NCBI GenBank assembly: GCA_028275105.1
Contig: JAQCNI010000046.1
Span: 1 to 48,909, forward strand
From: Halorubrum sp.
GTDB taxonomy: Archaea > Halobacteriota > Halobacteria > Halobacteriales > Haloferacaceae
DNA: 48,909 nt
Reading direction: 5' to 3'
Notes under the pieces: generated by a model
Databases searched by the model: none
The model's input: only the letters and a program-made list of their open reading frames with translations
What the model was told of the DNA's origin: nothing
Program-made: the position numbers and the translations under genes
In this document: positions 1 to 48,909 of the stretch, piece after piece
How positions within the stretch are numbered: the stretch's first letter is position 1
Layout of the letters: the number at the start of each line of letters is the position of its first letter

Positions 1-202
1 AAGTGTATCGGATAGCGAATCAGACAGCAGCAACGACGTTGCCTGTTTCCCACCGTGTCGGCTTCCTCCCCGGCCTACTCGCGTCGTGCTTCCGACCAGT
101 CGGAAGCCCTCGCTCGTTGAGGCCGGGGGCTCCGCCTCGAAAGATGCTGCCGACCGTGCCGACCGTCGGGGGCGACCTCCCGTCGGGGACGAGTCGGGCC
201 GC

Positions 203-2479
203 CTACTGGAACGCGCTCTCGGGCGTACCGTCCGGGGACCGGTCGACCTCCGACCGCTTGAACTGCCGTTCGACTTCCTGGTAGCGCTCCCGGGTCTCGG
301 CGGTGACGCTCGGAACTACCTCGTCCAGGGCATCCTCGAAGTGGGCCATCGTCACGCGGACGTTGCCGACGGACTCGCCGACCTCCTCGCGCGGAACGCT
401 GCCGAGGAACTCTCGGGAAGCGTTCATCGACGCTTCGCGGGCCACCGCCTCGAGGTCCGCGCCGACGTAGCCGTCGGTCCGGCGCGCGAGCGTGTCGAGG
501 TCGACGGCATCGGCCAGCGGCTTGTCGCGAGTGTGAACCTCGAGGATCTTCCGGCGGGCCTCCTCGTTGGGCACGGGCACGTGGACGTGCCTGTCGAGCC
601 GGCCGGGACGCAACAACGCCGAGTCGATCAGGTCCGGCCGGTTCGTCGTCGCGATCACGACGACGTCCTCCAGCGATTCGAGTCCGTCGAGCTCGGTCAA
701 CAGCTGGGAGACGACGCGTTCGCCGACGCCGGAGTCGGTCGTACCCCCGCCGCGCTCGCTTGCGATCGAGTCGATCTCGTCGAAGAACACGATCGTCGGC
801 GCGTTCTCCCGGGCCTTGCTGAACACCTCGCGGACGCCCTTCTCGGACTCGCCCACGTACTTGTTCAGGAGTTCGGGCCCCTTGATCGAGATGAAGTTGG
901 ACTCCGCCTCGTTGGCGACTGCCTTCGCGAGCAGGGTCTTCCCCGTGCCCGGCGGGCCGTACATCAGGACGCCCTTGGCGGCCTGCATGTCGAGCTGGTC
1001 GAACACTTCGGGATACTCGAGGGGCCACTGGATCGTCTCGCGGAGCCGCTCTTTGGTGTCCTCGAGGCCGCCGACGTCGTTCCAGGTGACGTCGGGCACC
1101 TCGACGAACACTTCACGCAGCGCCGAGGGCTCGATCCCCTTGATCGCCTGCTTGAAGTCGTCCTCGGTGACCTGAATCGAGTTCAACACGTCCGCGTCGA
1201 TCTCGTCGCTCTCCAGGTCAAGCTCCGGCCGGATCCGGCGGAGCGCGTGCATCGCCGACTCCTTCGCCAGCGATTCGAGGTCGGCACCGACGAACCCGTG
1301 GGTGTTCTCCGCGTACTCGTCGAGGTCGATCCCTTCGACCAGCGGCATGTTCCGCGTGTGAACCTGAAGGATCTCCTTGCGGCCGCTGCGGTCGGGAACG
1401 CCGACCTCGATCTCGCGGTCGAAACGGCCCCCACGCCGGAGCGCGGGGTCGATCGCGTCGACGCGGTTGGTCGCGCCGATGACGACGACCTGGCCGCGCT
1501 CCTCGAGCCCGTCCATCAGCGATAGCAACTGGGCCACGACGCGGCGTTCGACGTCGCCGCCGGCCTCCTCACGTTTGGGTGCGATGGAGTCGAGCTCGTC
1601 CATGAACACGATCGCGGGGGCTTCCTCGGTGGCCTCCTCGAACACGTCACGGAGCTGTTCTTCCGACTCGCCGTAGTACTTCGACATGATCTCCGGGCCG
1701 GAGATCGTGTGGAAGCTCGCGTCGATCTCGTTGGCGACGGCCTTCGCGATCAGGGTCTTTCCCGTGCCCGGCGGGCCGTGAAGCAGGACGCCCTTCGGCG
1801 GGTCGATGCCGAGCCGCTTGAACAGCTCCGGATGCCGCATCGGGAGCTCGATCATCTCCCGGACCCGGTCGAGTTCGTCGTCGAGCCCGCCGATGTCCTC
1901 GTAGGCGACGTCGGGGGTCCCGTCGGCGGCCGCGTTGCCGGGGCCGCCGGGGGCGCCGGCGATCTCCTCGGCCGGCTTCTCGGCGACCTCGATTTCGGTC
2001 GAGTCGGTGACGACGACGGTGCCCGACGGCGACGTCGACGCGATCTTCAGCGGGACCGCCTGCGACTTGCCGCCCATGAAGCCGAACCCGAGCGGAAGCC
2101 GAACGTTCTGTCCCTCGGCGATCGGCTTGCCACCGAGCTCGCGGCGGATCAGCGCGTCGATGTTGCCACGAATCCCGAGCCGCTGGGGGAGTGCGATCGT
2201 GATCCGGTCGGCGGGTTCGACGTCCACCTGTTCGACGGTCACGCGGTCGTCGATGCCGACGCTCGCCTCCTGGCGAAGTTTCCCGTCGATGCGGACCACG
2301 CCGGTCCCGTCGTCCTCGGGGTAGCCGGGCCACACGCGCGCAATGGCGGTGCCGTCGGCTCCCTGAACGCGGACGAAGTCGCCGCCGGAGAGGTCGAGTT
2401 CCTCGGCCGCGACGCGGTCGATCGCCGCGAGCCGGCGGCCGGCGTCCTTCTGTTTCAGCGGTTTGACGGTGAGTTTCAT
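203..2479 (-). CDS. cdc48: Cdc48/VAT-type AAA+ ATPase (two AAA domains, N-terminal double-psi barrel)
   Basis: [16 protein letters not shown] start; Walker [18 protein letters not shown] and [17 protein letters not shown], Walker [14 protein letters not shown] / [14 protein letters not shown]. Start moved from ORF-track 2659 to ATG at 2479. Confidence 0.96.
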
Positions 2480-2727
2480 CGTTCCCCCTCGACGGTGATC
2501 ACGCCGTTCGTCACCGAGACGTTCTCGGCCGTCCCGGGGAGATCGAGCTCCGATTCGGCCGGTTCCACGTCGCCCTCGATCACGACGATCGCTGTGTCGC
2601 CGACGGTGTCGACGGTGATCGCCTCGGCGGCGGCGCCGAGATCGGCGGCGACGACCCACTGACCCTCGTACTCGTACCGGCGGAGCAACGCATTCTCGCC
2701 GGCCGATCGGGTTTGTCTGGCAGTCAT
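2476..2727 (-). CDS. small Hsp20/CS-domain-like haloarchaeal protein, translationally coupled to cdc48
   Basis: 83 aa; beta-rich C-terminus [24 protein letters not shown] resembles Hsp20 core end; 4-bp ATGA overlap with cdc48. Confidence 0.75.
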
Positions 2728-2744
2728 CCTAACTACAAGTTAGG
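2728..2744. promoter_or_regulatory. perfect inverted repeat CCTAACT-ACA-AGTTAGG between TATA-like box and the start codon
   Basis: 7-bp perfect arms immediately upstream of the ATG at 2727; TATA-like tatataaatatat at ~2753-2765. Confidence 0.5.
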
Positions 2745-3067
2745 CGCTTGGATATATAAATATATCGTATAAAATCGCATGACGTGACCGAACAGGTATC
2801 CGAACGGTTGTGTTGCGGTTCGACGGTGGTTCGGCCCGGCGTCGGTCCGGGACTTCGACGAGTGACGGCGACAGTGGTTATGTGCTCGGGGGCGGGAGAA
2901 CATGGGTATGGAACGGGGGCTGATCGGTGGGACGGCCGGTCGAGATCCTCGGATGGTCGTCGCCGATCGACCCGTATCGGTTCCGGCGCATCCCCGTGTC
3001 GAGTAGATCGTCGAGTCGGATCCCCGAGTACCACAGGTTTTTCGCCGCGGCGGCCGTACGCATACTT

Positions 3068-3457
3068 ATGTCAGCGTTACGTGACGCGCTCCGGGACCTC
3101 CCGGACGCGGTGTTTGCGGACCTACTCGAGTCCGACGACGAGTACGTCCTCCTCGTCGACCTGCCGGGAGCGACCGCGGCGACGACCGAGGTCCGCTTCG
3201 AGGACGGGCGGATCGCGATCGAGGGTCGTCGCGAGAAGTCGACCCCGGAGGGGTTCCGATACGTCCGCGAGGACCGGCCGCTGTTCCTCGACGCCGAACT
3301 CCCGATCCCAACGGACGTCGATGGGGGGAGCGCGGACGCCGAAATCGACCGCGGCGTCCTCGAGGTCTCCCTACCGAAGCGGGCAGGCGGCGACTCACAC
3401 CGGATCCCGGTCGATACCGGCGACGAGTCCGAGGACGGTAACGGAACCGGCGCCTGA
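3068..3457 (+). CDS. Hsp20/alpha-crystallin family small heat shock protein
   Basis: MSALRDALRDLPDAVFADLLESDDEYVLLVDLPGATAATTEVRFEDGRIAIEGRREKSTPEGF, Hsp20 pattern; start chosen at ATG 3068 after TATA-poor leader. Confidence 0.82.
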   Translation: MSALRDALRDLPDAVFADLLESDDEYVLLVDLPGATAATTEVRFEDGRIAIEGRREKSTPEGFRYVREDRPLFLDAELPIPTDVDGGSADAEIDRGVLEVSLPKRAGGDSHRIPVDTGDESEDGNGTGA

Positions 3458-3460
3458 CGG

Positions 3461-5134
3461 GTGGTCACGCTGGTCAACCTCCGCGCATACTGGCGGTTCT
3501 TGGTCGTGATCCGGCGGTTCTCGCCGCTGATCGTCGCCTACTGGCGGGACCGGAAACGGTTCCTGATCGTTGGCGGGGGGCGCGACGTCGACGAGGCAAC
3601 CCAGCGTGAGCGCGCGGACGTCCTCCTCGATATCCTCCTCACGCTCGGGCCGACGTTCATCAAACTTGGCCAGCTCCTGTCCACCCGGCCGGACGTCCTT
3701 CCGCCCGCGTACATCGACGTACTCGAGGGATTACAGGACGACGTCCCGCCGGCGCCGTGGGACGAGTCGAAACGGGTGCTGGAGGACGAACTCGGGCCGG
3801 TAGGGGAGACGTTCGACGGGTTCGACGACGACCCGATAAGCGGCGCGAGTCTCGGGCAGGTGTACACGGCCCGGTATGAGGGCAACGACGTCGCGGTGAA
3901 GGTCCGCCGTCCGGGGATCGAGGAGCTGGTCGAGGCGGACCTGCGGGCGATCCGGTGGTCGCTGCCGATCATCCGTCGGTTCATCGGCGGGGGGCGGGCG
4001 TTCTCGCTGGAGAACCTCTCCGAGGAGTTCGCAAAGACGATCCGCGAGGAGATGGACTACCGCCGCGAACGGGAGATGCTCGAGGAGATTCGGGCGAACT
4101 TCGCGGACAACGACCGGATCCGGATCCCGACCGCCTACGAGTCGGCCTCGAGCCCGCGCGTCCTCACGATGGAGTACATCGGGGGGACGAAGATCAGTCG
4201 GGTCGACGAGCTCGACGCCGCCGGGCTCGACCGCACGGAGATCGCCGAGACGCTCCAGCGCGTCTACCTCCAGATGATCGTCGAGGACGGCGTGTTCCAC
4301 GCCGACCCCCACCCCGGGAACCTCGCGGTCGACGAGGACGGGACGGTGATCTTCTACGACTTCGGGATGTCGGGTCGGGTCGACCCGTTCATCCAGGAGA
4401 AGATCGTCGAGTTCTACGTCGCGATCGCCAGACAGGACATCGACGCGATCCTCGACACGCTGATCGCGATGGGGACGCTCTCGCCCGAGGCCGACCGCGA
4501 CGTGATGGGCAACGTGATGGAGCTCGCGATCGCCGACGCCCGCGGCGAGGATATCGAGCAGTACCGCGTCAACCAGATCATCGAGCAGGTCGAGTCGACG
4601 ATCTACGAGTTTCCGCTGCGGCTCCCCCGAAACCTCGCGTTGGTCCTCCGGGTCGCCACCGTCGTCGAGGGAGTCTGTGTCACGCTCGATCCCGAGTTCG
4701 ACTTCATCGCGACCGCGACCGACTACCTCGAGGAGGAGGGGTACTACGAGCGGACCGCGCGCGAACTGGCCGAGGGGGCCGGCCAACAGCTCCAACGGAC
4801 GACCGAGTCGCTGTTCACGGTCCCGCCGAAGGCGGACGAGTTCCTCGACCGGGCGAACCGGGGCGACCTTCAGGTCGGCGTCACGATCCAAGACGAGTCG
4901 CGGGTGCTCGACAAGTTGGCGATGCGGATCGCCTACTCCGTGCTGCTCGCGGTGGGCGTGCTCTCGGCGACGATCCTCTACTCGTTCGCCGGGGACTGGC
5001 GGCTCGCGGGGGTCGTGCTCATGTTGGCGGCGCCGCTCGCGGTGGCGCTGTACCGGTCGTTCCGGAAGAAGCGCGGGGTTCGGGCGACACCCCAGTTCAC
5101 GAGGCAGGGAATGAAGGAGCAACGCGAGGATTGA
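3461..5134 (+). CDS. ABC1/UbiB/AarF-type atypical protein kinase, membrane anchored
   Basis: LGPTFIKLGQLLSTRPDVLP, GASLGQVYTARYEGNDVAVKVRRPG, GVFHADPHPGNLAVDEDGTVIFYDFGMSGR; two C-terminal TM segments. Confidence 0.95.
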   Translation: MVTLVNLRAYWRFLVVIRRFSPLIVAYWRDRKRFLIVGGGRDVDEATQRERADVLLDILLTLGPTFIKLGQLLSTRPDVLPPAYIDVLEGLQDDVPPAPWDESKRVLEDELGPVGETFDGFDDDPISGASLGQVYTARYEGNDVAVKVRRPGIEELVEADLRAIRWSLPIIRRFIGGGRAFSLENLSEEFAKTIREEMDYRREREMLEEIRANFADNDRIRIPTAYESASSPRVLTMEYIGGTKISRVDELDAAGLDRTEIAETLQRVYLQMIVEDGVFHADPHPGNLAVDEDGTVIFYDFGMSGRVDPFIQEKIVEFYVAIARQDIDAILDTLIAMGTLSPEADRDVMGNVMELAIADARGEDIEQYRVNQIIEQVESTIYEFPLRLPRNLALVLRVATVVEGVCVTLDPEFDFIATATDYLEEEGYYERTARELAEGAGQQLQRTTESLFTVPPKADEFLDRANRGDLQVGVTIQDESRVLDKLAMRIAYSVLLAVGVLSATILYSFAGDWRLAGVVLMLAAPLAVALYRSFRKKRGVRATPQFTRQGMKEQRED

Positions 5135-5202
5135 GGGAGGGTCGTCGTCGGAGGCCGGTACGAGCCGAGCAGTGACGGCGCCATCCCGTGAGATCCCCGA
5201 CT

Positions 5203-6006
5203 CTATCCACGACAGACGCAAACGTCTCCCCGTATCTCGACGTCGTAGCCGCGCTCCGTAAGCCACGACCGGAGCGTCGGGGTACCGTCGGCGGCGTCCT
5301 CGTGTATTTCGACGACCAGAAGCGGTCGATGCTCACGGACCGTCCGCTCGGCCCCCCGAAGCACCGCGGACTCGTGTCCCTCGACGTCGATCTTTATGCC
5401 GTCCGGCGGGGGCATGCGCACGTCGTCGACGTCGTCGCCCTCGCCAGCGACATCGTCGTCGCCCTCGCCGGCGGGGCCATCGGCGGCGGGCCCGTCGCCG
5501 ACGACGAGATCGTCGATCCGTCGGACGGGAACCGACTCGATGCCGGCGACCCGCGCGCCCCATCGGGACGCCGACTCGCGGTCGAAGGCGGAGCACTTCG
5601 AGAACGTCGACCGGTAGAACGTGAGCGTCGCCCGCTCGTCGCCGGCGCCCGCCCGGTGGAGATCGATCCGGTCAAACACCTCGTTCCGGCGCGCGTTGCG
5701 CTCAAGCCGGTCGGCGCTTTCGCCGTTCGGCTCGAAGGCAACGACGCGGCGGTCGGTACCGACGGCGAGGGGGATCGCATGCTCGCCGACGTGTGCCCCC
5801 ACGTCGAGGACGGTCGCGTCCGGCGGGAGGCCATCGAGCGCAGCCAGCCCCGGGTCGTCGCCGTGGGGGTTCGTCGGTTCGTAGCTTCGGTAGGCTCCGG
5901 CGACGGTCCGTTTCGGGGTGGCGACCGCGAGGGCGTACGTCAGGTCCGCGATCCGATAGTACGCCCGGAACCCGAGACGTTCGATCCACGCGAGAGTGTC
6001 GACCAT
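5203..6006 (-). CDS. FkbM-family SAM-dependent methyltransferase
   Basis: VLDVGAHVGEHAIPLA SAM motif, VVAFEPNGESADRLERNARRN, IKIDVEGHESAVLRGA. Confidence 0.87.
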   Translation of the reverse strand: MVDTLAWIERLGFRAYYRIADLTYALAVATPKRTVAGAYRSYEPTNPHGDDPGLAALDGLPPDATVLDVGAHVGEHAIPLAVGTDRRVVAFEPNGESADRLERNARRNEVFDRIDLHRAGAGDERATLTFYRSTFSKCSAFDRESASRWGARVAGIESVPVRRIDDLVVGDGPAADGPAGEGDDDVAGEGDDVDDVRMPPPDGIKIDVEGHESAVLRGAERTVREHRPLLVVEIHEDAADGTPTLRSWLTERGYDVEIRGDVCVCRG

Positions 6007-6018
6007 CCGTATCCTCCG

Positions 6019-7170
6019 TCAGGGGGTGACGACTTGGATCGGCACGAAGAGGAAGCATAACGCTCCGACCGCAAACGTGAGCACGCCGACGGCGATTCGG
6101 GGCCAGCCGAGGCGGCGCTCGTCGACCGGGTTCGCCGGCCCGTTGAACGCGATGAACAGCGAGAAGACTCCCCAGAACGCCCAGAGGCCGACGGACTCGT
6201 TCAGCCCGTAGCCGCGCAGGTAGTGGAGGTAGACGGCGAGCGCGAACAGCGCGCCGGGCACGATCGAAGCGATCGTTTCCTGGCGCGGTCCGACCATCGC
6301 TCGGACCATGTGGCCCCCATCGAGCTGGCCGACGGGCAGGAGATTCAGCAGCGTGAAGAACATCCCGAGCCATCCGCCGATCACCACCGGATGGGCCGAC
6401 AGGGTCGGGTCGGGATACGCAGTCGGTTGGCCGATGACGCCGGCGATCAGGGTCAACAGCGGCGGATTGTTGAACCGGATCATCGTGCCCGACCCGCTCG
6501 CGAGCTCCGTCGGAACGTGTATCGGGTCAAGCGAGAGCCCGATGACGGTGACGATGATGGTCGCGACGAGCCCCGCGATCGGACCGGCGACGCCGACGTC
6601 GAACAGCGCCTTCCGCGAGGGCATCCGATCACGCATCCGGATCACCGCTCCGAGGGTCCCGAACGGGAAGACGAACGGGATGACGTACGGTAACGACACG
6701 TTCACGCCGTGGTACCGCCCGGCGACGTAGTGGCCGAGTTCGTGGACCATCAGTACGCCCAACACCGCGGCGGTGAACGGCCACGCGCGGAGCATGGCAA
6801 GGGGGTTCGCCCGGATCTCGCCGAGCGGAACGTAGTACCACCCGTACGCCCCGACGAACAGCGTCGAGAGCACGGTCGCGAGGAACAGCCCGACGTTCAC
6901 CCACGGGATCCCGTCGTCGCCGTGGCCCAACGGCGTGGCGACGACGACGTGGCCCTCGTCGGCCGTCTCGACCTCGACTTCGTAGCCCGCCTCGCGGAAC
7001 GCCGGGCCGATCTTTCGGAGGAGCGTTCGCTCGGGGACGTACGACTCGCCGACGTAGCGGACGCGACCGTCTTCCCGACGGACCGTATCGACGCGAAAGA
7101 AGGTACGGAGGGGCTCCGGACGGGGGACATCGGGAGTCGCCGACGCCGCGCCGTCCTCACGGTCTGGCAT
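6019..7170 (-). CDS. site-2 protease family (M50) membrane metalloprotease
   Basis: VHELGHYVAGRYHGV (HExxH) and NLLPVGQLDGGHMVRA; start at MPDREDGAAS (7170). Confidence 0.93.
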   Translation of the reverse strand: MPDREDGAASATPDVPRPEPLRTFFRVDTVRREDGRVRYVGESYVPERTLLRKIGPAFREAGYEVEVETADEGHVVVATPLGHGDDGIPWVNVGLFLATVLSTLFVGAYGWYYVPLGEIRANPLAMLRAWPFTAAVLGVLMVHELGHYVAGRYHGVNVSLPYVIPFVFPFGTLGAVIRMRDRMPSRKALFDVGVAGPIAGLVATIIVTVIGLSLDPIHVPTELASGSGTMIRFNNPPLLTLIAGVIGQPTAYPDPTLSAHPVVIGGWLGMFFTLLNLLPVGQLDGGHMVRAMVGPRQETIASIVPGALFALAVYLHYLRGYGLNESVGLWAFWGVFSLFIAFNGPANPVDERRLGWPRIAVGVLTFAVGALCFLFVPIQVVTP

Positions 7171-7375
7171 CGTCGAGCGTTGGCCGTCGGCAAGTATAAA
7201 CCCCGCGTCACCGGTGGAAACGGAACGACCGCGGTGAGGGATCGGGACCGGTCGTGAGGGGATTGGGACCGATCGCGGGGAGGAACGGGAAACGAGGGAC
7301 CGCACACGAGCACGTCGGTTTGCGGGGAGCCGATCGTCGACGGTGGTCGGACGTCACACGTCGGGACGGCTCACG

Positions 7376-7636
7376 TCACGCCGGTTCGACGCGCCACGTC
7401 GTCGCGCCCGTGTACGACCACTTCTCGACGGTGAGTTCGGTGGCGGAATCGCGGAGTTTCACCATCAGCGCCCCGATCTCCTTCGGCGAGAGATTGACGT
7501 CCTCGGAGATGAACTTCCCCTTGAAATACATCTCCCCGTCCTCGGCGCAGTCGAGCAGGTACCGCTTCAGCCGCTCTTCCTTGCTGCGGTCGTCGGTCGT
7601 GCCCGCCTCGGTGGAGGGGTTCGTAGTTGCGCTCAT
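7376..7636 (-). CDS. DUF7123-like small haloarchaeal protein (wHTH-like)
   Basis: MSATTNPSTEAGTTDDRSKEERLKRYLLDCAEDGEMYFKGKFISEDVNLSPKEIGALMVKLRDSA; family name from memory. Confidence 0.7.
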   Translation of the reverse strand: MSATTNPSTEAGTTDDRSKEERLKRYLLDCAEDGEMYFKGKFISEDVNLSPKEIGALMVKLRDSATELTVEKWSYTGATTWRVEPA

Positions 7637-7643
7637 GAACAAC

Positions 7644-7659
7644 CTACCCTTCTGGGTAG
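7644..7659. promoter_or_regulatory. perfect inverted repeat CTACCC-TTCT-GGGTAG upstream of the small wHTH-like gene
   Basis: 6-bp perfect arms between TATA-like ttataat (~7664-7672) and start codon 7636. Confidence 0.5.
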
Positions 7660-8006
7660 AGGGTATTATAAAGGCGACACCGTTGGTCGACGTTCGGGGG
7701 GATTCATGCCGTTTTAGCGATCTCGGTCGAATAAAACGTTCTTCGATGATCGTTTAAAACAGGTTCAAATGGACTCAGACTTTTTATCATTAGATCTAAA
7801 GTAGTCTTCGGATGGAAAAGAAAGTTCATCTTATAGACACGATCATTCAGGTGAGCCACGGGTCACCGGTGGGATTCGGGTCGAGTCGACCGGGTCACGT
7901 CGCTCGCGCGCAGCGGGGACGCCGCGATCGATCGGCGATCGGACGGGCAATCGGCCGGTGAGCCGCATCGAACGGACCGAGCCGTATCGGGGACCCGGCC
8001 CGGAAC

Positions 8007-8840
8007 TCACTCGCGCTGATGGACCCAGAACTCCTCGGACTCCGTGCGCTCCTTTTTGAATATCGGGACCTCGTCCTTGAGTCGGTCGATCCCGTCCCGA
8101 ACCGTCCGGAACGCCTCCTCGCGATGGCCGGCGAGGACGACGACGAACACGATGTCCTCGCCGGCCGCCACGACGCCGGTCCGGTGGTGCATCGCGACCT
8201 CGAACACGCCCTTGCGGTCGGTCAGCGCGGCGGCGATGGCGTCCATACGGTCGCGGGCGACGCCGTCGTACTTCTCGAACGCAAGGTGGCTCGTCCGGTC
8301 GTCACCCGGGGCGTCGCGAGCGCGAACGCGGCCGGTGAACGTGGCGATCGCACCCGATCGTTCCGCGTCGTCCGACGCCTCGACACGTTCGACGAGCGCC
8401 TCGCGGGTCACCCACGGTTCCGCGTCGTCGAGGGCGGCCACGAGAGTCGCCGCGTCGACGTCGTCGGACGCTTCGGCTTGGACGATCAGGGCACCCGGAG
8501 CGTCCCCGGAGTCGCGGCCCGGACCGAGCAGGACGGTCGGGATCCGGAGTCGGTCGTAGTCGACCGCGACGAGCCAGTCGTGATCCGGCGCAAGGCGGTC
8601 GAGGACCTCGTCGAACCCGTCGGCTGAGCCACTGCCGGTCCACGTCCCGTCCGGGGCGAGCGCGAGTCGCGTTCGGTCGGGACCGGTCGACGCATCGCCG
8701 TCCACGGCCGGGCTGGCGTCTTCCCCGTCCGGTTCCGAGTCGTCGACGCGGCGAACGACGGCGGTCCGGCCGTCGAGCCGGGCCGCTAGCCGATCGGCGA
8801 GGTCGGCCGCGCCCGGGCCCAAGATCGATATCGGCTGCAT
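8007..8840 (-). CDS. moaE: molybdopterin synthase catalytic subunit (MoaE) with N-terminal MobB-like region
   Basis: MQPISILGPGAADLADRLAARL N-terminus; C-terminal MoaE pattern GAIATFTGRVRARD...LAFEKYDGVARDRM, HHRTGVVAAGEDIVFVVVLAGHREEAF, PIFKKERTESEEFWV. Confidence 0.92.
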   Translation of the reverse strand: MQPISILGPGAADLADRLAARLDGRTAVVRRVDDSEPDGEDASPAVDGDASTGPDRTRLALAPDGTWTGSGSADGFDEVLDRLAPDHDWLVAVDYDRLRIPTVLLGPGRDSGDAPGALIVQAEASDDVDAATLVAALDDAEPWVTREALVERVEASDDAERSGAIATFTGRVRARDAPGDDRTSHLAFEKYDGVARDRMDAIAAALTDRKGVFEVAMHHRTGVVAAGEDIVFVVVLAGHREEAFRTVRDGIDRLKDEVPIFKKERTESEEFWVHQRE

Positions 8841-8977
8841 GGCCGAACGCGGGGGGCGAACGGCTTAGGCGTTTCCCGCCCGCATCCACTTCGCGCGACG
8901 TCACGACGAACGAACCGGACCGCGCTCGCGTTCCGTCCCCCCGACCACCGCAGCCCTTTTTATCGGTGTGACTGGTA

Positions 8978-9790
8978 ATGCGTACGATGCTCCCCCACGC
9001 CGACGACACGATCACACGGGACGGAAAGTCGCTCATTCTCGCGTACGACCACGGGCTCGAACACGGGCCGGTCGACTTCGAACCGAACCCGAAGACGGCC
9101 GATCCCGAGCGGGTGTTCGAGCTGGCGACCCACGACGCGGTGACGGCGATAGGCGTCCAGAAGGGGTTGGCGGAGGCGTACTACATCGACTACGAGGACG
9201 AGATGGGGCTGGTCCTGAAGATGAACGGGACCTCGGACCTCTGGAGGGGGGAACCGGATAGCCCCGTCAACTGCTCACCGGAGTACGCCGCCGAGCTCGG
9301 CGCCGACGCCGTGGGGTTCACGCTGTACGGCGGGTCGAACTACGAGACCGAGATGGCCGAGGAGTTCCGCGAGGTCCAAGAGGGCGCGCGCGACCACGAC
9401 ATGGCCGTCGTCATGTGGTCGTACCCCCGCGGGCAGGGCGTCCGCAATGCGCGGGACCCGGACACGATCATTTACGGGGCCCGGATCGGGCTGGAGATCG
9501 GCGCGGACATCGCGAAGATCAAGTACCCCGGATCGGCCGAGGCCATGGCCGAAGCGGTGGAGATGTCCGGCCCGACGAAGGTCGTGATGTCCGGCGGGTC
9601 GAAGGCGGATGACGGGGCGTTCCTCCGGACCGTCGAGGACGCGATGAGCGCCGGGGCCGACGGGCTCGCGGTCGGCCGCAACGTGTTCCAGCGGGAGAAC
9701 CCGATCGAGATCCTCGACGCGCTGGAACTGGTCGTCTTCGAGGGGGCGTCGGCCGAGGAGGCGCTGGCCGGAACGGGCGCGGGTGAGTAG
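8978..9790 (+). CDS. archaeal class I fructose-bisphosphate aldolase (DhnA family)
   Basis: LILAYDHGLEHGPVDF, VVMWSYPRG, ADIAKIKYPGSAEAM, KVVMSGGSKADD. Confidence 0.93.
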   Translation: MRTMLPHADDTITRDGKSLILAYDHGLEHGPVDFEPNPKTADPERVFELATHDAVTAIGVQKGLAEAYYIDYEDEMGLVLKMNGTSDLWRGEPDSPVNCSPEYAAELGADAVGFTLYGGSNYETEMAEEFREVQEGARDHDMAVVMWSYPRGQGVRNARDPDTIIYGARIGLEIGADIAKIKYPGSAEAMAEAVEMSGPTKVVMSGGSKADDGAFLRTVEDAMSAGADGLAVGRNVFQRENPIEILDALELVVFEGASAEEALAGTGAGE

Positions 9791-9793
9791 CTC

Positions 9794-10699
9794 ATGGGCG
9801 ACGCCACCGGAGCGAACGACCCCGTCGTCGAGGCGGTGTTCGACGCGGTCGCGGGGATCGCCCCGGAGATCCGTGACGCGTTGCCCGGTCGTCGCGTCGA
9901 GAGCGGGACCGAGAACCCCTCCGGGGAGACGGTACTCGCGGGGGACATGTACGCCGACGAACTCCTCGCCGACGCGCTGACCGCGATCGACGGCGTCGGC
10001 GCGTTCGTCAGCGAGGAGCGGCCCGAGGCGACCGACGCCGGCGAGGGGTACTCGGTCGCCATCGACCCCCTCGACGGCTCCTCGAACCTCCGGTCGAACA
10101 ACACGATGGGAACGGTGATCGGCGTGTACGACGCCCCGCTTCCCGCCCCCGGGCGCGACCTCGTCGCGGCCGGCTATACGCTGTACGGCCCGATCACGAC
10201 GATGGTCGTCGCGGACGAGTCCGGCGTCCGCGAGGAGGTCGTCGAGCGCGACCCGAACGCGACCGGGGAGGACGGCCCCGAGGGCGCTTCACGCTCGGTC
10301 GTCGACGAGGATCTGACGCTCCCCGACGAGCCGACCGTCTACGGCTTCGGCGGACGGATCCCCGACTGGCCCGACGCGTTCCTGGAGTACGCCCGCGAGG
10401 TCGAATCCGAACTCAAACTCAGATACGGCGGCTCGATGGTCGGCGACGTCAACCAAGTGGTGACGTACGGCGGGGTGTTCGCGTACCCCACGCTCGTCGA
10501 CGACCCCGAGGGGAAGCTCCGGCTCTCCTTCGAGGGGAACCCCATCGCGTACGTGATCGAGCGGATGGGTGGGGCGTCCTCGGACGGCTCCGGCTCGATT
10601 CTCGACATCGAACCCGACGGGCTCCACGACCGCGTGCCGCTCTACGTCGGCAACGAGGCACTGATCGACCGGCTCGAAGCCGCACTCGACGACGAGTAG
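9794..10699 (+). CDS. fbp: class 1 fructose-1,6-bisphosphatase
   Basis: IDPLDGSSNLRSNNTMGTVIGVY metal-binding motif, RYGGSMVGDVNQVVTYGGVFAYP; adjacent to aldolase. Confidence 0.92.
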   Translation: MGDATGANDPVVEAVFDAVAGIAPEIRDALPGRRVESGTENPSGETVLAGDMYADELLADALTAIDGVGAFVSEERPEATDAGEGYSVAIDPLDGSSNLRSNNTMGTVIGVYDAPLPAPGRDLVAAGYTLYGPITTMVVADESGVREEVVERDPNATGEDGPEGASRSVVDEDLTLPDEPTVYGFGGRIPDWPDAFLEYAREVESELKLRYGGSMVGDVNQVVTYGGVFAYPTLVDDPEGKLRLSFEGNPIAYVIERMGGASSDGSGSILDIEPDGLHDRVPLYVGNEALIDRLEAALDDE

Positions 10700-10734
10700 C
10701 GGAACGAATCGCGATGTTTTCCGATCGGTGCGGT

Positions 10735-10987
10735 GGCGCGCTCCGGTGAGCGGGCCGAAGGCTCGTGAATCCGAGCGCGAGGGAGTCGCACGCGACGTGG
10801 GCGACCGACGGGAGCCCACAAGCGAGCGACGAGGCTGGGGAGGCGCGAGGCGTACGGCTGTGCGGGGTGGGACTCAAAGGGGCAGCTGCGAGGGCGGCGC
10901 AGGCGACGAAAGCACTGGACGGAGCGAACGAAGTGAGTGACTGAAGCGCGCATCGAGCGTGCGCCGCCCTCGCAGCTGGGGCTTTGG
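10735..10987 (+). repeat. dispersed structured repeat, copy A
   Basis: shares GGCGCGCTCCGGTGAGCG..., GAGGCTGGGGAGGC..., GGGGTGGGACTCAAAGGGGCAG and CTGGGGCTTTGG modules with 29635-29883(-) and 47489-47798; perfect 19-bp inverted repeat 10883-10901 / 10960-10978. Confidence 0.85.
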
Positions 10988-11087
10988 CGGTTATGATGGT
11001 CACCGCGACAGCAACCGCGTACCGTCGGACAGCGGACACTCCGACGGTGGGCATCTCGATATGCCGCCCGACACTCACGAAATCGGA

Positions 11088-11395
11088 CTATATCGGCGGT
11101 TCGGACGTCCCGTTCCCCAAATCGACGGGGTCGTACCCGACCCGATCGCGGGCGTGCTCGACGTTGAACGACGAGTTTGGGTCGTCGCTGATCCCGTAGA
11201 ACACCTCGAAGACGCCGCCTTCGACGCGCCGTAGTCGGAGTCGAGCCGGATCGGGGCCCCGTGGTCGACCGTGAACCCGTAGTTGGGGTCGGACGGTTCG
11301 GGGGCGTACCCCGACTCGTACATCCCGACCGCGTGGTTCGACGGGGCGGGGACGACGGCGACGACGCCGTGTGCGCCGGTGAGGAGAACTGGCAT
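11088..11395 (-). pseudogene. frameshifted, internally deleted NAD-dependent epimerase/dehydratase (Azf/uronate-dehydrogenase-like)
   Basis: frame 1: MPVLLTGAHGVV...NHAVGMYESGYAPEPSDPNYGFTVDHGAPIRLDSDYGASKA; continues in another frame as GGVFEVFYGISDDPNSSFNVEHARDRVGYDP; most of the Rossmann core is missing. Confidence 0.82.
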
Positions 11396-11400
11396 GGCGA

Positions 11401-12072
11401 TCAGGCGGACGCCTCCTCGTCGTCGCTCGCGGTCCACCGCCGCGCGCCGGGGAGCAGGCCGACGAGCGTCGTGATGTACCCGAACTTGAACAGCCCAACC
11501 TGCGAGAGACCCCCGAGGACGAACACGGCGAGGAACGGAAGCGCCGTCGGGTCGAAGAGAAGCGGCTCGGCGGTCAGTTCCTCGGCAGCGGTCGCGAACG
11601 ACTCGGGGGTGAGCGACCGGGTCGCGAGCGCCGCACCGATGAAGGCGGTCGAGACGAGGAGCGTCGTCCGCGTGAGCACGAATCCGAACAGCGCGCCGAC
11701 GGCGACCCCCGCGAGCGTCGCCCCGACGAGCAGGAGCGTCCCCTGAATGCCTCCGGCCCCGGCGGCGTACAGCGGTCCGACCGCAAAGCGGCCGACGAAC
11801 CCGCCGACGACGCCGCCGATCCCGAGAACGGCGAAGGAGAGCCCGGCGTATGCGATGAACCCGCCGACTGCGGCGCCGACGAGGACCGCACCCGCGGTGA
11901 GCGCCAACCCGTCGACGGCGACGAATCCGAGGACGTTCGGGGCTGCGAGGTAGCCCGCGCCGGCGCCGATCAGGAGCCCGGTCAGCGTCACGGCGTACAC
12001 GGAGACGGCCGCGCCGACGAACGCGAGCAGGAGCCCGACGACGACGACCCCCGCGTTGAGTGGCGTGAACAT
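11401..12072 (-). CDS. polytopic glycine-rich membrane protein (DUF4203-like)
   Basis: MFTPLNAGVVVVGLLLAFVGAAVSVYAVTLTGLLIGAGAGYLAAP... about 7 TM segments. Confidence 0.75.
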   Translation of the reverse strand: MFTPLNAGVVVVGLLLAFVGAAVSVYAVTLTGLLIGAGAGYLAAPNVLGFVAVDGLALTAGAVLVGAAVGGFIAYAGLSFAVLGIGGVVGGFVGRFAVGPLYAAGAGGIQGTLLLVGATLAGVAVGALFGFVLTRTTLLVSTAFIGAALATRSLTPESFATAAEELTAEPLLFDPTALPFLAVFVLGGLSQVGLFKFGYITTLVGLLPGARRWTASDDEEASA

Positions 12073-12173
12073 ACTCTCACGTGTGCCGTCATTCGGCTTA
12101 AAAGGTCGCAACGCTTCGACCCCGGGGCGGGCGACCCGCGATTCCCACCGTATCGCACGCGTTCGGAATCCCC

Positions 12174-12452
12174 TCACCGCGACCGACGCTCGACGCGTCT
12201 GTCGACGCGCCGCGTGTACCCCCCGACTGCGAGGCCGAATCCGACGATCAGAAGCGTGAACCCGAAGAGCTTGGAGGTGCCGACAGTCAGCAGCGCGAGG
12301 ATCACGCCGAACACGAGCGCGAACACGCCGGCGACGACGATGCCGGCGTCGACGAGCGGCGACGGTTGAAGGGACTCACAGTGTGGGCAGATGCGGGCGT
12401 CCGACGGGATCGGCTCCCGGCACTCGAGACAGCGGACACGGTCGCGGGGCAC
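12174..12452 (-). CDS. zinc-ribbon small membrane protein
   Basis: VRCLECREPIPSDARICPHCESLQ (CxxC...CxxC) followed by two TM helices. Confidence 0.82.
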   Translation of the reverse strand: MPRDRVRCLECREPIPSDARICPHCESLQPSPLVDAGIVVAGVFALVFGVILALLTVGTSKLFGFTLLIVGFGLAVGGYTRRVDRRVERRSR

Positions 12453-12509
12453 GGTCGCTCGTTCGGTAGTCGACGGCTTATCGCTTCTCGTGGGGGGACG
12501 TCAAACGCA

Positions 12510-13844
12510 TCAATCGTCCGCGGCGGTCCCGTTCCCGCCGCCTCCTCCGCCATCGCTCCCAACTACCCCGAGCGTCTCGTCGACCTGCGTGACCACGGTC
12601 ACGAGTGCGATGACCGAGAGGACGGCCCCGACGGCGAAGGGGACGACGAACCCGAAGCCGACGAGCCACCCGGACGCCAGCGGGCCGAGGGCGACCCCGA
12701 GCCCGAACCCCATCGTGAGCACGGACAGCGTCGACCCCGACTCGCCCTCCCGGGCGAGGTCGCCGGCGAGTGCGAGCGAGGGAGCGAACACGAACGCGAC
12801 GGCGACCCCCTGTCCGAGTCGGACCAGCGTCATCACCGTGGAGTCGAACACGAGCCCCTGTAGCAGCGTCGTCGGCACGAGGAGGACGAACCCCACGAGG
12901 AGGAACGGCCGCCGGCCAAATCGGTCGCTGGCGCGCCCGACGGGCACCTGAAGGGCCACGTTGGCGATGGTGACCGCGGCGAATTGGAGCCCGAACCACA
13001 CCGGCGGCTGGTCAAGCCGGACGTTGACCTCGTTCTGGAGCGTCGCGAACAGCGCGATACAGATCCCCATCGCGACCGTCGCTACCCCGAGCGCAAACAC
13101 CGGGTCGAGCAGGCGGTCCTCGCCGCGAACCTGGATCGAGAGGTCGTCGCCCGCCTCCGCCGTATCGGCGGCGTCGTGGACGAGGAGGTAGACGAGCAGG
13201 AAGCTGAGGTACGCGCCGAAACAGGCGACGACGAAGGCGGCGTTGAACCTATTGATCGTCGGGAGACCGAGCGCCGTCAGGTCGTACGGCCCGTTGTCGA
13301 CGACGACGCCCGCGAGGACGGGGCCGAAGCCGAACCCGATCAGCCGGAACGTGTTGAACACGCCGAAATTGCCGCCACGCTCGTCCGCGCCCGACGCGTA
13401 CTCGTTGACGAGCGCGACCGTCGCCGGGATCGTCAACGCGGCCCCGAATCCCTGGATCGCCCGGAGGACGACGAGGATCCAGTAGGAGTCCGCCAGCGTG
13501 TAGAGCCCGCTCGCCGTCCCCAGGAGGAGGATTCCGACGAGGACGAAGGGGCGGCGGGTCGCCAGCCGGTCGGAGAGGCGTCCGGTCCACGGCTGTGAGA
13601 GGCTGTTGAGGAAACCGAACAGCGAGAGGACGAACCCGATGAGCAGCGGCTCCGTCAGCGTCACGCTCGCCACGCCGACCCCGACCCTCGTTCCGAGGAG
13701 CGCATCGATCGCGATCAGGTCGCTGGCGACGTACAGCGGGAGGACGACGATGAGAAAGGAGTTGCCGACCGCCCCGACCATTCGCGCGAGCGCGAGGACG
13801 ATCACGCGCCGGTCGGTGTCACGTATCCGTGCGATCGACCCCAT
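12510..13844 (-). CDS. MFS transporter
   Basis: 12-TM pattern with QPWTGRLSDRLATRRPFVLVG and VPVGRASDRFGRRPFLLVG motif A repeats. Confidence 0.92.
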   Translation of the reverse strand: MGSIARIRDTDRRVIVLALARMVGAVGNSFLIVVLPLYVASDLIAIDALLGTRVGVGVASVTLTEPLLIGFVLSLFGFLNSLSQPWTGRLSDRLATRRPFVLVGILLLGTASGLYTLADSYWILVVLRAIQGFGAALTIPATVALVNEYASGADERGGNFGVFNTFRLIGFGFGPVLAGVVVDNGPYDLTALGLPTINRFNAAFVVACFGAYLSFLLVYLLVHDAADTAEAGDDLSIQVRGEDRLLDPVFALGVATVAMGICIALFATLQNEVNVRLDQPPVWFGLQFAAVTIANVALQVPVGRASDRFGRRPFLLVGFVLLVPTTLLQGLVFDSTVMTLVRLGQGVAVAFVFAPSLALAGDLAREGESGSTLSVLTMGFGLGVALGPLASGWLVGFGFVVPFAVGAVLSVIALVTVVTQVDETLGVVGSDGGGGGGNGTAADD

Positions 13845-13922
13845 CCGGGCGTCGTTCGGTCGGGGCCGTGAAGGCGCTTGCGAACGGCGGGAGAGGATCC
13901 GGTTCCCGGAACCCGCCCGAGG

Positions 13923-13979
13923 CCGGGAGGCGCCCCGAAGGGCCGGGCCGGGAGGCGCCCCGAAGGGCCGGGCCGGGAC
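13923..13979. repeat. 25-bp tandem repeat (2.3 copies), ccgggaggcgccccgaagggccggg
   Basis: period-25 match at 13923, 13948, partial at 13973. Confidence 0.8.
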
Positions 13980-13981
13980 GC

Positions 13982-14488
13982 TCAGCCCTCGACGACCCCG
14001 GAGCCGGGACGCTCGACGCCGCGTACCTCGAACCGGGCGCCGCCCGCGGCGGAGTCGGTCGCCGTGACGGTCCAGCCGTGCGCCTCGGCGATCTGCGTGA
14101 CGATCGCCAGGCCGAAGCCGGTGTTCCCCTCGATTCCGCTTTGCCCGGGGGCGAACGGATCGTCGCGGACGTCAGCCGGGATTCCCGGGCCGTCGTCGAC
14201 GACGTAGAACCCGGCCTTGAGGTCGCCGACCCGAACCGTGACGTCGGCCGAGCCGGAGTTCGATCCCCCCGCGCCGAAGTCCGACCCGTCGCGTGCGGTG
14301 TTCCTCGGCCGCGCCCCGGATGCGGTTCGCCAGTCGAACGACCCCGACTTCAGCCGCTCCAGCGCCGACTCCGGGTCCGTCACGTCCGTCACCGCCGCCG
14401 ACTCAAGCTCCCGACCGAAGAACGTCTCGGCGAGATCGAGCACCGAGGGGTCTTCGTCGACGTGTAACACGTCGATCCGATCCACCAC
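13982..14488 (-). pseudogene. remnant of hybrid histidine kinase: REC N-terminus joined directly to HATPase_c C-terminus
   Basis: VVDRIDVLHVDEDPSVLDLAETFFGRELESAAVTDVTDPESALERL then FYVVDDGPGIPADVRDDPFAPGQSGIEGNTGFGLAIVTQIAEAHGWTVTATDSAAGGARFEV; no HisKA, PAS or N-box. Confidence 0.75.
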
Positions 14489-14600
14489 GGGCGGGGTACG
14501 AACCGACGAAGCAAACGCGTGTCGGCCCGATCCGGGAGGGAGGTTCGCTGCCGCCGCGCGTGGTGGAGTCTTAAGTCGCCGGGGAACCGAACGACGATGA

Positions 14601-16169
14601 ATGCCGGGCGAGACGCTCCCGGGGGTGGATGCGAACGACGCCGATGACGAGGACCGCATCGTGTTCCACGTCGACATGGACTGTTTTTACGCCTCCTGCG
14701 AACGGCTCCGGGAGCCCGCATTGCGCGGCGAGCCCGTCGTGATCGGGATGGGCTACGAGCCCGGAGAGACGGTCGGGGCGGTCGCGACAGCCAGCTACGA
14801 GGCTCGCGAGTTCGGCGTCGAGAGCGCGATGCCGATCTCCGAGGCTCTCGACCGCCTTCCGCGGCGGGCCGACGCCGATGAAGCCGATGACGACGATGGC
14901 GACGACGACGGGACGAGTTCCGGGGAGAACGCCACCGAGCCGACCGAAACCGGCCACTACCGCTCGGTCGACCTCGAGTTCTACGAGTCGGTCGCGGCGG
15001 AGGTGAAGGACGTACTGCGCGACGCCGCCGACGTCGTTCGTGAGGTGAGCATCGACGAGGCGTACCTCGACGTCACCGACCGGACCTCGTGGGGAGTCGT
15101 GGGCGGCGATGGCGGTCCGGAGCCGAGCGCCGGAACCGAACCGAAACCGAGCGCCGCGGCCGGGCCGACCGACGCGAGGACGCTCGCGGAGGGATACGCG
15201 CGACACGTCAAGGGCCGGATCGGGCGCGAGGCGGGCGTCCCCGCGAGCGTGGGCGTCGCCCCGGAGATGTCGACCGCGAAGGTCGCCAGCGACGCGGACA
15301 AACCGGACGGACTCGTCGTCGTCCCCCCCGGGTCGGTCGAGGGGTTCCTCGCGCCGCTGCCGACGGCGGCGCTCCACGGCGTCGGGCCGGTGACGGAACG
15401 GGCCCTTGCGGACCGCGGGATCGAGACCGCCGGCGACGTGGCGGCGGCCGACCGGGAAACGCTGACGGCCGAACTCGGCGAGCGGGGCCAAGCGCTGTAC
15501 CGTCGTGCCCGCGGCGAGGACGACCGAGCGGTGACGCCGCGGGGGCTGCCCAAGAGCCTCTCGCGGGAATCGTCGCTGCCGGCGACCGCCGACGAGGTGC
15601 GGAAACGCGAGACCGTCGCCGCGCTCGCGGCCGACGTCGCCCGCCGGGCTCGCGAGCGGGGCTGTCTGTACCGCACCATCGGGATCAAGGCGGTCGTTCC
15701 CCAATATGACGTCAACACGCGCGCCCGAAGCCTATCCGGCCCGGTCGACGACCCGGGGTTGGTCGAGACGGTTGCGCTGGAGTTGCTCGCGGAGTTCGCC
15801 GACGAGGCGGTTCGAAAGCTCGGCGTCCGCGTCTCGAACCTCGACTTCGCGGCGGGCGACCAAGCGACCCTGACGGGATTTGACGCCGGGGGGGCGACCG
15901 AGGGCGGGGGTGACGGCGGCGAAACGGCCGGTCGGGACGGACCCGACCCGGTCGCAACCGACCCGATCAAGACCGTCGGCGACCGCGGGAAACTCACCGA
16001 CTGGGTGGGCGCCGGGGACGACGCGGAGGATGTCGGCGACGAAGGGGGAGCGGCGGGACGGGCCGACCGGGCGGGACCAACCGAGCGATCGGAACCAACC
16101 GAACGAGCGAGGTCGCCTGCGATCGACGCCCGTGACGACGACCAGACGTCGCTCCGGGAGTGGGAGTGA
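14601..16169 (+). CDS. dinB: DNA polymerase IV (Y-family)
   Basis: IVFHVDMDCFYASCERLREPALRGEPVVIGMG, SIDEAYLDVTD, VGVAPEMSTAKVASDADKPDGL, LHGVGPVTERALADRGI. Confidence 0.95.
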   Translation: MPGETLPGVDANDADDEDRIVFHVDMDCFYASCERLREPALRGEPVVIGMGYEPGETVGAVATASYEAREFGVESAMPISEALDRLPRRADADEADDDDGDDDGTSSGENATEPTETGHYRSVDLEFYESVAAEVKDVLRDAADVVREVSIDEAYLDVTDRTSWGVVGGDGGPEPSAGTEPKPSAAAGPTDARTLAEGYARHVKGRIGREAGVPASVGVAPEMSTAKVASDADKPDGLVVVPPGSVEGFLAPLPTAALHGVGPVTERALADRGIETAGDVAAADRETLTAELGERGQALYRRARGEDDRAVTPRGLPKSLSRESSLPATADEVRKRETVAALAADVARRARERGCLYRTIGIKAVVPQYDVNTRARSLSGPVDDPGLVETVALELLAEFADEAVRKLGVRVSNLDFAAGDQATLTGFDAGGATEGGGDGGETAGRDGPDPVATDPIKTVGDRGKLTDWVGAGDDAEDVGDEGGAAGRADRAGPTERSEPTERARSPAIDARDDDQTSLREWE

Positions 16170-16225
16170 CCGGCTCAAAATTGCGTCGGCAGCGGATTTT
16201 AGGCCGCCGCGAGCAACGCGGGAGT

Positions 16226-16777
16226 ATGGACGAGGATGACCTCGCGTGGGAGACGACCGGGACGGAGATCGACTACCGCTGTCCGGGGTTCGACGTACGC
16301 CGGGACGACGTGCGGTTCCCGGACGGCGAACCGGGCGAGTACCACTACGTCGACGAACCGCCGACGGTCGTGGTGCTCCCCCTGACCCCCGACGGCGACG
16401 TCGTCGTCATCGACGAGTGGCGACAGGCGGTCGGTCGAGTGAACCGGTCACTCCCGGCGGGAACGGTCGAACCGGACGACGGCGACGGGCTCGATCGGGC
16501 CGCCGCTCGGGAACTCGCGGAGGAGACCGGCTACGAGGCGGCGGCATTCGAGCGGTTGACGACGGTCGAACCGGCCAACGGCGTGGCGAACGCCGTCCAT
16601 CACTACTTCCTCGCGACCGGCTGTGAGCCGACGGCCGACCGGGACCTCGACGACAACGAGTCGATCGAGGTCTCGGTAGTCGACTACGACGACCTACTCT
16701 CGACCGTCGTCGACGACGGCCTCCGGGACGGCCGGGCCACGGTCGCCGTCTTATGGTACGAACTCCTCCGTCGATGA
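16226..16777 (+). CDS. NUDIX hydrolase
   Basis: LPAGTVEPDDGDGLDRAAARELAEETGYEA Nudix box; start at MDEDDLAWET. Confidence 0.92.
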   Translation: MDEDDLAWETTGTEIDYRCPGFDVRRDDVRFPDGEPGEYHYVDEPPTVVVLPLTPDGDVVVIDEWRQAVGRVNRSLPAGTVEPDDGDGLDRAAARELAEETGYEAAAFERLTTVEPANGVANAVHHYFLATGCEPTADRDLDDNESIEVSVVDYDDLLSTVVDDGLRDGRATVAVLWYELLRR

Positions 16778-16823
16778 GGGCTGACGGACAACGCTTTTGG
16801 CCGGCAGTACCAATACCGGATCA

Positions 16824-17765
16824 ATGACCGATCCCGCCGACGATCCGAAACACCCCCTGAACACTCCGGAGCAGCCCTCGAACACTCCGGAGCAGCCCTC
16901 GAACACTCCGGAGCAGCCCTCGAACGATCCGGGACAACCCGGCGGCGCGCCGGAGCAACCCGCCGAGTCGACGACCGATCCGAACCCCGAGCCCGACGGG
17001 TCCCGCCTGATGGCCGTGGCGGTTGCCGTCGGGCTCGGCGTGCTCGGCCCGGGAATCGCGTTCGTGGGCGGACTCGGCGTGTGGTTCGCCGACGCCGCCG
17101 TCGGCGGACTGCCGCTGGCGGTGAGCATCGTGCTCACGCTGATCGTCGGCCAGTACGTCGCGTTCGCCGGGCTCGCGGTCGCGTACCTCGGGTGGCGCGG
17201 ATTCGACCGGGCGGGTATCATCTCGTATCTCGGCGTCCGTCGGCCGAGCCTGAAGGAGCTGGGGCTCGTCGTCGCCGGCTGGGTCGTCATCCTGATCATG
17301 GTGCTGGTCGTCTCCGCCGTCATCCAGTTCCTCGGGACCGAGACCGCGTCGAACCAGAGCGCCGAGGTCGCGATGGACAACCCGGCGATCATCCCGCTGT
17401 TCATCGTCGCCATGTTCCTCGTCGTCGGCCCCTGCGAGGAGATCCTCTATCGCGGCGTCGTTCAGGGACGACTTCGAGAGTCGCTGCCGGTGGCCCCCGC
17501 CATCGTCATCGCGTCGGCGGTGTTCGCGGTCATCCACGTGATGGCACTGACCGGCGGAATCTCGGGGCGGCTCACGACGGTTGCCGTGCTCTTCTTCCCG
17601 AGCCTCGTCTTCGGGGCGGTGTACGAATACACCGGGAACATCGTCGTCCCGGCGCTGCTTCACGCCCTCCACAACGCCGTCATCTTCACCATATTGTACA
17701 TCGGCGTCGTGTACGCCGACGAACTCGGCGGGACGACGGGCGGCGCGTTGCCGCTGCCGTTTTGA
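16824..17765 (+). CDS. CPBP-family intramembrane metalloprotease (ABI/Rce1-like)
   Basis: VVGPCEEILYRGVVQGRL (EExxxR) and ALLHALHNAVIF; N-terminal NTPEQPS repeats. Confidence 0.92.
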   Translation: MTDPADDPKHPLNTPEQPSNTPEQPSNTPEQPSNDPGQPGGAPEQPAESTTDPNPEPDGSRLMAVAVAVGLGVLGPGIAFVGGLGVWFADAAVGGLPLAVSIVLTLIVGQYVAFAGLAVAYLGWRGFDRAGIISYLGVRRPSLKELGLVVAGWVVILIMVLVVSAVIQFLGTETASNQSAEVAMDNPAIIPLFIVAMFLVVGPCEEILYRGVVQGRLRESLPVAPAIVIASAVFAVIHVMALTGGISGRLTTVAVLFFPSLVFGAVYEYTGNIVVPALLHALHNAVIFTILYIGVVYADELGGTTGGALPLPF

Positions 17766-17799
17766 GCGGGGACGAGAAGCGTATCGCTCGCGAGTTCGG

Positions 17800-18163
17800 C
17801 GGACTGAGGGGAGTAAGCCCCCTTCGGTTCATCCCGACATTCGGCTGAGCGTCCGCGCCGTGGCCGGACTACCTGTCGCGCGGACTTGCACCGGCGAGGG
17901 TTCGCCGTTCCATCCGTTCCCACCCGTCGATCCTCATCGGGTTAACTCCCTTCCCTCACGGGTCGGTTCGCGCGTTCGCGGGTGCCCCCGCGAGCGCCGC
18001 GGTCACCGAGGCGACCGCGCGAATCACGGGTCGGGGCGGGGGGTGTCGTTGCTGTTCCAGAGCCAGCCGTCTCCGACTCCGGGCGTGTGCCCGGTCGCCC
18101 GTCCGGCCGGTGGGGGGACTTTCCTCATGCCGGAGGCACGGGAGTCGGGCTCCCTCTGTCCGA
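17800..18163 (-). ncRNA. rnpB: RNase P RNA (archaeal type A)
   Basis: minus-strand CR-I GCATGAGGAAAGTCCCCCCACC, CR-IV/V region GGTGCAAGTCCG...GACAGGTAGTCCGGCC, and ATGAACCGAAGGGGGCTTACT; 5' CGGACAGAGGGAG pairs with 3' CTCCCCTCAGTCCG (P1). Confidence 0.93.
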
Positions 18164-18179
18164 ACGTGGGTAGCCGGGC

Positions 18180-18191
18180 GCGGGGAATAAG
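18180..18191 (-). promoter_or_regulatory. TATA-like element for RNase P RNA
   Basis: CTTATTCCCCGC on minus strand, centred ~23 nt upstream of the predicted 5' end. Confidence 0.45.
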
Positions 18192-18297
18192 CGGTTCGGT
18201 CGGGGGAGTTGACCGAGGCGAACGCCGCAAAACGGGATCGATCACGAACGATCACCAAAGGGAAGCGTTCAAGTCGTCAGCACCCATATATGTGTGT

Positions 18298-18900
18298 ATG
18301 TCCGAGGCACAGACCGTTCGGCTCTCGTACGATGACGGGGCACGGGCGGTCGAACTCGCACGCGAGGCGGTCGAGTCGTTCGTCCTGAACGGACAACGAG
18401 AACAGCCGGGAAGCATGCGGGACGCGTTCTACGCTCGGACGGGCGCGTTCGTCCGCCTCGAATCGACTCGAGGGCGCGGTCGGCTCCGAGGCTGCGCGGG
18501 CGCGTGGGACGACTCGGACCAACTCGGCCACGCCATCGTCGAAGCGGCGATCAAGGCGGCCTCCGACGACTCCTGTGGCTCGGAGGTCGAGCCGAAGGAG
18601 CTCGACAACATCACCGTATCCGTCTGTATCGTCTCGAACACCGTTCTCACGAACGACCCCCTCGAGGACCTCACGATCGGTACTCACGGCGTCGCCGTCG
18701 ACGGCGGCGGGTCACACGGGTGGCTGTACCCGACGGTCCCCGTCGAGAACGGCTGGTCCGGCGCGGAGTTCCTCTCGCGGGCCTGCCGGAAGGCGAAGAT
18801 CTCACCGACCGCCTGGCAGGACGACGACACGATGGTGACGCTCATCGAGGGACAGGTGTTCCGGGAGCGCCCCGACGGCGGCGCGGTCGAGGAACTGTAG
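18298..18900 (+). CDS. AMMECR1 family protein (TIGR00296-like)
   Basis: GAFVRLESTRGRGRLRGCAGAW, ELDNITVSVCIVSN; ORF-track extension to 17581 overlaps rnpB and is rejected. Confidence 0.9.
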   Translation: MSEAQTVRLSYDDGARAVELAREAVESFVLNGQREQPGSMRDAFYARTGAFVRLESTRGRGRLRGCAGAWDDSDQLGHAIVEAAIKAASDDSCGSEVEPKELDNITVSVCIVSNTVLTNDPLEDLTIGTHGVAVDGGGSHGWLYPTVPVENGWSGAEFLSRACRKAKISPTAWQDDDTMVTLIEGQVFRERPDGGAVEEL

Positions 18901-19022
18901 GTCGAAAAGTCAAACGGCCGAAAGAAGCCGGACGGCCCCGAGAATCCAGACGGGCCGAGACGATGGAATCGCCAAAGGCCGTCGACCCGCACCGCAGGCC
19001 CTCCATTTCTCGGTGCTCGGGC

Positions 19023-20183
19023 TCAGTTTTCCGACCCGTATCCGACCCGTTCAGCGTCCGCGAGCGCCCGCTCCGTCGCCGCATCGAGGTCGAACGCGTC
19101 CCCGGCGACCACCTCGCCGTCGCGGATCACCGGCTTGAGAAGCGGTTCCCCGTCCGTGGGCCCCTGGCGGTCGGCCAGCGCCACCGCGTGGCCGCCGTCA
19201 GCGGTGCGGTACGCCTGTTTGGTGCCGGAGAGCTTCCCGCGTTTGGCGGCGAGTTCGCCGTCGACTTCCACGATATCGAGCGCGAAGTCGACGGGGTCGG
19301 CGTTCGAGACGTAGCCGCCGACACCGAACCCGGCGACGAGGTCCCGAAGTTCGCGGAGGTCCGTCGGGCCGAGGCCGCCGGAGACGTACACGTCGACGTC
19401 GTCGTGGCCGCGAGCGTCGAGCTCCCAGATCACCTCGCGAATGATGTGTCGGAAGTCCCCCCGGCGCGATCCGGTCGTGTCGAGCCGGACGCCGTCGAGG
19501 CGATCGCCGAGCGCGTCGGCCGCCCGCAACGCCTCGTCCACCTCGTCGGAGTAGGTGTCACACAGCGCGATCCGGGGAACCGTCTCGTCGACGGCGGCGT
19601 CGAACGCGCGCCACGCCGCCTCCTGGTCGCCCGCGCCGAAACAGATGGACAACGCGTGCGGCATCGTTCCCGACGCCTCCCGCCCGATCAGGTCGCCGGC
19701 GGCGACGTGCGAGAACCCGTCGAACCCGGCGACGAGCGCCGACCGCTCGACCGCGGCGGCCATCGACGGGTGGACGTGGCGCGCGCCGAACGAGAACAGC
19801 GCCGAGTCCGGGGCGGCGGCGCGACAGTCGAGCGCGGCGGTGCCGATCCCGGAGGCGTGCGAGAGGAACCCCAGAAGGGAGGTCTCGAGCCGCGCAAACG
19901 AAAGATACGGCCCCTCGATCCGCATCGCCGGTCCGCCGTCGAACAGCCGGCCCTCGGGGATCGCGTGGACGTCGACGTCGCGGCCCGCGAACAGCGCAAC
20001 CGCGTCCTTCAGCCCGGCGAACAGCTCGAACTCGCCGCTCGGGAACTGGTCGGCCGTCACCTCGGCGACGACCCGCGGGTTTCGGCCGGCGTGTTCGAGG
20101 GCCGCGGCCGTCCGGTCGAAGTAGGCGTCGGTCGCCCGACCGCTCCGGACGGCGTCGGCGTCAACGATGTCGAACTCGGTCAT
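19023..20183 (-). CDS. pncB: nicotinate phosphoribosyltransferase
   Basis: FSFGARHVHPSMAAAVERSALVAGFDGFSHVAAG, GVRLDTTGSRRGDFRHI, VYVSGGLGPTDLREL. Confidence 0.92.
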   Translation of the reverse strand: MTEFDIVDADAVRSGRATDAYFDRTAAALEHAGRNPRVVAEVTADQFPSGEFELFAGLKDAVALFAGRDVDVHAIPEGRLFDGGPAMRIEGPYLSFARLETSLLGFLSHASGIGTAALDCRAAAPDSALFSFGARHVHPSMAAAVERSALVAGFDGFSHVAAGDLIGREASGTMPHALSICFGAGDQEAAWRAFDAAVDETVPRIALCDTYSDEVDEALRAADALGDRLDGVRLDTTGSRRGDFRHIIREVIWELDARGHDDVDVYVSGGLGPTDLRELRDLVAGFGVGGYVSNADPVDFALDIVEVDGELAAKRGKLSGTKQAYRTADGGHAVALADRQGPTDGEPLLKPVIRDGEVVAGDAFDLDAATERALADAERVGYGSEN

Positions 20184-20263
20184 ACCCGTCTGTTCGGCCG
20201 GCGATCGTGAAAAGCCATCCCTGTCGTCCGTCGGCGAGCGGCCATCGACGGTCCGGTCCGCGG

Positions 20264-22057
20264 TTACCGCGCCGACCGGCGGGCGACGAGCGCGGCGATC
20301 ACGAACAGCGCGGCGAACGTGGCGACGACGCCGAATCCGGGGGCTTGGTCGGCGACCGACCCGTCGCCGGATCCGTCGTCCGGCGAACCCGTCTCGTCGG
20401 ATGACGCCTCGCGTTCGTCGTCGGCCTCCACGTCGTCGCCGGCGGCCGTTCCGTCGCCGGCGGGGTCGGTCCCGTCGTCGACCCCGCCGTTCGTTCCGTC
20501 ATCGACCCCGCCGTTCGTTCCGTCCGTCGGGGAGCCGTCGAGGTCGATTCCGGGCCGGATCTCGAATACTTCCTCGGGACTGAGCGCGTGGACGATGGTC
20601 AGCGTCGTCCCGTCCCGTTCGACGCCGTAGGCCCCGCGGAACCCGCCCTCCTCGACATGGTGGATTCCGTCGGCACGGCGTTCGGCCCCCTTGGCGTCGA
20701 GCACTCGGAGGTATGCGTCGTGGAACGTCGCCGCGTCGTCGGCAGTCTCCCACTCGATCACCCAGACGTAGCCGTTCCGCGGCTCGTCGCCCGCGTCGTT
20801 CCGGTACGGGTAGAGGACGTCGTTCGCCCACCCGTCGGTCACCGGGTGCGAGTAGTTGTAGGTCCGGTACGGGTGGTCGGTGTCGAACAGCGCGCTCCGG
20901 TCGATGACGTCCGCGTCGGAGTTCGATGACTGGTACCACATGGAGACGAACAGCGACGCCTCGCCGACGGTCTCCGCGCCGTCGGCCCCCGGGTCCTCGT
21001 ACGTCTCCCACCCGCCCGTCGCCGTGTCGGTGAACGTGATCGGCGCCGGTTCGAACGGCTCGCGGTGGATCGTCTCGCGGGTCGTCTTCGGCGGGTCGTT
21101 GAACAGTTCGTCGACCGCGCCCCATCCCTCGGCGTCGACCAACTCGTCGACGTACGGCGCGCCGTCCGAGTACGGCTGGAGGGCGGTGAGCAGAACGCCG
21201 AGGTTCGGGTCCGAGCCGCCGTCGGCGGTACCGTTGCCCGACGGTTCCGACACACACGACCACTCGTCGCCGCACCGCTCGGCGTACACTTCCTCCATGT
21301 ACGTTACTTCGCCCTCGACGATGCCGTCGGTCGCGAGGTCGGCGTCCTGGGTTGCGCCGGTGTATCGCGGGTCGCTCAGGTTCCCGTACTGGTCCTGCAT
21401 CGCGTGTCCGAGTTCGTGGAGGAGCGTCGTCGGCGACACCCGCACCGTCGTCTCGTCCTCGACGACGACCACGATCCGATCCTCGGCCGGCGAGTAGAAC
21501 CCGCCGACGGACCCGGCGAACACGTCATTGATCACGAGAGTGCTCGACTCGTCCTCCCCGATGATGAACAGCGCCTTCCACACCTGGTCGTTCCAGCGGG
21601 TGAACGCGGCGTCCGACTCGCCGCCGGTTTGGTTCTCCGAGAACGCCTCGCGGCTCACCACTTCGACCGGCACCCCCGCCTCGAAGGGACGCTCGCGGAT
21701 CCGCTCGACGCGGGCCATCTCCAGATGGATCAGCGTCGTCAGTTCCTCGTCCGACAACGTCTCGCCGTCGGCCTGATCGATCCCGAGTTCGGCCGGGTCC
21801 GCGGCATGATGGACCCCGTTCCAGCAGCCGACTAGCTCGTTGTCGGCCTCCATCTCGCAGTCCTCGGGAGTCTCCGCGACCGGATACGTCCCGTTGTCGG
21901 CGGCGGCGGCCGTGGCGGTGTCGGCGGCCGTGGCGGTGTCGGCGGCGGCGGCCGTGGCGGTGTCGGCCGCGGCGACGCTAGCGCCGGCACCAACGACCCC
22001 GACGGCGAGGAGGGCGACCACGAGTATCACCGCCGGGAGAACGGGACCCCGTCGCAT
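20264..22057 (-). CDS. Hvo_1808-family surface protein with C-terminal PGF-CTERM-like anchor
   Basis: signal peptide MRRGPVLPAVILVVALLAVGVVGAGASVAAADT; LLHELGHAMQDQYG; C-terminus QAPGFGVVATFAALFVIAALVARRSAR. Confidence 0.85.
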   Translation of the reverse strand: MRRGPVLPAVILVVALLAVGVVGAGASVAAADTATAAAADTATAADTATAAAADNGTYPVAETPEDCEMEADNELVGCWNGVHHAADPAELGIDQADGETLSDEELTTLIHLEMARVERIRERPFEAGVPVEVVSREAFSENQTGGESDAAFTRWNDQVWKALFIIGEDESSTLVINDVFAGSVGGFYSPAEDRIVVVVEDETTVRVSPTTLLHELGHAMQDQYGNLSDPRYTGATQDADLATDGIVEGEVTYMEEVYAERCGDEWSCVSEPSGNGTADGGSDPNLGVLLTALQPYSDGAPYVDELVDAEGWGAVDELFNDPPKTTRETIHREPFEPAPITFTDTATGGWETYEDPGADGAETVGEASLFVSMWYQSSNSDADVIDRSALFDTDHPYRTYNYSHPVTDGWANDVLYPYRNDAGDEPRNGYVWVIEWETADDAATFHDAYLRVLDAKGAERRADGIHHVEEGGFRGAYGVERDGTTLTIVHALSPEEVFEIRPGIDLDGSPTDGTNGGVDDGTNGGVDDGTDPAGDGTAAGDDVEADDEREASSDETGSPDDGSGDGSVADQAPGFGVVATFAALFVIAALVARRSAR

Positions 22058-22167
22058 ACCGGGAGTAACGGGTGGCCGGATAAGTAGTTTGTCCGTGACC
22101 GCCTCGAGGTCGGTCGCCCGTCGGATCGACTCCAAGTTTTTGTGTCCAGCCCCCCAAACGACCGTGT

Positions 22168-22746
22168 ATGCCGTACGACCCGACCGACACCGCCGTGATC
22201 GTGGTCGACATGCAAAACGGGTTCTGTCACCCGGACGGGAGCCTCCATGCGAAGCCGAGCGAGACCGCGCTCGACCCCGTCGTCGAACTCGTCGGTCGCG
22301 CCCGCGACGCCGGCGCGCGGATCGTCTACACCCGGGACGTCCACCCGCCCGAACAGTTCGACGACACCCACTACTACGACGAGTTCGACCGGTGGGGCGA
22401 GCACGTCGTCGAGGGGTCGTGGGACGCCGAACTCCACGGCGACCTCGACGTACGGGCGGACGACCATGTCGTCGAGAAACACACCTACGACGCCTTCTAC
22501 CGGACCGACTTGGAGGGCTACCTCCACGTCCACGGCGTCGACGACCTCCTGATCTGCGGGACGCTCGCGAACGTCTGTGTCCTCCACACCGCCGGCAGCG
22601 CCGGGCTTCGCGACTACCGGCCCGTCGTCGTCGCGGACGCGCTCGGCTACATCACCGAGGACCACCGCGAGTACGCCATCGACCACGCCGACTGGCTGTT
22701 CGGCGAGACGACGACCCGCGAGGCGACCACCTTCGGGGACGGGTAA
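22168..22746 (+). CDS. pncA: isochorismatase-family nicotinamidase
   Basis: TAVIVVDMQNGFCHPDGS, VVEKHTYDAFYRTDLEGYLHVHGVDDLLICGTLANVCVLHTA. Confidence 0.88.
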   Translation: MPYDPTDTAVIVVDMQNGFCHPDGSLHAKPSETALDPVVELVGRARDAGARIVYTRDVHPPEQFDDTHYYDEFDRWGEHVVEGSWDAELHGDLDVRADDHVVEKHTYDAFYRTDLEGYLHVHGVDDLLICGTLANVCVLHTAGSAGLRDYRPVVVADALGYITEDHREYAIDHADWLFGETTTREATTFGDG

Positions 22747-22863
22747 TCAGCCGACTGCGACGACGGCGACGACGGCGTTGTCCGACCCGGATCCCCCCGG
22801 CACCGCCGAGTTCGGTCGGTCGGCGGGCCGCATCCTGCTTCGTATGGGACACCGTTTATTAGC

Positions 22864-23028
22864 ATGGACCGCGTCAATTTGACCGTGCGCGAGACGAGCG
22901 AGGTCACCGGCTCCGATCACGGGGGACGACCCTGCCCGCAGTGCGGCAGCGCGATGATCCACCGGCACTGTAAGTACGTCTGTCCCACACACGGGGTCGT
23001 GTACGACTGTAGCGACACGTTCTACTGA
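22864..23028 (+). CDS. 54-aa zinc-finger microprotein (HVO_2523-like)
   Basis: manual translation MDRVNLTVRETSEVTGSDHGGRPCPQCGSAMIHRHCKYVCPTHGVVYDCSDTFY*; absent from the ORF track because it is <60 aa. Confidence 0.85.
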   Translation: MDRVNLTVRETSEVTGSDHGGRPCPQCGSAMIHRHCKYVCPTHGVVYDCSDTFY

Positions 23029-23167
23029 CCATGCGCGTCACCTCGAATCCACCAGCACACAACGAAAACGAGCCGGCCGTGAGAACTGTTATATTCCTCG
23101 GGACACAGTCTTGAAATATGATGGGCGACCCGTTCTCCACCCTTCGCGCCGGCCGGCGGGGGTCACC

Positions 23168-24133
23168 ATGGTAGAGAAAACACAGGTTGCCCGGAGCAAG
23201 CGGATCCAGCGCCGGACGGGAAAGACGTTCCACGTTGCGACGCGGCTCCTACCGAAGCGGATCCGACGGCCGACGTACGTGTTGTACGGGTTCTTCCGGA
23301 TCGCCGACGAAGTCGTCGACGCCGAGGAGACCGCGCCGCCCGACGAGCAACGCGCCGAACTCGAACGATTCCGACGGGCCGCACTCGGCGAGGAGCCGAC
23401 GGACAACCCCGTGCTCGACGCGTTCTCATCCATTCGTGCGGAACGCGGCATCGCCGACGAGGACGTCCACGTGTTCGTCAACGCGATGGAGAGCGACATC
23501 GGCACGGACCGATACGAAGCGTACGCCGACTTGGAGGCGTACATGGACGGATCCGCGGCCGCCGTCGGACGGATGATGACGTCGATAATGGATCTCGACG
23601 GGGAGGCCGAGGCGAGGGCGCTGCCGCACGCGACCAAGCTCGGGGAGGCGTTCCAGATGACGAACTTCCTGCGGGACGTCCGCGAGGACGTCGTCGAGCG
23701 CGACCGGATCTACCTCCCGCTGGAGACGCTCCGACGCCACGGCGTGAGCGAGACGCAAATACTGGATCTAACGTTCGACGACGACGTCGCGGCCGCGATC
23801 CGAGAGGAGCTTGTCCGCACCGAGCGGCTCTACGAGGAGGGCGTCGCCGGGATCAAGTACCTCCCGGAGGACTGCCAGTTCGCGGTGTTGCTCGCGGCGG
23901 TGTTGTACGCCGACCACCATCGGCTGATCCGGAACCGCGGCTACGACACGCTGTCGACGACGCCGGAGATCGCCTTCACCCGCAAGCTCTCGCTCCTCGC
24001 CCGGACCCGCTGGAAGTGGCAGTGGAACGGCGACCCGGAGGCGGTGTTTTACGACATCAGCCACGGGTTCGACGGCGGACACGGTCGTCACGGACACGAA
24101 CGACGCGACCGGACGGCCGTCCGGACCGACTGA
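23168..24133 (+). CDS. crtB: phytoene/squalene synthase family (phytoene synthase)
   Basis: RRPTYVLYGFFRIADEVVDAEE, LGEAFQMTNFLRDVREDVVERDRIYLP. Confidence 0.92.
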   Translation: MVEKTQVARSKRIQRRTGKTFHVATRLLPKRIRRPTYVLYGFFRIADEVVDAEETAPPDEQRAELERFRRAALGEEPTDNPVLDAFSSIRAERGIADEDVHVFVNAMESDIGTDRYEAYADLEAYMDGSAAAVGRMMTSIMDLDGEAEARALPHATKLGEAFQMTNFLRDVREDVVERDRIYLPLETLRRHGVSETQILDLTFDDDVAAAIREELVRTERLYEEGVAGIKYLPEDCQFAVLLAAVLYADHHRLIRNRGYDTLSTTPEIAFTRKLSLLARTRWKWQWNGDPEAVFYDISHGFDGGHGRHGHERRDRTAVRTD

Positions 24134-24289
24134 CGCGGCGTGGGCGGCCGGCGACGACGGCCGATACCACCACCGACCGGGATCCGGCCGCGTGGGTGAG
24201 CCCGATGGTCGGCGTTCCCGTCCCGCTCCGTCCGCAGCCACGTTCTCGTCGCCCGTTCGTCGCTCACTCGGTCCGTTCGCTCGGTCCAC

Positions 24290-25018
24290 TCACGCCGCCC
24301 GGTCGGCCCCGGTCTCGACCGGCGTTAGCCGTGAGGCCGGGAACCCGTAGCGTCGCGCGTCGTCGACGCCGTGGGTCGGCCCGAGCGACGCGGCGTAGAC
24401 GGCCTCGACGACCGGTTCGTGCGCCCCGTAGTCGGCGTTGGTCGCGTACGTATCGACCGTGCGTCCCTCGCCGGTCCGATACTCGTCGGCGCGCTCGTCG
24501 GTGACTTCGGTGACGACCAGGAGTTGGTCGGTTTCGCGGTCGCGGACCGCGTCGCCGCGGTCGAACCCGTGTCGCTCACAGAGCCATGGTCCGGCCGTGC
24601 CGAACGGAACGAACGTTTCGACCCCGCAGACCGCACAGACGCCGACCCGCTCGTCGGGCGCGGGAACCCGTCCCGCAGTCACCGCCATGGCGACACGACG
24701 GAGGTGTTTACACTGCGACCCGCGGATCTCGTGGTCCGGGCAGTCGCAGACGCCGGCGTCGAGCGCGACGACGTAGGTGCCGCCCTCGGTCTCGACCAGG
24801 TACCGTCGATCACGGAGCGGGCGAACCGTCATCGGCTCCCGCCTGGCCCGGGCCGACCGGTCCCCGTGATCGGCGTCGACGTCGCCGACCGCGTCGGCAT
24901 CGGCGGTCGCGTCGACGTCGCCGACCGCGTCGGCGTCGGCGGCCACGTCGGCGTCGGCGGCCGCGTCGGCATCGGCGTCGAGCGGGACCGCCGCCGGGGT
25001 GTATCGCGTGGGGGGCAT
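24290..25018 (-). CDS. SWIM zinc-finger domain protein
   Basis: CDCPDHEIRGSQCKHLRRV (CxCx8CxH), plus CAVCGVETFVPFGTAGPWLCERH; start at MPPTRYTPAAV approximate. Confidence 0.85.
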   Translation of the reverse strand: MPPTRYTPAAVPLDADADAAADADVAADADAVGDVDATADADAVGDVDADHGDRSARARREPMTVRPLRDRRYLVETEGGTYVVALDAGVCDCPDHEIRGSQCKHLRRVAMAVTAGRVPAPDERVGVCAVCGVETFVPFGTAGPWLCERHGFDRGDAVRDRETDQLLVVTEVTDERADEYRTGEGRTVDTYATNADYGAHEPVVEAVYAASLGPTHGVDDARRYGFPASRLTPVETGADRAA

Positions 25019-25215
25019 GGGCGGAGGGGATCCGTTCGGGTCGAACTGAGACACGCCGTCCGGTTAAGTTCTCCGTCGCTGGAGGGACGAACGGTCGGTT
25101 TCGGAACGTCGGGGAACGTTCGCGGCACCGTCTCCGGGCGGGGTTCCGAGCGCGTTCCCGCCGCCGTCGGCGGTTCCATCGAAGTCCTTTTTTAGCGCCG
25201 AGGGAAACGGCTGGC

Positions 25216-25431
25216 ATGGACATCGACGCGGGACTCCGTCGACGGATCGTCGTCTCCCTGCTGGCGGCGGCGACGTTCGTCGTCGGACTCGTCGTCATCG
25301 GAGTCACGTTCAGCGGGTCGCCGCTTCCCGAGAGCGGAGCGTTCGCGCTCCTCGGGCTGCTGACCGGGTTCGTGCTGTTGATGGCGCTGGTCGGGCTCTA
25401 CCTCATCCGCGCCGAGGACGTGGACGCGTAA
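25216..25431 (+). CDS. small two-TM haloarchaeal membrane protein
   Basis: MDIDAGLRRRIVVSLLAAATFVVGLVVIGVTFSGSPLPESGAFALLGLLTGFVLLMALVGLYLIRAEDVDA. Confidence 0.8.
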   Translation: MDIDAGLRRRIVVSLLAAATFVVGLVVIGVTFSGSPLPESGAFALLGLLTGFVLLMALVGLYLIRAEDVDA

Positions 25432-25455
25432 CGGGTCCGCGACCCTCCATTCCGC

Positions 25456-26661
25456 TCAGTTCGAGTCGCCGGTCCCGTTCGTCCCGGCCGTGTCGCCGGT
25501 CCCGTTCGTCCCGGCCGTGTCGCCGGTCCCGTTCGTCCCGCCCGTCCCGGCCGCCTCGGCCGTCTCAACGCCGTGTTCCTCGCGCCAGTCGGTGACGTCC
25601 TCGGCCTCGTTCACCCGGGTCTCGTAGTACGCGAGCGGGTCGGCGGCGACGCGCATGTGATCATCCTCGTTGTGGCAGATCCCGTAGTTTGCCAGCGTCT
25701 CGCAGGTCGGCGGCGGGTACTGGGACCCCCGGTCGTCGTGGAGGTACTCGGTCTGGTACCGGATCCCCTCCGCATCGAGGCTCGTGTCCGCACAGAACGC
25801 GACCACCTCGTCCGGCGACATCCCGATCCCGACGAGAAAGGCCATCAGCGCGAACGACTCCGGTCCGGAGAGCTCGACGTCGCGCTCCGCCTTTTCGATC
25901 AGGTTCCGCATACACGGCGGGAACAGTTCGGGGGCGACGACGTCGAACGGGCCGGTGTACCGGCGCTCCGAGAGGAGCCGTTCGAGCTCCGCCACCCGCG
26001 ATTCGAGCTCCGCCGCGATCCCCTCGTCGGCGGCCAGATCGAAGGGCAGCCCCTCGCGGACGCGCGACTCGATGGCCGCCTCGAGCAGCGAGACGACCTC
26101 CCCGCGGGTCAGCCGCACCGCGCCGTCCGCGAGCGCCCGGTTGACGAGTCGCCACGACGCGCCCCACGAGGGCGAGCTCAGGCGGAGGTACGCCCCGACC
26201 CGGATCCGGTAGTGGGTCGGGTCGCGATCCCCCCGGGGCGGCTCGGCTCGGACCGCGTCGGCGAGGGCGAACTCCGCGAGGACGTCGTCGAGGTCGACGG
26301 TCGGGGTCGACGTCGACCGCAGCGCATCGTCGCGGTCGAGGTCCGCACGGATCCGGTCGATGGCGGTGGCGGCCTCCGCCGCCGCGTACTTCTCGATCGC
26401 GGGCTCCGAGTCGAGCAGCGAGACGAGGATCCGCGCGATGGGGTACGAGAGCAGCTCCGCGCGCGCGTCGTACCCGGCCGCGCCGAACGCGCCGTCGGCG
26501 GACTCGATCGTTCCCTCCAGCAGGGCGCGTTCGACCCGTTCGCGCGCCCGTTCGACGGCGGGCGCGTCGGCCGCGACGAGGGCCGGCAGCGAGACCGACG
26601 CCTCGGCGACGGCGTCGCGGGCCGCCTCGAAGAACGGGTACTTGGCGTGGAACGCGTCCAT
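25456..26661 (-). CDS. priL: DNA primase large subunit
   Basis: MDAFHAKYPFFEAARDAV; C-terminal Fe-S cysteines (PPCMRNLIEKAE, FCADTS, PPTCETLANYGICHNEDDHMRVAADPLAYYE). Confidence 0.93.
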   Translation of the reverse strand: MDAFHAKYPFFEAARDAVAEASVSLPALVAADAPAVERARERVERALLEGTIESADGAFGAAGYDARAELLSYPIARILVSLLDSEPAIEKYAAAEAATAIDRIRADLDRDDALRSTSTPTVDLDDVLAEFALADAVRAEPPRGDRDPTHYRIRVGAYLRLSSPSWGASWRLVNRALADGAVRLTRGEVVSLLEAAIESRVREGLPFDLAADEGIAAELESRVAELERLLSERRYTGPFDVVAPELFPPCMRNLIEKAERDVELSGPESFALMAFLVGIGMSPDEVVAFCADTSLDAEGIRYQTEYLHDDRGSQYPPPTCETLANYGICHNEDDHMRVAADPLAYYETRVNEAEDVTDWREEHGVETAEAAGTGGTNGTGDTAGTNGTGDTAGTNGTGDSN

Positions 26662-26821
26662 CTCCGGCCCGAGGTAGCGAGGGGCGTCGAATAAGCGGTG
26701 CGGTTGTGCGGCGGGATGGTGTCGGGTGGCGCGGGATCGGGACCGAGAACGGACGGCTACGGGATGGGCGGAAGCCGGGACACTCGGGAGCCGGGATGTG
26801 CGGAGAGTCGGGACACGAACC

Positions 26822-27619
26822 TCAGTCGGTCAGCCCGTACCCCCGTTTGAACATGGCGACGTCGACCGCGAGGACGACCACCGTCATACCCCCGAGCACG
26901 ACGAGCGAGAACCCGGGGTCGACCTCGGCGACCCCGAGGAAGCCGTACCGAACGCCATTGACCATGTATACCATCGGGTTGAACAGGGAGATGTCCCGCA
27001 ACAGCGGCGTGAGGTCCTCCAACGAGTAGAACACGGCGCCGAAAAACACCAGTGGCCGGAGGATGAACTGGTTCATCACCGTGAGGTCGTCGAAGTCCCG
27101 CGCGATGAGCCCCCCGACGACGCCGAGCCCGGAGAACAACAGCGCGATGACCGACAGCGACGCGAGCAGGTACAGGGGGTGCTCGACGGGGACGGGGCGG
27201 TACAACGCGGAGATGATACCCCACCCGATTGCGGCGATGAGCCCCCCGACGAGCAGTCCGCGGGTCGCCGCCGAGAGGACGTACGCCCACGCCATCCGCG
27301 TGTACGACAGCGGCGACGTGAGCACCTCGTGAATGTACTCGTTCCATCTGCCGTGGAAGATCGAAAACGAGGAGTTCTCGAAGCTGTTCGACACCGCGCC
27401 GAGCACGACGAGCCCGGGCAGGATGAAGAGGATGTACGGGACGCCCGTGATCGTCCCGACGCGCTCGCCGAGGATGACGCCGAAGACGGAGAAGTACAAC
27501 ACGTTGGTGATGAACGGCGGCGCGAACGTGTTCCACGGCCGACGGAGGTACCGGAGGATCTCGCGTTTCGCGAGCGTGAGGAACCCGGTGGCGTCGACCG
27601 CGAAACGGCCGCCGCTCAT
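26822..27619 (-). CDS. ABC-2 type transporter permease
   Basis: TLAKREILRYLRRPWNTFAPPFITNVLYFSVFG, six TM helices; 4-bp overlap with ATPase gene. Confidence 0.92.
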   Translation of the reverse strand: MSGGRFAVDATGFLTLAKREILRYLRRPWNTFAPPFITNVLYFSVFGVILGERVGTITGVPYILFILPGLVVLGAVSNSFENSSFSIFHGRWNEYIHEVLTSPLSYTRMAWAYVLSAATRGLLVGGLIAAIGWGIISALYRPVPVEHPLYLLASLSVIALLFSGLGVVGGLIARDFDDLTVMNQFILRPLVFFGAVFYSLEDLTPLLRDISLFNPMVYMVNGVRYGFLGVAEVDPGFSLVVLGGMTVVVLAVDVAMFKRGYGLTD

Positions 27620-28626
27620 CGGTCGACCCCCCCAGCGGCGACCGTTTCCGTATCCGGATCGTCGGCGGGAACCCCACCGTCGTCGGCGTCGGCGTCGTCG
27701 TGGCGCGTCATCTCGACGAACACCTCCTCCAGCGAAGTGCGCTCGATCGCGAGGTCGAGGATCGTGTAGCCCGCCCGGTCGAGCTCACGGACGATGTCGG
27801 GCGCGAGGAGCCCGCCCTGCGTGGCGGTGACGACGAGTCGGTCGTCCTCGACGGCGACGTCCGCCACCCGGTCGTCGTCGGGGAGCGCGTCGAGGACGTC
27901 CCGCGCCGTCGCCGTCGACTCCCGGAGGGTAACGACGACCCGGTCGGTCCCGCGGTCCATCAGCTCCGTCGGCGTGGCGACGGTGCGGACCCGACCCGAG
28001 TCGAGGATCGCGACCCGGTCACAGAGCCGTTCGGCCTCCTCGATGTAGTGGGTCGTCAACAGGACCGTCGTCCCGTCGTCGTTGAGGTCGGTGACGAGGT
28101 CCCAGAGGTCGCGGCGGAGCTGGACGTCGACGCCGGCCGACGGCTCGTCGAGGATCAGGAGGTCGGGCTCGGTCACCAGCGCCCGCGCGATCATGAACCG
28201 GCGTTTCATCCCGCCGGACAGCCAGTCGAAGCGGGTGTCCCGCTTGTCGTAGATTCCGACCTGTTTGAGCGCGCGCTCGGCGCGCGCCGCCGCCTCCCCG
28301 TGGGGAACGCCGTGGTACCCCGCCTTGTGCTCCAACACCTCGTGGATCGGGAAGAAGCGGTCGACGTTGAACTCCTGGGGCGCGAGTCCGACCCGGTCGC
28401 GGGCCAGCCGATAGTCGTCCTCGACGTCGTGGCCGAACACGCGTGCCTCGCCGCCGGACGCCCGGACGAGACCGACGAGGACGTTGATGAACGTCGTCTT
28501 GCCCGCCCCGTTCGGGCCGAGCAGCCCGAAGAAGGAGCCCTCGGGCACCGTGAGCGACACCCCATCGAGGGCCTCGACGTCGTCGTAGCGTTTCCGGAGG
28601 TCCTCAACCTCCAGTGCGTTCGTCAT
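27616..28626 (-). CDS. ABC transporter ATP-binding protein (ABC-2 type)
   Basis: GLLGPNGAGKTTFINVL Walker A, WLSGGMKRRFMIARAL signature, LLILDEPSAGVD. Confidence 0.95.
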   Translation of the reverse strand: MTNALEVEDLRKRYDDVEALDGVSLTVPEGSFFGLLGPNGAGKTTFINVLVGLVRASGGEARVFGHDVEDDYRLARDRVGLAPQEFNVDRFFPIHEVLEHKAGYHGVPHGEAAARAERALKQVGIYDKRDTRFDWLSGGMKRRFMIARALVTEPDLLILDEPSAGVDVQLRRDLWDLVTDLNDDGTTVLLTTHYIEEAERLCDRVAILDSGRVRTVATPTELMDRGTDRVVVTLRESTATARDVLDALPDDDRVADVAVEDDRLVVTATQGGLLAPDIVRELDRAGYTILDLAIERTSLEEVFVEMTRHDDADADDGGVPADDPDTETVAAGGVDR

Positions 28627-28667
28627 GCGAAATAGTGGCCGGCCGGCCGGTTAAGCGACTCCGTTCG

Positions 28668-28752
28668 GCCCGGCGGCGAGGCGGCCCGGCGAGGCGGCCC
28701 GGCGAGGCGGCCCGGCGAGGCGGCCCGGCGGCGAAGCGGCCCGGCGACCACT
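28668..28752. repeat. 13-bp tandem repeat gcggcccggcgag with 16-bp variants
   Basis: at least four consecutive units from 28681 plus flanking +3-bp variants. Confidence 0.85.
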
Positions 28753-28782
28753 GGGCCGACAACCACCGGTCCGACCCGGCGG

Positions 28783-29439
28783 CTACCCGTCGGTGTCCTC
28801 GACGGCCGCGCCCGGCGCGTTCGTCTTCACGCTCCGGAGCCCGACAAGCGCGTTCCGTTTGGAGGCGTACCCCTGGCCGCCGTCGGCGATGATGTTGCCG
28901 TTGTCGTGGACGAGCCGCCAGCGTCGCCTCCCGTCGGACCCCTCGAACAGCTCAAACGTCGCGTCGCTTCCCCCCGCTTCGGACGGCGTCTCGTCCTGCT
29001 TGAGGTCAACGACGTGTGCGCCGGGCGCGTTCCGCTTCACCGAGTCGATCCCGTTGCGGGCGTCCCGTTTGTCCGCGTATCCCTGGCTGCCGTCGGCGAT
29101 GACGTTGCCGTTGTCGTGGACGAGCCGCCAGCGCCACTCGTCGGCGGCGTCGGCGTACGCCTCGAACGTCGCCTTGCTCGCCGCGGCGTCGGTGTCGACG
29201 TCGCCGTCACCGTCGCCCTCCGGCCACTCCATCGCGACGTCGAAGCTAACCGCGTCGCCCTCGCGTTCGACCTCGACCTCCAGGTCCGGCTCTGCCGGCG
29301 GGTCGACGGCGACCGTCCCGGCGTCGTCGACCGGCACCGGGTCGCCGCGGCCCAGCGCGTTGGCGATCCGACGAAAGTACGTTGCGATCGCCTGTCGGCT
29401 GCGCGACCGTTCGGATTCGTGGACCGTCTCCTCGGACAT
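28783..29439 (-). CDS. amphi-Trp domain plus two DUF1508/YegP-like (HVO_2922-type) domains
   Basis: two internal repeats WRWRLVHDNGNVIADGSQGYADKRDARNGIDSVKRNAPGA and WRWRLVHDNGNIIADGGQGYASKRNALVGLRSVKTNAPGA; N-terminal MSEETVHESERSRSRQAIATYFRRIANAL. Confidence 0.87.
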   Translation of the reverse strand: MSEETVHESERSRSRQAIATYFRRIANALGRGDPVPVDDAGTVAVDPPAEPDLEVEVEREGDAVSFDVAMEWPEGDGDGDVDTDAAASKATFEAYADAADEWRWRLVHDNGNVIADGSQGYADKRDARNGIDSVKRNAPGAHVVDLKQDETPSEAGGSDATFELFEGSDGRRRWRLVHDNGNIIADGGQGYASKRNALVGLRSVKTNAPGAAVEDTDG

Positions 29440-29532
29440 ACGGGCTCCATCTCGGCGGGCACACAAAACGCTATGGCCGAGTCGACGTCCTCCCGGAGCG
29501 ACGTCGTCGATCACCGAGCGGGCAACGCCACC

Positions 29533-29642
29533 GAAGCCCCAGCCGCTCGGGACGATATCGTCGTTGTCGCTGAGACCACTCTCAAAGCCCCGGCCGCTCG
29601 GGACGATATCGTCGTTGCCGCTGAGACCACTCTCAAAGCCCC
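29533..29642. repeat. 51-bp direct repeat (2.2 copies) abutting the end of dispersed-repeat copy B
   Basis: aaagccccrgccgctcgggacgatatcgtcgttgycgctgagaccactctc at 29533, 29584; third start at 29635 runs into copy B. Confidence 0.85.
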
Positions 29643-29883
29643 AGCCGCGACGGCTCGGAGGCCTCGCTGTGGTCCTCAGTCGCTCACTTCGTTCGCTCCC
29701 TGCGGTCCTTGCGTCGGCCGCCGTCGCCCTCGCGGCTGCCCCTTTGAGTCCCACCCCGCGCTACGACCGCACCTCACGCCTCCCCAGCCTCGGCCTCGGC
29801 GACCCGCCGGAACCGCCGGCGGGCCGCCTCGACCTCCCTCGCGCTCGGGTTCGCGCCCTGCGGGGCGCTCACCGGAGCGCGCC
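29635..29883 (-). repeat. dispersed structured repeat, copy B
   Basis: reverse complement carries GGCGCGCTCCGGTGAGCG, GAGGCTGGGGAGGCGTGAGG, GCGGGGTGGGACTCAAAGGGGCAGCCGCGAGGG, GCTGGGGCTTT; stem 29730-29738 / 29642-29650. Confidence 0.82.
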
Positions 29884-29920
29884 GCAGCGATGGTCAAGTG
29901 AACGGTTCGGGGGGGGAACG

Positions 29921-30559
29921 TCACTCCCGTTCCGCGATGATCGTCTCGCCCGCGCGGACCGAGTCGCCCTCGTTCACGGGGAGGTCCTCGCGGTCGACGT
30001 CCGCCGGCAACACCACGTCGGCGCGCGAGCCGAACGAGACGTGACCGACGCGGTCGCCACGTTCGACGCGGTCGCCGGCCGCAACCGACGGGTGGATCCG
30101 GCGGGCAAACCAGCCGGCGATGACGAGCAGTTCGTACTCGCCGAGGTCGATCACGACCTGCTCGTTGCGGTCGGACTCCTTGTCGAACGCGGGCCGGTTG
30201 GCGCCGGGACGATGGCGGACCTCGCGAACCGTCCCGGCGAGGGGGGCGCGGTTGACGTGGACGTCAGTGACGTTCATGAACACCCCGACCCGGAGTCGGG
30301 TTCCCTCCTCGCGGACGACGCTGACGGTCCCGTCGGCCGGGGAGACGACCGCACGGTCGGGACCGGGCGGCGTCCGCTCGGGATCGCGGTGGAACCAGAG
30401 GACGCCGAGCGCAAGCGCGAGCAGGCCGAGCCCGACCGGCGGGAGGAAGGGCAAAACGACCGCCGCGGCGAGGACCGGACCGAGCGCCAACCGCCATGCC
30501 TCGTCGACGACGGGGAACGGGAGCAGCCGGCCGAGCGGCGGGTTCCGGGCCATGGTCAT
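29921..30559 (-). CDS. pssD: archaetidylserine/phosphatidylserine decarboxylase (PssD-like)
   Basis: VVSPADGTVSVVREEGTRLRVGVFMNVTDVHVNRAPLAGTV, HVSFGSRADVVLP (GS pyruvoyl processing site). Confidence 0.88.
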   Translation of the reverse strand: MTMARNPPLGRLLPFPVVDEAWRLALGPVLAAAVVLPFLPPVGLGLLALALGVLWFHRDPERTPPGPDRAVVSPADGTVSVVREEGTRLRVGVFMNVTDVHVNRAPLAGTVREVRHRPGANRPAFDKESDRNEQVVIDLGEYELLVIAGWFARRIHPSVAAGDRVERGDRVGHVSFGSRADVVLPADVDREDLPVNEGDSVRAGETIIAERE

Positions 30560-31605
30560 GCCTCCGCCGGTTCGGCGAACCCGGCTCGCAGTTCGGTTCG
30601 GCCGGTCGCCCACGCGGCGAGCAGGTGCGTGAGGTGGAGCCGGTCGTCGAGCCCGTCGGTCAGGTTGAGGTCGGCCTCGCCGGCGAGCTTGTGGAGCCGC
30701 GCGAGGTCGTCGCCACCGTACTCGGAGCCCGCACGGGCGACCCGCAGGACCTCCCTGAGGAGCTCTCCCCCGTCGTATCCGCCCTCGTCGAGGAGGTCGT
30801 CGAGGGTCCCCCGGGCGTCGGCGAGGTCGTTCCCGCGGGCGGCCGCGAGTGCCTCCCGGATCGCGTCGTCGTCGCCGACGTCGCCGAGCGTCTCGTAGGC
30901 GGTCGTCATGGTTATCTCGCCGCCCTCGACCGCGGTGGCCTGCGCGGAGAGGATCGCCTCCCGGAGGTCGCCGCCGGCCGCACTGGCGACGAACTCCACC
31001 CCGTCAGCGTCGTACTCGACGCCCTCGCGGTCACAGACCGTTTCGAGCACGCCGATCGTCTCGTCGGTCGTCGGGGCGCGCAGCCGGATCGGGAAACAGC
31101 GCGACCGGATCGGAGCGATGAGCTTCGACGGCTGCCGGGTAGCGAGCACGAACTGGGTGGTTCGGTGGTGTTTCTCCATCACGCGCCGGAGCGCCTGCTG
31201 GAAGTCCTCGCGGATCGCCTCAGCGTTGTCGAGCAGCACCGTCTTGTACTCGCCCGACATCGGCGCGTACGACGCCGACTCGGTCAGCACGCGATTGATC
31301 ATGTCGCGTTTTGCCATCCGACTGCGCCCCGCAAGGAACCCCTCGAAGCGCGGGTCAGTCCGGATCTCCTTTTTTGTCCGCCCGAAGAAGTCGGCGACGT
31401 TGATCTCGATCAGGTCGGCCTCGGGATCGGCGTGGGACTCGCGGGCGAGCGCCCGCACCGCCGCCGTCTTGCCGATCCCCGGCGGCCCCTGAACGACGAG
31501 GTTCATCGGCTGCTCGACCGCGCGGAACAGCCGTCTTCGAGCGTCTTCTTGGGGGATCTCGTCGAGATCCGGGGCGTGCGTGTCGATCCACAGCGGTCCG
31601 TCCAT
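30556..31605 (-). CDS. replication factor C small-subunit-like AAA+ clamp loader protein
   Basis: LVVQGPPGIGKTAAVRALARE, KTVLLDNAEAIREDFQQALRRVMEKHHRTTQFVLATRQPSKLIAPIRSRC. Confidence 0.9.
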   Translation of the reverse strand: MDGPLWIDTHAPDLDEIPQEDARRRLFRAVEQPMNLVVQGPPGIGKTAAVRALARESHADPEADLIEINVADFFGRTKKEIRTDPRFEGFLAGRSRMAKRDMINRVLTESASYAPMSGEYKTVLLDNAEAIREDFQQALRRVMEKHHRTTQFVLATRQPSKLIAPIRSRCFPIRLRAPTTDETIGVLETVCDREGVEYDADGVEFVASAAGGDLREAILSAQATAVEGGEITMTTAYETLGDVGDDDAIREALAAARGNDLADARGTLDDLLDEGGYDGGELLREVLRVARAGSEYGGDDLARLHKLAGEADLNLTDGLDDRLHLTHLLAAWATGRTELRAGFAEPAEA

Positions 31606-31706
31606 TACCGGTGACTCCGGGCCATGCGGTCAAGAATCGATCGGTCCCACGACGGGGAATCCGTCAGCCGGGCGGTCGGAGACCGATCGGTCCGCCCCGT
31701 CGGGTC

Positions 31707-31748
31707 GTCGCGGGCCGGACGTCGCGGGCCGGACGTCGCGGGCCGGAC
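31707..31748. repeat. 14-bp perfect tandem repeat x3 (gtcgcgggccggac)
   Basis: exact copies 31707-31720, 31721-31734, 31735-31748. Confidence 0.9.
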
Positions 31749-31760
31749 GGGGCCTCCGCG

Positions 31761-31910
31761 ATGACTATCTACCGCCGCATCGTGCTGCCGCTCTCGGTGC
31801 CGATCTTCGCGGTGGTCCTCATCTACCAGTTCACGCAGATCTGGAACGGTCTCCTGTTCGCGATCGCACTGATAAGTGATCCCTCGAACCAAGTCGTGAC
31901 GGTTGCGTTG
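31761..31910 (+). pseudogene. fragment of carbohydrate ABC transporter permease (MalG/MalF-type EAA-loop region)
   Basis: MTIYRRIVLPLSVPIFAVVLIYQFTQIWNGLLFAIALISDPSNQVVTVAL matches conserved C-terminal region of sugar permeases; no N-terminus. Confidence 0.8.
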
Positions 31911-32191
31911 AGCGACACGTAGACCGCCGCGGTGACCCCGAGCGCGCCGGCCGCGAGCAGCGTCGTGAGCGTGGTGCCGACGAGGAAGAACAACCCGTCG
32001 GTCGTCCCGGTGGGGCCGATCCCCTCCAGCGGGCCCCCGAGCGTCACGAGAAGCAGGAAGACGGGGACCGCGAGGTAGCCGGCCGCCATCAGCGACAGGC
32101 GAATACCGTCGCGGAGCAACGGCCGAATCGGCCGCCAGTCGGGGCACTCCGCCGCCTCGTGGGGGTCCACGGTCGCGGTGGTCGCGAGCAC
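31870..32191 (-). pseudogene. truncated DUF4013-like membrane protein
   Basis: ATVDPHEAAECPDWRPIRPLLRDGIRLSLMAAGYLAVPVFLLLVTLGGPLEGIGPTGTTDGLFFLVGTTLTTLLAAGALGVTAAVYVSLNATV, then runs antisense through the permease fragment. Confidence 0.55.
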
Positions 32192-32335
32192 GCGTGCGAG
32201 GCACCCGACGACGGCGACGAACGGTAGAACGGGGACCCAGACGGCGAGGAGATGGAGACCGCCGCCGACGAGGACGACGTCAACCCGCGGGGACCCGCGG
32301 GGACCCGCGGACGGGATACGCCAGGAGGCTCGGGA

Positions 32336-32743
32336 TCACTCCCGGATCCGGCGAATTTCCCGTTCGACGTTCTCACGGACGCGGGTGGGGACGCCGTCCG
32401 CGGGGTCCGCGGCATCGACGTCCTCGGTTTCGAGCAGTCGGTCCAGCCGGCGCTCGAACTCCCGTTCGTTGATCTCGCCGCGGGCGTAGCGTTCGCGGAG
32501 CGCGTCGAGCGCGGGATCGCCCGCGTGCGACTCCACCCCGTTCCCCGACTCCGGGAGCGGTTTCGCGAGGGTGTGGAGCACGGGGAGGACGACGAACAGG
32601 CCGAGGAACCAGACGACCGGGAGGGTCCACCAGAGGCTCGTCACGAGCGGGGCGAGGACGCCGCCCCCGACGACGAGCAGCGCGAACACGCGCCGCCAGC
32701 GGCGTCGGAGGTTCCAGGCGGCGCGCCGGAGGGGACCGGTCAT
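32336..32743 (-). CDS. SHOCT-domain membrane protein
   Basis: two N-terminal TM helices then DPALDALRERYARGEINEREFERRLDRLLETED. Confidence 0.87.
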   Translation of the reverse strand: MTGPLRRAAWNLRRRWRRVFALLVVGGGVLAPLVTSLWWTLPVVWFLGLFVVLPVLHTLAKPLPESGNGVESHAGDPALDALRERYARGEINEREFERRLDRLLETEDVDAADPADGVPTRVRENVEREIRRIRE

Positions 32744-32841
32744 ACCCGCGTTGACGGAAGGGACTGGTGAAAGCGTTTCGTCGGGCGATGGCGAGGGAGT
32801 CGGGCGAAGGATTGCGGTACGGGCGACCGGGGTCCCCGCCG

Positions 32842-33318
32842 TCACGGGAGCTCGAAGGCGATCCGATCGCCCGGTTCGACCCCGTGCCGGTCGCTCCAGC
32901 CGATCGGGACCTCGAGGACGTACTGCCCCTCGCCGCGGTAGGTCGTGCGCGGGCGGGACGCCGGTTCCGCCCCGTGGATCCGGGTGATCTCCCCGTCGGG
33001 GGCGACGAACACGATGTCGATGGCGAACGCCATGTCGCGCATCACGTAGCCGTGCTTGGCCGACTCGTCGTGGACGAACAGCATCCCCTCGTCGGCGGCG
33101 AGTTCGTCGGTCGCGGAGAGGCCGACGTAGCGTTTCGGGAGGTCGTCGACGACCCGAACCTCGGCGGTCGCGAGGGGCTCGCCGGTGTCGCCGTCGACCG
33201 CCTCGACCGTCGTCGTCTCGTACCCCGCGATCAACGCGGACGGGGTCGTCATGGCGACGAGGACCGCGAGGACGACGAGCGTGAGGACGGCGGCGAGCCC
33301 GAGGAGGCGACGGTTCAC
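32842..33318 (-). CDS. DUF192 domain-containing membrane-anchored protein
   Basis: RYVGLSATDELAADEGMLFVHDESAKHGYVMRDMAFAIDIVFVAPDGEITRIHGAEP. Confidence 0.9.
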   Translation of the reverse strand: MNRRLLGLAAVLTLVVLAVLVAMTTPSALIAGYETTTVEAVDGDTGEPLATAEVRVVDDLPKRYVGLSATDELAADEGMLFVHDESAKHGYVMRDMAFAIDIVFVAPDGEITRIHGAEPASRPRTTYRGEGQYVLEVPIGWSDRHGVEPGDRIAFELP

Positions 33319-33378
33319 GGCGGATCATCGCGGCCGGGACAGAAACCGTTTTCCGGTCGTAGAGGGTTGTCCGAGTGA

Positions 33379-33452
33379 GGGCTCGTGGTCTAGCTGGTTA
33401 TGACGCGGCCTTTACAAGGCTGAGGTCGGCGGTTCGAACCCGCCCGAGCCCA
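33379..33452 (+). tRNA. tRNA-Val (anticodon TAC)
   Basis: GGGCTCG acceptor pairs with CGAGCCC; anticodon loop CTTTACAAG; T-arm GGCGGTTCGAACCCGCC; discriminator A. Confidence 0.95.
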
Positions 33453-33542
33453 TACCCGTGGCGAGCCGGACGGCGAGCCGCGGGTACGGCGGGACGGGTT
33501 CGAATCAGGGAACGGAGCGAGCGGCGCGAGCGGAGTGACCGT

Positions 33543-33564
33543 GGTTCGAACCCGCCCGAGCCCA
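33543..33564 (+). repeat. second copy of 22-bp tRNA-Val 3' end (att-like)
   Basis: ggttcgaacccgcccgagccca identical to 33431-33452. Confidence 0.92.
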
Positions 33565-33671
33565 CTATCGGCGTCGCGAACGATCCGTGAGCGACGCCGC
33601 CGTGAGTGTTCGAGGCCGGTCGAGCCCTGAAAGACGCAGCGTCGAGCGAAGCGAGACGACCGTCTTTCTTC

Positions 33672-33693
33672 GGTTCGAACCCGCCCGAGCCCA
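33672..33693 (+). repeat. third copy of 22-bp tRNA-Val 3' end (att-like)
   Basis: ggttcgaacccgcccgagccca identical to 33431-33452; downstream tacccgtgtcgagccggacgg nearly matches copy 1 flank. Confidence 0.92.
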
Positions 33694-33879
33694 TACCCGT
33701 GTCGAGCCGGACGGGAGTGACCGATGTTCGGACCCACAGAGACTGCGGTTCGACCCACCTGTTAAAACGTAGAGCGATTACAACAAGTGTCGTATCAGCC
33801 GTGTGCTGACGACGCCTGTGTGTGTTGCGTCGATCGGCCTCAATAGGGGGGACGAACGTCGATGATACCAACTTCAGTG

Positions 33880-34575
33880 TTAGTTGTTGGTGCTGTTGGT
33901 GTTGGTATTGTCTGAGTTGGTGTTTTGGGTTTCAGCGGTGATCTGAAGTGTGTACTCTCCATCTGGAAGGTTACTATTGCTATTTCCACCATTGAGTAGA
34001 TCAACTTCAATTCCGAAATCCATTGATTCACCCGGCGTGAGATCATCATCTTCGGTGTCCGATTCCAATATGTCGGCTCCATTATCCATAATATCAATAT
34101 CTGCTATGGCTTCGCTTCCACCGGGCGCACTACTGGTGGACGGCGGCGACACGGGGAAATTGAATGTACTATCGAGACCAGGGTCATCAACACCACCCTC
34201 AGTGGCCACCTCAATGATTTCCAAGAAAAGCTCGGTTATATCTTGTGAACCGTTATTTGTAATCGTTACTAGGTTCCGGAAGGTAATCTTTATATTTCGG
34301 TTGAGGCCGGTTGCGTTACCAGCGCTGTTATTACTGCCAGGGTTCTCTAGGGTTATTTCGACTGTATCGCTAGTCTGTTCAACATACGGGTTATCGCTAC
34401 CGTCGCTGTTGCGAACTGCGGGCGTAAGACCAAGGAACGCGCTGCCGTCACCGGCCGTACTAACCGAGACCGTCCGCTCTGCTTCCACAGTCGTGAACGC
34501 GCCCGTGCCGATGAGCGCGCCGCCACCTGCAACCAATCCACCCAGTCCGACCAGAACGCTTCGTCTGTTAGCCAT
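33880..34575 (-). CDS. DUF1102-like secreted protein with Tat-type signal
   Basis: MANRRSVLVGLGGLVAGGGALIGTGAFTTVEAERTVSVSTAGDGSAFLGLTP; Asn/Thr-rich low-complexity tail; locally AT-rich. Confidence 0.75.
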   Translation of the reverse strand: MANRRSVLVGLGGLVAGGGALIGTGAFTTVEAERTVSVSTAGDGSAFLGLTPAVRNSDGSDNPYVEQTSDTVEITLENPGSNNSAGNATGLNRNIKITFRNLVTITNNGSQDITELFLEIIEVATEGGVDDPGLDSTFNFPVSPPSTSSAPGGSEAIADIDIMDNGADILESDTEDDDLTPGESMDFGIEVDLLNGGNSNSNLPDGEYTLQITAETQNTNSDNTNTNSTNN

Positions 34576-34985
34576 ATCTATACTATACACCCCCACCTAC
34601 TTTGTATTGATAACCTTGTCTCGATTCAAGCACTCCCAGACACGAGTATGGCTCTGCTTGAACCACTCTCTAGCGGGGTTCCTGGTGGGGAAGGCCGTTC
34701 ACGGAATACGGCAAATACGGCGGGCCGACGGTGGGAAAGTTGTCCGGCGCTCGGCGTGCGGGGTCGGGGTCCTCGCCGGTGACACCGAACACGCGACCCA
34801 CCCCAACGGGTCCGACGGTTCCGAGGAGTAGTCCGGTCACCCGAACCGCTCTTTTTCGTACGCCGCGTGCCGTCTCGGTTTCCATGGGTATCGACGGCGA
34901 CGGCGATCACGTGGTTCCGGCGGATCGGCGGGAAATGGTCACGGAACGACCGATGACGTCGGCCAGGGGAAGCCGCGCGCGGCGG

Positions 34986-36206
34986 TCAGTTCCCGGTCCA
35001 GCGCAGGGCCGCCAGGGTCCCCTCGTAGAGGGCGATCATCGTGAGCGTGACGATGATCGGGGCCATCCCGGTCGGGTCGGGGCTAAACAGGAACGCGATC
35101 CCGAGGAACGCCCCCCAAAAGAGGAGGCGCTTGTCCTCCAGCCACTGCCGCGTGACGAGGTCCATCATGATCGCGAGCATGATGAAAAGCGGGATCTGGA
35201 AGACGATTGCCATGAACGTCAGCATGATCACGATCAGATTGAACGTCTCCGCGAGCCCGAAAGCGATCGTCGCCGCGTCGGAGGTGTACCGGGTGAAATA
35301 CGAGAACACCGCCGGCAACACGAGGAAGTGGGCGAACGCGATCCCGATCCCGCCGAGGATCAGGCTCGTCGGGACCGCCGCGAGGTAGTACCGCCGCTCC
35401 GTCTCGTACAGCCCCGGCTTCATGAACCGATACGTCTGGTAGACGAACGCCGGGAGCCCGACGACGACGCCCGCGATCCCCGCGACCTTCAGCCGGGTGA
35501 GCGGGAGTTCGAGCGGGCCGTACAGCCGCGGGCGGTTCTCCAAGGGTGCGGGGATGTGGTAGCTCCAGAAGTAGTTGATCATCCCGGTCGACTCGGTCAC
35601 CGCGACGAGCGTCGCGAGTCCGCCGAAGAGGAACACGACCGCCAGCCGCCGCATCATCTCCTCAATGTGGGCGGCGAGGGGCATCTCCTCGTCCGAGTCG
35701 GGCCCCTCGATCCCGTCCATTCCCATCTCCTCGGCCGTCGCCGGGGGCCCGCCGTCGCCGCGGCTCTCAACCACCTCAGCGTCGGTGGTCGCCGTCTCGT
35801 CGTCCGCGTCGGCGTCACCGGCGTCGGCGTCGGTGGCTTCCTCGGCCGTGTCGTCGCCGCCGTCGCCATCGTCCGCGTTCGGGCTCTCGTCCGCGTCCGC
35901 AGTCGGATCCTCGGTCACATCCCGGGCGGCGTCGATCTGACTGTCGGCATCCCACTCCGTTCCGTCACTCCCGTCGGCTTCGTCACTCCCGTCGGCTTCG
36001 TCAGTCCCGTCGGCTTCGTCACTCCCGTCGGCTTCGTCACTCCCGTCGTTGCCATCGGCCATCGACTCCGCGTCATCCTCTTGCTCCGTCGACTCCGCGT
36101 CATCCCCTTGCTCCGTCGGCTCCGTGTCGTCGGACCCGTCCGATCCGTTCGACTGCGACGATCCGTCGGGGATCAACTCGTCGCGCGGATCGGATGAATC
36201 GGCCAT
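34986..36206 (-). CDS. tatC: twin-arginine translocase TatC (TatCo-like) with long acidic N-terminal extension
   Basis: MPLAAHIEEMMRRLAVVFLFGG, FVYQTYRFMKPGLYETERRY, SYFTRYTSDAATIAFGLAETFNLIVIMLTFMAIVFQIPLFI. Confidence 0.92.
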   Translation of the reverse strand: MADSSDPRDELIPDGSSQSNGSDGSDDTEPTEQGDDAESTEQEDDAESMADGNDGSDEADGSDEADGTDEADGSDEADGSDGTEWDADSQIDAARDVTEDPTADADESPNADDGDGGDDTAEEATDADAGDADADDETATTDAEVVESRGDGGPPATAEEMGMDGIEGPDSDEEMPLAAHIEEMMRRLAVVFLFGGLATLVAVTESTGMINYFWSYHIPAPLENRPRLYGPLELPLTRLKVAGIAGVVVGLPAFVYQTYRFMKPGLYETERRYYLAAVPTSLILGGIGIAFAHFLVLPAVFSYFTRYTSDAATIAFGLAETFNLIVIMLTFMAIVFQIPLFIMLAIMMDLVTRQWLEDKRLLFWGAFLGIAFLFSPDPTGMAPIIVTLTMIALYEGTLAALRWTGN

Positions 36207-36334
36207 TCGTTTCGGATACGTCGCCCGGCGACTATAGTCCTTTTCGGATAGCCGCGGGAACACCCCGGCTTCCGCTCCCCGCGTGACGGGCGCGGTCGAA
36301 AAGGTTGATAACGGGGACGGCCTTCCGTCGGCGT

Positions 36335-38536
36335 ATGGCGAGCGCCCTCGACGAGGACACCCAACAGTCGCTCGCGGCCGGACGCGAGTCCGCGAGGGCG
36401 TTCCTGCGGTCGATCCAGAAGGACCTCCAGAAGGTGTTTATCGTCTTCCTGCTGGGCTTTCTCGGGACGTTCTGGGCGCTCCGCGTGTACATCTGGGACT
36501 TCCTCAAGAAGATCACGGAGGCGAACATGTCGGCCGCGCTCGCCGACGAGGTCGACGTCATCGCGACGACGCCGTTCGAGGTGATCCTCCTCCAGGCGAA
36601 GATCGGGCTGATCGTCGGCGCGATCGTCGCGCTGCCCGGACTGGTGTATTTCGGTCGGGACGCGCTCCGTGAACGCGGGATGTGGCCGCAGTCGTCGGTG
36701 CCGCGGTGGCAACTCGCGGCGATCGGGCTCCTCGGCGTGGTCCTGTTCTCCGTCGGCGTCGGCTACGGGATCTACGCCTTCTTCCCGATCATGTTTGCGT
36801 TCCTGGCCGGGTTCGGGCTCGAAGCCGGCCTCCAACCGACGTACGGCATCGTGATGTGGACGGAGTTCATCGTCTTTCTCTCGCTGTCGTTCGGGCTGGC
36901 GGGCCAGATGCCGCTGTTGATCACCGGGCTCTCGTACGCCGAGATCGTCCAGTACGAAACGTTCCGCGAGAAATGGCGCTACGCCGTCGTCGCCATCTTC
37001 GTGTTCGGCGCGCTGTTCTCCCCGCCGGACCCGTTCACCCAGTTGATGTGGGCGTTCCCGCTGATAGCGTTGTACGGGTTCAGCCTCTACCTCGCGAAGC
37101 TGGTCGTCACCGCCAAACGGAGCTCCGACCGGATCGACGTCCTCGGGGCGGTCCGGAACCATTGGAACGTCGTCGCCGGCGCGGCCGTCCTCGGTGGGGG
37201 ATTCGTGTACGGCTTCTACGAGTACGGCGGCCAAACTGCCGTGAACGGTCTCCTCCGGCTGGTCGGCAGCAACTGGCGGTTCCTCGATCCGGGCGGGGGA
37301 CTCGGCGTCGACCCGACGACCGCCCTCGGGACGTACGCCGCCGTCTGGGCGACCGTGTTCGTCGCCATCGCGACGCTGTGGGCGGTGTACACCGACCTCG
37401 ACACGACGAGCGCGGGGTACCGGTACGGCGACCCGGCCGCCATCGACATCGGCGAACTCGACGCGGCGGGCGTGCGGGCAGCCCCGGCCGCCGCGTTCCG
37501 GGAGATGACCGAGGAGGAGTCGGCCGCGCGAGCGGAGGCGGCGATGAACGACGGCGACGTCGAGAAGGCGCGGGCGATCCTCGACCGGTTCGACGCGGTC
37601 GCCGAGGCGAACGCGGGCGACGGCGACGGAGACGGCGCGGCAGCCGGGTCGGCGGGCGCGTCCGGCGTCGTCGAAAGCGTCGAGAACCGGACCTCGCGCG
37701 CGAGTTCGACGTTCCTCTCCGAACTCACCGACGGCGACGGGGAGGAAGCCGAGGACGACATCGGCGGCTACTACACCGACATCAAGTTCATCGTCGGCTC
37801 CCTCCAGTCCCGGTCGTTCCGGCTGCTCGCGGTGTTCGGCGGCGTGATGGCGGCCACGTTCACGTGGCTGTACCTCGGCGGGCTCGCGGCAGTCAGAGCC
37901 GACCTCCAGTCCCGGGTGCCGGCCGCAGTTGGCGGCGGGATCAACATCATCACGCTCCATCCGGTCGAGGCGCTGATCTTCATGGTGAAGTTCTCGATCC
38001 TCATCGGCGGCGTCGCCGTGTTCCCCGTGCTCCTCTACTACGCGTGGCCGGCGCTCCGTGATCGCGGGTTCGTCGCCGGGCGGGCGCGACAGGTGTTCAT
38101 CTGGGCCGGCGCGCTGTTTGGCGGCCTGATCGGCGGGTTCGCGCTCGGATACGGCTACATCGCGCCCGCCATCATCGGCTGGCTCGTCACCGACGCGGCC
38201 ACCGCCGACATGATCATCACGTATCAGGTGAGCGATTTCATGTGGCTCGTCGTTTTCACCACGGTCGGGATCGGCTTCCTCGCCGACATCCCGGTGGCGA
38301 TGGTGCTGTTGAACAAGGGGGGAGTGCCCTACGACGGCTTCCGCGGACGCTGGCGCGAGGTCACGGTCGGGATCATGCTGTTTGCCGCGGTGTTTACCCC
38401 CGCGGACGTGATCACCATGTTCCTCGTGACGCTCCCGCTCATGGCTGCGTACGGGGTCGGGGTCGGCGGCCTGTTCCTCGTCACGTTCGGCGGTCGCCGG
38501 AACCTCTCGCCGCCCGCCGACCTGCTCGGTCGATAG
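36335..38536 (+). CDS. fused dual TatC translocase (TatCt-like)
   Basis: two TatC halves in one 733-aa ORF (RSIQKDLQKVFIVFLLGFLGTFWALRVYIWDF... and second half LRDRGFVAGRARQVFIWAGALFGGLIGGFALGYGY). Confidence 0.92.
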   Translation: MASALDEDTQQSLAAGRESARAFLRSIQKDLQKVFIVFLLGFLGTFWALRVYIWDFLKKITEANMSAALADEVDVIATTPFEVILLQAKIGLIVGAIVALPGLVYFGRDALRERGMWPQSSVPRWQLAAIGLLGVVLFSVGVGYGIYAFFPIMFAFLAGFGLEAGLQPTYGIVMWTEFIVFLSLSFGLAGQMPLLITGLSYAEIVQYETFREKWRYAVVAIFVFGALFSPPDPFTQLMWAFPLIALYGFSLYLAKLVVTAKRSSDRIDVLGAVRNHWNVVAGAAVLGGGFVYGFYEYGGQTAVNGLLRLVGSNWRFLDPGGGLGVDPTTALGTYAAVWATVFVAIATLWAVYTDLDTTSAGYRYGDPAAIDIGELDAAGVRAAPAAAFREMTEEESAARAEAAMNDGDVEKARAILDRFDAVAEANAGDGDGDGAAAGSAGASGVVESVENRTSRASSTFLSELTDGDGEEAEDDIGGYYTDIKFIVGSLQSRSFRLLAVFGGVMAATFTWLYLGGLAAVRADLQSRVPAAVGGGINIITLHPVEALIFMVKFSILIGGVAVFPVLLYYAWPALRDRGFVAGRARQVFIWAGALFGGLIGGFALGYGYIAPAIIGWLVTDAATADMIITYQVSDFMWLVVFTTVGIGFLADIPVAMVLLNKGGVPYDGFRGRWREVTVGIMLFAAVFTPADVITMFLVTLPLMAAYGVGVGGLFLVTFGGRRNLSPPADLLGR

Positions 38537-38626
38537 GGACCGAAGGACCTGCTCGGTCAATAGGGACCGAAGGACCTGCTCGGTCGATAGGGACCGAAGG
38601 ACCTGCTCGGTCGATAGGGACCGGAG
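38519..38626 (+). repeat. 27-bp tandem repeat x4 containing the tatCt stop codon and a TCGGTC-N6-GACCGA hairpin
   Basis: gacctgctcggtcgatagggaccgaag at 38519, 38546, 38573, 38600. Confidence 0.93.
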
Positions 38627-38730
38627 GACCGCGAGACGGGCGACGGAAGCGAACACGGAACCCGCCCCGCGCGTGAACGACCCCCGGAACCGACGGGTAT
38701 TCCCGCGCGCGCCCGCTAAACGCGATAGAA

Positions 38731-41685
38731 ATGAGCAAGGACTACATCGAGGTCCGCGGCGCGGAGGAACACAACCTCAAGGACCTCGACGTCCGGATCC
38801 CGCGCGAGGAGTTCACCGTCGTCACCGGCCTCTCGGGGTCGGGCAAGTCGTCGCTCGCGTTCGACACCGTCTACGCCGAGGGGCAGCGCCGGTACATCGA
38901 GTCGCTGTCGGCGTACGCCCGCAACTTCCTCGGACAGATGGACAAGCCGCAAGTGGAGGCGGTCGAGGGGCTCTCACCCGCGATCTCCATCGACCAGAAG
39001 AACGCCGCCAACAACCCGCGGTCGACGGTCGGTACCGTCACCGAACTCCACGACTACCTCCGGCTCCTGTACGCCCGGATCGGTACCCAGTACGACCCGA
39101 TCACCGGCGAGGAGGTCGGTGAACAGTCCGCCCAAGACATGGTGGCACAGATACTCGAGCTTTCGGACGGGACCCGTGCGAAGATCGCCGCACCGGTCGT
39201 CCGCGACCAGAAGGGGGCGTTCGAGGACCTGTTCGGGGAGCTGGTGGCCGACGGGTACGGCCGCGTCGAGGTCGACGGCCGGACGATCGACCTGACGCTC
39301 GACGACCCCGAACTCGACCAGAACTACGACCACACGATCGACGTGATCGTCGACCGCGTGACCGTCTCGCCCGACGCTCGCTCGCGGATCACCGACTCGG
39401 TGGAGACCGCCTTGGAGGAGGCCGGCGGCGCGCTCAAGCTGATCGTTCCGAGTCCGCCGGAGGACGTACCGTTCGTCTCGAACGCCCGATCGACCGGCTC
39501 GCTCGCCGAGGACGCCGACGGCGACGACCGGCTCGTCGTCGAGTTCTCCGAGGAGCTCGGTAACCCCAACTCCGACTTCCAGTTCTCCGAGGTCGAGACG
39601 CGCTCGTTCTCCTTCAACAGCCCGTACGGCGCCTGTCCCGAGTGCGAGGGGATCGGCTCCACGAAGGAGGTCGACGAGGGGCTCGTGGTCGAGGACCCCT
39701 CGAAGCCGCTCAAACACGTCTTCGAACCGTGGAGCTACGACCGAACCTACTATTCGCGACAGCTCGACAACGTCGCCGACCACTTCGGCGTCTCGCTTTC
39801 GACCCCCTTCGAGGAGCTGGATGGGTCGATTCGCCGGCAGTTCCTCCACGGCACCGACGACCTGGTCCACTTCGAGTGGACTACGAAGAACGGCATCCGC
39901 GAGAAGACCGAGCGGTTCGAGGGCGTCATCCCGAACTTAGCGCGCCGTCACGTCGAGACGGACTCCGAGCGTGCCCGCGACCACATCGAGGAGTTCATGG
40001 CCGTGACGACGTGCCCGGAGTGTGACGGGACCCGCCTGAAAGCACAGTCGCGACACGTGCTCGTCGACGGAACGCCGATCACCGCGGTGAATCGGATGTC
40101 GATCGCCGACGCCCGCGCGCACTTCGAGGGGATGGAGGCGCGGCTCACCGAGCGCGAGACCACCATCGCGACGGAGATTCTCAAGGAGATCCGCGCGCGG
40201 CTCGGCTTCATGGAGGAGGTCGGCCTGGAGTACCTCACGCTCGACCGGGAAGCGTCGACGCTCTCGGGCGGCGAGAGCCAGCGCATCCGGCTCGCGACGC
40301 AGGTCGGCTCCGGGCTCGTCGGCGTGCTCTACGTCCTCGACGAGCCGTCGATCGGACTCCACCAGCGCGATAACGACCGCCTGCTCAACACGCTCACCGG
40401 GCTCCGGGACCTCGGGAACACCCTCATCGTCGTCGAGCACGACGAGGAGACGATGCGCCGCGCCGACGAGATCATCGACATGGGGCCCGGCCCCGGCAAG
40501 CGCGGCGGCGAGGTCGTCGCGCAGGGCGACTTCGACGACATCGTCGCGGCCGACGAGTCGGTCACCGCCGACTACCTCGCGGGACGGAGGGAGATCCCGG
40601 TGCCCGAGCAGCGCCGCGAACCGGATGGGAAGCTGACGGTGCGGGGCGCCCGCCAACACAACCTCACGGACCTCGACGTGTCGATCCCGCTCGGCACGCT
40701 GACGACCGTCACGGGCGTCTCCGGCTCCGGGAAGTCGACGCTGATCCACGACATCCTTTATAAAGGACTCGCCCGCGAGATGAACGACAACACCTCGGTC
40801 GACCCCGGCGAACACGACGCGATCGAGGGGATCGAGGGGATCGAGACGGTGCGGCTCATCGACCAGTCACCGATCGGCCGGACGCCACGGTCGAACCCCG
40901 CGACGTACACGGACGTGTTCGACTACGTCCGCGAGCTGTTCGCGGAGACGAAGCTCTCCAAGCGCCGCGGCTACGAGAAGGGTCGGTTCTCGTTTAACGT
41001 GAAGGGCGGTCGCTGCGAGGAGTGTGGCGGGCAGGGGACGGTCAAAATCGAGATGAACTTCCTCTCGGACGTGTACGTCCCCTGCGAGCAGTGCGGCGGG
41101 GCCCGCTACAACGACGAGACGCTCGACGTGACGTACAAGGACGCGACGATCGCGGACGTCCTCGACATGAGCGTCGCCGAGGCGTACGAGTTCTTCGAGA
41201 GCCACTCGGGGCTCCGGCGGCGCCTCGGGCTCCTGAAGGACGTCGGGCTCGGCTACATGGAGCTGGGCCAGCCCTCGACGACGCTGTCCGGCGGGGAGGC
41301 CCAGCGCGTGAAGCTCGCCGAGGAGCTCGGCAAGAAGTCGACCGGCGACACGCTATATCTCCTCGACGAGCCGACGACGGGACTCCACAAGGAGGACGAG
41401 CGGAAGCTGATCGACGTGCTCCACCGGCTCGTCGACGCGGGCAACACGGTCGTCGTCATCGAGCACGAGCTCGACCTCGTGAAGAACGCCGACCGCGTGA
41501 TCGATCTCGGTCCGGAGGGTGGCGAGGGCGGCGGCGAACTGGTCGCGAACGGAACGCCCGAGTCGGTCGCCCGCGACGACGGCTCGCACACCGGCCGGTA
41601 TCTCCGCGATCTCCTCCCCGACGTCGACCTCGCGGGACCGCGGAGCGACCGGCGGAAGCCCGCGACGGCCGCGGACGACGACTGA
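38731..41685 (+). CDS. uvrA: excinuclease ABC subunit UvrA
   Basis: [68 protein letters not shown]; zinc-finger CxxC pairs. Confidence 0.97.
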
Positions 41686-41717
41686 ACGACGCCGTCGGCC
41701 ACCGGTGTCCTCGTCGA

Positions 41718-41965
41718 TGGCAACGACGAGCCGGACGGTGGCGAACGTCGAGGCGATACTGGAGGCGGCCGGCACGGACCCGGACTCGATCGTCACGGCG
41801 ACGGTGTCCCTCACGGACATGGACGACTACGAGGACGTGAACGAGGCGTATCGGTCATCCCTGAGCGAGCCGTACCCGGCCAGGACCTGCGTCGAGGTGT
41901 CGCGGCTCCCCGCCCCGCTCGACGTGGAGATAACGGTGAGCGCCGAACTCGACGGGGACGCGTAA
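41718..41965 (+). pseudogene. ridA: N-terminally truncated RidA/YjgF-family protein
   Basis: TVANVEAILEAAGTDPDSIVTATVSLTDMDDYEDVNEAYRSSLSEPYPARTCVEVSRLPAPLDVEITVSAEL matches only the C-terminal part; N-terminal beta strands missing. Confidence 0.72.
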
Positions 41966-42005
41966 CGGCGGGCCGAGAGCGTCGACGAGGTGGGCGGAAC
42001 CGGGG

Positions 42006-44066
42006 TCAGAACTTCTCCAAGAGGGCCGCATAGAACCCGTCGTCGCGGTCGGCAAGCTTCTCGACGATGAGCTCCGGCGTCGACCGCGCGAGGTGCCCCT
42101 CCCGCGGCGAGCGGTTCACGCGAAGGTCACCATCGACGAGTCCGACCGCCTCGATCCCGTCGACCGCGACGTCGAAGTCGGCCGCCCCCCGGATCTCCCG
42201 AGCGAGGTGCGAGACGAAGACGGCGGTCGCGTCCCGATCGTCGAGCGCCTCCAGGATGCCCGCGATGATCTTCGCCGACGCACCCGGCTCCGTGATCGAC
42301 TCCAGCTCGTCGACGAGAACGAGCCGGCCGTCCGCACCCTCGACGAGGTCGCCGAAGTCGCGTAGCGTCGCCTCGAACGCGCCGGCGTCGAGGGTGCCCG
42401 ACGATTTCTCGTAGTAGTGGAGCTCCTCGAACCGGTCGAGTTCGACCCGGTCGACGGGAACCGGCAGCCCCATCTGCGCGAGGAGGACCACGAGCGCGAC
42501 CAAGTCGAGCGTCGACGTCTTGCCGCCGGAGTTCACGCCGGAAAGGAGCCTGACCCCGTCGACCGCGTAGTCGACCGGCTCGACGTCCGCAAACTCGACG
42601 TCGAGCAGCGGCGAACGGCCCCCCTCGATCCCGACGGCAGGGGTCGTGGATCCGTCGGGGTCGGCCCCGTCGCCGGCTTCGAGTTCGGCGTCGGCGGTCG
42701 CGTCCACTCCGTGAACGATGGGCATCGCGCAGTCGAAATCGCGGGCGAACCGGGCGATCGCCAGCTCGACGTCGAGTTCGAGCGCGTCACGTACGAGGCT
42801 CGCAACCGGACCGCGGAGCTCGCCGAGATCGGCCGCAAGCTCCGCCTTCAGCCGCGCGGCCCGTCGGTCGCGGCCGGCGGCCAGTTCGGTCCGGAGCCGG
42901 GAGACGGCCGCCTCGTCGCGTTCCACCGGGAACGTCGGGTCACCGCCGAAAACGCGCTCTGCGAGGTCGGTCTCCGCCGGTTCCAGTTCGAGCGCGTCGA
43001 CGAGCTGCTCGCGGGCACGCTCGACGGCCGTGTCGTACTCGTCGGCGAGCTCGCGGTTGAGCAGGGAGTCGACGCGGGCCCCCTGTTCGACGAGCGAGAG
43101 GAAGTCGGTTCCCTCGATGGTGACGTCGCGCTCGCGGATGGCGTCCCGGAGGTGGTCCTCCGCGACCGACTCGGCGGTCGAGACCGCGACGTCGAGGTCG
43201 TCGACCGCGGCGGTCAGGCGGTCAAGCTCCGCGTCGCCGACGACCGTCCCGTCGTCGTCCAGCCGGGCAAGCGCGTCGCGGAGGGCGTCGGTGTCGACGG
43301 CGTCCGACATGCCACCGTCGCCGGCGCCGACCGTCCCGCCCGCGGCCTCGTGGACCGTGGCCGCCGCCTCCAGCCGCTCGCGGTTCCCGGCGAAGAACGC
43401 CAACAGCCGCTCCGGGACCGTCTCCGCCGGATTCTCGAGCGCGTCCGGCCGGACGCGGACGTCGCCCTCCACGTCGAGTCCGGCAAACTCCGCGTCGAGG
43501 ACGATCACCGTGGCGTACGACCGACCGAGTTCCGAGACGTCCCGGGCGTTCTCGACGGTCTCGACGGAGAGTTCGGGGGCCGCGGACTCCGCGTGCGCGA
43601 GCGTCTCCGCGTCGGCGGTCGCGAGGCACCGGTCCCGGACCCGAACGGTGTCGGGCGCTTCGAGCGGTTCGACCCCGTCGAGCGCGTCGCGGACGGCGGG
43701 GGCCGGGTCGCGCTCGATGGCCGACGAGACGAACGCTTGCGCCTCCGCGATCCGGGAGGCGGACGCGCTCGGGTAGAACGTTTCCAGCCGCTTCTCGGCG
43801 TAGTCGGTGACCGCGCGCGCTTGGAGGAGGCCGAGCGCGTCGCGGTACACCGCCCGGGCGCGATCGGTCGCCAGCAGCCGGCCCGTATCCTCGTGCCGGC
43901 GACGGATCGCGCCGCGGGCGACGCGAGCCGCCCGCGCCTCGCTTACGCCCGGCGCGCGAGCGATCGCGGCGACGTCGCCCGACTCGACCGTCGCGACCGG
44001 GTCATCGAGTTCGCGGAGCGCCTCGGCGGTCTTCTCGCCGACGCCGGGGATCGCCTCCAACTCCAT
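42006..44066 (-). CDS. helix-hairpin-helix plus MutS-like ATPase (MutS2/MutS5-type)
   Basis: MELEAIPGVGEKTAEALREL HhH; SGVNSGGKTSTLDLVALVVLLAQMGLPVP, RLVLVDELESITEPGASAKIIAGILEAL, VFVSHL. Confidence 0.88.
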   Translation of the reverse strand: MELEAIPGVGEKTAEALRELDDPVATVESGDVAAIARAPGVSEARAARVARGAIRRRHEDTGRLLATDRARAVYRDALGLLQARAVTDYAEKRLETFYPSASASRIAEAQAFVSSAIERDPAPAVRDALDGVEPLEAPDTVRVRDRCLATADAETLAHAESAAPELSVETVENARDVSELGRSYATVIVLDAEFAGLDVEGDVRVRPDALENPAETVPERLLAFFAGNRERLEAAATVHEAAGGTVGAGDGGMSDAVDTDALRDALARLDDDGTVVGDAELDRLTAAVDDLDVAVSTAESVAEDHLRDAIRERDVTIEGTDFLSLVEQGARVDSLLNRELADEYDTAVERAREQLVDALELEPAETDLAERVFGGDPTFPVERDEAAVSRLRTELAAGRDRRAARLKAELAADLGELRGPVASLVRDALELDVELAIARFARDFDCAMPIVHGVDATADAELEAGDGADPDGSTTPAVGIEGGRSPLLDVEFADVEPVDYAVDGVRLLSGVNSGGKTSTLDLVALVVLLAQMGLPVPVDRVELDRFEELHYYEKSSGTLDAGAFEATLRDFGDLVEGADGRLVLVDELESITEPGASAKIIAGILEALDDRDATAVFVSHLAREIRGAADFDVAVDGIEAVGLVDGDLRVNRSPREGHLARSTPELIVEKLADRDDGFYAALLEKF

Positions 44067-44231
44067 CCGTTCGCGGGTATCGCGGCGACGCGCAAAAGCA
44101 TGAGGGTCCCCATCGATGACGGCGGATCCCCGCCGATGGGGGAGCGCCCCCGCAAACGGGACTGTTCTCGCCGATAGGGACCGCCCCGCCGACGGCGACG
44201 CCCTTTTTCCCCCCGGTCACAAATCGCGCCC

Positions 44232-45185
44232 ATGACGCGAAACGCGCTCGACGCCGACGGGGACGCCGCCCTGTCGGGCGAAACGGCCGCCAAGGCCCGG
44301 GCCGCACGCGACGCGCTCGCGGACCACGACGGCGTCGTGGTCGCCTTCTCCGGGGGGGTCGACTCCTCTGTCGTCGCCGCGCTCGCCCACGACGTGCTCG
44401 GCGAGAACGCGGTTGCGTGTACCGCACGAAGCGAGACGTTACCGGCGGCCGAGCTCGACGACGCGAAACGGGTCGCCGGGGAGATCGGGATCCGCCACGA
44501 CACGGTGACGTTCTCCGAGCTCGACGACCCCGACTTCGTCGCCAACGACGGCGACCGGTGTTACCACTGCCGGACGATGCGGCTCGGCCGGATGTACGAC
44601 CACGCCCGCGAACTCGGGATCGACACCGTCTGTGACGGGACGAACGCCGACGACCCGGGGGGTGGGCACCGACCGGGGCTGCGCGCGGTCGACGAACTCG
44701 ACGTCGCCTCGCCGCTGCTTGACACCGGGATCACCAAGGGAGAGGTCCGCGAGATCGCCGCGGCCTACGGGCTCTCGGTGGCCGACAAACCCTCGATGGC
44801 GTGTCTCTCCTCACGGATCCCGACCGGACTGGCGGTGACCGAGGAGCGGCTCACCCGGATCGAGAAGGCCGAGCGCCTGCTCCGCGAGTGGGGGTTCGAG
44901 GGGTTCCGCGTCCGCGACCACGACGGGCTCGCGCGGGTGGAGATCGCGCCCGACGAGCTGGATCGCGCGCTCGATCCCGCCTTCGCCGACGCGGTCCACG
45001 AACACCTGACCGACATCGGCTTCGAGTACGTGACCCTCGACATGGCCGGATATCGAACCGGCAGCGTGAGTCCGGGGAGTTCGGAGGGTGACTCGGCCGA
45101 CGATACGGCGGCGGGCACGGTCGACGGGGAGGAGGCTAACGGCGCATCCGACGAAGCCGATCTGGGCCGTCGCTATCCGCGGTAG
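44232..45185 (+). CDS. larE: ATP-dependent sacrificial sulfur transferase LarE
   Basis: VVVAFSGGVDSSVVAALAHDVLG PP-loop, YHCRTMRLGRMYDHARELGIDTVCDGTNADD, DKPSMACLSSRIPTG. Confidence 0.93.
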   Translation: MTRNALDADGDAALSGETAAKARAARDALADHDGVVVAFSGGVDSSVVAALAHDVLGENAVACTARSETLPAAELDDAKRVAGEIGIRHDTVTFSELDDPDFVANDGDRCYHCRTMRLGRMYDHARELGIDTVCDGTNADDPGGGHRPGLRAVDELDVASPLLDTGITKGEVREIAAAYGLSVADKPSMACLSSRIPTGLAVTEERLTRIEKAERLLREWGFEGFRVRDHDGLARVEIAPDELDRALDPAFADAVHEHLTDIGFEYVTLDMAGYRTGSVSPGSSEGDSADDTAAGTVDGEEANGASDEADLGRRYPR

Positions 45186-45314
45186 CGCGGCTCGCCGGAC
45201 GACGACCGCGCGGACCGCCGTGGCCGCGTTGCCCGTCGCGGCGAGGACCGGTCGGGACCCCGTCGCCGACCCGGGACCGAAACCCTCTCGACGGTCCCGC
45301 TCCATACGACGGTC

Positions 45315-45587
45315 GTGAGCGAGACCGAGGACGCCGGCGGGGTTCCGATCACGATATACACCCGCAAGGACTGCTCGCTGTGTGTCGCCGCTCGTGAGAC
45401 GGTCGAGCGGGTCGCGGCGGACGCCGGGGTCGATATCGACCTCGACATGGTCGACGTCGACGAGGACCCCGACCTCGCGGCCGAGTACGGCGAGCGCGTC
45501 CCGTACGTGTTCGTCGACGGCCACCCGTCGTTCAAGTACGAAGTCGACGAACGGGAGCTCAGGCTGAAACTGCGGTCGGCGACGTAG
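45315..45587 (+). CDS. glutaredoxin-family protein (CSLC motif), GTG start
   Basis: PITIYTRKDCSLCVAARETVERVA, ERVPYVFVDGHPSFKYEVDERELR. Confidence 0.87.
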   Translation: MSETEDAGGVPITIYTRKDCSLCVAARETVERVAADAGVDIDLDMVDVDEDPDLAAEYGERVPYVFVDGHPSFKYEVDERELRLKLRSAT

Positions 45588-45634
45588 GGCCGCGGGCGGA
45601 CACCTATTTGTTCGGCCGTGACGATGGAACGGTC

Positions 45635-46858
45635 ATGACGGCATCACGCGCGCCGGCCGAACCGTCGGTCCGCGAGTTCGAGGCGAGGGTGGAACGCGTC
45701 GACGGCCGGGAGGTCGTCCTCGATGAGACGTGCTTCTACCCGGAAGCGGGCGGCCAGCCGGCGGACCGGGGGACGCTTGCCGGCGTCGTCGTCGACGACG
45801 TGATCGAACGCGACGGCGACGTCGTCCACGTCCTCGCCGACGGGCCCGGAGACGGAACCTCGGGAGGGATCGACGGCGGCGGGACGGTGGCGGGCGTCAT
45901 CGACGACGAGTTCCGGACGTACTGTGCCCGGGCACACACGGCCTCGCACGTGCTTTACGGCGCGGCCCGTCGGATCTGTGACGACCTCGGCTACGCCGGC
46001 TTCGACATCTCCCCGGAGAAGGTCCGGGTCGACCTGACGACCGCGGAGCCGATCGACGACGACGACCTGGTCGAACTCGAACGCCTCTCGAATCGGGCGG
46101 TCTGGGATTCACGGTCGGTCGACTGGGAGACGCTCCCCGAGGCGGAGGCCCGCGCGGTCGACGGGGTCGCGTTCAACACCAAGACGGAGGAGGGCGCGAT
46201 GGACGGCGGGGCCGTCCGCGTCGTCACGATCGAGGACTGGGACGTGGCCGCCTGCGGCGGGACCCATGTCGGGAACACGGCGGAGATCGGGACGATCGAA
46301 GCGCTCGGCCGGTCGAACCCCGGCGAGGGGGTGACCCGCGTCGAGTTTGCGGTCGGCCCGACCGCGATCGACCGCGACGCCGCGGTCCACGCGGCCGCGC
46401 TGGAGGCCGCGGCGGCAGCGGACACGAACGTCGTCGGACTTCCCGACGCAGTCGGGCGGTTCCGCGAGAAGACCGAACGACTCGAGTCGGAGCTCCAGGC
46501 GGCGAAATCCGCGCTCCTCCGTGGTCGACTGGGCGAGTTTTCGACGGCGACGGTCGACGGGGAGACGTGGGCGATCGGTACCGTCGCCGACGTCGATCCG
46601 AACGATCTCCGGGAGCCGGCCGAGTCGCTGGTCGAGGGCGGGACCGCGACCGACGCCGTCGCGGCGGTCGGGACCGGAAGCGCGCCGTTCCTCGTGATCG
46701 CGGCCGCGCCCGACGCGGCGGCCGACGCGGGCGACGTCGTCGCGGAGGCGACCGACGAGTTCGGCGGCGGCGGGGGCGGCGGCCCGACGTTCGCGCAGGG
46801 CGGCGGGCTCGACGCCGACGCCGATGCGGTCGCCGCGTGGCTCCGGGAGCGACGATGA
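45635..46858 (+). CDS. alanyl-tRNA editing protein AlaX (long form with DHHA1)
   Basis: LDETCFYPEAGGQPADRGTL, HTASHVLYGA, AACGGTHVGNTAEIG; GGGGGGPTFAQGGG DHHA1 tail. Confidence 0.93.
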   Translation: MTASRAPAEPSVREFEARVERVDGREVVLDETCFYPEAGGQPADRGTLAGVVVDDVIERDGDVVHVLADGPGDGTSGGIDGGGTVAGVIDDEFRTYCARAHTASHVLYGAARRICDDLGYAGFDISPEKVRVDLTTAEPIDDDDLVELERLSNRAVWDSRSVDWETLPEAEARAVDGVAFNTKTEEGAMDGGAVRVVTIEDWDVAACGGTHVGNTAEIGTIEALGRSNPGEGVTRVEFAVGPTAIDRDAAVHAAALEAAAAADTNVVGLPDAVGRFREKTERLESELQAAKSALLRGRLGEFSTATVDGETWAIGTVADVDPNDLREPAESLVEGGTATDAVAAVGTGSAPFLVIAAAPDAAADAGDVVAEATDEFGGGGGGGPTFAQGGGLDADADAVAAWLRERR

Positions 46859-47409
46859 CCGACGTCTTCGCCGCCGCCGACGCGGTCGTGTACGACCTCG
46901 ACGGGACCCTCGTCGAGCTCGCGGTCGACTGGGACGCCGTCGCCGACGACGTCGCCGGCGTGTACGCCGCCAACGCGCTGGTACCGCCGACCGGGGACCT
47001 CTGGTCGCACCTTGACGCCGCCGGGGAGTACGGGATCGCCGACCCGGTCGAGGCCGCGGTTGCCGGTCACGAACGGCGGGGCGCGCGCGAGTCGCCCGGA
47101 CTGCCGCTCGGGGACTGGCTGGCCGCCGGCGACGATGGCCGGCCGGCGGCGGTCTGCTCGCTCAACTGCGAGGCGGCCTGCCGGATCGCCGTCGAAACGC
47201 ACGGGCTCGACGACGCGGTCGGCGCCGTGATCGGTCGCGACACCGTCGAGAACCACAAGCCGGACCCCGAGCCGTTGCTCGCGGCGACCGAGGCGCTCGA
47301 CGTCGACCCGGCGCGGGCCGTCTTCGTCGGCGACTCCGCCAGCGACCGAGTCACCGCCGAGCGCGCGGGCGTCCCGTTCGTGTGGGCCGCCGACGCGATC
47401 GGTGAGTAA
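46855..47409 (+). CDS. HAD-superfamily hydrolase
   Basis: AVVYDLDGTLVELAVDW, CSLNCEAACRIAVE, ENHKPDPEPLLAAT, VFVGDSASDRVTAERAGV; ATGA overlap with AlaX gene. Confidence 0.92.
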   Translation: MTDVFAAADAVVYDLDGTLVELAVDWDAVADDVAGVYAANALVPPTGDLWSHLDAAGEYGIADPVEAAVAGHERRGARESPGLPLGDWLAAGDDGRPAAVCSLNCEAACRIAVETHGLDDAVGAVIGRDTVENHKPDPEPLLAATEALDVDPARAVFVGDSASDRVTAERAGVPFVWAADAIGE

Positions 47410-47488
47410 GCCCCATCAACGGTCCCCGAGACTGGCGTGACCGTCTTCGACCAGCGTCGTGGAAGGAACGATCGATCTGCCGTGCGGC

Positions 47489-47798
47489 GGCGCGCTCCCG
47501 CGAGCGCCCGTCAGGGCGCGAGACGGAGCGCGAGGGACGTCGCGAGCGACGTGGGCGACCGACGGGAGCCCACAAGCGCGCGACAGGGCGAGAGCAAAGC
47601 TCTCGCTTGCAACCGGCGCGTAGCGCCGGTGACGAGGCTGGGGAGGCGTGAGGCTGCGGTACTGTGCGGTCGGGGTGGGGCTCAAAGGGGCAGTCGCGAG
47701 GGGCGGCGCAGGCGACATAAGCACCGCAACGGGGGAGCGATAGCGACCGAGTGAGGAGCGCAGCGAGCGTGCGCCGCCCCTCGTGACTGGGGCTTTGG
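47489..47798 (+). repeat. dispersed structured repeat, copy C
   Basis: same modules as copies A/B; terminal stem 47691-47710 / 47770-47789, 20 bp including one G-U. Confidence 0.85.
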
Positions 47799-47957
47799 AG
47801 GCTTTTGAAATCAATGCGCTTTCGATATCGGAGAGTGTCATAGAACTATTCGCATGGATATTAGTTCACCTATAATATAGTGAATTACTCGTGAGAGCTT
47901 GCCTGCTTACTGACCACTTGGGTGCGTCTCAGTTGTAGTGAATTTTATTCTTCGAGT

Positions 47958-48100
47958 GAGCGTGTCGTAGAAGTCCTCACGTACGAACGGAGGTCTTTTC
48001 GGCTGTGTCTCGGATGATCGCTACAATCGCCAACTTTGAGCGGGGTGACGACCTGGGTCGTGAGAAGCGCAGGCTATGAGATGGATTCTATGACACGCTC
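47958..48100. mobile_element. putative MITE/IS remnant bounded by 15-bp terminal inverted repeats
   Basis: GAGCGTGTCGTAGAA (47958-47972) inverted against TTCTATGACACGCTC (48086-48100), 14/15; a related gagagtgtcatagaa lies at ~47832. Confidence 0.5.
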
Positions 48101-48123
48101 TTGTAACTGTAATTTGATTTCTT

Positions 48124-48732
48124 TCAAGCCGTGTACACATACCAACTACCATCATCCTGGAGCAGTATATACTCTTGTTTCCTTGACTCTCCTTCTTGAT
48201 TCCACGACACTAGAACAATAGCAAAGTCTTCGGCACCAGTTTCACTCACTATCGCCTCCATTGTTTGTTCAGATTTGTCAACTTCTTCTTGAACCTCTGT
48301 TTCATTTAAATTTGTGCCGTATTTTTTCTCAACTACCTCTCTTACTGAAACCCCATTGACCTCATTTAAGCTAATTTCCTCTTCAGCCGCCGTCAGATCC
48401 TCATGTGGATACATAGGCGATTCGGGATGTAGAACTGTATTCGCACCTTCCGTATCACCATTCTGTAATGCGGTTATATACTGTTCAAATATTTCCTCCG
48501 GGCTACCATCTGAACTGCCGGTGTCTCCACCGTCTGAACTGCCGGTGTCTCCACCGTCTGAACTGCTGGTGTCTTCACCATCTGAACTGCTGGTATCTTC
48601 ACCATCTGAACTGCTGGTGTCCCCACCATCTGAACTGCTGGTGTCCCCACCATCTGAACTATCAGCACAACCAGCAACAACGATTGTACTTACTGCTCCG
48701 ATTTCAGCCAGAAAATTACGTCGGCTTGCCAT
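48124..48732 (-). CDS. Tat-secreted lipoprotein with 8-aa tandem repeats (DUF4878-like fold possible)
   Basis: MASRRNFLAEIGAVSTIVVAGC lipobox with twin Arg; (SSSDGGDT)n; C-terminal NTF2-like pattern SPEEIFEQYITALQNGDTEGANTVLHPES...DDGSWYVYTA. Confidence 0.82.
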   Translation of the reverse strand: MASRRNFLAEIGAVSTIVVAGCADSSDGGDTSSSDGGDTSSSDGEDTSSSDGEDTSSSDGGDTGSSDGGDTGSSDGSPEEIFEQYITALQNGDTEGANTVLHPESPMYPHEDLTAAEEEISLNEVNGVSVREVVEKKYGTNLNETEVQEEVDKSEQTMEAIVSETGAEDFAIVLVSWNQEGESRKQEYILLQDDGSWYVYTA

Positions 48733-48783
48733 GTCAATCTAAATTAACCTCATTCACTTAATTATACAGAATCGAGGAGAATA

Positions 48784-48803
48784 CTGGTGGCTTTAGCCAC
48801 CAG
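48784..48803. mobile_element. hairpin CTGGTGGCT-TT-AGCCACCAG, probable end region of a haloarchaeal IS200/IS605-type element extending right of the window
   Basis: minus strand reads ATTCATCTGGTGGCTAAAGCCACCAGTATTCTCCTCG, resembling the GCTAAAGC hairpins found near haloarchaeal IS605/IS1341 ends; frame 48793-48909(-) is open to the window edge and ends SDSSGG*. Confidence 0.45.
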
Positions 48804-48909
48804 ATGAATCCGACAATTTAAGCCGCAAACTACCGTACCACACACTGTGCGTGGAGAACTGGCGGTTGACTCGGTGTTCGCCACGGTTCATAGCCGAGAC
48901 CAAAAAGTA

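Follow-up and report, generated by a model that had tools for sequence, protein, structure and literature searches.

A dispersed, fold-conserved repeat family of haloarchaeal genomes and its possible nature as a single-stranded DNA hairpin element

What is the structured sequence that recurs three times in a 48,909-nt stretch of a Halorubrum draft genome (hereafter the window), and is it as RNA or as a single strand of DNA that it folds? The preliminary description, made from sequence alone, had recognized three copies (A, B and C) that share ordered modules, with a perfect 19-bp stem in copy A and no long conserved protein frame, and had proposed either a multi-copy structured RNA or a non-autonomous repeat family, regarded as the best candidate in the window for something undescribed. 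The analysis reported here upholds the descriptive part of this proposal. All four modules were located in each copy and the stem was confirmed (Table 1); the count of three holds for the window, and 51 matching pieces occur in its own genome (G000, a draft of 2.5 Mb in 155 contigs). The 3' end that had been assigned to copy A is the end of the fold, and many copies run on into a 3' tail. The twofold proposal itself is supported, and which of its two halves is correct remains undecided.

Table 1. Positions of the element, its parts and other features of the window, with close inverted pairs found elsewhere
Feature	Position or locus	Strand	Basis
Copy A (copy of the preliminary description)	10735-10987	+	all four modules located
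Copy A, P1: outer stem and inner hairpin, GAA loop	10735..10779	+	sequence, RNA MFE fold
Copy A, P2: variable hairpin, GTCGCACGCGAC..GCGAGCGAC	10785..10830	+	alignments, RNA and DNA folds
Copy A, conserved unpaired module CGAGGCTGGGGAGGCGCGAGG	10830..10851	+	alignment
Copy A, GGGGTGGGACTCAAAGGGG: G-tracts 1-3 and CAAAG, 5' arm of terminal helix	10864..10882	+	G-tract counts
Copy A, P4: long hairpin, perfect 19-bp stem (10883-10901/10960-10978), GNA loop	10883..10978	+	covariation, loop survey
Copy A, 3' end GGGCTTTGG: G-tract 4 and CTTTG, 3' arm of terminal helix	10979..10987	+	covarying pairs
Copy A, degenerate 3' tail unit (GGTTATGATGGTCACCGCGACAGCAACCGCG..)	10988..11045	+	alignment
Copy B, full element	29633-29883	-	blastn of A against window, E=9e-42
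Copy B, covariance-model (CM) core	29634-29797	-	CM R1, E=2e-28
Copy B, two 51-bp tail units, CNGGGGCTTYG in each	29525..29633	-	TRF and motif matches
Copy C, full element	47489-47798	+	blastn of A against window, E=3e-35
Copy C, CM core	47628-47797	+	CM R1, E=3.6e-27
Close inverted core pairs, BIME-like	L054, L283, L287, L294, L295, L297		
Archaeal RNase P RNA gene	17802-18160	-	155.8 bits
tRNA gene	33379-33452	+	
27-bp tandem repeat, GACCTGCTCGGTCGATAGGGACCGAAG	38519-38630		4.1 copies, 96 % match
24-bp tandem repeat, downstream of copy C	48505-48660		6.5 copies, 93 % match

Anatomy, abundance and genomic setting

From 5' to 3', members of the family comprise P1 (GGCGCGYGCC.., with an inner hairpin), P2, the unpaired CGAGGCTGGGGAGGCGTGAGG, GGGGYGGGACTCAAAGGGGCAG, P4 and CTGGGGCTTTGG. 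The core measures ~165 nt and the whole element ~250 nt, and the P4 unit including its CAAAG/CTTTG ends spans about 112 bp. The sequence of P2 is swapped out entirely from copy to copy with its self-complementarity kept, and in P1 the complementarity between a copy's own arms is weakly above that of swapped arms (5.5 vs 4.9 bp, 131 copies). The apical rod of P4 consists of 2-bp steps with tandem G.A mismatches between them, and small perfect palindromes have been acquired within loops, as in copy C, which carries two additional palindromic hairpins at about 47583-47630. The unpaired module CGAGGCTGGGGAGGCGCGAGG is nearly invariant in 144 Halorubrum cores and partly retained in other genera. 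The G-tracts follow the layout GGGyGGG-N7-GGGG-[P4]-GGGG; of the 132 Halorubrum copies that could be assessed, 122 retain all four, each of at least three residues and in order, the motif covering only the first three (GGG-N-GGG..GGGG) is found in 23 of 30 rows from other genera, and these unpaired tracts are conserved as well as the stems. P1, P2, core and tail occur together in a 400-kb sample in which no convincing lone P1 or lone tail fragments were seen, and a composition of two separable elements was therefore rejected.

At least one extra 3' tail unit with GCTGGGGCTTYGG is present in 54 of 132 copies, mostly at a distance of 48-72 bp and often with TTATAA; beside copy B, such units form an array at 29534-29648 (TRF, period 51, 95 % match). 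The unit spacings are 48, 51, 54, 57, 63, 66, 69 or 72 bp, 78 of 82 being multiples of three, a regularity that is unexplained in the absence of an open frame. Different spacings sometimes occur within one array (L165, L130, L135, L038, L190 and others). Protein coding was rejected despite this spacing, since no frame is conserved, core indels are not multiples of three and stops close all tail frames, which bears out the preliminary description on this point. CRISPR-like spacers were likewise rejected, as adjacent units are near copies of each other.

The first search covered 24 Halorubrum genomes, and the family was present in every one. Strict counting with a 25-nt core motif (up to three mismatches, both strands) gave 93, 101, 72, 10, 83, 57, 142, 44 and 187 matches in nine near-closed Halorubrum genomes, split about equally between the strands, and none in a reversed control. 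Copy number thus ranges ~20-fold (10 in G020, 187 in G054) at similar genome size. Relatives detected with the covariance model occur in 93 of 147 haloarchaeal genomes, representing 39 of 56 genera. The exact core motif was found in at least 118 stretches of the GTDB collection, whose listed titles are Halorubrum bar one uncultured archaeon; it was absent from 2.9 million viral contigs, the element was absent from 50,697 phages, and carriage by the viruses or phages searched was rejected on these grounds. Plasmids yielded a single short match at E<=1e-5. In two near-closed Halorubrum genomes with fully listed positions, the largest contig holds every copy (93/93 in G007, 72/72 in G019), with about 10 and about 5 copies, respectively, expected off the chromosome; genome sizes were rounded, so exact odds cannot be given. 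Nothing exceeded the Rfam gathering cut-off, with chance hairpin matches only (MIR918 at 21.6 bits vs 268), the core sequence was absent from the relevant open-access papers searched, and matches in named plasmid records of other haloarchaea have almost no annotated feature beneath them (one listed exception, a 'hypothetical protein' in strain DL31). Copies A, B and C belong to a haloarchaea-wide family of non-coding intergenic repeats, old and apparently undescribed, with tens to nearly two hundred copies per genome.

Gene context was derived from a home-made gene finder rather than from curated annotation. Only one of 84 copies overlaps a predicted gene, and the neighbours of 113 copies are convergent in 44 cases, tandem in 58 (28 sense, 30 antisense) and divergent in 11. 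The scarcity of divergent sites and the near equality of sense and antisense copies indicate that promoter regions are avoided without a sense preference in operons, a REP-like pattern. A same-strand gene lies upstream of 72 of the 113 copies (64 %), in many cases within 6-50 nt. A TATA-like TTTATAA begins 14-17 nt upstream of about 40 % of copies; an upstream promoter of the element's own was nevertheless rejected, because a TATA box at -17..-14 would place the transcription start inside P1. In a subset of copies (e.g. L042, L113, L171 and L172), a longer 5' extension is shared in which GTATTTAAATA lies about 49 nt and TTATAAA about 16 nt upstream, a spacing also unfit for an ordinary promoter of the element. 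Outside Halorubrum the core is frequently found in close inverted pairs, either tail-to-tail or head-to-head with the two cores 2 to about 150 nt apart.

Fold, inheritance and mobility

The predicted fold of copy A is more stable than that of 200/200 dinucleotide shuffles, whether computed as RNA (z -4.95) or as DNA (z -4.21). In an alignment of 38 diverse cores, 96.0 % of base-pair cells are paired (84.5 % when shuffled) and double compensatory cells number 138 (31 when shuffled), with 21 pairs altered on both sides; across other genera, pairing reaches 94.7 % vs 73.6 % and 25 pairs are altered on both sides. The latter alignment was fitted to the covariance model, which leaves the 38-core alignment as the cleaner test. 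None of 500 shuffles matched any covariation measure in either alignment, with both shuffled and slid controls. Pair 78-137 illustrates the pattern among the 144 cores, being AT in 86, CG in 33, GC in 19 and TA in 4, with a value of 18.5 vs a permuted maximum of about 5. From genus to genus, most pair columns stay 90-100 % paired while passing through several Watson-Crick types; in other genera, the letters of the P4 stem are mostly unrelated and the terminal helix changes from CAAAG/CTTTG to GAAAG/CTTTC, its pairs covarying between A-U and G-C and from C-G to G-C. Mismatches are asymmetric: G.T exceeds A.C about 3-fold (101 vs 37 in Halorubrum; for co-varying pairs alone, 81 vs 18; outside this genus, 31 vs 9), and therefore it is one strand, the + strand, that folds. 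The fold is under selection, and on one strand. That the letters change freely and the fold is kept makes it very likely that the shape of the element, as single-stranded DNA or as RNA, matters.

The positions of copies are inherited vertically, with turnover. Site and orientation are shared by 9 of 11 copies between G015 and G065 and by 5 of 11 between G015 and G043, and the flanking spacer diverges around copies whose site is conserved between species. At one locus, the element is kept by seven species and a related species, G023, has a short empty site; the site of copy A, downstream of FBPase, is occupied in 6 of 30 species.

Copies nevertheless change in concert. GAAG replaces the AAAG of other species in 74 of the 78 G015 copies listed, vs 1 of 72 in G019 and 3 of 93 in G007, and the opposite arm matches with CTTCG, which constitutes a compensatory pair swap; at one orthologous site, the two states are found in different species. 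Two copies at unlinked places (L023/L026) are 97 % identical over 337 bp with differing flanks, a P1 domain is chimeric (L082 vs L085) and whole modules have been swapped between copies. The lineage-specific switch, the unlinked pair and the chimeric P1 together establish concerted change across ~100 dispersed copies in one lineage, the cause of which is, most simply, likely to be gene conversion. No target-site duplication was seen at the borders of L023 and L026, which may reflect conversion rather than insertion. A further copy, L065 (G015:C1:126583-126862), has a P4 that aligns in the opposite orientation, as though an inversion had taken place between the two arms of the hairpin stem.

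No mobility enzyme could be associated with the family. Seven of 30 Halorubrum genomes, among them the copy-rich G015 (101 copies) and G019 (72), have no Y1 transposase gene, and neither P1 nor core was found in 100 kb around 30 Y1 loci, L258 being a tail match only; a link with Y1 transposases, as IS200/IS605 or as PATE by shared ends, was rejected on these grounds. The genes lying between close copies (HisA-like, MsrA-like and unknown, named by eye from translations) include no transposase, and an autonomous partner between close inverted pairs was rejected, the genes there being housekeeping or unknown. The preliminary description had named two outcomes that would refute it, a match to a transposase-bearing IS or MITE already catalogued and the absence of significant covariation. 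Both were checked and neither occurred: no such match emerged at the Rfam gathering level, at Y1 loci or among genes between close copies, and covariation is strong in two alignments.

Structured RNA or single-stranded DNA

Covariation does not reveal whether the folded molecule is RNA or single-stranded DNA. The hairpin loops offer a possible, if indirect, argument. GNA triloops cap the P4 apex in 75 of 99 cases, P1 in 33 of 93 and P2 in 24 of 36, against a background of 6 in 162 comparable perfect hairpins of the same DNA; among tetraloops, 37 are GNYA and 4 GNRA, and no UNCG was seen among the element hairpins surveyed. In DNA, GNA and GNNA loops closed by G-C stems give mini-hairpins of extraordinary stability (PMC4686876); RNA helices, by contrast, are stabilised by GNRA and UNCG tetraloops (PMC3972237). 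Loop chemistry leans, indirectly, towards single-stranded DNA.

The reading that best accommodates these observations, held with a probability of roughly 0.45 and with function inferred, is a strand-specific single-stranded DNA hairpin element of the REP/PATE kind with a four-G-tract core, which spread long ago and has been homogenised by gene conversion. One strand would become single-stranded transiently, on the lagging strand or in transcription or repair, and would fold into the DNA hairpins P1, P2 and P4, with GNA/GNNA caps, around the four G-tracts. These could close a G-quadruplex in the molar intracellular K+, its formation being inferred from the conserved tracts. The element may have been spread past the 3' ends of genes by a DNA-processing enzyme with strand specificity that has since been lost or has yet to be identified, and ectopic gene conversion in polyploid cells would now homogenise the copies and swap whole hairpin modules. 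A present role in the host, as a transcription boundary or a chromosome-structure site, is possible but conjectural. Several points weigh against the DNA reading: no enzyme has been identified, tolerance of G.T fits RNA as well, the loop argument is indirect, 64 % of copies lie behind a gene on their own strand, and the TTTATAA ahead of about 40 % of copies could be a promoter, although its distance would put the start within P1.

The main rival, to which slightly poorer odds are given, is a structured RNA, transcribed by read-through or from TTTATAA, which would serve as a 3'-UTR stability or termination element or as a discrete ncRNA, with P4 and the G-tracts binding a protein or ligand. It is favoured by the strong strand-specific covariation, the RNA fold score, the excess of copies closely downstream of same-strand genes and the frequency of the TTTATAA box. 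On the other hand, sense and antisense copies are about equal in tandem operons, a start at the observed TATA distance would leave P1 cut off, and the tetraloops are GNYA rather than GNRA or UNCG. A 3'-UTR role for those copies that follow same-strand genes remains possible.

Less probably, the family belongs to the SMR/PATE class of Haloquadratum, P4 corresponding to an SMR of ~110 bp with terminal inverted repeats and P1 and the tail to PATE-like remains of its host. The size and CAAAG/CTTTG ends of the P4 unit are in favour, as are the shared lack of a transposase, palindromes, dozens of copies and nested hairpin insertions (PMC3119063). However, SMR-A resides mainly within PATE/IS605, whereas the present element is free-standing and intergenic with P1, P2, core and tail kept together, neither P1 nor core is found at the Halorubrum Y1 loci, and SMR copies are commonly >95 % alike, whereas those described here are diverged yet conserved in fold; membership is regarded as unlikely. 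A neutral relic, in which palindromic DNA is kept alike by gene conversion and repeat expansion alone, could draw on the chimeric P1, the near-identical unlinked copies and module swapping, but is very unlikely given the pairing maintained through several Watson-Crick types across genera, the G-tracts conserved like stems, and a G.T over A.C asymmetry unexpected without selection.

A bolder form of the DNA reading is less probable but possible: an ancient, haloarchaea-wide chromosomal element whose folded single DNA strand is itself functional, with GNA-capped hairpins around a duplex-flanked G-quadruplex that uses molar potassium, ~100 copies evolving in concert and a function for the host, in organising the chromosome or in setting transcription boundaries. 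Whichever reading applies, few non-coding features of Halorubrum genomes are as abundant as this family, which occurs in most haloarchaeal genera tested, although it is almost never annotated in the records checked. It offers a natural test of whether covarying genome structure can be selected as single-stranded DNA, raises the question of how ~100 unlinked copies switch one base pair together in one lineage, and is of practical relevance for haloarchaeal assembly, gene calling and genotyping.

Comparison with known repeat systems

Like the present element, the omega RNA of IS200/IS605 (the TnpB guide RNA) is structured, ~150-250 nt long and adjacent to an AT-rich site; unlike it, the present element has no tnpB or tnpA at the loci examined and no variable 3' guide. 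The BOX element of Streptococcus pneumoniae is a modular dispersed repeat, foldable and with one module in variable tandem number. It resembles the haloarchaeal family in being modular and foldable with a tandem module, but is bacterial and of unrelated sequence, and the module repeated here is the 3' tail.

PATE and SMR of Haloquadratum (PMC3119063) are likewise haloarchaeal, palindromic, without a transposase and present in dozens to hundreds of copies. The present family differs in being multi-module with conserved G-tracts, and in a fold kept despite diverged sequence, although no sequence comparison was made. A 489-bp PATE has been reported from a Halorubrum virus (PMC10544981), whereas the motifs tested here are absent from viral contigs.

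Together with PATE and SMR, the closest described elements are the REP, BIME and REPIN sequences of bacteria, which the element resembles in being extragenic, high in copy number and palindromic, with few copies at divergent promoter regions and with compensatory stems; the inverted pairs of BIMEs have their counterpart in head-to-head copies at L054, L294 and L297. REPs are shorter (20-40 nt) and are associated with RAYT Y1 transposases, whereas several carriers of the haloarchaeal element have no Y1 gene. Archaeal Y1 proteins are reported to belong to the IS200 subclass only (PMC6006769), and a RAYT gene flanked by REPs was not found, G015 and G019 lacking Y1 and no element core lying at the 30 Y1 loci. 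The haloarchaeal family thus shares with REP and BIME elements its setting, its copy number and its compensatory stems, and differs from them in its size and in its occurrence without Y1.

Follow-up and report, generated by a model that had tools for sequence, protein, structure and literature searches.

What does a short covarying stem in a Halorubrum contig report: an RNA made along with a neighboring gene, or some other folded molecule? The stem lies in three repeat copies (A, B and C) of the window, by which we mean the whole 48,909-nt stretch analyzed here (contig JAQCNI010000046.1). The first-pass annotation had taken the paired exchanges between these copies, together with a single G opposite T in copy C, as a sign of selection on an RNA whose transcription runs the same way as the upstream gene. 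Here we find that the stem belongs to a haloarchaeal repeat that is dispersed, non-coding and insertion-polymorphic, and whose plus strand keeps its fold as the sequence changes.

The stem belongs to a hairpin within a longer element

The stem sequences of all three copies are as annotated. In copy C, AGTCGCG (47692..47698, plus strand) faces CGTGACT (47782..47788, plus strand), and the only non-Watson-Crick pair is the reported wobble, G47696.T47784; copy A carries AGCTGCG at 10884 and CGCAGCT at 10971 on the plus strand, and copy B carries AGCCGCG at 29731 and CGCGGCT at 29643 on the minus strand. Because three copies by themselves are weak evidence, we extended the arm test to 128 copies, none of them chosen on their arms; they came from this genome, from its relatives and from a complete chromosome of the same genus (G027), of which the first 1.2 Mb were used. 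Over ten arm pairs, 92% of the cells were Watson-Crick, compared with 82.7% when the 3' arms were shuffled (maximum of 500 shuffles, 84.1%), so that covariation of the terminal stem was borne out, far above chance. Pair 3 was C-G in 76 copies, T-A in 26 and T.G in 26, with no C.A; in another 105 copies, retrieved with a pattern that fixed the 5' arm, these counts were 46, 35, 21 and 3 in the same order.

The reported stem forms the outer part of a hairpin of about 115 nt, P4 (47683..47797, plus strand; RNA z -7.1). Inward, the helix goes on into GAGGGGCGGCGCA/TGCGCCGCCCCTC, the inner stem, and an apical part with tandem G.A loops; outward, it is followed by a symmetrical GGG/GGG internal loop and then by CAAAG/CTTTG. 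P4 is in turn the 3' half of a longer element, which starts near 47484 in copy C and runs from P1 through the closing stem of P4 (47484..47797, plus strand), as defined by anchors common to the own-genome copies and copies in 35 other same-genus genomes. The copies share the order P1 (GGCGCGYGCC...GCRCGCGCGAGGGA), P2, GAGGCTGGGGAGGCGTGAGG, a low-complexity linker, GGGYGGGACT and P4, and the element is about 280-300 nt long in Halorubrum. In copy C, P1 is the hairpin GCGGCGGCGCG...GCGAGGG (47484..47536, plus strand); the P2 region (47537..47633, plus strand) holds one or more hypervariable hairpins, whose sequence varies from copy to copy while the ends remain complementary; and the conserved motif GAGGCTGGGGAGGCGTGAGG is exact at 47634..47653 (plus strand). 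Copy A occupies 10730..10987 on the plus strand (P4 at 10875-10987), and copy B occupies 29633..29888 on the minus strand (P4 at 29633-29746).

On the 3' side of P4 there is a unit of 51-57 nt starting with GGGGCTTTGG, which is degenerate in copy C (47789..47845, plus strand) and forms a tandem repeat of period 51-57 nt in several other copies. This unit consists of the closing-stem 3' arm, a small hairpin and often TTTATAA at position 47, and is repeated up to about five times (L034, L042, L029 and G027 copies); the distal 3' arms could compete with the proximal arm for one 5' arm. Other copies vary internally. In L005 (606-755), many copies of GCGGTCGCGGT make up an enlarged linker between P4 and the conserved motif, and perfect hairpins such as GTGGTTCGAAACGG...CGAACGACAGCG are nested within P4 at recurrent points (L268, L270; G062 C1 copies, block offsets 109647 and 117346), looking as if hairpins insert into hairpins. 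Directly 3' of copy C, positions 47831-48100 contain a second inverted repeat, GAGAGTGTCATAGAA / TTCTATGACACGCTC (15 nt, 93%), and GTGTCATRGA-like motifs lie near other element copies (L007, L029); therefore, the element may be accompanied by another small family of repeats.

The plus strand is the structured strand

Covariation was assessed on many copies with a home-made R-scape-type null, in which substitutions placed on a tree with Fitch ancestors were shuffled over columns, giving approximate E-values. P4 yielded ten significantly covarying pairs, all of them in the predicted structure, and P1 yielded three from 164 copies, again all within the predicted stem. Among 48 copies, 98.8% of the cells in the supported P4 helices pair, compared with 84.3% after shuffling (0 of 500 shuffles as high) and 28-44% after sliding, and 21 of the 29 P4 pairs show two-sided changes, these cells being not independent events because of shared descent and gene conversion. 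Covariation that supports a conserved structure, as expected of a structured non-coding RNA, is present.

The mismatches tell which strand folds. The wobble-type cells of the arm pairs in the 128 copies were 48 G.U against 6 A.C. The P4 helices contain 50 G.U and 12 A.C (binomial p 1.2e-6, not corrected for descent), and since C-to-T (4.7%) and G-to-A (4.6%) changes are about equally frequent at unpaired positions, strand-biased mutation fails to explain the G.U excess. Mismatches in P1 and P2 lean the same way (G.T 29.5, A.C 7.5; random windows, 32:32), and almost every 2x2 internal loop of P4 is GA/GA (148 such loops), kept on the same strand. A per-copy count in P4 based on Watson-Crick-only folding came out opposite, with A.C 41 against G.T 24.5; however, a context check traced nearly all of these mismatches to two positions where they recur, neither of them within the supported helices, and we therefore used the alignment-based count. 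Were one of the two positions (11 copies) scored as paired, the ratio would be about 50:23, with G.U still ahead. Taken with the absence of a mutation bias at unpaired positions, the G.U excess means that the structured strand is the plus strand of the element, as the annotation had deduced from a single wobble.

The fold is shared across Halobacteriales

A covariance model of P4 matched 128 of 196 Halobacteriales genomes, and 49 of the 66 genera sampled, with tens of copies in some genomes. Genera other than Halorubrum usually have another 5' half, often a second P4 placed head-to-head. Almost every copy there has an outer stem of its own, while GGGTGGGACTGAAAGGGGC, the inner motif and GGGGCTTTC are kept; GAGGCTGGGGAGGCGTGAGG recurs upstream of P4 copies of other genera (L371, L383). 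In these genera, 12 anchor-defined pairs are 93% Watson-Crick, compared with 18-20% when shifted by one, and 97.6% of the structure cells pair, compared with 71.2% after shuffling, in an alignment that was fitted to the model and so leans its way. Head-to-head pairs (L366, L367, L368, L376, L380) have matching inverted ends of 15-20 bp, which extend into sequence peculiar to each locus, such as GAACACCACGAAAGCCCC. Our literature search found no description of the element.

Copies are dispersed and their stems change as modules

BLAST with 136 bases located the element in at least 31 places of the own draft genome, and all 36 same-genus genomes first searched, own included, gave matches; among carriers with a name are many Halorubrum species and a single Halobellus. 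G027 has 62 copies in its first 1.2 Mb, 42 of them with all four anchors, which extrapolates to about 150 per chromosome. Copies are mostly between genes and non-coding. Plasmid records with the element are rare (2 and 4), and viruses nearly lack it (no phage record, one viral contig).

Site occupancy differs among species. Downstream of the phosphatase-like gene in the window, 2 of 30 species carry the element, and at the corresponding site of the copy A gene 6 of 30 do. Across a syntenic block from five related genomes, four or five species have certain sites in common, and other sites hold a copy in one species but none in the next. Copy identity is 74.3% both within and between genomes, so that no recent species-specific burst is seen. 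Comparison of filled and empty sites revealed no target duplication and no clean ends, the flanks being too diverged for base precision and the exact ends not fixed. We also rejected flanking direct repeats, as the similarity of 5' flank and 3' tail was 9.57 within a copy and 9.42 between copies, and replication-strand bias, as orientation along the G027 chromosome is even (30 to 32).

At shared sites, complete P2 and inner P4 stems differ from species to species, so that stems are replaced as modules, and the stem variant GGGAGG/CCTCCC recurs in several copies within one genome. Such replacement is faster than stepwise paired mutation suggests and, along with the recurrent variant and the locus-specific matching ends of paired inverted copies, it is what one would expect if the covariation came from mutation instead of function, with hairpin template switching and gene conversion making the arms perfect again. 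We consider this origin improbable, because it should neither spare G.U over A.C (50:12) nor leave the one-strand tandem G.A loops uncorrected and the GGG/GGG loop in place, and the unpaired control has no strand bias of mutation.

No mobilizing enzyme was found. Y1_Tnp had no match in the element-rich genomes G015, G019 and G028, which are complete, nor in G139 and G202, and was present in genomes without the element. Bacterial REP/BIME sequences with RAYT resemble the element in forming many intergenic palindromes per genome with a strand-specific hairpin, but the element is several times longer, its stems are hypervariable, and it shows no dependence on a RAYT or Y1 protein, a Y1-domain RAYT being missing from these element-rich genomes. 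The closer haloarchaeal parallel is the palindrome-associated transposable elements (PATEs) of Haloquadratum, which are likewise non-coding, palindromic and dispersed, with divergent copies and no clear target duplication (PMC3119063). PATEs carry palindromes near both ends and lack terminal inverted repeats; P1 and P4 lie near the ends of the element, as far as these can be fixed, and paired copies in other genera have inverted ends. Unlike PATEs, the Halorubrum element has a conserved multi-hairpin fold, shows no visible IS605 parent and persists without a Y1 transposase; on the distribution of Y1_Tnp, neither kinship with IS605-type transposons nor movement by Y1 is supported. It is therefore very unlikely that the element is of the PATE/REP type and moved by a RAYT-like IS200/IS605 Y1 transposase: this category is known in haloarchaea (PMC3119063), and the end palindromes, the lack of long terminal inverted repeats in the Halorubrum form and the lack of a clear target duplication fit it, but complete or near-complete genomes that abound in the element lack Y1_Tnp, and element-free ones have it.

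Loop types favor folded DNA over an RNA tied to the upstream gene

If the element were transcribed with the upstream gene, the two should share a strand. With genes called by a home-made gene finder, the upstream gene of the 62 G027 copies was on the element's strand in 33 cases and on the opposite strand in 29, and 30 copies from other genera had no upstream-strand preference either. As this orientation is random, a link to the upstream transcript is not supported. The downstream gene was convergent in 41 of the 62 copies and on the same strand in 21, and one copy in an annotated plasmid lies between two convergent genes, itself unannotated. Elsewhere in the window are an archaeal RNase P RNA (17802-18160, minus strand) and a tRNA (33379-33452), both above the Rfam gathering score, and an ORF (48124-48732, minus strand) with seven overlapping hits of a 24-nt tandem repeat at 48481-48696, in a Ser/Asp/Gly-rich stretch near the N-terminus.

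A G.T wobble is also stable in single-stranded DNA. Folded as RNA, a 121-nt region reaches -73.8 kcal/mol on the plus strand (z -7.1) and -60.3 on the minus strand, and with DNA folding parameters the plus strand is again favored (-39.2 versus -30.7 kcal/mol). At its apex, P4 has a GNA loop both in Halorubrum and elsewhere among the genera; 86 of 292 element hairpins end in a cGNAg triloop, compared with 22 of 3,074 hairpins elsewhere in the same genome, and GNRA accounts for only 1 of 53 tetraloops of element hairpins. RNA gains less stability than DNA from GNA/GNNA loops. Such loops closed by G-C pairs make extraordinarily stable DNA mini-hairpins (PMC4686876). The G-U pair thus diagnoses the strand and not the molecule, because G.T pairs in single-stranded DNA, DNA parameters favor the plus strand too, and the loops fit DNA mini-hairpins. 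Of the original proposal, the covariation and the strand preference stand, while an RNA that runs with the upstream gene does not follow. Loop types and predicted DNA folding favor a fold at the DNA level, short of proof, and the element hairpins resemble folded DNA more closely than they do an RNA produced along with the neighboring gene.

A structured non-coding RNA family, with its own promoter or made by read-through and selected for its RNA fold, is nevertheless a possibility that we regard as doubtful but worth weighing. It would account for strong covariation with conserved unpaired segments, for the tolerance of G.U and for a fold that persists throughout the order. The TTTATAA-like boxes found close to the 5' end of 24 of 58 copies also fit it; these boxes, however, mostly begin 9-21 nt ahead of the element, a spacing too short for an archaeal TATA box to direct initiation 5' of P1, and an identical box recurs in the 3' units, so that they were rejected as the element's own promoter. 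Random orientation to the upstream gene and the near absence of GNRA loops weigh against it as well, as do the Rfam 15 covariance models, which gave no family at gathering or relaxed threshold (best CRISPR-DR20, E 0.16, chance level). A precedent for transcription is a PATE of a Halorubrum virus and its host that is reportedly strongly transcribed (PMC10544981). We also rejected kinship with the 58-bp promoter repeats of halovirus HF2 (PMC8707807), as the motifs differ.

Discussion

We give a probability of about 0.5 to the reading that the element is an insertion-polymorphic structural DNA repeat whose plus strand folds and is handled by a putative machinery. The plus-strand fold would act as single-stranded DNA, in a cruciform or in a replication or recombination intermediate, and a structure-recognizing machinery of the host or of a mobile element would spread, exchange or maintain the copies, by analogy with REP, PATE and integron attC hairpins; a resident Y1 (IS200/IS605) transposase would not be required. 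Several observations count against this DNA-repeat reading. The unpaired motifs GAGGGA, GAGGCTGGGGAGGCGTGAGG and GGGYGGGACT are as RNA-like as DNA-like, GNA triloops are possible in RNA as well, and the chromosome lacks the orientation bias that a lagging-strand process might have given; the lack of a recent burst, target duplication, clean ends and a mobilizing enzyme counts in the same direction.

Two further classes bear comparison. Integron attC sites combine conserved ends and mismatches with a unique self-complementary stem in each copy, and only one strand folds; the element shares all of this, but its aligned ends show no GTTRRRY/RYYYAAC core sites and it forms no cassette arrays. MITEs are, like the element, short, dispersed and non-coding, and the head-to-head pairs of other genera resemble inverted repeats. 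Unlike MITEs, the Halorubrum form has unlike ends in place of terminal inverted repeats, and no target duplication was seen between its diverged flanks, while some paired copies elsewhere have inverted ends of 15-20 bp.

This element, unannotated and with one strand under strong structural constraint, makes up about 1.5% of the 1.2 Mb examined (62 copies of about 300 nt). Covariation tools do not separate RNA from folded DNA, and the element offers a clean natural case for asking which of the two covariation marks. Tentatively, and at somewhat less than even odds, it may represent an order-wide class of hairpin elements, each copy with its own stem but with common ends, mismatches and GNA loop, that would be read by shape on one strand, as single-stranded DNA, in an attC-like way by a putative archaeal system, or else an abundant, unrecognized class of non-coding RNA. 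The element points to a recombination or expression system that has so far not been reported from archaea.
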